From assembly GCA_027066265.1 (NCBI GenBank), contig JAMOOB010000127.1:1-48623 (forward strand): DNA of 48,623 nucleotides. The letters run 5' to 3'. Below the pieces are notes generated by a model, which was not told the DNA's origin, did not search any database, and saw only the letters and a program-made list of their open reading frames with translations. Origin of the DNA: Desulfurococcales archaeon. GTDB lineage: Archaea; Thermoproteota; Thermoprotei_A; Sulfolobales; Ignisphaeraceae. The position numbers and the translations under genes are program-made. This document shows, one piece after another, positions 1 through 48,623 of the stretch; within the stretch, counting starts at the first letter, position 1; each line of letters begins with the position of its first letter.

Positions 1-607
1 CGACATCGATTCCTAACACGTAAAAGAATGGTCTTGAAATCCTAGGTGAGGATCCACTCATCTTTACTGGCATTATTTCTCCGAATACATGGTTCTCAAG
101 CTTTAAGAGACCTATAAAAGATAGAAATACAAGTTCATCGCGAAAGAGAGGCGATATTACTACGTCTAGACCTAACTTCGTGGCTTCGATGCGTGCTAGT
201 ACCTCCAAGAGCTTTACGTATTCGATGAAACTCTTGGGTACGTAGTCCATACGTACAACGATAACGTTGTGCTTAATTCCGTAGCTCTTGATCCATTCGT
301 CAAGATCCTCCGTAGCGATGGGTTCGTACGTTCCGAATACTACGTAGAGAACGTAGAGATCGATCTCTAATCCTCGAGTAGCGCGTTGGAGGATGCGTAA
401 CGCTTCAAGCGAAACCTTAGGTCTATCGCTTCGAACAATGTAGAGCGCTTTCTCCCTACGCTTAATTATGGGGTAGCTACTCATAGCCTTTCTGACCTGT
501 CGTACAATGCTTGAGAAGAGGCAAGATGTACACAATTTTTCTCCGGATGCAATGCGTTTGTAGGCCGCTAAACGTTTATTGCATGACGTGCAAGTAATCA
601 TCTTCAT
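1..607 (-). CDS. TtuA/TIGR00269-like protein lacking the PP-loop motif (partial, runs off window)
   Basis: Translated by hand from the minus strand: MKMITCTSCNKRLAAYKRIASGEKLCTSCLFSSIVRQVRKAMSSYPIIKRREKALYIVRSDRPKVSLEAL... N-terminal CxxC...GExLCxxC resembles TtuA-type tRNA thiolases, but no SGGKDS is present. Alternative start at 601. Confidence 0.6.
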   Translation of the reverse strand, partial: MKMITCTSCNKRLAAYKRIASGEKLCTSCLFSSIVRQVRKAMSSYPIIKRREKALYIVRSDRPKVSLEALRILQRATRGLEIDLYVLYVVFGTYEPIATEDLDEWIKSYGIKHNVIVVRMDYVPKSFIEYVKLLEVLARIEATKLGLDVVISPLFRDELVFLSFIGLLKLENHVFGEIMPVKMSGSSPRISRPFFYVLGIDV

Positions 608-626
608 CTTCCCTACGATTGGTATG

Positions 627-1004
627 CTAAAATAGTGTTTTGATTGAATGTTTCCGTAGAATGTTCTTAACGCTCCTCCTAAGCACTTCTAGATCTAGTG
701 ACAGTTGTTCGAATAGATCGTACTGTTCTAACTCGATTTCTCCATCCACATAGAGACGTATCAATACTTTCTTTTCAGCGTGTGTAATACTCTTAGAATC
801 GAGTGCATTAGCGATATCATCTACGTAAGCAAAAGCGAAGCTTATTACATGTCCTGCACGTTCTTCGAACTTCTCCATCAATCTCTTGACGTAGTTCTCG
901 ATAGAGCTACCGCGTTTAGTTATCGCTATAAGTACTATGCGGTTATTGGAGAGGTATTCATTCAGCTCGGATGGGCTACGAATTTCGCGAACCATTGGAT
1001 TCAC
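627..1004 (-). CDS. Hypothetical protein, possibly thioredoxin-like fold without CxxC
   Basis: ORF track; same strand and tight spacing with neighbours; VLIAITKRGSS...VISFAFAYVDD...LIRLYVDGEIE looks like a thioredoxin-fold pattern (weak). Confidence 0.6.
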   Translation of the reverse strand: MNPMVREIRSPSELNEYLSNNRIVLIAITKRGSSIENYVKRLMEKFEERAGHVISFAFAYVDDIANALDSKSITHAEKKVLIRLYVDGEIELEQYDLFEQLSLDLEVLRRSVKNILRKHSIKTLF

Positions 1005-1869
1005 GCTCGTCTAGGAGCTTCTTTAAGAATTCCTTCTCAGCGGTGCTAAGAACTACTTCGATATCTAAGGGTTCTCTTCGTTCAGATGGAGGTTTGATTC
1101 CGCAGCTCGTTAACAGTACGTATCCTGCCTTAATCGTGTTCTCAACGACGTCCCTAGGATACGTCTCGACGAAATCTTTAAGTAGTTCGTTGAAGTTCAC
1201 GAATTCCTTCAATTGCTTCTCGGTAACTGTAGAACCGCATACCAAACATGTAAGGTCGGGCATTAATGCATGGAATCCGCATACGGGACACTGTACTGGG
1301 AGTACGGGACATTTCCTTGTAATCCATGCACGCATCCACTCCGATCTAAGGCGATCGAGTAGATCGTGCTTACCTAGCTTAACTATCTTTTGATAGAGTT
1401 TCGGTGCGTATGCTAGAACTGCATCACCGATGTTGTTGACTATGAACTCTAGCTGTTCTTCGGTATAGTCATCGCGCATCTCCAAGAGCATCGACGCTAT
1501 GATCCTATGCATGTGCTCCAAGTTTCTACGGAATCTTCTTACGATCGTATCGAGGTTTATCGTACTAGCTTCGCCGCGAAGGATATCGACGAGTTTAACG
1601 ACTATCTGCTCGAGTTCCTCCCTACTGAGTCCGAGGAAATCGAGGCCTAGCCTATCGATTAGTTCCTCTAAGTGTTTCGAAACCCAGTTTTCGGTATCTA
1701 CGGGTTTCCTTCGATAATATCTTCTACTGGATGAGGAGGTCGATGATGTGGAAGCAACTGTTGTTTGCTGAACTTGCTGCGTAGTTGAAGTTGAAGTAGT
1801 CGTGGATCTGCTCGATCTACGTCTTGACCGCGAACTTGATGAACGTCTAGCCATGGTTTCGCGACTCAC
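976..1869 (-). CDS. Hypothetical protein with Ser/Arg-rich N-terminus and C-terminal zinc-ribbon (CPVCGFH...CLVCG)
   Basis: Long ORF overlapping the next gene; two CxxC motifs. Confidence 0.7.
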   Translation of the reverse strand: MSRETMARRSSSSRSRRRSSRSTTTSTSTTQQVQQTTVASTSSTSSSSRRYYRRKPVDTENWVSKHLEELIDRLGLDFLGLSREELEQIVVKLVDILRGEASTINLDTIVRRFRRNLEHMHRIIASMLLEMRDDYTEEQLEFIVNNIGDAVLAYAPKLYQKIVKLGKHDLLDRLRSEWMRAWITRKCPVLPVQCPVCGFHALMPDLTCLVCGSTVTEKQLKEFVNFNELLKDFVETYPRDVVENTIKAGYVLLTSCGIKPPSERREPLDIEVVLSTAEKEFLKKLLDERESNGSRNS

Positions 1870-1897
1870 CTCGGATTAGCTATGTACACTAGTTAGC

Positions 1898-2875
1898 TTA
1901 ATAATGTGAAGGCTCCGCGAGATTGCTAAGTACGCGCTTCTTCAATTCGTAGAGTTCCGGCTCTATCCTAAGAACTCTCATTTCTATGAAGAGCGATGCG
2001 CGCGGTGCAACGGCTATGCTAATCGTGGGCTTAGGATTATCAAACCGTTCGTTTCCTATACGTACATAGTCAACAAATCCGTATACGCGTAGCATAGCAT
2101 TGGAAGGAACAGGCAAAACGTTGCGAAGCTTCATCGAGACGACATTGCTGTAAAACGAGACTTCCTCTACTATCACGACCTTGTCAAGCAATTCGACTAG
2201 GGGCATTGATACGCGTGGCTGAGGAATCCTGAGTAATGCATTGAGTACTTGTGCAATCCGTAACGATTCTAGAGGAGTTTCGGATATCACTACTGTTGAA
2301 GAGTTGTCGAAGAATACATGTAGAGTGCGTTCGTTTGGTTTACAAACTTCGAATGGTTGCGTAGACGATAGAGATAGTATCCTAGCCTTGTTGTGCTTCT
2401 CAATACCTACGTAGTTTGTTACTACGCATTCTCCATCATCTAGCTCTTCGAGACCTTCATGGAGCAGTGCGTTTACGTGCATGCTATTGAGAGCGATAGC
2501 TATGAAATGTTCGTGATCGTCGATCTCTATGAACAGTGCATTTCCTACATCGAATATCGTGCGTGGTCGTTCGAATCCTATGGAGAGACCTCCAAGATGT
2601 ATTCTTTGAACAGTGCTAAACGATGTGGATCCCAGCTCTATGCATCTAGAAAGACCAAAACACTTCGTAATGGTGCTCGATATGCAAAGCCTCACTGTGT
2701 ATGGCAAGGGATTGGCGAGGCACAGAACTTGATCGTCGAGTTCAAGCAAAGAACTAAGGAAGGATACGAAGCTTGTGGGGTCAGCTCGCGGTAATGTCGT
2801 CATGATAGATCCGTAGGGGGCAAGTATCTTCATCCCCTTGCATCGGTGGCTACCACTCTCGTCACCGTTCAGCAT
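1898..2875 (-). CDS. Hypothetical protein (325 aa)
   Basis: Long ORF, 29 bp upstream of the next gene on the same strand. Confidence 0.65.
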   Translation of the reverse strand: MLNGDESGSHRCKGMKILAPYGSIMTTLPRADPTSFVSFLSSLLELDDQVLCLANPLPYTVRLCISSTITKCFGLSRCIELGSTSFSTVQRIHLGGLSIGFERPRTIFDVGNALFIEIDDHEHFIAIALNSMHVNALLHEGLEELDDGECVVTNYVGIEKHNKARILSLSSTQPFEVCKPNERTLHVFFDNSSTVVISETPLESLRIAQVLNALLRIPQPRVSMPLVELLDKVVIVEEVSFYSNVVSMKLRNVLPVPSNAMLRVYGFVDYVRIGNERFDNPKPTISIAVAPRASLFIEMRVLRIEPELYELKKRVLSNLAEPSHY

Positions 2876-2997
2876 CGGCCAAGTTCCTCATCTGCGCTGA
2901 TCCATATCTAATCTGTTTTAGTGCTATAAGCCTTATCATCGACATTCCTAGAGCTAGATGCTAGCTAAGCTTAATTCTCTACGAAAAGCATTAGTAC

Positions 2998-4236
2998 GTG
3001 CCCCTGGTGAATTTCATGGCTTCGACCAAGGAATTGAACCCAGTTATTCCTACGCTTGGTGGTGAAAAAGCATTCGCATACCTTGCTAAGGCGAAAGAGG
3101 TTGCTGCACGAAAGAAGATTAAAGTGATTTCGTTTGGTGTTGGTCAACCCGATATACCGACGTTCGACGTTATAATAGAGGAAGCGAAGAAAGCTCTAGA
3201 TGAAAAGTTCACGGGGTACACTGAGACCGCTGGAATCAAGGAGCTTAGGATTGCAATCGCTGACTACTTATCGCAACGATATGGTGCTGACGTAGATCCC
3301 GAAGAAATTGTCGTTACGACTGGCGCAAAGACGGCGATATTCATAGCTATGGTTGCGTATCTACGTCCAGGAGACGAGGTTCTGATATTCGATCCCAGCT
3401 ATCCGGCATATCCACAGATAGCCAAACTCATGGGTGCTAAACCGGTTTATGTAGGTCTAAAGTTTGATCCAGCAAAAGGGTTCTACATCGATATGAACGA
3501 CGTTGAGCGCGTCGTAAGTAGCAAGACTAGGATGATAGTGATCAACAATCCTCATAATCCAACGGGAGCGATCTTCGACAAAGCTACGCTTGAGAAGCTC
3601 ATAGACCTAGCTCGGAAGTACAATGCGATTCTGCTCGTCGACGAGATATACGATAACTTCGTGTACGAAGAGGGAGCTTTCGTTAGCATTCTACAGTTGT
3701 TACCTCGAGAATGGAGAGATCTGGTACTGTACGTGAACGGCTTCAGTAAAACGTTCTCTATGACTGGATGGAGATTGGGGTACCTCGTAGTGAGGAAAGA
3801 TGTTGTAGATGCAATTAAAAGGCTTGCTGTAAACGTGTATAGCTGTCCACCAAGTATTGCACAGCGTGCTGGAATAGCGGCTCTTAGAAGCGAAGAATCG
3901 TGGAAATGCGTTAAGGAAATGATCGAGCTGTTCAAGAAAAGACGCGATTTGATGTACGAGGAACTGCGTAAGGTTCCAGGCTTCGAGGTCTGGAGAAGCG
4001 CTGGAGCGTTCTACATGTTCCCACGAGTAGAAGGAGCTCTAAAGAAAGTGGGGATGGATGTAGAGAGCTTCGCTATGTGGCTATTAGAAGAATGGGGTGT
4101 AGTAGTTCTTCCAGGTACAGCATTCTCCGAAACCGAACTAGGCAAGTACTTTATGCGATTCAGCTTTGCGACTAGCGAACGCGATATCGTTGAAGGTATC
4201 GAGAGGATCCGAAAAGCTATAGAGGGTTCTCGCTAG
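2998..4236 (+). CDS. Class I/II aminotransferase (aspartate aminotransferase-like, PLP-dependent)
   Basis: KVISFGVGQPDIPTFDVI, NNPHNPTGAIF, SKTFSMTGWRLGYLV motifs. Start may be the internal ATG at 3016. Confidence 0.93.
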   Translation: MPLVNFMASTKELNPVIPTLGGEKAFAYLAKAKEVAARKKIKVISFGVGQPDIPTFDVIIEEAKKALDEKFTGYTETAGIKELRIAIADYLSQRYGADVDPEEIVVTTGAKTAIFIAMVAYLRPGDEVLIFDPSYPAYPQIAKLMGAKPVYVGLKFDPAKGFYIDMNDVERVVSSKTRMIVINNPHNPTGAIFDKATLEKLIDLARKYNAILLVDEIYDNFVYEEGAFVSILQLLPREWRDLVLYVNGFSKTFSMTGWRLGYLVVRKDVVDAIKRLAVNVYSCPPSIAQRAGIAALRSEESWKCVKEMIELFKKRRDLMYEELRKVPGFEVWRSAGAFYMFPRVEGALKKVGMDVESFAMWLLEEWGVVVLPGTAFSETELGKYFMRFSFATSERDIVEGIERIRKAIEGSR

Positions 4237-4293
4237 CGCACGCATCTATGTTTTTGGGTACGCATAGCTTCTTAACAAGCCTAGGGTGCATCC

Positions 4294-5478
4294 ATGGATC
4301 CGCGCATCTACATAGCAAGCATAGAGGACCTCGTGAAGGGACGTGCAACCGACATATACTTCGTTAGAACGCGAGAAGTGTTAGAGAAGAAAGGTCTTTG
4401 CGGAGTACGAGTGCGATACGAGATACATAACTATGGTCTTCCCAAGGGATATAGATGGGCTGTGTACGCTGGGTTAGAAGAGGTTCTGGCTATACTCAAG
4501 GGAAGGGATATCACGGTTTATAGCCTTCCCGAGGGAACGTTGTTTCGCGAATACTATCCCCTAATGGTTTTGGAGGGCGATGTGTGCGAGATCGTGTGCT
4601 ACGAGACAGCAGTACTAGGAATCCTAAGATTCTACACATCTGTAGCAACGAAAGCTGCTAGGATAAAGAAAGCTGCACGCGATAAAACGGTGCTATTCTT
4701 TGGATTGAGGGCGCATCACCCAGCGCTAGCTCCAGCTCTAGACAGAGCTGCTTATATAGGTGGCGTGGATTCTGTGTCGGGTTACCTAAGCAAGGAGTAT
4801 CTAGGTCTTGAACCTCGGGGAACGATGCCGCACCTCATGATACTCGTATTCGGAGATCCCGTAGAAGCTTGGAAAGCGTTCGATGAGGTGATGCCGCCGG
4901 AAGTTCCTCGTATAGCGTTGGTAGATACTATGTACGATGAACGTTACGAAGCGTTGCTAGCCGCCAAAACCTTGGGCTCCAAGCTGTGGGGAGTGAGACT
5001 TGATACTCCTAGGAGTAGACGTGGAGATATGAAGATGATCGTAGAGGAGGTTAGATGGACGCTTAAACTCCATGGATTCGAGAACGTGAAGATCGTTGTG
5101 AGCGGAGGTATCGATGAGAAGCAGATCGAGGAACTTCGAGATGTCGTTGACGCCTTCGGAGTGGGTACCTCGATTGCATGGCCGCCATCGATAGACCTCA
5201 GCATGGATATAATCGAGATCTTCGATGAAAAGGAGGGTAGATGGATACCTCGCTCGAAGCGAGGCAAACTTCCTGGAATGAAGCAGTTGTATCGATGCAA
5301 ACCCATCGTCGAGGACTACATAGACGTTCCCAACGTCGAGAAACGGTGCTGCGATGGATCGATAGCGAAACCCATGCTAGTCAAGGTCATGGATAGAGGC
5401 AAGCTATGCGTAGATCTTCCGTCCGTTGATGATATACGACGCTACGTGCTTGAACAGCTTAAGTACGTAGAGCTATAA
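4294..5478 (+). CDS. Nicotinate phosphoribosyltransferase family protein
   Basis: [28 protein letters not shown] and [12 protein letters not shown] motifs typical of archaeal NAPRTase. Confidence 0.9.
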
Positions 5479-5500
5479 GCTTACCAACATAGAGATACAT

Positions 5501-6253
5501 GTGGATGCAATGAAGGTCGTAGTGTTGAAACTAGACGATAAACTGTACGAAAGATTGGAGAAACTAGCTAAGCTGAACGGTTTCCTAACAGTCAGCGAAT
5601 ACGTTAAGAGCATAATAATCAGGAGCCTTGGAGGTGAAGAGGTGCAACGAATCCCTAGCGCAAGTGAAGGAACTAAGGGTGTTGAAGAATCTACGAAGAG
5701 GCTCCATGGAATTGTTGAGAAGATAGTTAGCTTAGTCGAACGGAGATTGCAGGATCAGATCAACCCCTTCACGTCGAAGATCGACGATCTTGCGAGAAGA
5801 ATTGCTGACGTTATAGAGAGGCTGGAAGTTTTAGAGGCAAGGGTTTCGAACATAGAGAAAGAGCTTAAGGAGAGTCGTGAAGCGGTGAGAACAGCAGCAA
5901 GCCTTTCTGAAGCAGAGAGGCGCGAGCGCAAGAGAACGGCTCTCGACATTCTTAAAGAACAGCGTGCAATCTTCGAAAGCGATATCGTTAGAAAGATAAG
6001 GGATAGAGATAGCTTCTTTGCAAAGCTTCAGCGAATGGGTGCGGTAGTGCTTGAACTACGCGGTGAAAGAGTTGCGTTAGATCCTGAGTTCTGGCAAGAA
6101 TTCGTAGAGAAATTAAGTAGTCTAGGAACGGATAACGAAGATGAGATACGTAGGGTTCTAGATCCTCTGGAATGGAGGCTCTTTACAATGCTAAGAGAAT
6201 CTGCTTTGATATACTTCGATCGCACAGAAAACAAGTGGAAGTTAATTGCATGA
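5501..6253 (+). CDS. Ribbon-helix-helix / coiled-coil protein with C-terminal putative winged-helix region
   Basis: N-terminus KVVVLKLDDKLYERLEKLAKLNGFLTVSEYVKSIIIRSL (RHH/CopG-like), then heptad-rich segment, then FESDIVRKIRDRDSFFAKLQRMGAVVLEL. Confidence 0.75.
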   Translation: MDAMKVVVLKLDDKLYERLEKLAKLNGFLTVSEYVKSIIIRSLGGEEVQRIPSASEGTKGVEESTKRLHGIVEKIVSLVERRLQDQINPFTSKIDDLARRIADVIERLEVLEARVSNIEKELKESREAVRTAASLSEAERRERKRTALDILKEQRAIFESDIVRKIRDRDSFFAKLQRMGAVVLELRGERVALDPEFWQEFVEKLSSLGTDNEDEIRRVLDPLEWRLFTMLRESALIYFDRTENKWKLIA

Positions 6254-6263
6254 TATCGTTGTC

Positions 6264-6314
6264 GTGATGAAGCCAGGCCTCTGCTGAGTACGTGATGACA
6301 GAATCCCCGTCTGA
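6264..6314 (+). ncRNA. C/D-box guide sRNA (candidate)
   Basis: GTGATGA(C, 6264-6270)-AGCCAGGCCTCTG-CTGA(D', 6284-6287)-GTAC-GTGATGA(C', 6292-6298)-CAGAATCCCCGT-CTGA(D, 6311-6314). Intergenic between convergent ORFs; possible GTTG/TAAC terminal stem. Confidence 0.85.
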
Positions 6315-6315
6315 T

Positions 6316-6834
6316 CTAACACTTCAATCTCATTTCTTTGATGCATAGATCTAGGTCTGGCATTACGTGGTCTAGAGCTCCCTTCACGCTTCCGACCGCT
6401 TCCATAACCAAGCTCTTCTTATCTAGTAATTCCTCTACGTTGTTTATCGATACCTCGTCCGTGAACTGATTTATACGGTACCTCACAATATCGGTTCTGA
6501 TCTCGACCTCGCGATCATCGTAGGAGATCTTGATGCCAGAACCGTTGTAGGAGATCACTACTCTAGGGTTTATCTTGGTCAAGGTGATGAGACCGTCGTG
6601 TTCGCTGTAGAACCATCGATGACAAAATCTACATACCTTGGCATCGCCATACACCTGCTCTATGCATGCTGCTTTCGCTAAGAACATCCTCGCCATAGAG
6701 AGCAGTGACTGTAGCTCTCCTAGAATACGTGCGTACTCCTTCGAGGTTCTGCTTTCCTTACCTACAGACTTTATCTTTGAAGAGAGGTTGTTGTAGAGCG
6801 TGTTCACGAATCGAAGCATTTCTGAGACCTTCAT
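6316..6834 (-). CDS. Hypothetical protein with Cys/His pair (CRFCHRW)
   Basis: ORF track gives 6316..6984; start at MKVSEM (6834) preferred to reduce overlap with the upstream zinc-finger ORF. Confidence 0.6.
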   Translation of the reverse strand: MKVSEMLRFVNTLYNNLSSKIKSVGKESRTSKEYARILGELQSLLSMARMFLAKAACIEQVYGDAKVCRFCHRWFYSEHDGLITLTKINPRVVISYNGSGIKISYDDREVEIRTDIVRYRINQFTDEVSINNVEELLDKKSLVMEAVGSVKGALDHVMPDLDLCIKEMRLKC

Positions 6835-6868
6835 CGAAACCCCTAGAAGGGGGTGAACAAGTAGGAGG

Positions 6869-7255
6869 TTAAAAGCTGGAGATGGATGTCCGCATAATGC
6901 AGTACATGCATATTCTTCGAACTCCATCGATATCGATAGAGCATTCGCGACATACAAGTCTTCCACAACGGATGCAGTGACCAATACTTAATCTCGACCA
7001 ACATACTTGGCAGAGGAAAGTCTTGCAAGCAATGCAGCTAAAGGTAGTCCTATCAAAATGCTTCTCGCACACGTACCTACCGCACAGTCTACATACGTAC
7101 ATTGCTGGCGCTACACGACAAAGCTCGCATAGGTACGGTATTTTTATAAGCTTCTCCTCGGGTTTAGTATGGGATGACCTGAGGGACACCGCTGATTGTA
7201 GCGATGATGTGGGGTGGAGCGACGGGGACCGCTTCAACTTCTTTCGAACACCCAT
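6869..7255 (-). CDS. Small zinc-finger protein (B-box/RING-like multi-Cys)
   Basis: CELCRVAPAMYVCRLCGRYVCEKHF...CIACKTFLCQVC...CIRCGRLVCREC...CMYC. Confidence 0.7.
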   Translation of the reverse strand: MGVRKKLKRSPSLHPTSSLQSAVSLRSSHTKPEEKLIKIPYLCELCRVAPAMYVCRLCGRYVCEKHFDRTTFSCIACKTFLCQVCWSRLSIGHCIRCGRLVCRECSIDIDGVRRICMYCIMRTSISSF

Positions 7256-8667
7256 CGACTCCCATCTTTGTAGTCAAAGACTTTGATCCCTAGCTTGAGA
7301 AGCTCTTCACGAATCTTGTCGCTCAGATCGTATTCTTTCCTTTTCCTTAGCTCGGTTCTTACCCTTATTATCAGATCAACGAGCTTGTATACGAGCTCTA
7401 GATCTATGTTAACCTTCTCTTGAAGAGCCTCTTCTAGAACTGCTAGTACTCTATCGAACTCATTGTATAGGGATAGAGCCCTGAGTGCAACTGCGTGGTT
7501 GTCAAGAGGCTCGATGTCTCGGAAAACCATTGAGGTGAGTTCGTTGATGGCTGCGAGTGCTTGTGGTGTATTGAAATCGTTGCTCATCGCTTCATGGAAT
7601 CTGAGCTCTATTTCCTCCAGTTTTCGCAATGCATTGAGAGCTTTTTCATCGAGCGAGAAGTTTGGTGGTGTAGTATTCACTATTCTCTTCAGCGTTTCTA
7701 CGGCTCTCAACATCTTCTTCCTTAGTTCAGACATACGGTTCAGAGCATCTTCATTGAAGTCTAGCTGCTTACGGTAATGCGCTGAGAAGACCCAGAGTCT
7801 AATGGTTTCAGGTCCCCATTTCGCTATGGCTTCCTTAGCTAGTACTACGTTCTGAAGACTCTTACTCATCTTTTCGCCACGCACAGTTAGGTACCCAATG
7901 TGTATCCAGTACTTGACCCATGGTTTGACGCCGAAGGCAGCTTCAGCCATAGCAATCTCATTCTCGTGATGTGGAAATATCAGATCCTGTCCACCTCCAT
8001 GTATATCGAAAGTGTTTCCAAGGTACTTCGTACTCATAACTACGCACTCTGTATGCCATCCAGGTCTTCCTCTACCCCACGGAGATTCCCACCAAGGTTC
8101 GCCTGGTTTCGCTGCTTTCCATAGAGCGAAATCGAAGGGATGACGTTTCTCTGCCAAGAATTCCTCTTCTTGTCTCCATTCCTCGTAACTACGTCGACCC
8201 GATAGCTTGCCGTAGTCTGGAACGGTAGTGATATCGAAGTATACGGAACCGCTTGGAGCTACGTATGCATGGCCTTTGTCTATCAGTAGCTGTATGAATT
8301 CTATTATTTCCTTTATGTGATGTGTTACGCGAGGATGAACGTTTACAACGATCTTGAGTTTCCTTAGAACTTCGAGGTAATCCTTCGTGTATCTATCCGC
8401 AATCTCTCGCCAATCGACGCCTTCTTTGTGAGCTCTCTTAATGATCTTGTCGTCTATGTCGGTTATGTTCTGAACATGTATTACAGTATATCCCCTTAAA
8501 ATTAGATATCTCTTGATGAAGTCGAACGCTAGGTATGCCCTTACATGTCCTAGATGCGTATAGTCGTAGACCGTAGGTCCGCAGAAGTAAGCCTTGACGA
8601 TGGGCGGATTTCGAGGTTCGAAACGTTCTAAGGATTTGCTAAGCGTATTGAACAAGGTTATCGACAC
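7234..8667 (-). CDS. cysS: Cysteinyl-tRNA synthetase
   Basis: Class I aaRS motifs: YDYTHLGHVRAYLAFD, GWHTECVVMS, KMSKSLQN. Confidence 0.97.
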   Translation of the reverse strand: MSITLFNTLSKSLERFEPRNPPIVKAYFCGPTVYDYTHLGHVRAYLAFDFIKRYLILRGYTVIHVQNITDIDDKIIKRAHKEGVDWREIADRYTKDYLEVLRKLKIVVNVHPRVTHHIKEIIEFIQLLIDKGHAYVAPSGSVYFDITTVPDYGKLSGRRSYEEWRQEEEFLAEKRHPFDFALWKAAKPGEPWWESPWGRGRPGWHTECVVMSTKYLGNTFDIHGGGQDLIFPHHENEIAMAEAAFGVKPWVKYWIHIGYLTVRGEKMSKSLQNVVLAKEAIAKWGPETIRLWVFSAHYRKQLDFNEDALNRMSELRKKMLRAVETLKRIVNTTPPNFSLDEKALNALRKLEEIELRFHEAMSNDFNTPQALAAINELTSMVFRDIEPLDNHAVALRALSLYNEFDRVLAVLEEALQEKVNIDLELVYKLVDLIIRVRTELRKRKEYDLSDKIREELLKLGIKVFDYKDGSRWVFERS

Positions 8668-8752
8668 AAAGGTTGTTCACCATGATCTCTCAGCATCTAT
8701 CTGTGGGTAAAAAACATTGCTTCGTAGTAATACTCTTTGCATCAGTGCTTAG

Positions 8753-9214
8753 TTAGTAGTAGTCCAGTAGCGTATCGGCGAACATTACGTAAACACGGTT
8801 TCCATTATTCTGCGACCTAGTTATCCTTATCCTGAGGGGAGTTTGTGCCGAAGCAAGCGGAGGACTGCATCTATGAAGGTTTAATGCGTCTACCTTTCGT
8901 TCAATTAGTTCGATTAGTTTGTTCAGGTTTGTGGCTAGAGCCGTGGGTACGGTAAAGAATCGACATGCGAGTTCCACTATGCGTTTAGAGTACACGAGCT
9001 CTCGGATTATGTTTTGGAGACGTTCGTGGCTCACAGTATACTTGGAACGAACGAGTTTAGAGATTTCGCGCCAATGAAGGACGAGGTGCTGCTCTAGAAG
9101 CTCCACGATGTATTCAGCTATGGCGTCATTATCGTCGCGCGTATGGAGTTCGACCTCCACATCATCGAGAATCTCATCAAGTTCGAGCTCGTGCTTAAGA
9201 GCCAAAACAGTCAC
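8753..9214 (-). CDS. Hypothetical protein
   Basis: ORF track, divergent to 9369 gene; plausible composition. Confidence 0.5.
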   Translation of the reverse strand: MTVLALKHELELDEILDDVEVELHTRDDNDAIAEYIVELLEQHLVLHWREISKLVRSKYTVSHERLQNIIRELVYSKRIVELACRFFTVPTALATNLNKLIELIERKVDALNLHRCSPPLASAQTPLRIRITRSQNNGNRVYVMFADTLLDYY

Positions 9215-9368
9215 CGTTCTGAAAACCGAAGCTAGCCCCTATAAGTTGAACACCTCTTAGACTCGAAAACTTCTTTACCTCAGAACGATGTAGGGAGTAG
9301 CATCGCTGTGTCACCATCTCTAGTCTTAAACCCTAGTTCGACAAATAGAGTGTTGGTGTTAGGTCTAG

Positions 9369-9809
9369 ATGTATGAGTACTACGAAGAGTATTCTGAATA
9401 CGTTGGTCGGAAAAGAGGGCAGCTCATAATAGACGAGAGATTCTGTGGTAGGAGTCTCGAAGTTTATACAGTGGATGGCGAGAAATTGCTAGGGCTAGTA
9501 GACGAGGTTGGATGCAGCGAAATAGGTATGTTTGTAGAGAACACGCCGGTGATAGTGTCTCGAAATGCCATCCTTTACATAGTTACGGGTCTCAGCGATG
9601 TTCATGGAGCTGGTGGTAAGTGTGAGAAGGAGTTCGTACTAGATGAAAACTTCATCGGAAGCGATGTCGTTGTAAAGCTAATCAACGGCCACGAGATTGA
9701 AGGTAGGCTTATCAAGGTCTGTAAAAACGAGATTGCTGTTGCTCAGAGCAATCGAGCTATCGTGGTGCCTCGAACTTCGATTTCGTACATAAAGATACTG
9801 AGGAGGTGA
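9369..9809 (+). CDS. Tandem Hfq/Lsm-like domain protein
   Basis: Two internal repeats: IIDERFCGRSLEVYTVDGEKLLGLVDEVGCSEIGMFVE...VSRNAILYIV and VLDENFIGSDVVVKLINGHEIEGRLIKVCKNEIAVAQS...VPRTSISYIK. Confidence 0.7.
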   Translation: MYEYYEEYSEYVGRKRGQLIIDERFCGRSLEVYTVDGEKLLGLVDEVGCSEIGMFVENTPVIVSRNAILYIVTGLSDVHGAGGKCEKEFVLDENFIGSDVVVKLINGHEIEGRLIKVCKNEIAVAQSNRAIVVPRTSISYIKILRR

Positions 9810-10363
9810 TTATGAGCTTCAACCTCATCATAACCTACGAGCCAGGTCCACAACATCTCGACCACGTATTCAAGCAGCTCAATAGTTGCATAGGTACTTC
9901 GTACGTTGTTCTAAGAGCTAGACCCTCACTCCTCTTGCTACGTGTCGACGATCCTTACAGAGTATGGTACGAATTAAAGAAGACGCTGTACCGAACCGAA
10001 ACACCTATCCAGAGGATAATTCCCGTAGATGAGGTTGTGGATCCGTTAGTGGATCGAGTTGCTAAGAAAGCGCGTGAATATGCATTGAAGAGGATCCCCG
10101 AAAACTCTACGTATCGCGTTACACTTCATGGCAAGCTGTATAAAGTAGATCAAAGCGGAAGACTTGTGAAGGAGAGTAGTATTGAAGCGATAAAAGCTAT
10201 TGCGAATGGCATCGATAGGAAAGTCGATCTAAAGAATCCACAGTGGGTAGTGTACGTAAGGACCGTACCAGTAGGTAAATGGTTTGTTGTGGCAGCTCTA
10301 AGCGTTGCGAAAGCGATAGTGTTTAAGAATGTACGTGTTGGTGAACCTGAATCACCTCTATAG
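9806..10363 (+). CDS. THUMP-domain protein (Tan1-like RNA-binding)
   Basis: FNLIITYEPGP...VVLRARPSLLLLRV...IQRIIPVDEVV...TYRVTLHGK...VDLKNPQWVVYVRTV; overlaps the upstream gene by 4 nt. Confidence 0.75.
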   Translation: MIMSFNLIITYEPGPQHLDHVFKQLNSCIGTSYVVLRARPSLLLLRVDDPYRVWYELKKTLYRTETPIQRIIPVDEVVDPLVDRVAKKAREYALKRIPENSTYRVTLHGKLYKVDQSGRLVKESSIEAIKAIANGIDRKVDLKNPQWVVYVRTVPVGKWFVVAALSVAKAIVFKNVRVGEPESPL

Positions 10364-10529
10364 ATGCGGGTTCAAGTTGAATATCTTTCCGAAGCTTGCT
10401 TCGCTTCCTCAAGGCGTAGTACGACACTACAACTATTGCTAGCGAAACTATGAGTATCGGAAGTAGAGATGAATCGAGATAACCATGCATAGAAGGTCTC
10501 GGGCTAATGGACGTTGCGATCCACGGCAT
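10323..10529 (-). CDS. Small predicted single-TM protein
   Basis: ORF with SLLPILIVSLAIVVVSYYAL TM segment; overlaps neighbours. Confidence 0.4.
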   Translation of the reverse strand: MPWIATSISPRPSMHGYLDSSLLPILIVSLAIVVVSYYALRKRSKLRKDIQLEPASIEVIQVHQHVHS

Positions 10530-11244
10530 TTCTGTGTTCAGAAGCCTCCCCCGGCATCAATCCGTACCTCTCAATAATATCCTTAAGCTTTGCTGGATCC
10601 GATGCGTAGAATCGTAGTGCTTGACGACTCTTTCTATCGAAGATTTCGACGAATCCTCGTCGAAGATCGTAGTGCACGGTATACCTATTGCGATCGAGAG
10701 GAAACGGTATTGAGATTGATGGATTCACGCCTACAATTCCTCCTCTACGTACTTCGTAGCTCATTACAGCTATGATCATCTTCCTAGGCATTAATGCGTA
10801 GCGTAAAGCATACATCGACGCTATCACTATACCGTAGAATGCTAAGTACCGTACGAATAGCTCTAGTTTATCGATTTCGATGCCTGGGATTATCACGGAT
10901 CTCAGTATCTGGAAGAGCGAGAACCATAGTAATAGCGGTACGAATGTAAATAGTAGGAATCGGGTCATCATCTGCTTCATTTCTTTGGATAGCTCTACAT
11001 CTCGTGAAGCAATGGAGAGAACTTCCTGCTGTGAAACCTTCATCAGTACAGAGCCCGACATCGCTATCTGCGTGCTTACCTTCTTGCTACGGATCTTGGG
11101 GATCACGGTCATTGCTATCAGTATCACGACGAAGTATGCTATGAATACGTAGCCTACGTATTGAGGAGGTACGTACGTAGATATTAGGGAGAATAGAACT
11201 ACGAACAGCATCGATGATAGTACGCTCTTTACATCGAATCTCAT
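10504..11244 (-). CDS. Predicted membrane protein (DUF2208-like)
   Basis: Four hydrophobic segments plus C-terminal soluble domain; crenarchaeal-type. Confidence 0.65.
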   Translation of the reverse strand: MRFDVKSVLSSMLFVVLFSLISTYVPPQYVGYVFIAYFVVILIAMTVIPKIRSKKVSTQIAMSGSVLMKVSQQEVLSIASRDVELSKEMKQMMTRFLLFTFVPLLLWFSLFQILRSVIIPGIEIDKLELFVRYLAFYGIVIASMYALRYALMPRKMIIAVMSYEVRRGGIVGVNPSISIPFPLDRNRYTVHYDLRRGFVEIFDRKSRQALRFYASDPAKLKDIIERYGLMPGEASEHRNAVDRNVH

Positions 11245-11289
11245 CTTGAATCCCGCCGCACTCTAAGAAAGCAAAAATTATTTATGTTA

Positions 11290-11499
11290 TTACGCTTGCT
11301 TCGTGAACTTCCTAACGATATACATTCGATCTGTATCGCGTCTTATCTCCACGGTCTCCGACACCAGTTTATACTTGCATACGATACATTGGTACGTGTA
11401 GGTTATGGTAACGCTCTTACCATGGTTTTCGCTCTGGATGTATAGCAGCATTGTGTTTCTGCATCGGGGACATACGTTTACGTTCTTCGCTACGTCCAT
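11290..11499 (-). CDS. Small zinc-ribbon protein
   Basis: VCPRCRNTML...YQCIVCKYKL, 69 aa. Confidence 0.65.
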   Translation of the reverse strand: MDVAKNVNVCPRCRNTMLLYIQSENHGKSVTITYTYQCIVCKYKLVSETVEIRRDTDRMYIVRKFTKQA

Positions 11500-11523
11500 T
11501 GTTCAACACCGTGTTTCTACGCG

Positions 11524-12759
11524 GTGTTGTATCCTAGGCTAGCTACGTCGACGCTCTTCGAAACAGTCCTCGTGCTGGGGAAACATAAAGTTTTTGCTCG
11601 AAAAAGATGCGGAACGGTATGGGGGCTCTTGAATACGTTGCTAAGACTCAAGCTAGATCGAGTTCTCGCTAATCTCAGGAGTATTGGCGTAGACGCATGT
11701 ATTTTGACTAACACGAGCTTCGTTAAATGGCTTTTACCGGAACTGCACGCTCCTCCGATAGATCGTGTTGCTTATGCGGTGCTGTTGGATGTTGCTAACA
11801 GTAATTGTATTGTGTATGTTCCTCCGCTCGAAGCGTGGAGAGCGATAGATTTGTATGGAGATAGCGTGGATGTTGTTGCCGTATCTAAGAAGAGCCTTGA
11901 GCTAGGTAAAGATATTAAGGTCGTCGACGACCATCTAGCGGATGTATCGAAGAGAATCGAGGGATTCAAGAGGATAGGATGTGATTCTGCGTCATTCAAC
12001 GAAATTACACGAAGATTTCGCGATAGCGTTGTCGTGTTGGTGGATTCGATGATTAGGAGATTGCGTAGGAACAAGATGGAGGAGGAGATTGAACGTATTA
12101 AGAAGGCTACCGAGATCGCTGAACGTGCATTGTTGAATGCATTGAACGAGATTCGTCCAGGTATGACGGAGCTCGAGATTGTGTCCGTGCTCGAACGTGA
12201 GCTACGACGATTAGGTTCGAGAGCCTACCCATTCAATACCATCGTAGCAGTCGGGAAGAATGCAGCCTATCCTCATCATGTGCCGTGTAGTACGAAGTTC
12301 GAGGGCCGCGAACCCATACTGATAGATTTCGGTGCATGGTTTGAAGGCTATGTCTCGGATATCACTAGAATGATTATTCCGAAGAGTCTAGGTGAGGAGT
12401 ACGTTGATGTAGTTCGAGGTGTTGAGGCTGTAATGAATGCCATTAGCGAAAGTCTAAGCCATGTGCATGGCGGTGTGAAGGCTAGCGAACTTGATGGTAT
12501 AGCTAGGAGTGTTCTTGAACGCTATGGTTACGATAAACAGTTCATGCATGGTCTTGGACACGGAGTAGGAGTGGATGTACACGAAGAACCTGCGATCTCG
12601 CCTACGTCTCGCGATGTGTTGGAGAAGAACGATGTCGTAACCATAGAGCCCGGGATCTATTTATGGGGTCGCTGGGGGGTTAGGATAGAGGAGCTCGTAG
12701 TTGTTAAGGAGAATGGAGCTGAAAAACTAACCAAGATTCCGCAAGTGCTTGAGGTGTAG
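11524..12759 (+). CDS. pepQ: Xaa-Pro peptidase (M24 family)
   Basis: IVAVGKNAAYPHH, ILIDFGAWFEGYVSDITRM, FMHGLGHGVGVDVHEEP, VTIEPGIYLWGRWGVRIEE. True start probably downstream of 11524. Confidence 0.9.
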   Translation: MLYPRLATSTLFETVLVLGKHKVFARKRCGTVWGLLNTLLRLKLDRVLANLRSIGVDACILTNTSFVKWLLPELHAPPIDRVAYAVLLDVANSNCIVYVPPLEAWRAIDLYGDSVDVVAVSKKSLELGKDIKVVDDHLADVSKRIEGFKRIGCDSASFNEITRRFRDSVVVLVDSMIRRLRRNKMEEEIERIKKATEIAERALLNALNEIRPGMTELEIVSVLERELRRLGSRAYPFNTIVAVGKNAAYPHHVPCSTKFEGREPILIDFGAWFEGYVSDITRMIIPKSLGEEYVDVVRGVEAVMNAISESLSHVHGGVKASELDGIARSVLERYGYDKQFMHGLGHGVGVDVHEEPAISPTSRDVLEKNDVVTIEPGIYLWGRWGVRIEELVVVKENGAEKLTKIPQVLEV

Positions 12760-13867
12760 TACTGTGCGTATTCGAATGTTTGTGCCTGCTATAGAAGAAG
12801 AGGAGATAGAAGCTGTTGTGAGGGTTCTCAGATCGCGTTGGTTGGTACATGGTCCGGAAGTGGAAGCGTTTGAAAAAGAATTCGCTGAGTATATCGGTAC
12901 AAAGTATGCATTAGCTGTAAGCAACGGCACGGTAGCGCTAACATTGATACTGAAAGCGCTTGACATAGGTCCCGGAGACGAGGTTCTAGTCCCGGACTAC
13001 ACATTCATTGCGACGGCAACCTCGGTCCTGATGGTGGGAGCGAAACCTGTTCCCGTAGATGTTGAGTGGGATACATTCAACATCTCGATAGAGGACGTTC
13101 TGAACAAGCTTTCACCTCGTGTCAAAGCGATAATAGCCGTGCACCTATTTGGTCATCCAGCGGATGTCAAGGCATTGAAAGAGATCGCTGAAGATCGAGG
13201 AATAGCGCTGATCGAAGATGCTGCACAAGCTCATGGCGCTGAAGCGTATGGTAAGAAAGTCGGTTCGTTCGGTATAGCAACAGCATTCAGCTTCTATGCA
13301 ACGAAGAACATGACGACAGGAGAGGGAGGCATAGTAACGACGGACGATAGGAGAATTGCGGAACGTATAGCGCTGCTGCGTAACCATGGTCAAGTAGCTC
13401 GATACGTACACGAAATCCTAGGAGGAAACTTTAGAATGACAGCAATTCAAGCAGCTATCGGGCGTATTCAACTCAGAAAACTCGATAGATTGAACGATGC
13501 TAGACGAAGGAATGCAAGCTTTCTAACGCAACTCCTATCAAACGTAGAGGGTCTCGAACTTCCAGTTGAGAAGAGCTGGGCTAAACATGTATACCATCTC
13601 TACGCAGTGAAGATACGTGGTATCGATAGGGATTGCGTTCGCGAATGCATGCTTAGGAACGGTATCGAAGTTGGGATCCACTACCCTGTACCTATACATA
13701 GGCAACCGTTGTTCCAGAAACTTGGTTACGAAGAATGCTGTCCAAATGCTGTCGAACTAAGCAAGTGCGAACTTAGCTTACCAGTACACCCATACCTAAC
13801 CAAGGAGGATGTTGAATTCGTAGCACAAACACTTAAGCAGTGTATCGATAGGTGCCGTACTCAATGA
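12749..13867 (+). CDS. DegT/DnrJ/EryC1/StrS family aminotransferase
   Basis: LALAVSNGTVALTLILKAL, EDAAQAHGAEAYGKKVGSFGIATAFSFYATKNMTTGEGG. Likely start GTG 12764. Confidence 0.93.
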   Translation: MRCSTVRIRMFVPAIEEEEIEAVVRVLRSRWLVHGPEVEAFEKEFAEYIGTKYALAVSNGTVALTLILKALDIGPGDEVLVPDYTFIATATSVLMVGAKPVPVDVEWDTFNISIEDVLNKLSPRVKAIIAVHLFGHPADVKALKEIAEDRGIALIEDAAQAHGAEAYGKKVGSFGIATAFSFYATKNMTTGEGGIVTTDDRRIAERIALLRNHGQVARYVHEILGGNFRMTAIQAAIGRIQLRKLDRLNDARRRNASFLTQLLSNVEGLELPVEKSWAKHVYHLYAVKIRGIDRDCVRECMLRNGIEVGIHYPVPIHRQPLFQKLGYEECCPNAVELSKCELSLPVHPYLTKEDVEFVAQTLKQCIDRCRTQ

Positions 13868-14928
13868 GCACAGCGATAATTACGCATAACGATCTAGACG
13901 GAGTTTTTTCTGCTGCTGTATACATAGCATTGAAGGGCATCGACGAACCGTTTATTGTAGTATGTAGTCCGAAGGAGGTTGCTAAATGCATAGAACACGC
14001 GATCAATAAAGGATTCAAACACATCGCAGTAATGGATCTAGGGCTTAACGAAGCTCAATTCGAATACCTTAAGAAGATCCTGGAGAGAGCTCACGATGTT
14101 GAGATAGAGTGGTTTGATCATCATAGATGGAAGTTTGTGGGATCTTCGATCGATCCTGTAACGATGTTGAAACAGCTAGGTGTAGAGCTGCATCTTCGTA
14201 GCGATACGTGTGCTACGGGCGTTGTATACGATGTGTATCGAGATCTCGATCCAGGAAATATTGAGGGATTCGTTAATGCTGTATGCGCAGTTGATTGTTG
14301 GAGATTCGATAACGCATACGCACCGTACCTAATGAGATGGTTCGAGATGGTAGCTAGAAGAAACGGATACAGTAAAGAAAAGCTGACGAGTCTCATAAAG
14401 GAGATCGCTACGATGATGAGGAGAGGTGTCGATGTAAGTAGCTTTGTACGCGATATCGAGCCCTACGTAATCGAATACGTAGATCAGGAACTTGATGTGC
14501 TTCGCAACGATAGAATTGAGAAGAACCTCAGAGTATTCGAGGTTGAAGGAGTTAAGTTCTGTGTAGTTGATTCGATGCCCGGGACTATCAACCTCAGTGC
14601 TTTAGCTACCTACGTAGCGTCTCGATGGCAATGCAACGTTGTTGCGGTGGTCAAGGGGGAAGATGCTAAGGTAAGTCTACGCTCATTAAGTGCTTACTCC
14701 AAATGTAGACTCAACGAGCTGGCAGCGTTGCTAAGCAAAGGAATGGGGGGAGGACATCCGCAAGCTGCCGGCTTAACGTTGAGGTTGAGTGCTTTCGAAA
14801 GAATCGTAGTGCGATTAATTCAATTGTTTGGAAAGAGATGGGTCTCGAAGATCGTTGCGAGGAAATTCGTAGCTACCGTTTTAGAGAACATAGATGCTGT
14901 GAGGAAGAGTTGCAGAGAACTTACATAG
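13864..14928 (+). CDS. DHH-family phosphoesterase
   Basis: THNDLDGVFSAAVYI, EWFDHHRW, GGGHPQAAG motifs; ATG 13864 overlaps the preceding stop. Confidence 0.9.
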   Translation: MSTAIITHNDLDGVFSAAVYIALKGIDEPFIVVCSPKEVAKCIEHAINKGFKHIAVMDLGLNEAQFEYLKKILERAHDVEIEWFDHHRWKFVGSSIDPVTMLKQLGVELHLRSDTCATGVVYDVYRDLDPGNIEGFVNAVCAVDCWRFDNAYAPYLMRWFEMVARRNGYSKEKLTSLIKEIATMMRRGVDVSSFVRDIEPYVIEYVDQELDVLRNDRIEKNLRVFEVEGVKFCVVDSMPGTINLSALATYVASRWQCNVVAVVKGEDAKVSLRSLSAYSKCRLNELAALLSKGMGGGHPQAAGLTLRLSAFERIVVRLIQLFGKRWVSKIVARKFVATVLENIDAVRKSCRELT

Positions 14929-15482
14929 GTCTAGATCTCGCTGCTAGTCCTCGTAGATGTACAGGGTTCGCATTGATAGTTGAACAAGGTTGTGCTACAC
15001 TGAGAGAAGTACGTTGCTTGTTTACGGATAACGAGATCTTAGGATTGATACGATCTTTAATCCCGATCTCTAGTCGCGTTGTTGTGGCGATCGACGCTCC
15101 TCTTTCGTTTCCTAAAAATGGTTTTATCAGGGATGTTGATAAGAAGATGATTAGCTTAGGTCTTAGGGTACTGCCTCCGGGTTTGAAGGGTATGAAGCTT
15201 CTAACTGGACGCGCCATCAAGCTATGCAACGAACTGAGAAGCATTGGTATAGAAGTAATCGAAACTCATCCACGAAGCGTCCTGAAATCGTCAGGGTGCC
15301 TTGATGTGGAATCGCTTCTCGAGAAGCTGAATATCGAGAGGAAGACTGTCGCGTTTCAAGGTCACAAAGATCTTACTGATGCCGTACTCGCAGCGATAGC
15401 AGCATTCTGTCTAGATCATGGTTGCAGCTATAGCGTTGTGGGAAACGAAGGAACTATATACGTGCTGAGCAAGATCTGTTAA
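14910..15482 (+). CDS. DUF429-like predicted nuclease (RNase H fold)
   Basis: TYIGLDLAASPRRCTGFALI...VVVAIDAPLSFP. TTG start inferred; ORF track begins at 14838. Confidence 0.7.
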   Translation: MQRTYIGLDLAASPRRCTGFALIVEQGCATLREVRCLFTDNEILGLIRSLIPISSRVVVAIDAPLSFPKNGFIRDVDKKMISLGLRVLPPGLKGMKLLTGRAIKLCNELRSIGIEVIETHPRSVLKSSGCLDVESLLEKLNIERKTVAFQGHKDLTDAVLAAIAAFCLDHGCSYSVVGNEGTIYVLSKIC

Positions 15483-16927
15483 ATTTCGCTTTCATTCGGT
15501 ATGTAGCGAAGTACTATTCCTTGGTAGTTTTCGCTGAACCACATCAATCTATTCTGAATGGTTCTGCGAACACTTTCGTTTATAGAGAACTTCTGTCGAG
15601 CCCACAACACGTTATCGTCATTCAATACGCCATTTCCTTTACTTGCTGCAAGCCTTATCAATGCATCGACTTCTGCGTTCGTAAACCAGCGAGTAACTCG
15701 CACAATGGTGTCCACGACATCTCCCTCGGTACGGAGATTGTACCTCTCTATACATTTGCGAGCAACCTGTCTACGCATTTCACGATCGGGGAACCCCATA
15801 ACGAGTACGATATCTATCCTTCCAGGTCTTACTAAGGCTGGATCTAGAAGTTCCGGAGTGTTGGTGGTCATCACTACGAATGGTCTTGCTGGATCTTGCA
15901 AGAATTGCAACAGTATCGAGATCTCGCTAACGTGAGTCTCGTGGATAGATATATGCCTACCAGTTAGGAAATCGACATCGTCTAGCAGTATCATCAGATC
16001 CCTTCTATTCTTTAAGGTTCTTAGTATTGCATCGAGTTGGCGCTCAGTCATGCCGTACCACATCGATCTGTATATGCTAGGTCTGATCTCGGCAATGTTC
16101 AGACCTAGCGTGGATGCTATTGCTTCGGCCGCAACGGTTTTACCGACGCCGGGTGGACCTACGATTAGCATGCCTCGCGGAGCGAATGTGGCATTGTTCT
16201 TGATAGGATTCACGACGGAAAGTTCAACGAGTTCACGAATCTTCGGGGGTAGATCGTCGAGTTTCCATTGAGGTGTTCGTACTGGTACGTAGATTGTGTA
16301 GCGCTCCCGGTTGCTGCGTACGTAGACCTTGATATAGTTCCTCATCGACTTGGGTAACAGTAATGCTATGAATGGAAAGCCTAGCTCTAGTGCTGGAGGA
16401 AGTTCGACGTTGCGCGATTCGAACGATGTTGATATCAAGTTCCAAGCGTTCGTAAACACCATATCTGCGAAGTTCCATGAGGATACCCTAATGTTTTCGT
16501 TGTCTGAGAGAACTATGGATATCATCATCGAGTCTCGGTAGATTACTCCACGTACTTTTACCGGGAGTACTAGCGTAGCATTGAGTATGGATTGCGTTGA
16601 TTCACGAGCCTCGATGAACGTTATCAGTACTGGTCGCCGGTAGTAGAGCGCAATCCAGGGAGCTATCGTTGTGGCTAACACATGTACTGCGTAGGTAAGG
16701 TACTTAACGTCGTATCGTGCGAAGAGTGGTGATACGATTCTCAGCGTTCTAGGAGCATAGCCATAGTTAAGCATATTCACGAAACTTCTAGCGATCGAAG
16801 ATGCTAATCTCATTGATATTACGTGAGGAGCACTAGGTTTGGACTCAACAACTAGTACACGGCAACGTCTGAAACGTGGAGGCGTAAAGGTGTATAATCG
16901 AACCTCTCTAAGTTTATGACTCTCCAA
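15479..16927 (-). CDS. AAA+ ATPase (CDC48-type single AAA module with unique N-terminal domain)
   Basis: GMLIVGPPGVGKTVAAEAIA, LMILLDDVDFL, VVMTTNTPELLDPALVRPGRIDIVLVMGFPD. Confidence 0.9.
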   Translation of the reverse strand: MESHKLREVRLYTFTPPRFRRCRVLVVESKPSAPHVISMRLASSIARSFVNMLNYGYAPRTLRIVSPLFARYDVKYLTYAVHVLATTIAPWIALYYRRPVLITFIEARESTQSILNATLVLPVKVRGVIYRDSMMISIVLSDNENIRVSSWNFADMVFTNAWNLISTSFESRNVELPPALELGFPFIALLLPKSMRNYIKVYVRSNRERYTIYVPVRTPQWKLDDLPPKIRELVELSVVNPIKNNATFAPRGMLIVGPPGVGKTVAAEAIASTLGLNIAEIRPSIYRSMWYGMTERQLDAILRTLKNRRDLMILLDDVDFLTGRHISIHETHVSEISILLQFLQDPARPFVVMTTNTPELLDPALVRPGRIDIVLVMGFPDREMRRQVARKCIERYNLRTEGDVVDTIVRVTRWFTNAEVDALIRLAASKGNGVLNDDNVLWARQKFSINESVRRTIQNRLMWFSENYQGIVLRYIPNESEI

Positions 16928-17037
16928 CTAGCTAAACCCTTCGTAGAGCTCGTACCTACGTAGCTTAAAACCTGCTGTGGTTCAAGGACAACGCTTAATT
17001 AGCTACAAAGAAAGTTTTGCTATGCCGGGGTGGTCAC

Positions 17038-18375
17038 ATGCCTAAGAAGGTCATAATAATGGGGGCTGGTGGTAGGGACTTCCACAACTTCAATATGGTA
17101 TTCAGAGATAATCCAGAGTATCGAGTAGTAGCATTCACGGCAGCACAAATACCCGGCATTGAATTCAAGCGATATCCAGCATCCTTGGCTGGGTCTCTGT
17201 ATCCGGAGGGAATTCCGATATATCCAGAACACATGCTTCCAGAGCTAGTAAAGAGGTTTGGTGTCGACGAAGTTGTTCTAAGCTACAGCGATTTGACGTA
17301 CGAGGAGCTTGGTAGAAAGATCGCTATGGTGTTGGCAACGGGCGCCAGCTTCAGACTTCTAGGACCCGACGAAACTATGCTCGAAAGTACGAAACCCGTC
17401 ATAGCGGTTACAGCGATAAAGACTGGTGCAGGAAAGAGCACGGTATCTAGAGCTATCTCAGCAGAGCTCCGTAGCCGTGGCATAAAGTTCGTTGTTGTTA
17501 GGCATCCCATGGCTTACGGAGATCTAGAGAAGATGGTTGTGCAGATCTTTAGAACGCTCGAAGATCTTGATAGGTACGGCGTAACGATCGAGGAACGTGA
17601 AGAGTACGAACCACACATCAGAATGGGTGTACCAGTACTTGCTGGAGTAGACTACGGTAAAGTGTTGCTAGAAGCAGAGAAGCTTGGAGATGTCATACTA
17701 TGGGATGGAGGAAACAACGACTGGCCATTCTTCAGACCTTGGTACATGATAACGGTTGCAGATGCTATGAGGCCCGGTATGGAGATTCGTGCATATCCAG
17801 GAGAGGTAAACGTGAGAATGTGTGACGCCGTAATCATAACCAAGGTCTCTCAAGCTAAGCCCGGTGCTGTAGACGAAATTGTTAAGAATGTTCGTGAAAT
17901 CAATAAGCGAGCCCACATCGTTAAGGCCGACATGGTTGTAGAGGTCGATAAACCCGAACTCATAAGCGGTAAGAAGGTGGTTGTGATAGAGGACTCACCT
18001 ACCGTTACTCATGGAGGGCTACCCTACGGAGCTGGATACGTTGCTGCGAAGAAGTATGGTGCCGAAGTTATTGATCCTAGACCCTACGCAGTAGGCATAA
18101 TCAAGAGAATGTACGAGGAGTATCCACACATGGGTCCAGTACTTCCAAGCACGGGCTACGCACCCGATCAATTGAGAGATCTCGAAGAGACGTTGAAGAG
18201 AATAGAGTGTGACGCCGTTGTACTCGGTACTCCAGCCGATCTAACGAAGCTCATCAAGATAGACAAGCCCGTAGCGAGAGTGACGTATCGTCTACAAGTA
18301 ATCGAGGGTCCAACTATCAAGGACTTGGTTGACGAGTTCTTAGAACGTGCACGAGAAAAAGGGTTTAGGATCTAA
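17038..18375 (+). CDS. Cyclic 2,3-diphosphoglycerate synthetase-like P-loop protein
   Basis: KKVIIMGAGGRDFHNFN, ITAIKTGAGKSTVSRAI-type P-loop, YPHMGPVLPSTGYAPDQLRDLEETL. Confidence 0.85.
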   Translation: MPKKVIIMGAGGRDFHNFNMVFRDNPEYRVVAFTAAQIPGIEFKRYPASLAGSLYPEGIPIYPEHMLPELVKRFGVDEVVLSYSDLTYEELGRKIAMVLATGASFRLLGPDETMLESTKPVIAVTAIKTGAGKSTVSRAISAELRSRGIKFVVVRHPMAYGDLEKMVVQIFRTLEDLDRYGVTIEEREEYEPHIRMGVPVLAGVDYGKVLLEAEKLGDVILWDGGNNDWPFFRPWYMITVADAMRPGMEIRAYPGEVNVRMCDAVIITKVSQAKPGAVDEIVKNVREINKRAHIVKADMVVEVDKPELISGKKVVVIEDSPTVTHGGLPYGAGYVAAKKYGAEVIDPRPYAVGIIKRMYEEYPHMGPVLPSTGYAPDQLRDLEETLKRIECDAVVLGTPADLTKLIKIDKPVARVTYRLQVIEGPTIKDLVDEFLERAREKGFRI

Positions 18376-20089
18376 GCACTGGGCCATACCTTTCGCGATA
18401 CGCTTTGTGCTCAACCAATCTTTTTATCTTGTCATCGGTTCTCACGTACTTAACGCCGTAGATCTTCTCTTCACCGTACTTCTTTATGTACTCCTCGAGT
18501 GGAATCATGAACTGGCGTTGTATGGCATCGCGGTAGAGGTGGTTTAGTATGTTGAATGCGCAGAACGGTATTATCCTTCCATCGGGGGATGCATAGTGGA
18601 TAACGCATCTCATCACGCGCTGTACATCGTAGTTCCACTCATCCATGAAGTGCATCATTCCTAGGAATAGCAATCTGTAGTGAAGTCTTCCAAGAGCTTC
18701 GTAGCTACGTTTGAACAGAATATCGAGGAGTATACTCTTGAATTCAGCACGAAGCTTCTCTGGTACGCGATTCCAATCAATGAATTTGTTGATTATCGTA
18801 AGGAACGTGGGTACGGCTAGTAGTTTGGCTAGGAATAGTGGTTTAGATGCGAATTCCTCTGCTTTCTTCGATAGGTACTCAAGTAGTTGGTCTACGTATA
18901 CGAACCTCGTTATTGGAACGAATACGTATTCTCCATTCCTGCGCTCTACGTATACATAGGTTGCGGCTCCGCATACAGGGTGCGTTGTGAATTCAACGCG
19001 TTTATTTCTATCGAATGCTTCCAAGAACCTTGCGAAGGGTACTGCTGCGGGTACAGGGTACCAATCTTCTCTAGTTATCTGCCCATCGGTCTGTTCCTCG
19101 ATCTTCTTAAGTAAGTCCGGTATCGTTATCCTGTATCGTAGCCTATCCTGTTTCCTCATCATTCCTACGAGGCTTACGGGCTGGAAGTTTACGCCTCGCA
19201 CAACATCCATGTTATGAGCTGCAAACTTTATGATGTCTCCAAGTTCGTGGTCGTTCACGGTTCTTATCACGGTGGGTACGAGTACAACGCTCGTCATAGA
19301 GCTCTGCTTAAAGATCTCTAGTATGAGCGGAATTTCCCAGTGATTCTTGGGGTTGGTTTTCGGTGTTACGCCATCGAAGCTTAGATACACCGTGTTAACG
19401 CCGCTCCGCCTTAGTAGAGATGCATACTCAATAGCTCTGCTCGAATCCTCTAGGTAAAGCGCAGCGAATCTAATTCCATTCGTGTTGAGCTGAATATGGC
19501 GTACACCCATAGATCGAAGCTCCTTTACTATATCAACGAGATCCTCTCTGAGCAGAGGTTCTCCGCCCGTTAGCTGTACAGCGGGTACAACTCCTCGCTG
19601 CTTCATGAGGTTCGAAACCATGTCTTTAATCTGCTGAAGTGTTGGTTCGTAAACGAACCCTGCGCGTTCTGCATAGAAGAAACAGTACCAACAACTCAAA
19701 TCGCAACGATTTGTAACGACAATGTTTAGAAGCGCTGTGTGGCTTCTATGCATTGGACATAGACCACAATTAAGTGGGCACGGAAGTTTTGCTTCGGTAT
19801 ATGCGTATCCAGGACCACGTCCAAGCGCTTCGTACTTCATGAACCTCCTATATACTTCGGCATCGCTGTAATAGACCTCTTCTACCTCTCCATGCTCGGG
19901 ACATTTACGCTTGATGTAGAGAACGCCATTGCGTTCAACTATAGCGGCAGGCAGTATTCGGAAACAATACGGGCATAGACTGTTCGTCCACCTAATCAGC
20001 TTCTCGTTCGGAGAGATCTCGGGTCTGGGCCCACCAATCAATACCTTTACGCGATCTACGGGAACATCGCGATCGGTGGCGGCACCCAA
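18365..20089 (-). CDS. Radical SAM protein, tetraether lipid synthase (Tes)-like
   Basis: CPYCFRILPA...CPLNCGLCPMHRSHTALLNIVVTNRCDLSCWYCFF...LTGGEPLLREDLVDIV. Confidence 0.75.
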   Translation of the reverse strand: MGAATDRDVPVDRVKVLIGGPRPEISPNEKLIRWTNSLCPYCFRILPAAIVERNGVLYIKRKCPEHGEVEEVYYSDAEVYRRFMKYEALGRGPGYAYTEAKLPCPLNCGLCPMHRSHTALLNIVVTNRCDLSCWYCFFYAERAGFVYEPTLQQIKDMVSNLMKQRGVVPAVQLTGGEPLLREDLVDIVKELRSMGVRHIQLNTNGIRFAALYLEDSSRAIEYASLLRRSGVNTVYLSFDGVTPKTNPKNHWEIPLILEIFKQSSMTSVVLVPTVIRTVNDHELGDIIKFAAHNMDVVRGVNFQPVSLVGMMRKQDRLRYRITIPDLLKKIEEQTDGQITREDWYPVPAAVPFARFLEAFDRNKRVEFTTHPVCGAATYVYVERRNGEYVFVPITRFVYVDQLLEYLSKKAEEFASKPLFLAKLLAVPTFLTIINKFIDWNRVPEKLRAEFKSILLDILFKRSYEALGRLHYRLLFLGMMHFMDEWNYDVQRVMRCVIHYASPDGRIIPFCAFNILNHLYRDAIQRQFMIPLEEYIKKYGEEKIYGVKYVRTDDKIKRLVEHKAYRERYGPVLRS

Positions 20090-20140
20090 AGCTTTCCTCC
20101 CGTCTAACTGGTCTATGGGGTGGGTATAGATAGGTATAGT

Positions 20141-21097
20141 CTAGTGCTCGACAACGATAGAACCTTGTTTATGACTCCAATAGATGGGTTTAACGATTTC
20201 TCCACGCCATGAAATTATTGGTGCGTTGATTACTCGTCCGAGAACTACTGGTTCGAATCCATAGCTACGAAGGGTATCTACGAGATCTTCGACGTAGGAA
20301 CTTCTCACGGCTAGAACCGGTACGTATTCCTCGCACGTCATCATAGCCAAGGTTATGGGATCGATTGAGCGTTCTCTAGCGTATGATAGAGCGCGAGGAT
20401 GTAGTAGATCTGAAGGATTTACATCTATGTAGATACCGAGCCTACGAGCTTCAACTAGCTGCGTTAAGGTTTCGAAGAACGTGTCGCTGATATCTATGGA
20501 TCCAGCAATGCCTTCCCTAAACTCTTCGAGTACTCGAACAAGATTCATCGAAATTCGAGGTCTGCAACTATGCTCTAAAACATCGTTGCAAACGTTTTCG
20601 TTGTTTACGTAGCTTAGATACGCGATGCCTCCAAGTCCTATGCGAGATGGTACTACGAGCACGTTCGACGATTCGGCACTGCGCGGTATTGGATCAACAC
20701 GGCATTCTCCCACGATGAAGACGTCTATCCAACCATCCTTCCCAACGTTCGTATCCAGATTCTCTAAGTATCCACCGTAGAATCTTACAGCTTCGCACAC
20801 GCCATTAACAATCTCTCGAACAATTTCCTCGCTCGAGCTCTCTGGAATCCCTATCGAAACAGCGTAGGCAACAGGTCGACAACCTTTGGTAATAACATCG
20901 CTTACAGCAGCGGTAACACTTCGAAAGCCTAGATCACGAAACGAACACCATGGATAGAGAGCACGCGAGAATGCATAGCCATCAACTTTTATCAGCAAAC
21001 GTACGTTATCGATCCTTACGAATCCAGCATCGTCAAGAAGCTCGAGAGGATTTCTAGGATATCTAGGGATCGTGAATGAAAGATCCTTCAGCATCAA
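20141..21097 (-). CDS. AIR synthase/ThiL-related protein
   Basis: DDAGFVRIDNVRLLIKVDGYAFSR...FRDLGFRSVTAAVSDVITKGCRPVAYAVSIGIPE resembles the PurM/ThiL superfamily. Confidence 0.75.
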   Translation of the reverse strand: MMLKDLSFTIPRYPRNPLELLDDAGFVRIDNVRLLIKVDGYAFSRALYPWCSFRDLGFRSVTAAVSDVITKGCRPVAYAVSIGIPESSSEEIVREIVNGVCEAVRFYGGYLENLDTNVGKDGWIDVFIVGECRVDPIPRSAESSNVLVVPSRIGLGGIAYLSYVNNENVCNDVLEHSCRPRISMNLVRVLEEFREGIAGSIDISDTFFETLTQLVEARRLGIYIDVNPSDLLHPRALSYARERSIDPITLAMMTCEEYVPVLAVRSSYVEDLVDTLRSYGFEPVVLGRVINAPIISWRGEIVKPIYWSHKQGSIVVEH

Positions 21098-21166
21098 CGT
21101 ACTCGCACACCTCCAAGGCTTTATACAATGGATTCCTACCTTAAGCCAATCAATAGGTAGAATTGT

Positions 21167-21243
21167 TGGAGCCGCCGGCGGGATTTGAACCCGCGACCAC
21201 CGGCTTACAAGGCCGGCGCTCTACCGGGCTGAGCTACGGCGGC
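21167..21243 (-). tRNA. tRNA-Thr(TGT), CCA encoded
   Basis: GCCGCCGTAGCTCAGCCCGGTAGAGCGCCGGCCTTGTAAGCCGGTGGTCGCGGGTTCAAATCCCGCCGGCGGCTCCA on the minus strand; full cloverleaf, anticodon TGT. Confidence 0.96.
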
Positions 21244-21270
21244 ACGCTCCGGAACGGTAGTGAAGTGCAT

Positions 21271-21280
21271 GGGGTTATAA
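21271..21280 (-). promoter_or_regulatory. TATA box for tRNA-Thr
   Basis: ttataacccc (reverse strand) about 30 nt upstream of the tRNA 5' end. Confidence 0.5.
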
Positions 21281-21311
21281 GTTTTGGGTTTGGACTATGT
21301 AAGTTCTCGAT

Positions 21312-21324
21312 ACCTTTTAAAGGT
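21312..21324 (+). promoter_or_regulatory. TATA box for the PHI gene
   Basis: accttttaaaggt, about 35 nt upstream of the TTG start at 21355. Confidence 0.5.
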
Positions 21325-21354
21325 TGGTTTAAAGAGCTGTGTCAAGGGAATAGC

Positions 21355-21999
21355 TTGAGTACGTCTATATCGCTTGAGCATGAACTTGCTGAAGCCGTGC
21401 CCCATTTCTACAAGGCGTACCTACAGATCGTGACGTTCATAAAGAACGCTCTTGCAGTATTCAAGAAACCTCAAGTTGAGAAATTCATTGAACTCCTAAT
21501 CGAGGCTTATCATAACAAACGTGTTGTGCTTGTGATGGGTGCAGGTAGGAGCGGTCTTATCGGGCGTAGTTTTGCTATGCGACTGAAACACCTAGGATTC
21601 GATGTATATGTTCTAGGAGATACGATTGTATCTCCCGTTAGGAAGGACGATGTCGTTATAGCGATTTCGGGCTCGGGTAGGACGGGACTCATAGTTACAG
21701 CAGCTGAAGCAGCTAAGTCTGTAGGAGCAAAGGTCGTAGCGATAACAACGTACCCCGATTCCCCCTTAGCTAAGATAGCTGATGTAGTGGTAGAGGTTCC
21801 GGGTAGAACCAAGATAAGTCGTGTTGAGGACTTCTTCGCTAGGCAAGTTCTGGGACTTCACGAACCGTTAGCTCCGTTAGGTACACTCTTCGAGGATACG
21901 GCGATGGTGTTCCTAGACGCCGTAATAGCAGAACTCATGCATAGATTAGGAAAGAGCGAAGAAGATCTTAGAGAGAGGCATGCTAACATAGAGGTTTAA
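21355..21999 (+). CDS. 6-phospho-3-hexuloisomerase (SIS domain)
   Basis: [55 protein letters not shown]. Start re-assigned to TTG 21355 because the ORF as supplied reads through the tRNA. Confidence 0.88.
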
Positions 22000-22017
22000 C
22001 AAAAGCACGAATCGTTT

Positions 22018-22131
22018 GGTTATCCGAATAGTGCTGCTAGTCCTTCTGCTAGTTGTTCTTCTGATACACCTTCCTTCTTCTCTTCCTCTTCTTTCTTCTC
22101 TTCAGCAGGAGCCTGAGCAGCTTGCTGAGCT
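22018..22131 (-). repeat. 114-bp inverted repeat copy A (rpl10 3' end)
   Basis: Reverse complement matches 40121-40234 with one mismatch (22113). Confidence 0.97.
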
Positions 22132-23111
22132 TGTGGTTGAGCTGGAGCTATCGCAACGCTTACCTGTAGAACTTGTGCAAGGTCTGGCGACTTCGATGCT
22201 AGGACTGCAGCAAGCGTTGTTGCTTTACTCATTGCATATCTGATTACGTGTTCAGCGATTTCCTTCGTTACGAATCCAGCTTCTCCAGCTAATGCTAGAG
22301 CTCTAAGTACTGCTTTACGTACGGATTGCTCTAACACCATTGGAACTGGTAGCGCGATTTCGCTTGCTAATCCTAGAGCTTTCGTTACTGCATCTAGGAT
22401 CTCGTTCCTAGTAGCCTCAATGTCTACAACGAGTTTCTCTGCTGGTATTATGATTCCGCTATCGTACGCAAGTTTTACCTTTGGCTTTGCAAGGAAGGGT
22501 TCTATTCCAAGCTTCTCGAATAGCGATATGAGTTCGGGAGTTACGGTATCTCCGGCTTTCGCTATCGTCACCTCTTTAGCAATCCAAATCACTCCTTCTT
22601 TGACCTGTGTTGGTATTCTAAATCTTCCAAAGAGGCTCATTATAGGACCTGGCTTTAGGTTGGTCTTCGTTGGTGGTACTACGATATCGTACTCGAGCTT
22701 CATACCGGGTCTTGCACGTACAGGAATCTCTATCTTATCTAGGAGTAGCTTGAGTTCGAATGGATTCATGTTCGTGAATATTGCTAGGTTTTGACCCGTT
22801 AGGTACTTCTTCAACTCTTCGCCGTTGGGAATTCCAGCTTCGTCGATGGCTCTCTCAAGCAAAGTATTCTTGATCAGTTTGACAACGGCTTTACCCTCTA
22901 GAGCACGTCTCAAGTATGCCACGAGTACTGCTGGAGTATTCGCTAAGTCTAGCAGAACTAATGTTCTGTACTTCTTCAACAACTCCTTAGCTTCCTGAAC
23001 GATTCTAATCTTCTCTTCCGGAATCTTTCTCTCACGAACTTTCACAGTGAGACCACGTCGAGCCTCAACCTTGAGTATCGTTTGGAATTCGCTTCGAACC
23101 CACGACCTCAT
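22020..23111 (-). CDS. rpl10: Ribosomal protein L10 (P0)
   Basis: LVLLDLANTPAVLVAYLRRAL; acidic C-terminal tail shared with L12; operon context. Confidence 0.97.
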   Translation of the reverse strand: MRSWVRSEFQTILKVEARRGLTVKVRERKIPEEKIRIVQEAKELLKKYRTLVLLDLANTPAVLVAYLRRALEGKAVVKLIKNTLLERAIDEAGIPNGEELKKYLTGQNLAIFTNMNPFELKLLLDKIEIPVRARPGMKLEYDIVVPPTKTNLKPGPIMSLFGRFRIPTQVKEGVIWIAKEVTIAKAGDTVTPELISLFEKLGIEPFLAKPKVKLAYDSGIIIPAEKLVVDIEATRNEILDAVTKALGLASEIALPVPMVLEQSVRKAVLRALALAGEAGFVTKEIAEHVIRYAMSKATTLAAVLASKSPDLAQVLQVSVAIAPAQPQAQQAAQAPAEEKKEEEEKKEGVSEEQLAEGLAALFG

Positions 23112-23113
23112 GA

Positions 23114-23767
23114 CTAGATCACCTCTATAGCTGGACCACTCGTGGTCTTCACGTATATCTTGCTAAACTGAAGCAAGGGCCTCTTGATCTTGTTCTCTAT
23201 ATGTGTAAGGACTGTGATAGCGTTTTCTGCAAGATCTTTCGGATCCATGTCTTCTGTACCAATCTTGCAAGCTACGAATGGTTGATCTCTACTGAAGAGT
23301 CTCGTTGTATTCTTGAACTGCTTTATGTAGGTAGCTATATCTGCATTCGGAGGAACTGGTATCGGTGCTTTACCTCTAGGACCTAGCGCTGGACCGAGTA
23401 TTCGTCCTGCCAAACCCATGAGGTCGGCTCTCACAAGTACCCAATCGCATTCTTGCGCAACCTTCTTAGCACTCTTCTTATCCATCTTGCTAAGCTCGTC
23501 TCTTCCAATAACCTTGTAAGCACCAGCTTCAAGCGCTCTGCTAGCCATTGTACCGTCGGCTACCACACATACCTTGACTTCCTTGCCTAGACCTTTGGGT
23601 AGCGTAACGGGGTCACGGAATCGGAACTCGGGTTGACCCTTAACGTTGATTCCTCGGAATGCGACTATGAGCTCTACGCTCTGCTTATACTTCCACGGCT
23701 TCTTCGTTAGTATTGCATACCTTATCGCTTTCTCGAGCTTATCTCTAAGGCCTTCTATTGTGCTCAT
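23114..23767 (-). CDS. rpl1: Ribosomal protein L1
   Basis: GRILGPALGPRGKAPIPVPPNADI; operon context. Confidence 0.98.
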   Translation of the reverse strand: MSTIEGLRDKLEKAIRYAILTKKPWKYKQSVELIVAFRGINVKGQPEFRFRDPVTLPKGLGKEVKVCVVADGTMASRALEAGAYKVIGRDELSKMDKKSAKKVAQECDWVLVRADLMGLAGRILGPALGPRGKAPIPVPPNADIATYIKQFKNTTRLFSRDQPFVACKIGTEDMDPKDLAENAITVLTHIENKIKRPLLQFSKIYVKTTSGPAIEVI

Positions 23768-23769
23768 GG

Positions 23770-24291
23770 TTACGCACCTCCATACGCTTTAGCCCATTCC
23801 TCCTCGTACTTCTTAAGTATTTCGTCGTAAACTCCGGCATCTATCTCTTTAACAACTTCCTTAGGATCCTTCCCCTCTACGGTGAGACCTATCGAACGTG
23901 CTGAACCTAAGATCGTCTTAACAGCTGCTTTCAAGCTCTTAGCATTGAGATCTGGTTTCTTGAGTATAGCTACCTTTATCACGTCTTCAAGCTTTAGGTC
24001 GCCTACCTTCTTATGCATTGGATCGCCCGAAGGCTCTGAAGCACCAGCGAACTTGAGTAGCAGGCTTGTTGTCGTAGGCAGTCCAAGCTCGATTCTATAC
24101 TTCTTCGTATCGAGATCCACGACTACCTTAACCTCGATCGTGAGACCTTCGTAGATCTTTGTAATCTCGTTTATCTTCTCAACAACTTCCGCCGGATTGA
24201 GACCAGCATCGGCTAGGGCGGGTCCTAATGGTGGTGCAGTAGATGCCTTACCTCCCTGTATCTGAGCCTTTATTACTTTGATCTTAGGCAC
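23770..24291 (-). CDS. rpl11: Ribosomal protein L11
   Basis: [32 protein letters not shown]. Confidence 0.98.
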
Positions 24292-24781
24292 TGCTACCCA
24301 CCTTCTTCACGATCTTAATCCACTCTACGGGAACCGTCACGGTGTGTGCATACTGCGCCTCAAAAATGTTAAGAGTCACTTCATTCTTTGCTCTGTCTAT
24401 TGCAACGACCTTAGCACGAGCACCACGTAGCGGACCTGCAGTAACTTCGACTTCGTCGCCTTCCTGAAGTATTTCGATGAGGGGCTTCGGCTTGAGTAGC
24501 TTCTCCAAATCTTCCCACTTGATGGTCCCCGAAGCCCTTCCCTTGACGTGCTTCAGCCCTCTGATAGCTTCGTACACTACGTGGAGACCCGTAGCCTCGA
24601 TGATTATGTATCCTCGAAGCTCGGGCACGACGACGATCGAGTATATGGGCAAGTTCTTTACCTTGGCGTGTGCCTCTACCATTATAGCTACGTTGATCTC
24701 CTGCTGTGCCGTTGTTCGTATTGCGAAGAATAGTGCTTCGGGTAGCTTAACCTTGACCGAAGGAGTCGGGCTTTCGCTCAT
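24284..24781 (-). CDS. spt5: Transcription elongation factor Spt5/NusG
   Basis: KOW-type motif [21 protein letters not shown]; position upstream of L11. Confidence 0.96.
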
Positions 24782-24788
24782 ACCGATT

Positions 24789-25013
24789 TCACCCAGTAGG
24801 TGTGAGACCCGTACCTTGCTGTGCTAACCACATTAGTAAACCTACACCATACGCTAGCAATCCAGTAACGGTCAAGCCTAGCAACGTTAACTTAAGTACG
24901 TTTAGATACTCATCGGTTGATGGTCGCTGCGTCTGTGCTGAGGTAAGGACTCGCTTCATGTTTTTGAATGCTTCAATGTACTTACCCACAGCGCTACACC
25001 TATCGAAACTCAA
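24789..25013 (-). CDS. secE: Preprotein translocase SecE/Sec61-gamma
   Basis: Short ORF with single TM segment between FtsY and Spt5; FKNMKRVLTSAQTQRPSTDEYLNVLK. Confidence 0.9.
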   Translation of the reverse strand: MSFDRCSAVGKYIEAFKNMKRVLTSAQTQRPSTDEYLNVLKLTLLGLTVTGLLAYGVGLLMWLAQQGTGLTPTG

Positions 25014-25918
25014 CGTAGTAGTAGGTTTAATATAGTATCAGGATCGTAGGGTACGAGATCCTCGTAGCGCTGTCCGGTGCCTAGGAATAGAATAGGTCTC
25101 TCGATACCCATTATCACTGATAGAGCTGCTCCACCCTTCGCATCTGCATCGACTTTGGTTAGGATTACTGCATCAACTCCTACAGCTTCGTGAAACCTCT
25201 TGACTTGCTCTATGGCGTCGTTACCCGTAAGCGCATCGACTACGAGTAGCTTCAGATCCGGTTTCACGACCCTAACTATCTTCCTGAGCTCATTCATCAG
25301 ATCTACATCTATATGCATTCTACCAGCGGTATCGATCAAAACAACGTCTAGTCCACGCTTGGTAGCATACACAACTCCATCGAATGCCACGGCAGCTGGA
25401 TCTGAACCATACTTACCTCCTATAAAGGGAACCCGAAGATTTTCGCTATGCTTCTTCAACTGCTCCTGTGCAGCAGCTCTGAATGTATCGGCTGCGACTA
25501 TCACGGGTCGAAGACCGTGCTTCTTGAGTAGGTACGCGATTTTTGCTATGGTAGTAGTCTTGCCCACGCCGTTAACTCCCATAAATACTATTTTGAAGGG
25601 TCTTCGTTCTCGTGCTAACGCGATGAGATCGATATCGCTCTTACCGCGTTCGAGAATTTCTCGAAGTGTCTTCTTGATTTCGTTTAGAATGTACTCCTTT
25701 TCATCGCATCCTCGAGGAATCTTGGCGTTGGTTAGAACGTCCTTAATCTTTGTACACAGTGCTTCAGCAACATCGTAAGCTACGTCTGCTTCGATGAGTT
25801 TGAGCATGAATTCGTCCAGAACCTTATTCAGTACGTCTTCGGAAAGCTGTTTATACTTGATGCTCTCCGCAACCTTGTTTACGAAACTACGAAAAAGATC
25901 TTTCAGAGTACGGAACAC
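25010..25918 (-). CDS. ftsY: Signal recognition particle receptor FtsY
   Basis: VFMGVNGVGKTTTIAKIAYLL, VVAADTFRAAAQEQL, VVLIDTAGRMH. Confidence 0.97.
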   Translation of the reverse strand: MFRTLKDLFRSFVNKVAESIKYKQLSEDVLNKVLDEFMLKLIEADVAYDVAEALCTKIKDVLTNAKIPRGCDEKEYILNEIKKTLREILERGKSDIDLIALARERRPFKIVFMGVNGVGKTTTIAKIAYLLKKHGLRPVIVAADTFRAAAQEQLKKHSENLRVPFIGGKYGSDPAAVAFDGVVYATKRGLDVVLIDTAGRMHIDVDLMNELRKIVRVVKPDLKLLVVDALTGNDAIEQVKRFHEAVGVDAVILTKVDADAKGGAALSVIMGIERPILFLGTGQRYEDLVPYDPDTILNLLLR

Positions 25919-25942
25919 GTACGTTCCCCGATAGATCGAGCT

Positions 25943-26422
25943 TCAGTGTGCTGATCCAGGTGCTTGACCAGTACTACTCTGTTCGAGAAGCGCTACGTAT
26001 TCTTCTAACTTTTGTCGTATCTGTGCATGTAGGTCGAGGAGCTTCTTCAGCTCGGCTTCTGCTTCCCTAAGCGCTGTGCTCAGATCCTTGTTTCGATTCA
26101 TGAGTATCTCCAGAGCTTTGTTGGGTGGTACCGCTACCACGTATTCCCGTGCAAGTGTGATTAGAACCTTGTCTACATCTCGTAGTTCAGCTCTAACGAA
26201 AGCGTATCCTCTTCGATCGAGAGCTACGATGACGTTGCGCTCCTTACGCTCGTTAATCTTAGAAATAGTTTCGTACGAAAGTCTTAGCTCCTCGATCTCC
26301 TGCCTTATCATTGCAACACGGCTTTGAGCAACCTCGATATATGTTTGAAGTTCATTCAGTTGAGAAGCTAATTGACGAATTATGTTCTCGATCTTCGCTC
26401 TATCGAGTTGCTCTCCACTCAT
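25943..26422 (-). CDS. pfdA: Prefoldin alpha subunit
   Basis: Coiled coils flanking short beta segment; conserved context. Confidence 0.9.
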   Translation of the reverse strand: MSGEQLDRAKIENIIRQLASQLNELQTYIEVAQSRVAMIRQEIEELRLSYETISKINERKERNVIVALDRRGYAFVRAELRDVDKVLITLAREYVVAVPPNKALEILMNRNKDLSTALREAEAELKKLLDLHAQIRQKLEEYVALLEQSSTGQAPGSAH

Positions 26423-26682
26423 TCTACCACCATCTTAGTTAGCTGCGAAAGCTCCTTGACATACTTATCCAAAGCTTGCTCAGGGCTTATCTCCTCAACC
26501 TTGAGTATCTTGATGTTAGCTCGCTTAACCTTGTGCTTGCTGCCAAGTTCAGAGTACAGCTTCTCAAGTGCATCGCTTAGCTTTAGTGCTCGAATCTCCT
26601 TGACGAACTTTCTCCACTCTGGTGCTGTGCTTGTACCTATGAGCATGTATCCGTAGATCCGAAATATCTTTACCTCCGACAA
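26419..26682 (-). CDS. rpl18a: Ribosomal protein L18Ae/LX
   Basis: VKIFRIYGYML...KFVKEIRALKLSDALEKLYSELGSKHKVKRANIKI. Confidence 0.93.
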   Translation of the reverse strand: MSEVKIFRIYGYMLIGTSTAPEWRKFVKEIRALKLSDALEKLYSELGSKHKVKRANIKILKVEEISPEQALDKYVKELSQLTKMVVE

Positions 26683-26684
26683 GG

Positions 26685-27362
26685 TTATCTACCCCCGAAC
26701 ACTTGCATGATACGCATCATTTCGGGGCCCGTTGTTCGAGACCCTACGATTATTCCGAAGCTGTTAGCAACGAGACCAGACCTTATAAACCCTATACCGA
26801 AGTTGACCGTACCGATATCTATCGGAACTCCAAAAAGTTGCGAAAGATAGCTAATTTCTGCTTCGTCTGCATCTGGATGCACCAAACCGCCACGGTTATT
26901 TACGTACGCTGCCGATCCTACGGTTGGTATGTTGGCTATGGTACCCTTCTCAACGGTCTCGACTTCTAGAACATCCTTAACTATGTCGCGAACCTCGGGA
27001 TAGGCTTCGGGATGAACGAGTGCTGCCCTATCGTTTACGAGGCAAATATTTCCGAGCGCTGTATATCTACTTTTAACTATGGCTACGTTGCCTTCGAACT
27101 CTCTTTTTATGATCTCGTACTCGTGATCTCTAACGAAGTTCGGTAGTAGAAGCCCCTTGTTATTCCCTGCTACAAGGATCCCTACGAGATTCATGCCGCC
27201 TATCGTTGTGATTATGATTTTAGTTTTAAGAACCGTGCGAATGATAGAAAGCTCTTTCTCTTCGAGTAGCGGTGGTACTATCGTAATGCGATCGTTAGTA
27301 AATATGTATATACCTATATTTGGGTTTCCACGTATGTCCATCTTTTCGATAGGTATCGACAC
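26685..27362 (-). CDS. eif6: Translation initiation factor 6
   Basis: GNPNIGIYIFTNDRITIVP; pentein repeats; VNNRGGLVHPDADEAEI. Confidence 0.97.
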   Translation of the reverse strand: MSIPIEKMDIRGNPNIGIYIFTNDRITIVPPLLEEKELSIIRTVLKTKIIITTIGGMNLVGILVAGNNKGLLLPNFVRDHEYEIIKREFEGNVAIVKSRYTALGNICLVNDRAALVHPEAYPEVRDIVKDVLEVETVEKGTIANIPTVGSAAYVNNRGGLVHPDADEAEISYLSQLFGVPIDIGTVNFGIGFIRSGLVANSFGIIVGSRTTGPEMMRIMQVFGGR

Positions 27363-27378
27363 TCGAGATACACCGTGT

Positions 27379-27660
27379 TTATCGACGTACTGGTATTGCT
27401 AAAGAAGCTTTGTATACACCTTCGTCGATCTTCTGGAACTTGATAGCGATCCATCTTGGCGGCTTCTCGATCTTTCTCTTGTATATATACACGCTTATCA
27501 ATGGATCTAGAATCACCTTTCCTCCTAGATGACGCTCTAGGAATCTACGAATATACTTGACAGCTCTCTTACCTCGATCGCGTCGACTTCCTGCCCAGTA
27601 CACTCTTCTAAGCGAGAGGATGTATATGCCCTCGGTCTTCTCTTTAGGCATGCATCTCAC
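27379..27660 (-). CDS. rpl31e: Ribosomal protein L31e
   Basis: IYILSLRRVYWAGSRRDRGKRAVKYIRRFLERH. Confidence 0.95.
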   Translation of the reverse strand: MRCMPKEKTEGIYILSLRRVYWAGSRRDRGKRAVKYIRRFLERHLGGKVILDPLISVYIYKRKIEKPPRWIAIKFQKIDEGVYKASLAIPVRR

Positions 27661-27661
27661 C

Positions 27662-27820
27662 TTACACGTCTTCTAGCTTACTTCTTCTCCAATGTCTTAA
27701 CCTGGGTCTCCACCTAACCTTGAACCTAGTCTTTACAACAACCCATAGAGGTATTGGCTGGTTCGACTTTTCGCGGTTTATGAGCCGGAGTTTCTTAGCT
27801 AATGGTTTGTGGTGAGCCAT
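27662..27820 (-). CDS. rpl39e: Ribosomal protein L39e
   Basis: Not in the ORF track; hand translation: MAHHKPLAKKLRLINREKSNQPIPLWVVVKTRFKVRWRPRLRHWRRSKLEDV (52 aa). Confidence 0.95.
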   Translation of the reverse strand: MAHHKPLAKKLRLINREKSNQPIPLWVVVKTRFKVRWRPRLRHWRRSKLEDV

Positions 27821-27826
27821 CGAAGT

Positions 27827-28183
27827 TCACCTCTTCTCCTTGATGCTGATCCTGATTTCCCTTCGCGTTCGCTCATACACTTCAGCTAAAATTTCTTTCA
27901 GTTCTTCGTCGGTTATGGGGCGCGTGATCCTACCTTGCAACGCTAGCGTTATGAGGTGATCTTCGACGAGTCTTGCGATATCCGGTCTAACTAGCTTGAT
28001 GTTTGAGAGTCTTTCCCTTGCTTCCGGAGTTAGGATGGTACGGAGCATCTCTTGTCTACGGGCTTCCTCGATGGCTTGTTGAATCCTACGACGTTCAAGT
28101 TCTTGCTTCTTGCGAAGTAGTTCTTGATATTGGCGTTCAAGAATAGCGGCAAGCTCTTCATCGCTTAAAGTCATGTCCTTCAC
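27827..28183 (-). CDS. PDCD5-family DNA-binding protein
   Basis: [37 protein letters not shown]. Confidence 0.95.
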
Positions 28184-28674
28184 CTCGTAGCTTCTACGAG
28201 TTTTCTAATCGATGGAGGCCCGTACTTTGCGAGCTCGGGTCGCTGCTTAACAAGCTCTTGGAAGATTTCCCAAGCGATTCTATCGAGTAAAGCTCTTCCC
28301 TGTGGCGTGATAACGCGACCCTCCTTGGTTTTCGCTACAAGTCCTGCTTGCTCGAGCTGCTGTAGAATCTTCCTGATGTGAGAACCACCACACTTTCTGA
28401 AATGTGGTGGTGCTACTCCTCTACGTTGTAGACCTCCGTAGATAACTCTGAAGGTTTCGATACCTATGGGTCCTTCAGCAAGGTAAAGCTTCCTAAGGAT
28501 GCTAGCAGCTCTGTAGTACCACCAATCCGGATTATCTGGTACGCGTTCTTTGTGAGGACCGGTCTTGACGAAGAGTGCCCATGTGGGGGGTTTAACAGAT
28601 GGTACGTGTTCCTTTAGATAACGGGCTAGACGCTCTATGAATATGTCTGCTGGAACGTCTCGTACCGTGACCAT
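28180..28674 (-). CDS. rps19e: Ribosomal protein S19e
   Basis: [21 protein letters not shown]...[23 protein letters not shown]. Confidence 0.97.
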
Positions 28675-28677
28675 TAT

Positions 28678-28980
28678 CTACCGCCTCGACTCCCCTCCTT
28701 GTCTAAGCTTATCAATTTTAATCCTCTTTACACCCTTCTTCACGAGAACGTACGTGTATCCACGGCTATCGACGATAAGTGCGCCAACCTCTTCGGCTAG
28801 CTTACGGATATCGTCCTCGGATACAATGTTTCGCGCGTTCTTCAGTATACGGATCTTGATGGCACCCTCCTCTTCGAGTCTTCTACGTACTTCCTCAACG
28901 AGACCAGGATGGATACCTTTCTTACCTATGTTTACGTCGGCTCTCGATTGCGCCACCTTTATCTTCTTCAACTGCTTCAC
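28678..28980 (-). CDS. YhbY/CRM-domain RNA-binding protein
   Basis: VAQSRADVNIGKKGIHPGLVEEVRRRLEEEGAIKIRIL. GTG start at 28980 inferred; ORF track begins at 29100 inside rnp4. Confidence 0.8.
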   Translation of the reverse strand: MKQLKKIKVAQSRADVNIGKKGIHPGLVEEVRRRLEEEGAIKIRILKNARNIVSEDDIRKLAEEVGALIVDSRGYTYVLVKKGVKRIKIDKLRQGGESRR

Positions 28981-29311
28981 GATGCTTCTCCAATCCACCT
29001 CTATGCACCACGAACTCGTACCTATGTATGTACCCGCACGTAAGACACGTAGTAACGAGCCTAAGAGTCTTTCCTTCTCGTCTAGTTCGAACCCTAGCAT
29101 TGAGGCCAGGAACCATAATTACGTGGCAATTCTTGCAGATCCAGCGTTTTATAGATTTTGGAATCCGTACCCGTACCCTCATCGATATTCTGCGTATGAG
29201 TTCTCCATACCTACGAGCGAGATCGATGTCTCCTTGCCTAACAGCTTCTACTCCTAGCCTGAAGAGCCATCGCATTCGTTGAATCGCTAAATCGCGCAGA
29301 ACACTGCTCAA
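28922..29311 (-). CDS. rnp4: RNase P protein component 4 (Rpp21/Rpr2)
   Basis: QRMRWLFRLGVEAVRQGDIDLARRYGELIRRISMRVRVRIPKSIKRWICKNCHVIMVPG...TCLTCGYIHRY. Confidence 0.93.
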   Translation of the reverse strand: MSSVLRDLAIQRMRWLFRLGVEAVRQGDIDLARRYGELIRRISMRVRVRIPKSIKRWICKNCHVIMVPGLNARVRTRREGKTLRLVTTCLTCGYIHRYEFVVHRGGLEKHREAVEEDKGGAIESRRKHR

Positions 29312-29339
29312 ACGTACCCTTCGGCCCTAGTGCCATCAA

Positions 29340-29351
29340 CGCTTATAAGCG
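29340..29351. promoter_or_regulatory. Palindromic TATA box CGCTTATAAGCG between divergent rnp4 and tRNA-Glu
   Basis: Perfect 12-bp palindrome, about 35 nt from both the rnp4 start codon (29311) and the tRNA 5' end (29381). Confidence 0.65.
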
Positions 29352-29380
29352 CACCATAGCCATAGCCTCCCTATGGAGGT

Positions 29381-29480
29381 GCCGCGGTAGTATAGCCCGG
29401 TCAAGTATGCGGGCCTCTCGAGCCCGTGACACCCTGCGTGGGTGCGGGAGACCCGGGTTCAAATCCCGGCCGCGGCACCA
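29381..29480 (+). tRNA. tRNA-Glu(CTC) with 22-nt putative noncanonical intron (29429-29450), CCA encoded
   Basis: GCCGCGG...CGGGC CTCTCGA GCCCG...CCGGGTTCAAATCCCGGCCGCGGCACCA. Removing 29429-29450 leaves a normal TGAC variable loop. Confidence 0.92.
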
Positions 29481-29563
29481 TGTTCTTCTCGACTCTTCAT
29501 AGATCGCAGCCGTGGTTCTCGAAGAGTCTAAGACCAAAGGTATTAATCTCCGGAAGTGGTTAG

Positions 29564-31780
<2,217 letters not shown>

Positions 31781-31841
31781 TCTTCATGATTTTTCGGTCG
31801 TAATGGTTTCTACATAATTTTCTTTGTACGGGGTGTAGACC

Positions 31842-34382
31842 GTGGGTAGCGCTACCAAGATCAAGATCAGCAAGGACGAGATCGCGGCTAGCATGACAAA
31901 GAACTACAACGATTTTAAGTCTGTGTTCTTCGGTGAACTTGCTAAAGCTGCAAAGAATAGACATAGGTTGCTACTCATACTCGCGGGCGACAATCATCGT
32001 AGGATGGCAATCCTATGCGCTGACATACTCATAACGTTTGTAAGGTTCTGGAAGAAGATGTTCAAGGATCGTGAAGGTCCCAACATGTTGTACGTATATC
32101 ACGACGAATTCGATGATGCGCTTCTAAGAGAACGTATTACGAAGAGGTTAGTCAAGAGATATATCAAGCGTAGGAAAATAGGCGCTAAGCTAGAGATAGC
32201 AGTCTACGAAGCGAGCGAACGATACCTCGGTACAACGTATCAAGCGTTGGTGATGGATCTAATAAATAGTTTGAAGCCCAACGATATAGGTCGACTAATA
32301 GGGATAGTTGAAGGAGGAGGTATAGTGATTCTCTTAGTACCGAACTGGCATGATTGGCACAACAGGAAGAACTTGTTCCAGATGTCGTTAGCAGTTCCAC
32401 AGCATCCAGAGCCTAGGAAAGTCTTTGTTAGGTGGTTCAAGGAGATAACGTTGGATTGTGAAGGAGTCTTCATCTACGATGTCGATAACGATCAAGCAAT
32501 CAAGCTAGGAAGCGTTAAGGCTGTCAAGCATATGAAGACGGGCATTGAGCTACCCAACGAAATGACGTTCCCCGTGGAACTCTATAAACTAGCTCTCACG
32601 CAGGATCAGGTAAACGCACTCAAACTCATGGAGAATCTCCTTAGGAAACCGCAGAAGAAACGCATGAGCGTAATACTCATAGCTGATAGAGGTAGGGGCA
32701 AGTCGTGTGCTATAGGAATAGCGTTGGCAGGAATAATAATGGAGCTCTCTAAGAGTAAACCCAAGGTGCGGATAGCGGTTACAGCACCTTCGCTAACCAA
32801 CGTTCAGCCATTGATGAACATGGCTATCAGAGCACTAGATGTTCTCGGAATCAAGTACAACGTTATCAAACGCGAAGACAAGATACTCGAGATTCGTGGA
32901 AGTAAATTCAGCATAGAGTACTGGGAACCTGCAGCAGTTCCTCATCTCGGTGTAGACATTGCGGTCGTTGACGAGGCTGCTGGTATCGCTGTTCCGTTGC
33001 TACATAAGATCTGGAGAAGTTATCGTCGTACCGTATTCGCTACGACGATACATGGATACGAAGGTGCGGGTAGAGGGTTCTCGGTAAGGTTCATGAAGAG
33101 GATACGCGAAGATCCGAATACAGAGCTGTACATATACGAAATGGAGGAACCTATACGGTACGGTAAGGATGATCCCGTGGAGAGATGGCAGTTCAGAGTC
33201 CTGTTATTGGATGCAGAACCCGACGAACTTGACGAGCAAGACTTGGCGTACATCAAGGAGCAGAGGTTCGAGTACCTAAAGCTAGATCCAGAAACCTTGT
33301 TCACGAAAGAGAACGAGAAGTTGTTGCGAAGCCTCTTCGGAATATACGTACTCGCTCACTATAGAAACGAGCCGGACGATCTCGGCATGATGGCGGACGC
33401 TCCACACCATAGCATAAGAGCCTTGAGGTTACCAAGCGGAAAAATCGTTGCAGCGGTTCAGCTCGCTGAGGAAGGTCCTATACCTTTCGAGTACCTTGAT
33501 TCGTTGCTTCGTGGAGGAAAGATTCCCGGAAACATCATTCCGGATAGACTTCTAAAGCATGCACGGCTAAGAGATATCGGTAACGGTGTTGGATGGAGAA
33601 TCGTTAGGATAGCAGTTCATCCAGCTGTACAGGGTAGAGGTATCGGCTCCTACATGCTTAGCAAGGTTGAGGAAGAAGCTCGTGAACGCGGATATCATTG
33701 GGTTGGTAGCGGATTTGGTGCTACAGAGGAACTACTTAGATTCTGGATCAAGAACGGGTATGTACCTGTACACATATCTCCAGATAGGAACCCGGTAAGC
33801 GCTGAGTACACGGTTCTCGTAATAAAGCCTCTTGATGAGCGTTGGAAACTGATCGTGGAGGCGATAAACAGGGAATTTCGTGAGAAGGTGCTGGAGAGCC
33901 TACACGATACGTATCGAGATCTCGAGGTAGGGATAGCGCAGCAACTCCTCAACACCGTTTATCGAGTCGAAGAACGTGAATGCCGTATACGTCCACCTAA
34001 CCTAACTAAAGTTCAACTCGATAGATTGTTGAGCTACTACGAAGGATACATGACGTACGAATCCTGTACGGATGTAATGCACAAGCTCGCCAAACATTAC
34101 TGGCTATCAGAACCCGAGTGTAGACCTAAGCTAAGCGAGTTCGAGGAACGTGTATTGATACTTAAGGTTCTTCAGGGACTGCCTTGGGATCTCGTTGCGA
34201 ATATACTTGGCGCGCGCAAGTCCAAGGTCATGGACGTACTAAGAGAAATCGCGTACAAATTCATAGAGTTCTACTACGGGCTCACCAAGCACGAGATAGA
34301 TAAGGTGCTTGGAACGCTCGAACTAGAATCGTATCTAAAAGATCCACGAGCTAAACCTTTCAAACGTGGTGAAGAATCGTGA
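31842..34382 (+). CDS. tmcA: tRNA(Met) cytidine acetyltransferase TmcA
   Basis: ILIADRGRGKSCAIGIALAG, VDEAAGIAVPLLHKI, GNAT motif VRIAVHPAVQGRGIGSYML. Confidence 0.95.
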   Translation: MGSATKIKISKDEIAASMTKNYNDFKSVFFGELAKAAKNRHRLLLILAGDNHRRMAILCADILITFVRFWKKMFKDREGPNMLYVYHDEFDDALLRERITKRLVKRYIKRRKIGAKLEIAVYEASERYLGTTYQALVMDLINSLKPNDIGRLIGIVEGGGIVILLVPNWHDWHNRKNLFQMSLAVPQHPEPRKVFVRWFKEITLDCEGVFIYDVDNDQAIKLGSVKAVKHMKTGIELPNEMTFPVELYKLALTQDQVNALKLMENLLRKPQKKRMSVILIADRGRGKSCAIGIALAGIIMELSKSKPKVRIAVTAPSLTNVQPLMNMAIRALDVLGIKYNVIKREDKILEIRGSKFSIEYWEPAAVPHLGVDIAVVDEAAGIAVPLLHKIWRSYRRTVFATTIHGYEGAGRGFSVRFMKRIREDPNTELYIYEMEEPIRYGKDDPVERWQFRVLLLDAEPDELDEQDLAYIKEQRFEYLKLDPETLFTKENEKLLRSLFGIYVLAHYRNEPDDLGMMADAPHHSIRALRLPSGKIVAAVQLAEEGPIPFEYLDSLLRGGKIPGNIIPDRLLKHARLRDIGNGVGWRIVRIAVHPAVQGRGIGSYMLSKVEEEARERGYHWVGSGFGATEELLRFWIKNGYVPVHISPDRNPVSAEYTVLVIKPLDERWKLIVEAINREFREKVLESLHDTYRDLEVGIAQQLLNTVYRVEERECRIRPPNLTKVQLDRLLSYYEGYMTYESCTDVMHKLAKHYWLSEPECRPKLSEFEERVLILKVLQGLPWDLVANILGARKSKVMDVLREIAYKFIEFYYGLTKHEIDKVLGTLELESYLKDPRAKPFKRGEES

Positions 34383-34771
34383 TTAAGTGGAGCGATCTCG
34401 TAAATCTAGTGCTTGAAAAGTATCAGGAGATATACTTTAGGTGCGCAAGATGTACAGACGTTGAACGTAGCATATCATCGCTACCGCGAGATGTACCCCC
34501 AGACATACATGTTCTAGATCCCTGCATTGCTTGCATCATAACAGAGATACTCGAGGGAATGCACGGCGTTCCAAGAATCTACATCTCCTCCGCGCTAGGA
34601 GATGCAACGCTTTACGTATTGAAGGATGCTCTTCTTGAACTAGGCGAGGAAGGTGGTACACTAGCTTCGATAACGATGATGGAAGAATTCGTGGAATTCC
34701 TTTCATCGCTTGGATTCGAAATAGATAAAGAAGTCATTAAGAACCTCGTTGAACAAATTGCTAGAGCTTGA
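34379..34771 (+). CDS. Hypothetical protein, translationally coupled to TmcA
   Basis: GTG start overlaps TmcA stop; FRCARCTDVER...CIACI. Confidence 0.65.
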   Translation: MIKWSDLVNLVLEKYQEIYFRCARCTDVERSISSLPRDVPPDIHVLDPCIACIITEILEGMHGVPRIYISSALGDATLYVLKDALLELGEEGGTLASITMMEEFVEFLSSLGFEIDKEVIKNLVEQIARA

Positions 34772-35423
34772 GGAGCTCTACATTAACACCCTCTTTATCT
34801 ACATCTATCAAAGCGTAGAAACCTTTCATGCAGGGTCCCGGATTGACTATCACTGTACGATCTATTCTGTCTACAGCTCTAGATTCATGGATATGTCCGC
34901 ATACACATAGCAATGGCTTTCGTTCTTCTATGAATCTACGAATGGTTTTAGATCCTACGTGTTGACCCATATAGACGATATCGCACTTCGTAGCGTAGGG
35001 TGGACTGTGGCTTAGCACTATGGCGTTATCGAAGCTCGCAACATTTGCAGCTGCACCAGACAATAGCTCTTCGATAGCTTTCTCCTCGAGCTCGAAAACG
35101 GTTCCGAAAGGTGTTGGTGGCGAACCTCCTACGCCAATCACTACAAGATTGTTGATGGCAATCGCTTTGCCGTGGATATTGATAACTTTCTCACGAGGTT
35201 TCTCGTAGTGTTCGGGCGGATCCATGTTTCCAGGTACGCATAGCAAGGGTACGTCGATGAATGTATCGAGTTCGTCTAGGAGCTTCGATGTCTGGTAAAT
35301 GCCTCGGTATGGAGCGATGTCCCCGGCAAACAGTACGAGCTCGATATCTTTCCTAACGCGTAGGTATATCTCACGGAAACGGTCTAGTGCACCGTGGATA
35401 TCGCTTACGGCAAGGATTCGCAC
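34761..35423 (-). CDS. Calcineurin-like metallophosphoesterase
   Basis: ILAVSDIHGALDRF, LFAGDIAPY, PGNMDPPE, VLSHSPPY, CGHIHE. Confidence 0.93.
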   Translation of the reverse strand: MRILAVSDIHGALDRFREIYLRVRKDIELVLFAGDIAPYRGIYQTSKLLDELDTFIDVPLLCVPGNMDPPEHYEKPREKVINIHGKAIAINNLVVIGVGGSPPTPFGTVFELEEKAIEELLSGAAANVASFDNAIVLSHSPPYATKCDIVYMGQHVGSKTIRRFIEERKPLLCVCGHIHESRAVDRIDRTVIVNPGPCMKGFYALIDVDKEGVNVELLKL

Positions 35424-35462
35424 GTTTATGCACCCAGCGTTCTGTATTAAGGGACGGTGTTA

Positions 35463-35849
35463 TCAACGCTCTTCGATTACGAACGAGGTGTATGCACGGC
35501 ATGCGGGAACGCCGTCACGATCCTCGACAATGCTTTCCGCTACGGCAACTCGACCAACTCGATGAATGCATGTTCTTAGAGATGCCTCTTCCAGGCACGA
35601 TAGCTGCTTTACGAATGAAATGCTAGTGCTAAGCACTATTATGTACTCATCGCTCTCAATGTGTTTACGCGATAGATACTCGGCGAGCGAAGTCGTTAGA
35701 GCAGCTAGACAACCTCCATGAACTCTCCCATACTCATCGCATGCATGCTCTGAGAACGCGAACAAGATACTGATGCACTTCCCATCCCTTTCAACGTTGA
35801 ACTCTCTAACAACTACGTACTGCTTCAAGAACTCGGGTAGGAACTCCAT
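35463..35849 (-). CDS. PaaI-like hotdog thioesterase
   Basis: EYGRVHGGCLAALTTSLAEYLSRKH...VLSTSISFVKQ. Confidence 0.8.
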   Translation of the reverse strand: MEFLPEFLKQYVVVREFNVERDGKCISILFAFSEHACDEYGRVHGGCLAALTTSLAEYLSRKHIESDEYIIVLSTSISFVKQLSCLEEASLRTCIHRVGRVAVAESIVEDRDGVPACRAYTSFVIEER

Positions 35850-35872
35850 ACCTAGCCCTCTACGAATCGTTT

Positions 35873-36544
35873 CTACTTCTTAAAGAATGTTTCGAGTGTA
35901 GGTCTCGAACGATATGTAAGAGTCTTGCTATCGACGAAACGAAAGCCCTCCTTCAACAGAAGCGATTTAGCTTCTTCAGATATCGAAGGAGCTACGAGTA
36001 CTCCTTCAACTCGATACCCCTGCGAACGATAGTAATCCACGTACCGTTTCAATTGCGAAACCGCCTGTATACCAGCTCGCTCATTCTTTACCTCGACAAC
36101 TATGAGCGTTCCATCGCTTCGCTTGAGCAAGACGTCGATCTTTCCGTAAGGAGTTGAAACTTCGCGACCAACGAGCTCTGCGTTGGGATCTATTGCGTGA
36201 GGATTCGAAGCGAGAACGTTAGCTATATCCTTCTCGGTACCAACCACTACGAGCTTCGTTGTTGAGAGTTTGCATGCGGTTACGAGGTATACTCTAGGGA
36301 TTTCTATCAATACCTCTTCTCGTGGAGAAGTGCGTATGGATCGCACTCTCAGAGTATGTTCAATGCATTCGAATATTATTGTCGATCCCGGTGGTTGCCA
36401 ATTCAAGGGTTCTCGTTTGCTAGCTTCATGTACTAGGAGTGTTCCATCGGGTTTTGTGATCAGTAGCCTTGGAGCTTCAGCTGCGTAGGAGGCTGCACGT
36501 CCATAGTATTCGATACTCATGTCACCTACTAGGATCACCACCAT
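35873..36544 (-). CDS. nucS: Endonuclease NucS/EndoMS
   Basis: VGDMSIEYYGRAASYAAEAPRLLITKPDGTLLVHE, LVGREVSTPYGKIDVLLKRSDGTLIVVEVKNERAGIQAVSQLKRYVDYYR. Confidence 0.93.
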   Translation of the reverse strand: MVVILVGDMSIEYYGRAASYAAEAPRLLITKPDGTLLVHEASKREPLNWQPPGSTIIFECIEHTLRVRSIRTSPREEVLIEIPRVYLVTACKLSTTKLVVVGTEKDIANVLASNPHAIDPNAELVGREVSTPYGKIDVLLKRSDGTLIVVEVKNERAGIQAVSQLKRYVDYYRSQGYRVEGVLVAPSISEEAKSLLLKEGFRFVDSKTLTYRSRPTLETFFKK

Positions 36545-36619
36545 ACTCTTTCGAACTTCGTTGAGCTTCTTCGCGAGCTCTACGCAATCCTTACGCTCGA
36601 TGTCTATGCATACGATGGT

Positions 36620-37594
36620 TCAGCACCTCTCGAAAGATCTTACAACTTCTTCTAGCTTCCTAGCTATGTTATCTACATCCTCTTCGCCGTATATGGTCAA
36701 CGATGCCGCTTCTCTATGACCTCCATAGAACGGAGCGTTGAGGGTACGCGAGATGTATTCGCATAGCTCGAGAGCCTTGCCTTCGGGGGATCTCACCGTT
36801 ACTACGATCTTTCCTTCCTCACCTCGTATCAGTATCAACGGTTTTCGATGCCTCTTCGTGTACTCAGAAGATGCTATTCCAAACAAACCAGCGTATGCTA
36901 AGGATTGAGCATGTGTAAAGCTCACTATTACCCATCCACAGACTTCTCGAGCGCGACGAGCAATCGTGTTGACGAGCATGTTCAACAGTACTTTACCTCT
37001 GCGGTACTTGGCTTCGAATTCGGGCGATCTCCAGAATTCTTTGCCTTCAACAATGCTCTTCACGGCTTCGCAGAACGTTGTGGTATCGGTAGGATCTATG
37101 GCTAGAGCTAGCTTAATGCAGTCTGCAATACCTTTGACCGTCTCATCGTTTGTTTCGCTACCTTCGCATACGTTTGCAACGTTTACGAGAAGCTCTTCGT
37201 ACTTATTAAGGTTCTTGATCATGGTCTCGACGAGCACTGCAGGAGTTGAGACCGTTGGGATCCATGCAACGCGAGCGAATTGCTTCACTTCTTCAACGAG
37301 GTTCTGCGACGATATGTGGTGATCGATGATTGTTATCCTAGTGCCGCTGCGTGCAATCTCTCGAAGTACGTTTACGAGCTCTGGATTCAGCGCTACGTCT
37401 AGTATCACCAGATGATCAACGCCTTCGCTTTCCACGCTCTTCGTAGCGGATTCAACATCTTTTGCAGCTCTCCATGGCTGGGTAAAGCGTAGAACGAGAT
37501 TCTTTGGATAGTAATCGGCTAGGAAACGTCTTATGTAGAGTCCCGCCGATATAACACCATCGCAATCACCGTGGAATACGACCACAGCCTTCAT
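36620..37594 (-). CDS. DHH-family phosphoesterase (RecJ-like)
   Basis: VFHGDCDGVISAGLYI, TIIDHHISSQNL, FYGGHREAASLTI. Confidence 0.9.
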   Translation of the reverse strand: MKAVVVFHGDCDGVISAGLYIRRFLADYYPKNLVLRFTQPWRAAKDVESATKSVESEGVDHLVILDVALNPELVNVLREIARSGTRITIIDHHISSQNLVEEVKQFARVAWIPTVSTPAVLVETMIKNLNKYEELLVNVANVCEGSETNDETVKGIADCIKLALAIDPTDTTTFCEAVKSIVEGKEFWRSPEFEAKYRRGKVLLNMLVNTIARRAREVCGWVIVSFTHAQSLAYAGLFGIASSEYTKRHRKPLILIRGEEGKIVVTVRSPEGKALELCEYISRTLNAPFYGGHREAASLTIYGEEDVDNIARKLEEVVRSFERC

Positions 37595-37656
37595 CTCGCC
37601 ACGCCTGTACGAGCTCTTCCAATCAGATTCGCGTTGTGTTGGGAAACTATTAAGTT

Positions 37657-38754
37657 GTGTTAGCTAGAGTATTGCTAGGAGTGCTGATCGTGACGATGCA
37701 ATCCATGGATGCTGTTCGACCTACGCCTACGAGAATCGCGATGGAGTACCTAAGGAAGCAGAAGTACCATGTGATAGGTGGTCATAGCGCCGTCAAGAAG
37801 TGTTACTGGGTTCACAAAGCATTGACCGAGAAACACTTCTGCTACAAAGCTAAGTTCTACGGTATCGAAACGCATCGATGCATACAGTTCTCTCCCTCCG
37901 TACTCTGGTGTTGGAATAGGTGTCTGCACTGTTGGAGGTATAGACCGAGCGATCGCGATCGCTGGGATGAGGTAACGCTTCCCAGCGTTGACGATCCTAG
38001 GTACATCGTGGAGATGGCTATCAAAGAACATCGTAGAACCGTGAGCGGCTACAAGATGTATCCCGGAGTTGATAGAAGGATGTTTGAAGAAGCGTTGAAC
38101 CCTAAACACGTAGCGATAAGCTTGACGGGAGAAGCCACTCTCTACCCCTTGCTCGGGGATCTAATCGAGGAGTTCCATAAGAGAGGTTTGACAACGTTCC
38201 TCGTAACTCGAGGTGTAAGACCCGAAGTCCTTGCGAATCTATCTACTGAACCGACGCAGCTCTACGTATCGATCGAAGCGTTTAGCTACGAATCGTATCT
38301 AAGGTTTAACAATCCGATAGCACCCACGCTATGGAGAAGAACGCTAGAAACTTTCGAGATCTTACCAAGCTTTACGTGTCCAACGGTTGTCAGGATAACC
38401 ATCGTTAAGAGCTTCAACATGCATAGAGAAGCAATTGAGTTCTGGACAAAGCTGTTGAGCCGCGCCGAACCTACGTACATCGAAGTCAAGGCCTACATGC
38501 ATATAGGAGGATCGATAGAGAGACTCAAGAGAAGCGATATGCCTAGTCATGCCGAGGTTAGGAAGGTAGCTGAAGAACTTGCTAAGGCTCTAAGCTACAA
38601 CATTGCTTCCGAAAGCAAGCCGAGTCGTGTCGTTATGCTGACGAAGCTAAAGAAACCAGTGATACGCTACGGTAATCCTCCTATATCTTGGCACGATCCA
38701 GATCCTGGAGATGAGTACTCTGGTGAGTACGGAGCGGTCGAGGAAATCATCTAG
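37657..38754 (+). CDS. taw1: 4-demethylwyosine synthase (TYW1/Taw1) radical SAM enzyme
   Basis: KKCYWVHKALTEKHFCYKAKFYGIETHRCIQFSPSVLWCWNRCLHCWR. Start may be ATG 37696. Confidence 0.93.
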   Translation: MLARVLLGVLIVTMQSMDAVRPTPTRIAMEYLRKQKYHVIGGHSAVKKCYWVHKALTEKHFCYKAKFYGIETHRCIQFSPSVLWCWNRCLHCWRYRPSDRDRWDEVTLPSVDDPRYIVEMAIKEHRRTVSGYKMYPGVDRRMFEEALNPKHVAISLTGEATLYPLLGDLIEEFHKRGLTTFLVTRGVRPEVLANLSTEPTQLYVSIEAFSYESYLRFNNPIAPTLWRRTLETFEILPSFTCPTVVRITIVKSFNMHREAIEFWTKLLSRAEPTYIEVKAYMHIGGSIERLKRSDMPSHAEVRKVAEELAKALSYNIASESKPSRVVMLTKLKKPVIRYGNPPISWHDPDPGDEYSGEYGAVEEII

Positions 38755-38817
38755 TACTGTGCGATGAGGCGAAACACTGAATATTTCAACGGGAATAGAG
38801 CTATGTGCTAGACACGG

Positions 38818-39834
38818 TTGTCGAGAATGGAGAAAGTCGTTCGGAAAGCCTACGTAGATTCTAGAGGCGCGATAGTGTTTAGCGATATCGTTTGCGTAGA
38901 CGGACATAGCAATCTATGTAGGTACAGAATCGTTACACACATTCATTACGATCATATCCTCGATATCGATCGAAGTATAGCTAGGTGTAGGTACATCATC
39001 GCGACTCCCATAACTTTCGATCTTCTTGAATGTCTTGGCTACACGATGCCACGCATCAAGAAACGGTCTTTGAACTACGGTGAACAGCTAGACATTGGAA
39101 GTGCTAGGATTAGACTTGTCTATGCAGAACACATTCCCGGATCAGCGCAGGTAGTTTTCGAAACAGATGAAGGTATCTATGCCTACACTGGAGATTTCAA
39201 GCATGCTGGTACCAAGACCCCCATACTCAAGGATGTAGACATCCTAGTGGTTGATGCAACCTACGGAGATCCTTCCCATCGAAGACCTAGCGAAGACGAG
39301 ATCGAGGAGCAGTTCGCGAAACTTGTGCAGAATCTACTTATGCAAGGACCGGTAACGATCTATGCATACTTTGGTAAGGCATGCGAAGCAATGATGATAC
39401 TTCGTAGGCACGGTCTCGACGCGCCTTTCATTGCATCGACGAAGCACTGGTTGATAGCTAACAAGCTTAGGAAGTATGGCTTCGAAATCGAGGATCTGTA
39501 CCTAGATGGAACACCGGAAGCAGAGGAACTCAAGAAGTTCTCGTGGTATGTGAAGTTCGAGCACTATGCGAAGTTTAGGGATAGTGCTAAGCGTCGGGGG
39601 ACGCACATAGTTTTGAGTGGATGGCTCTTCAATAGACCAGTTAAGCAGATATCGAGCAATGTATGGATCGTTGCGCTGAGTGATCATGCAGATTTCGAGG
39701 ATGTGCTTCACTACGTAGATGAGGCACGTCCGCGCTTGCTGATCGTGGATGCCTTTAGAGGGAATCTAGCCGCTAGAAGATTCGCTAAGTACGTTAGGGA
39801 ACGACTTGGGATCCTTGCCGAAGCAATGCCTTGA
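38818..39834 (+). CDS. Metallo-beta-lactamase fold hydrolase/nuclease-like
   Basis: [50 protein letters not shown]. Confidence 0.88.
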
Positions 39835-39899
39835 AGAGATCATCAAGGTTTTTAGGAGGTTTGTTGCAGAACTGCGTTGCGGAGCCAAGGGTGAGGTTG

Positions 39900-40232
39900 A
39901 TGGAGTACGTCTACGCCGTATTACTACTCCATGCAGCTAAGAAAGAAATCTCGGAAGAGAACGTTCGTAAGGTACTCGAAGCAGCTGGCATAGCCGTAGA
40001 CGATGTGAGGCTCAAAGCACTCGTAGCCGCAGTGAAGGAGATAAACATCGACGAAGTAATTAAGAGCGCAACCGTGGCTCCAGCTGTAGCTCCAGCCGTC
40101 GTAGCTGCAGGACCCGCTCCAGCTCAGCAAGCTGCTCAAGCTCCTGCTGAAGAGAAGAAAGAAGAGGAAGAGAAGAAGGAAGGTGTATCAGAAGAACAAC
40201 TAGCAGAAGGACTAGCAGCACTATTCGGATAA
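39900..40232 (+). CDS. rpl12: Ribosomal protein L12 (P1-like)
   Basis: [31 protein letters not shown]...[30 protein letters not shown] 39900 replaces the supplied start at 39831. Confidence 0.96.
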
Positions 40233-40234
40233 CC
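40121..40234 (+). repeat. 114-bp inverted repeat copy B (rpl12 3' end)
   Basis: Matches reverse complement of 22018-22131 with one mismatch (40139). Confidence 0.97.
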
Positions 40235-40257
40235 TTCGTCGACGCAACACTTAAGAA

Positions 40258-40265
40258 TTTTATAT
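40258..40265 (+). promoter_or_regulatory. TATA box of alaS
   Basis: tttatata about 38 nt upstream of GTG 40300. Confidence 0.6.
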
Positions 40266-40299
40266 ATCATCGAGGTTTTGTTTCTCTAAGGGTGATCAC

Positions 40300-43026
40300 G
40301 TGAAGGTAGATGAGAATATCTTTCGCGTTAAGCTTTTCGAAGATCTAGGCTACGTAAGGAAGAGATGTAGATCGTGTAACGCGTTCTTCTGGACTCTAAA
40401 GGATGTCGATACTTGTGGAGATTCTCCATGCGAAGAGTATACGTTCTTCGATATCAAGACGAAGAGGCTTAGCTATCGAGAAGTTCGAGAGCGATTCCTG
40501 AGGTTCTTTGAAAGGCATGGACACGCGATCGTAGAGCCTAGACCTGTGGTTGCTCGATGGCGTGAAGATCTGTACCTAACGATAGCGAGCATAGTAGTGT
40601 TTCAGCCTCACGTTACATCGGGTCTAGTTCCTCCTCCAGCAAATCCGTTAGTGATTGCTCAGCCATGTATAAGGCTCGAGGATATCGATAACGTGGGTCT
40701 TACATTCGGTAGACACCTAACGAACTTCATCATGGGCGGGCACCACGCTTTCAACTATCCAAATAAATTCGTTTACTGGACGAACGAGACCGTTGAGTAT
40801 GCGTACAAGTTCTTCGTTGAAGAGATAGGGGTACCACCCGAAGAACTTAGGTTCAAGGAATCGTGGTGGGAAGGAGGTGGTAATGCTGGTCCATGTTTCG
40901 AGGTATCCGTGGGAGGACTAGAAGTTGCTACGCTAGTATTCATGATGTTTAGGAGCGTTGATGGTAGGTACGAAGAGATGGATCTGAAGATCGTTGATAC
41001 TGGGTACGGTATCGAGAGAATTGCTTGGTTATCTCAACGTACTCCTACGGCGTTCCACGCTGTGTACGGAGAACTAGTGCCAAAGTTCTTCAAGATCATG
41101 AACGTCGTTCCTCCTAGCGATGATGTGCTATACGAAGCGGTACGGATTGCGTCGAGAAGCCGTAGCATCGATGTAGAGATAGTTGCTGAGGAAGTAGCTC
41201 GTAGGCTTGGAATCGATGCGAGGGAAGTTCGTGAGCAGCTTACGAAAGCTATAGACGTCTTTGCGCTACTCGACTTCAGCAAAACGATTGCGTTGATGTT
41301 GAGCGATGGTATCGTTCCTTCGAATAGCGGTGAGGGATACCTAGCTAGGTTAGTCATCAGAAGAGCGTTGAGGAAGCTGAGCCGTTTAGGTGTAGATGTT
41401 CCGCTTCTAGAGCTCGTGAAAATGCAGGTAGATTATTGGAGCGATCTCTATCCGCGGATGACGAGAATGTGGAACTACATAGAGGAAGTTCTTAGGATTG
41501 AAGAGGATAAGTACCGCGAGGTCCTGAAACGAATCACTACGATAGCTCCGAAATTCGTTAAGAAGAAGCCTTCGTTAGAAGAGTTGATAACGTTGTACGA
41601 TTCTCAAGGTGTACCGCCAGACCTCTTGAAAGAGTACTTAGAGAAGAGGTTTGGTGTATCGATAGAGGTTCCATCGAATTTCTACTCGATCGTGGCCTCT
41701 AGACATAGTAAGCCTCAACAAGTTAGAGAATTCGAGAAAGAGAAGCTTCCTAAAGACATCGCTTCGTGGGCATCGAGGTTCCCAGCAACGCGAAGACTCT
41801 TCCACGAGGATCCATACCTAAGAACGTTCCGTGCCAGCATTCTAGGCGTACTCGATAGGTATGTAGTGCTTGATCAAACCGCGTTCTATCCGGAAGGAGG
41901 TGGTCAGCTTGGTGATCGAGGAACTCTACGCATTGGTTCGGAGACCTATCGTGTTGTAGATACGCAGAAGGTTGGCGATGTAATTGTGCATATCCTCGAA
42001 AGACCTGTCAAGGTAGAGGAAGGGACCGAGGTCGTTGGAGAAATCGATTGGAGTTGTAGGTATCGTAAAATGAAACACCATACAGCTACACACATTCTGC
42101 TAGGGGCATTGAGAAGAGTTCTAGGTGAGCATGTATGGCAAGCCGGTGCTGAGAAAACAGAAACGAAGGCACGTCTCGATGTAACGCACTTCAGATTGCC
42201 TACGAAGGAGGAAATCGCTAAGATAGAGGCTTTGGTTAACAACGTGATAGAGCAGGCACTACCCGTAAAAGTGCATCTACTTCCAAGGAATCGTGCTGAA
42301 GAACTCTATGGATTCGTGCTATACCAAGGGGGTGTACCCATGACACCAGTAATCCGTGTTGTTGAGATACCTGGATGGGATTACGAAGCGTGTTTCGGAA
42401 CCCATGTAAGGAATACGAGCGAGGTAGGAGCTGTGAAGATAATCAACGTTGAGAAGATAGCGGACGGCATCGTGAGGTTCGAGTTTACAGCGTCTACAGC
42501 TCTCAAGGAGTATACCGATAGCATTGAACAGAAGCTGGTTAACGTAGCTCAAAAACTAGGGGCATCAGCAACGGAAGTAGATAGAAGAGTTGATGTTGTG
42601 CTTAGAGAGCTAGAGGATCTTAGAAAGCTTGTTAAGACCTATCGCAGCATAGCGATGACGAAGTTGATCGAAGATCTCTTGTCTAAGAGCACATTGCTGG
42701 GACCGGTAAGACTCGTTATCTACAGACATGAGCTTCCAGACCAGGAACTACTGCGAAGTCTATTAATGAAGCTCATCGAGATCGAACCACGTGCTCTAAT
42801 CGTTGCGTACATGCCTAGGAGCGAGAACGAAACGTTCATAGAGCTATCGCTAGGGAAAGAAGCAGTAAAGTTCGTAGATGCGAGAACTATAGTCAACGAA
42901 ATGAAGAAGTATGTCGAGGTCAGAGCAGGGGGCAAACCCGATCATGTCTCCGGAATCGTCAAGATAGGCCCTAACGATGTACAAAGAATTGTAGAGGAAG
43001 TAGTGACGAAGTTGATCAAGCGATAA
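40300..43026 (+). CDS. alaS: Alanyl-tRNA synthetase
   Basis: Archaeal-type AlaRS: SYREVRERFLRFFERHGH, KMKHHTATHILLGALRRVLGEHVWQAG, WDYEACFGTHVRNTSEVG. Confidence 0.98.
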   Translation: MKVDENIFRVKLFEDLGYVRKRCRSCNAFFWTLKDVDTCGDSPCEEYTFFDIKTKRLSYREVRERFLRFFERHGHAIVEPRPVVARWREDLYLTIASIVVFQPHVTSGLVPPPANPLVIAQPCIRLEDIDNVGLTFGRHLTNFIMGGHHAFNYPNKFVYWTNETVEYAYKFFVEEIGVPPEELRFKESWWEGGGNAGPCFEVSVGGLEVATLVFMMFRSVDGRYEEMDLKIVDTGYGIERIAWLSQRTPTAFHAVYGELVPKFFKIMNVVPPSDDVLYEAVRIASRSRSIDVEIVAEEVARRLGIDAREVREQLTKAIDVFALLDFSKTIALMLSDGIVPSNSGEGYLARLVIRRALRKLSRLGVDVPLLELVKMQVDYWSDLYPRMTRMWNYIEEVLRIEEDKYREVLKRITTIAPKFVKKKPSLEELITLYDSQGVPPDLLKEYLEKRFGVSIEVPSNFYSIVASRHSKPQQVREFEKEKLPKDIASWASRFPATRRLFHEDPYLRTFRASILGVLDRYVVLDQTAFYPEGGGQLGDRGTLRIGSETYRVVDTQKVGDVIVHILERPVKVEEGTEVVGEIDWSCRYRKMKHHTATHILLGALRRVLGEHVWQAGAEKTETKARLDVTHFRLPTKEEIAKIEALVNNVIEQALPVKVHLLPRNRAEELYGFVLYQGGVPMTPVIRVVEIPGWDYEACFGTHVRNTSEVGAVKIINVEKIADGIVRFEFTASTALKEYTDSIEQKLVNVAQKLGASATEVDRRVDVVLRELEDLRKLVKTYRSIAMTKLIEDLLSKSTLLGPVRLVIYRHELPDQELLRSLLMKLIEIEPRALIVAYMPRSENETFIELSLGKEAVKFVDARTIVNEMKKYVEVRAGGKPDHVSGIVKIGPNDVQRIVEEVVTKLIKR

Positions 43027-43059
43027 TAACCCCCTACAACAATGATGAGGAATGGTGCT

Positions 43060-43137
<78 letters not shown>

Positions 43138-43246
43138 CACAATTCTTCTCAACGAGGTCTAATGACCTTCAACGCTCGTAATCATAAAAGTTTTCTACGT
43201 AGGATACCCAAAGGCTATCTGGGATTCGATATCTCGTCGAAGGTAG

Positions 43247-43296
43247 ATGATGACCCGAGGATTATGCTGAGTCATGATGATTCCAGCCGAGTCTGA
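43247..43296 (+). ncRNA. C/D-box guide sRNA (candidate)
   Basis: ATGATGA(C, 43247-43253)-CCCGAGGATTATG-CTGA(D', 43267-43270)-GTC-ATGATGA(C', 43274-43280)-TTCCAGCCGAGT-CTGA(D, 43293-43296). Intergenic. Confidence 0.85.
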
Positions 43297-43306
43297 TAGT
43301 CAACGC

Positions 43307-44353
43307 TTATAGTAAGAACGATGATTTGTGCTTGACGTAGGTTCCACGTATCGGTACTCTGTGTCCACATCGTGGACAGCGATAGGTATCGCCAACCTTG
43401 TCTAGGTTGAAGTACGTAACGCGGTAAGCGTAGCGTGAGATCAAGGTCTTTCCACATCGTGGGCATTTAGTGTCCTCTGTTCCTGGTATGTGGACGTTGC
43501 CTACGTATACATACTCTATTCCTTCTCTACGAGCTTTCTCAGCTATAGAGAAGAGCTTGTCTATCGGTGTTGGTGGTTCGAACCATCTATTTGCTGGGTA
43601 GTACCTATTCACATGGAGCGGTACTTCGGGACCTAAGTACTGCAAATGTTTATCTATTATCCACTCTACGCATTCGTCGAAATCGTTTGCATTCGTAACT
43701 ACTAGGAACACCATCTCTACGTGTCCACCAAGATCGAGGATCTTCTTAGCGTTCCTAAACACCTTCTCGTGATCTACGCCTCGAAGTACTTTCATCTGTG
43801 GACATCCTTTGATATCGATGCTCCACCCATCGACGCCGCATTCCACAACCAGTATCTCGAGTGCTTTCTCTGTGAAGTAGCCATTCGTTACAACTGAGCC
43901 GTAGAGTCCATGCTTTCTACCTAGGGTAAAGACGTCGACTAGGTAATCGAATTGCGTTGCTGGTTCGTTAAAGCTTGCGCAGAGACCTTCATCGCCGAAG
44001 ACTTTAGCCATCTCTACGAGTTCTTCTGGAGGAGTATAGGGATCTTCATCTCGAGGTTTTCGGAAGCTTATGTGGTAATTCTGACACCATGGACAGTAGA
44101 AATTGCATCCCCAGTTCGAGAACGTTAGAGCTGTGCTATTGGGCCAGTAATGGAACAGTGGTTTGATCTCTATGGGACGACTCTCGTACGCACTAAGCTT
44201 TCCGTAACCTACGTGAAAGAGCGTGCCATCGATGTTAAGGTAGTTACCGCACGCACCACGAGCTCCAGGAGGGAGTATGCATCTACGTTCACAGACTAAG
44301 CACTGTACAACTCCTCCATCTAATCGTTGGAAAAGTCGTGCTTTTCTAAGCAC
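43307..44353 (-). CDS. PflA-like radical SAM protein (AmmeMemoRadiSam type) with C-terminal zinc ribbon
   Basis: VCERRCILPPGARGACGNY, NWGCNFYCPWCQNYHIS, CPRCGKTL...CPRCGHRVPIRG. Confidence 0.88.
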   Translation of the reverse strand: MLRKARLFQRLDGGVVQCLVCERRCILPPGARGACGNYLNIDGTLFHVGYGKLSAYESRPIEIKPLFHYWPNSTALTFSNWGCNFYCPWCQNYHISFRKPRDEDPYTPPEELVEMAKVFGDEGLCASFNEPATQFDYLVDVFTLGRKHGLYGSVVTNGYFTEKALEILVVECGVDGWSIDIKGCPQMKVLRGVDHEKVFRNAKKILDLGGHVEMVFLVVTNANDFDECVEWIIDKHLQYLGPEVPLHVNRYYPANRWFEPPTPIDKLFSIAEKARREGIEYVYVGNVHIPGTEDTKCPRCGKTLISRYAYRVTYFNLDKVGDTYRCPRCGHRVPIRGTYVKHKSSFLL

Positions 44354-44432
44354 TTCGATGCCCAGCTAGAACCTCTCTGCTTAACGCTTAGAGCTTTTGA
44401 GCGGGGTTCGCAAGAACTTTGACGGTGGTTGT

Positions 44433-44873
44433 ATGGAGCTGGATGAGAATGCGAAGAAGATAATAGATTCTATGGCTAAAGAAATTGCAGAACGAAGCGT
44501 GAAAGCGTTGAGATGCTGTCGTGAGCGTTACGAAGTTGGAATGGATGTGGATCCAGTGTTGCTGAATAGAGTAATCGCTAACTGTAGGGTAGTCTTCCTA
44601 GCAATGTATTCTCCCGTATGTCCGTACTGCGAACTGTTCTATCCCATATTCGTAGAGGTAGGTAGGAAGTACAGCTCCTACGCAGCATTCGTTCGAATGA
44701 ATGCATACAAACATCCAGAGATAGCTATGAGTCTCGGTGTAGAAACCCTACCCTCGACTGCCGTGATAATAGATGGTGTTCCACGCGAACTCCTCGTAGG
44801 ATACATCGATGGACCTACGTTCGAGAGCATAGTGGTAGAAACGCTCAGGAAAGCTGGGTGCATCGAGCAGTAG
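44433..44873 (+). CDS. Thioredoxin-family protein
   Basis: VVFLAMYSPVCPYCELFYPIF...LGVETLPSTAVIIDGVPRELLVGYIDG; CPYC active site. Confidence 0.85.
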   Translation: MELDENAKKIIDSMAKEIAERSVKALRCCRERYEVGMDVDPVLLNRVIANCRVVFLAMYSPVCPYCELFYPIFVEVGRKYSSYAAFVRMNAYKHPEIAMSLGVETLPSTAVIIDGVPRELLVGYIDGPTFESIVVETLRKAGCIEQ

Positions 44874-44919
44874 CTCTAAACCGAAAAGCTTTTAAGTAGC
44901 CGATGCTCGCTAGCGCGGT

Positions 44920-45141
44920 ATGGTGGAGGAGGTCAAATCCATGAGGAGAGAGATCAAGAGCATTGCAGGTGGATCAGCAGCACTAATAGGAGTAGCTTAT
45001 GTATCGAATGTATTCGAAGATGTGTTCAACGAGCCGAGCCTAGGAATGATTTCGCGAACCGCAACAGCGCTAGCAATAGCACTTCCATCCCTAGCATTAA
45101 TGCTGGTACTCGTTAGAAAGAGCTGGGCAACACCCAAATAA
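44920..45141 (+). CDS. Small membrane protein
   Basis: 73-aa ORF with two hydrophobic segments; TATA-like cttttaag about 30 nt upstream. Confidence 0.5.
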   Translation: MVEEVKSMRREIKSIAGGSAALIGVAYVSNVFEDVFNEPSLGMISRTATALAIALPSLALMLVLVRKSWATPK

Positions 45142-46441
45142 CTTCGTAGAGTATCCACCCCAAACCAACGCTAACAGTATTGAAGGGAGCACTCAGCTTT
45201 AGGAAGTCCACGAAGGTAATCTTATACCCTTCTTCCTCAAGTTTTCTAACTGCAACAACGTTTGCCGAAGCACCTATGAATGTAAGGTTTCCACCGAGAG
45301 TAGTTCCTAAGAGGACTGCCCAAGCAATTGTTATGGGCTCCACATGTAGTTCCTGAGCTATCGCCTTGATCACGGGCAACATAGTCGTTATATACGGAAC
45401 GTTGTCTATGAACGCCGATACCAGCACTGAGAACCATACCAAGAGGCTCGTAAGCATGAATAGATCCCTATGGACTAGGCTCAGCATAGCATTCGCAGTC
45501 TGCTGAGCTAATCCATGCTTTGCAAAAGCTCCCGAAAGAACGAAGACTCCTATGAGAAAAGCAATGGTCTTCCAATCGAAGCCATTAACGAATGCTTTCT
45601 TAATACTCTCGAAATCTCTGTGAAGAAGCCTTGCTATGGAGATGAAGCTCAGAGCAACAATAGCGCTGAACGTTAGCGATATCCCTAGGTAGTGTCGAAG
45701 GCTTAGCAAAGTTATTTTTATCGATAACGCGATCGAGCTTTCAGCTATGTATGCACGGTCAACGTTAACGTTGCTAGTTTTACTTGCATTTAGTCGGATT
45801 CTTGGGGTAAGCATTGAGAGCACCATGCATGACGCGATCATGGAAGCTAAGGTGAGGAAGAACATCGATGGTTTGCCGCGGTACCATATGAAATCTCCGA
45901 AGGCTAGGTTGAGGTACCCAGCGGTTATGATTGCTGGTGGATCGCCTATCATCGTTGCTGACCCAGCGAGGTTTGAGGCAAGAGCTACTCCTATAACTAT
46001 GGGTACAGGATTTACGCCCACGGTCTTGCAGATGGTAAGAGCTATTGGCGTGAACAGAATGACTACGGATACGTTCTCCAGCGCTATACTCACGATGCCA
46101 GCGCATAAACTTAGTACGAATGCTAGGGTTCTAGTATTGGAGATGCGTTTCTTAATCAATGATGCTACTAGATCTACGAATCCGGATTGCTTTAGATGTT
46201 CAGTAAGTATCGACATTCCTAGTATGAGACCCAATACATCCCAGTCAACGAATCGTAGTGCTTCGTAAGGCGTTACGCACCGAGTTACGATGAGTAATGC
46301 TAGGATTGCTAAGCTTACCCAATGTCTCTCTACCCTACCCCATGCCACTAACGCTACTAAGGTAATCAACGATGTGAGTACTAGTATTCCGTACAACGAA
46401 GACACCTTTGCACTCGATCGAGGACGATAAATACTCTGCAA
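45113..46441 (-). CDS. Anion/arsenite/Na+ transporter (ArsB/NhaD/CitM superfamily)
   Basis: GSATMIGDPPAIITAGYLNLAF and LGTTLGGNLTFIGASANVVAV repeat motifs; about 11 TM segments. Confidence 0.87.
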   Translation of the reverse strand: MQSIYRPRSSAKVSSLYGILVLTSLITLVALVAWGRVERHWVSLAILALLIVTRCVTPYEALRFVDWDVLGLILGMSILTEHLKQSGFVDLVASLIKKRISNTRTLAFVLSLCAGIVSIALENVSVVILFTPIALTICKTVGVNPVPIVIGVALASNLAGSATMIGDPPAIITAGYLNLAFGDFIWYRGKPSMFFLTLASMIASCMVLSMLTPRIRLNASKTSNVNVDRAYIAESSIALSIKITLLSLRHYLGISLTFSAIVALSFISIARLLHRDFESIKKAFVNGFDWKTIAFLIGVFVLSGAFAKHGLAQQTANAMLSLVHRDLFMLTSLLVWFSVLVSAFIDNVPYITTMLPVIKAIAQELHVEPITIAWAVLLGTTLGGNLTFIGASANVVAVRKLEEEGYKITFVDFLKLSAPFNTVSVGLGWILYEVIWVLPSSF

Positions 46442-46465
46442 ACCTATAGGTCGTAGGTACCGAAC

Positions 46466-47785
46466 ATGAAGTACCTATCGAGCTTAGTACTACTAATGAT
46501 AGTGTTAACGCTATTGATTCCTCATCTAAGCATTGTTGAGGGAGAAGACCATTGCACACGATTGGTGTTCATAAATGCTATCTTCGTTAAGAACTCTACC
46601 TACAACGGTACACTATGTCTAGAGACACCACAGAACCTGACTCTAGGAAGCATATCACAACGAGTCTACACCATTGATACGCATGGTGTATGGTTTGATG
46701 AACAGCAAAAATGCTTTGCCTTCAACGTATCTCCTGGAAGCGTTGTTGAAGCATACATAGTGCTTGTGGTAGAAGTTTGTGGAGTAGATCAAGCATTGAC
46801 GCAGCGACTCGTAGCATCATCTCTTCGGAATCCCGCATCGATTAAAGGCCCTAAGGAAGTACCGCCGGATGTAATGAAGAAATTATCGAAGTACGTAGGT
46901 ACCGTTCCCACGAATGTATCCCGAATACTTCTACGTGATTTCAGGGAGTGGTTAGCAAGGGAGGGATACGACTTAGACGAACTTCCACTACTTGGACGTG
47001 TTGTTAAAGCTGCCCAGTTCATCTATTTATCTGGATACATTCGTTACAGTCCTTCACCGTATCCAAAGACTCTCGAGGAGGTTCTCGAGAATAGGAGTGG
47101 TGACTGCGATGATATGTCTAGGCTTTTGCTAGCTCTGTTATGGAGCATGAAAGTGCCTGCGATTATGGTGCACGGCTATGTAGTAATCAACGGTTTAAAC
47201 ATATCGATACCCATAGAGAACACGACTTATAGGTTCTATGGATGTGGTCCTCACGCATTCGTTCTTAGCTATGTGTATCCATATGGATGGATTTCGCTTG
47301 ATCTGTTGGCGTATTCATGGATAGTGTATCCTTTCGTTGTTGAGAGCACGACTAGTAGCATTACTGTCAACAAAACTATTGTTGAGGAATTCAGGAACCT
47401 TAGTAAGACTATAGATGCTCTGCAGATCTTCGTAATAAAGAGGTATGAAAAGAATACAGATGTCAATGAATTGGTGCGTAGGGTTACGAGTGAATTAGAG
47501 CAATGGGGTCTAGGAATTCGTGCTACGCATTCGTGTGTTACGAGAACCCTTAGCAAGAGTGCATCGCGGTCCGTGAGCACGACAGGGTTGAGCCTAACAT
47601 CTACCGCAATTCTTCGTAGCATATCTACGTCACTCAGTTGCATTCATCGTAGTACTAGATCGGGAACGAACACGATCTTCAGAAGCTCGAGCAGCATCGA
47701 TTTGAGAACAGGTTTGCTTCTAATAGTAGCGTCAGCGTCGATGATCTGCATGGCGTGGATGTTGATACGTAGGCGTGTTCGTTGA
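46466..47785 (+). CDS. Secreted/membrane-anchored transglutaminase-like protein
   Basis: Signal peptide; LEEVLENRSGDCDDMSRLLLALLWSMKVPAIMVHGYV; C-terminal TM. Confidence 0.8.
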   Translation: MKYLSSLVLLMIVLTLLIPHLSIVEGEDHCTRLVFINAIFVKNSTYNGTLCLETPQNLTLGSISQRVYTIDTHGVWFDEQQKCFAFNVSPGSVVEAYIVLVVEVCGVDQALTQRLVASSLRNPASIKGPKEVPPDVMKKLSKYVGTVPTNVSRILLRDFREWLAREGYDLDELPLLGRVVKAAQFIYLSGYIRYSPSPYPKTLEEVLENRSGDCDDMSRLLLALLWSMKVPAIMVHGYVVINGLNISIPIENTTYRFYGCGPHAFVLSYVYPYGWISLDLLAYSWIVYPFVVESTTSSITVNKTIVEEFRNLSKTIDALQIFVIKRYEKNTDVNELVRRVTSELEQWGLGIRATHSCVTRTLSKSASRSVSTTGLSLTSTAILRSISTSLSCIHRSTRSGTNTIFRSSSSIDLRTGLLLIVASASMICMAWMLIRRRVR

Positions 47786-47866
47786 AGATGCTTAAGATCA
47801 TAGTATCTCAAGATAAATCATCTCTTTAAGCGTTGGCGCGAGGAAGTGTAGAGGGTTAGGTCTCGC

Positions 47867-48623
47867 ATGTCGATAGATGTTTCATTGAAGTTGGCTAGGC
47901 TTCAAATAGTTGAAGGTAAGGAGGAGGTAATACCGTTCGCTCTACGGATACGTGGTATTCGATCTAGTGGACTGCCAGCAGCGTACTTCATAGCCATCGA
48001 CACGAGTTTCTCTATGGACGGTGCCAAGATATACAGAGCGAAGGAGGCTACGCTCAGAATGCTTGAGTACCTTAAGCCCTGCGATCTAGTTACGGTGTAT
48101 GGGTTCAATGCCAACGTTAGGAAGGTTGTAGAAATGGTGCCCGCCTCGGAAAGAGATAGGATTGCGGATGCAGTTCTGGACCTTAAGCTTGGTGGTGGAA
48201 CAAACATATATGGCGTACTACGATCGATGTACGAAGATGCTGTAAGGTTGTTGATGAAGTCGAGAAGCAAAGTCTCGGACATTAGGATAGTGTTGCTAAC
48301 GGATGGTGTACCAACGGTAGGTCCCAAGGATCCGGAAGCAATAATTTCGATAGCTAGAAAACTTGGCGAACTTGTTTCTGCAAGTCTCGTTGTTGGTGTC
48401 GGCGAAAGTTACAACGAGCACTTACTCGTGGAGATAGCTAAGAGTACGAATGGAGAGTTCGAGCATGTTTCACGAGTGGACGCATTGCTAAAACTATTTG
48501 AGAAGTTCGTGGTTTCGTACAAGGATCTTAGTGCGAAGAATGTAAGAGTGTATTTCAGAATGGTTCCAGGAGTAGATGTTGTTGTGTATGGTAAGGAATC
48601 GTATCTATCGAAGGAAGGATTAG
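47867..48623 (+). CDS. von Willebrand factor A domain protein (partial)
   Basis: Hand-translated ORF: AAYFIAIDTSFSMDGAKIYRAKEATLRML...GGGTNIYGVL...IVLLTDGVPT (MIDAS). Runs off window. Confidence 0.88.
   Translation, partial: MSIDVSLKLARLQIVEGKEEVIPFALRIRGIRSSGLPAAYFIAIDTSFSMDGAKIYRAKEATLRMLEYLKPCDLVTVYGFNANVRKVVEMVPASERDRIADAVLDLKLGGGTNIYGVLRSMYEDAVRLLMKSRSKVSDIRIVLLTDGVPTVGPKDPEAIISIARKLGELVSASLVVGVGESYNEHLLVEIAKSTNGEFEHVSRVDALLKLFEKFVVSYKDLSAKNVRVYFRMVPGVDVVVYGKESYLSKEGL

Follow-up and report, generated by a model that had tools for sequence, protein, structure and literature searches.

The window (the whole stretch of DNA analysed, 48,623 nucleotides) contains at 29381-29480 a tRNA-Glu(CTC) gene that is very probably functional and interrupted by a 22-nt protein-spliced intron at tRNA position 45/46, predicted to be cut by EndA at a relaxed HBh' motif. 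A noncanonical intron at this site was the core of the original prediction, and both comparative evidence and a two-subunit EndA encoded in the genome support it. The intron, which dozens of related thermophilic archaea share, would almost certainly be removed by the standard archaeal tRNA-splicing enzyme.

The gene lies on the forward strand, as do all features of the window described below, and was called as tRNA-Glu (ctc) by ARAGORN. The Rfam tRNA model matches 29381-29477 at 53.1 bits, the surplus bases being an insert in the variable region. The anticodon occupies 29417-29419 and a CCA is gene-encoded at 29478-29480; a TTATAA at 29343-29348, 38 nt upstream of the gene, is a possible TATA box of the tRNA promoter, judged from sequence only. 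Between the GCCCG of the anticodon stem and the CCGGG of the T stem lie 26 nt (TGACACCCTGCGTGGGTGCGGGAGAC), the number counted originally. Within them the intron, ACACCCTGCGTGGGTGCGGGAG, takes up 29429-29450 and separates a 5' exon (29381-29428, ending in the TG of bulge 1) from a 3' exon (29451-29477, A46 to A73).

Excision of 29429-29450 gives a normal 75-nt tRNA with a TGAC variable loop, as had been expected, and the joined exons are identical over their full length to the intron-free tRNA-Glu(CTC) of Ignisphaera aggregans (G006) and to that of a member of another family (G033). The same product differs from the tRNA-Glu(TTC) of its own genome at one position, the first anticodon base. Four neighbouring 22-nt excisions lead to the identical product because of a short GAC repeat. 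The gene could instead be a pseudogene that acquired its insertion by accident, with its work done by another CTC gene or by the TTC tRNA, and a second gene could be missed in an assembly that is 86% complete. However, a pattern search of this assembly found no intron-free CTC sequence, so the second intact tRNA-Glu(CTC) gene that the original prediction had named as evidence against itself did not appear. The exons are also perfect, and inserts with a covarying structure occupy the same site in 50 genomes, which leaves the pseudogene explanation hardly credible.

The folded elements first proposed for the insert were all located where they had been placed. The CCCG at 29423-29426, which also forms anticodon stem positions 40-43, pairs with the CGGG at 29445-29448, forming a central helix of 4 bp that links 5' exon and intron. 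This helix is flanked by two 3-nt bulges, TGA at 29427-29429 (bulge 1, predicted cut TG^A) and AGA at 29449-29451 (bulge 2, predicted cut AG^A), and encloses the intron hairpin at 29430-29444 (inner helix h'), in which CACCC (29430-29434) and GGGTG (29440-29444) are joined by the loop TGCGT. The exon-exon outer helix of a strict bulge-helix-bulge motif is effectively absent, with one pair, G39-C48; the motif is therefore a relaxed HBh' and not a strict hBHBh', in line with the weak outer helix noted at the outset. When the 26 nt were shuffled to estimate the chance of this bulge-helix-bulge register, it arose with 5 or more inner pairs in about 0.1-0.2% of the shuffles. Conservation among relatives is much stronger evidence for the intron than this statistic.

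A BLAST search of 100 relatives showed that many of them, both of the other genus members among them, have an insert of the same type at this place. A pattern search across 216 genomes of the order detected the 45/46 intron in 51, comprising 50 tRNA-Glu(CTC) genes and one tRNA-Glu(TTC) gene; the latter (G049, locus L037, G049:C99:36910-37006) has its intron in the same motif. The intron-free CTC pattern was found in 93 genomes, one of which (G016) matched through a 3' fragment and not a gene. None of the 93 is among the 50 with the intron; with relatedness left out of account, the probability of such a complete lack of overlap is about 2e-15. Scanning the GTDB genome collection returned 37 stretches. 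Titles that give a lineage name Desulfurococcales, Desulfurococcaceae, Sulfolobales, Pyrodictiaceae, Ignisphaera or Staphylothermus, the remaining ones being labelled Thermoproteota or Thermoprotei. The tRNA-Glu genes of other families within the order have an intron in the 3' strand of the anticodon stem, near 38/39 and not at 45/46 (loci L054, L060-L062, L101-L108, L119, L131, L132 and L134).

The 50 distinct introns at 45/46 range from 18 to 39 nt, and their variation follows the predicted structure. In the inner helix, compensatory changes occur in all 5 pairs (23 cells; 18 distinct trimmed sequences), with a covariation score of 0.375 compared with 0.010-0.089 for slid controls, and all 4 pairs of the central helix are invariant in the same 18 sequences. 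These sequences come from a group of 36 introns in which 3 or more inner pairs stack directly; the remaining 14 fall short of this number, and by inspection most of them can adopt the hairpin too if one extra base is bulged out. At the third position of bulge 1 the introns have A, T or G, and at the second position of bulge 2 all four bases (A, G, T and C) occur, whereas the TG preceding and the A following the intron are constant across the 50, a constancy that is partly imposed by the search pattern and that is also seen in the BLAST-derived set. The varying bulge bases are those that become intronic when both bulges are cut after their second base, and we place the cuts there because only these leave a constant TGAC loop in all genes.

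It is improbable that the intron is present as described and is cut one or two bases away from these positions. The four equivalent registers do yield the same mature sequence; in Sulfolobus tokodaii the same kind of ambiguity affected the borders of 13 of 24 introns, and experiment led to the revision of one predicted border in that species (PMC4307357). Yet where bulge 1 reads TGT or TGG, as in some relatives, cuts after TG and before the last A of bulge 2 are needed, and only this pair of cuts leaves the TGAC loop found in the intron-free genes.

The insert might also be retained in the mature tRNA-Glu as a long variable arm resembling that of class II tRNAs. Its hairpin is compatible with the cloverleaf, and at 37 C the normal cloverleaf with the insert hairpin is calculated to be slightly more stable than the splicing fold (-40.8 versus -37.4 kcal/mol). 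Against a retained arm, same-family orthologs and the tRNA-Glu(TTC) of this genome have a 4-nt loop between otherwise identical exons, the CGGG would be unpaired and yet is constant, and the length of the insert varies from 18 to 39 nt. We consider retention very improbable, and membership in class II itself is ruled out by the Glu anticodon CTC together with the 4-nt loop of the intron-free orthologs; the original prediction had dismissed a long variable arm on the first of these grounds. At 85 C the order of the two folds is reversed, with -8.1 kcal/mol for the splicing fold versus -6.3 kcal/mol for the cloverleaf. Such single-sequence energies are no proof and neither favour nor exclude the motif, because the unconstrained minimum of both the precursor and the local fragment is a different structure. 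A role of the intron as an RNA guide was set aside, given that 22 nt is very short and that the hairpin loop is conserved in neither sequence nor length.

The genome encodes the type of EndA that is able to cut relaxed motifs, and both subunits of the heterodimeric crenarchaeal enzyme anticipated by the original prediction are present. The alpha subunit matches Aeropyrum pernix EndA (E 1.8e-41), and the beta subunit matches the A. pernix and Pyrobaculum beta subunits more weakly (E about 1e-6). The alpha subunit has a KPR aligned to K44-P45-R46 of A. pernix EndA, residues that have been tied to cleavage, the loop lysine being linked to relaxed motifs (PMC12397907). Efficient cutting of relaxed HBh' motifs is restricted to the (alpha-beta)2 and epsilon2 EndAs (PMC6379350). 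RtcB is encoded by a single gene and is probably the exon ligase.

These elements suggest how the precursor may be processed. The splicing fold and the anticodon stem are mutually exclusive because the CCCG of the anticodon stem serves the central helix. In the precursor, this 3' strand of the anticodon stem would pair with CGGG in the terminal part of the intron and not with its usual partner in the stem, giving the central helix of 4 bp, flanked on either side by a 3-nt bulge, and the intron hairpin, without an outer helix. The two-subunit crenarchaeal EndA would then cut each bulge behind its second base, at TG^A and AG^A, and a ligase, probably RtcB, would join the exons. After ligation we infer that the anticodon stem forms and that the variable loop becomes TGAC.

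In a relative (G026; locus L170, G026:C44:13500-25000), perfect 86-nt direct repeats lie 8,753 nt apart, at 1404-1489 and 10157-10242. Both repeats comprise the 3' half of tRNA-Glu(CTC) including a complete 36-nt intron at 45/46, and an archaeal integrase gene (PF16795, E 6.1e-31) is located beside the distal repeat, with about 8.7 kb enclosed. By this organization, G026 harbours an integrated element with the intron inside its putative attachment-site repeats; the intron can belong to an attachment site, because both repeats contain it. This agrees with a model that Sugahara et al. 2012 proposed for another tRNA, with attP transferring introns from one tRNA gene to another; a review also mentions the model (PMC8371274). 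It is conceivable, and in our view rather unlikely, that the 45/46 intron was spread and removed by elements using the tRNA-Glu(CTC) 3' half, with the intron in attP. If true, this would explain the patchy, all-or-none distribution of the intron, with G026 as a case in point. The idea that introns block the use of attB has been relayed in a review (PMC4090602), and we did not adopt protection from integration as the function of this intron, since the intron-bearing gene of G026 still served as an attachment site.

Extra intron-free 3' halves of tRNA-Glu(CTC), running from the anticodon stem-loop to the CCA, were observed in several relatives at four loci (L159 and L160 in G068; L163 in G052; L164 in G021) and resemble attachment-site copies left by integrated elements. 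Within the window, no further 3' half was found. In G016, the intron-free 3' fragment (L169, G016:C98) and a gene with an intron near 38/39 (L108, G016:C84) are on separate contigs, and the two loci share no synteny beyond the tRNA itself that would show displacement by an element.

The tRNA-Glu(CTC) intron, located in the variable region, is a clear example of an intron with a relaxed motif that comparison supports, and it recurs at a single site in 50 of 216 species within one archaeal order. With their natural intron-free counterparts, these genes are well suited for testing how EndA recognizes motifs that lack an outer helix, and the same set would be useful for studying intron gain and loss. 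Alone, this intron changes no general view.

Archaeal introns with each of these features have been described, and the original prediction overrated the novelty of this one: introns in the variable region, introns at 45/46 and motifs that lack the outer helix were already known (PMC4307357, PMC3293823, PMC6379350). A total of 673 noncanonical introns have been counted in 217 archaeal genomes (tRNAscan-SE 2.0; PMC8450103). Both tRNA-Lys genes of the present genome have variable-region inserts, of 18 and 26 nt, that fit a 45/46 intron (L014, G000:C69:20-111; L020, G000:C359:450-549), and intron-free counterparts of the spliced tRNA-Lys sequences occur in relatives. In A. pernix, splicing of the variable-arm introns of tRNA-Lys (UUU and CUU) has been shown, with spliced and unspliced forms cloned (PMC4307357). 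The intron studied here likewise lies in the variable region and resembles that of A. pernix tRNA-Lys(CUU) also in having no exon-exon helix flanking the central helix, but it belongs to a tRNA-Glu, and its splicing is predicted whereas that in A. pernix is demonstrated. The noncanonical introns of tRNA-Glu(UUC) and tRNA-Glu(CUC) in S. tokodaii are cut in vitro by crenarchaeal EndA (PMC4307357); those are located in the D-arm, in contrast to position 45/46 here. That position is shared with the tRNA-Thr(GGU) intron of Caldiarchaeum subterraneum (PMC3293823), which differs in its tRNA, in coming from a distant archaeal lineage and in being tied to a mobile element. From the described relaxed HBh' motif (PMC6379350) we found no difference, the central helix of 4 bp, the bulges, the hairpin and the missing exon-exon helix being the same. 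The tRNA-Glu(CTC) intron is thus real but ordinary, of a known kind.
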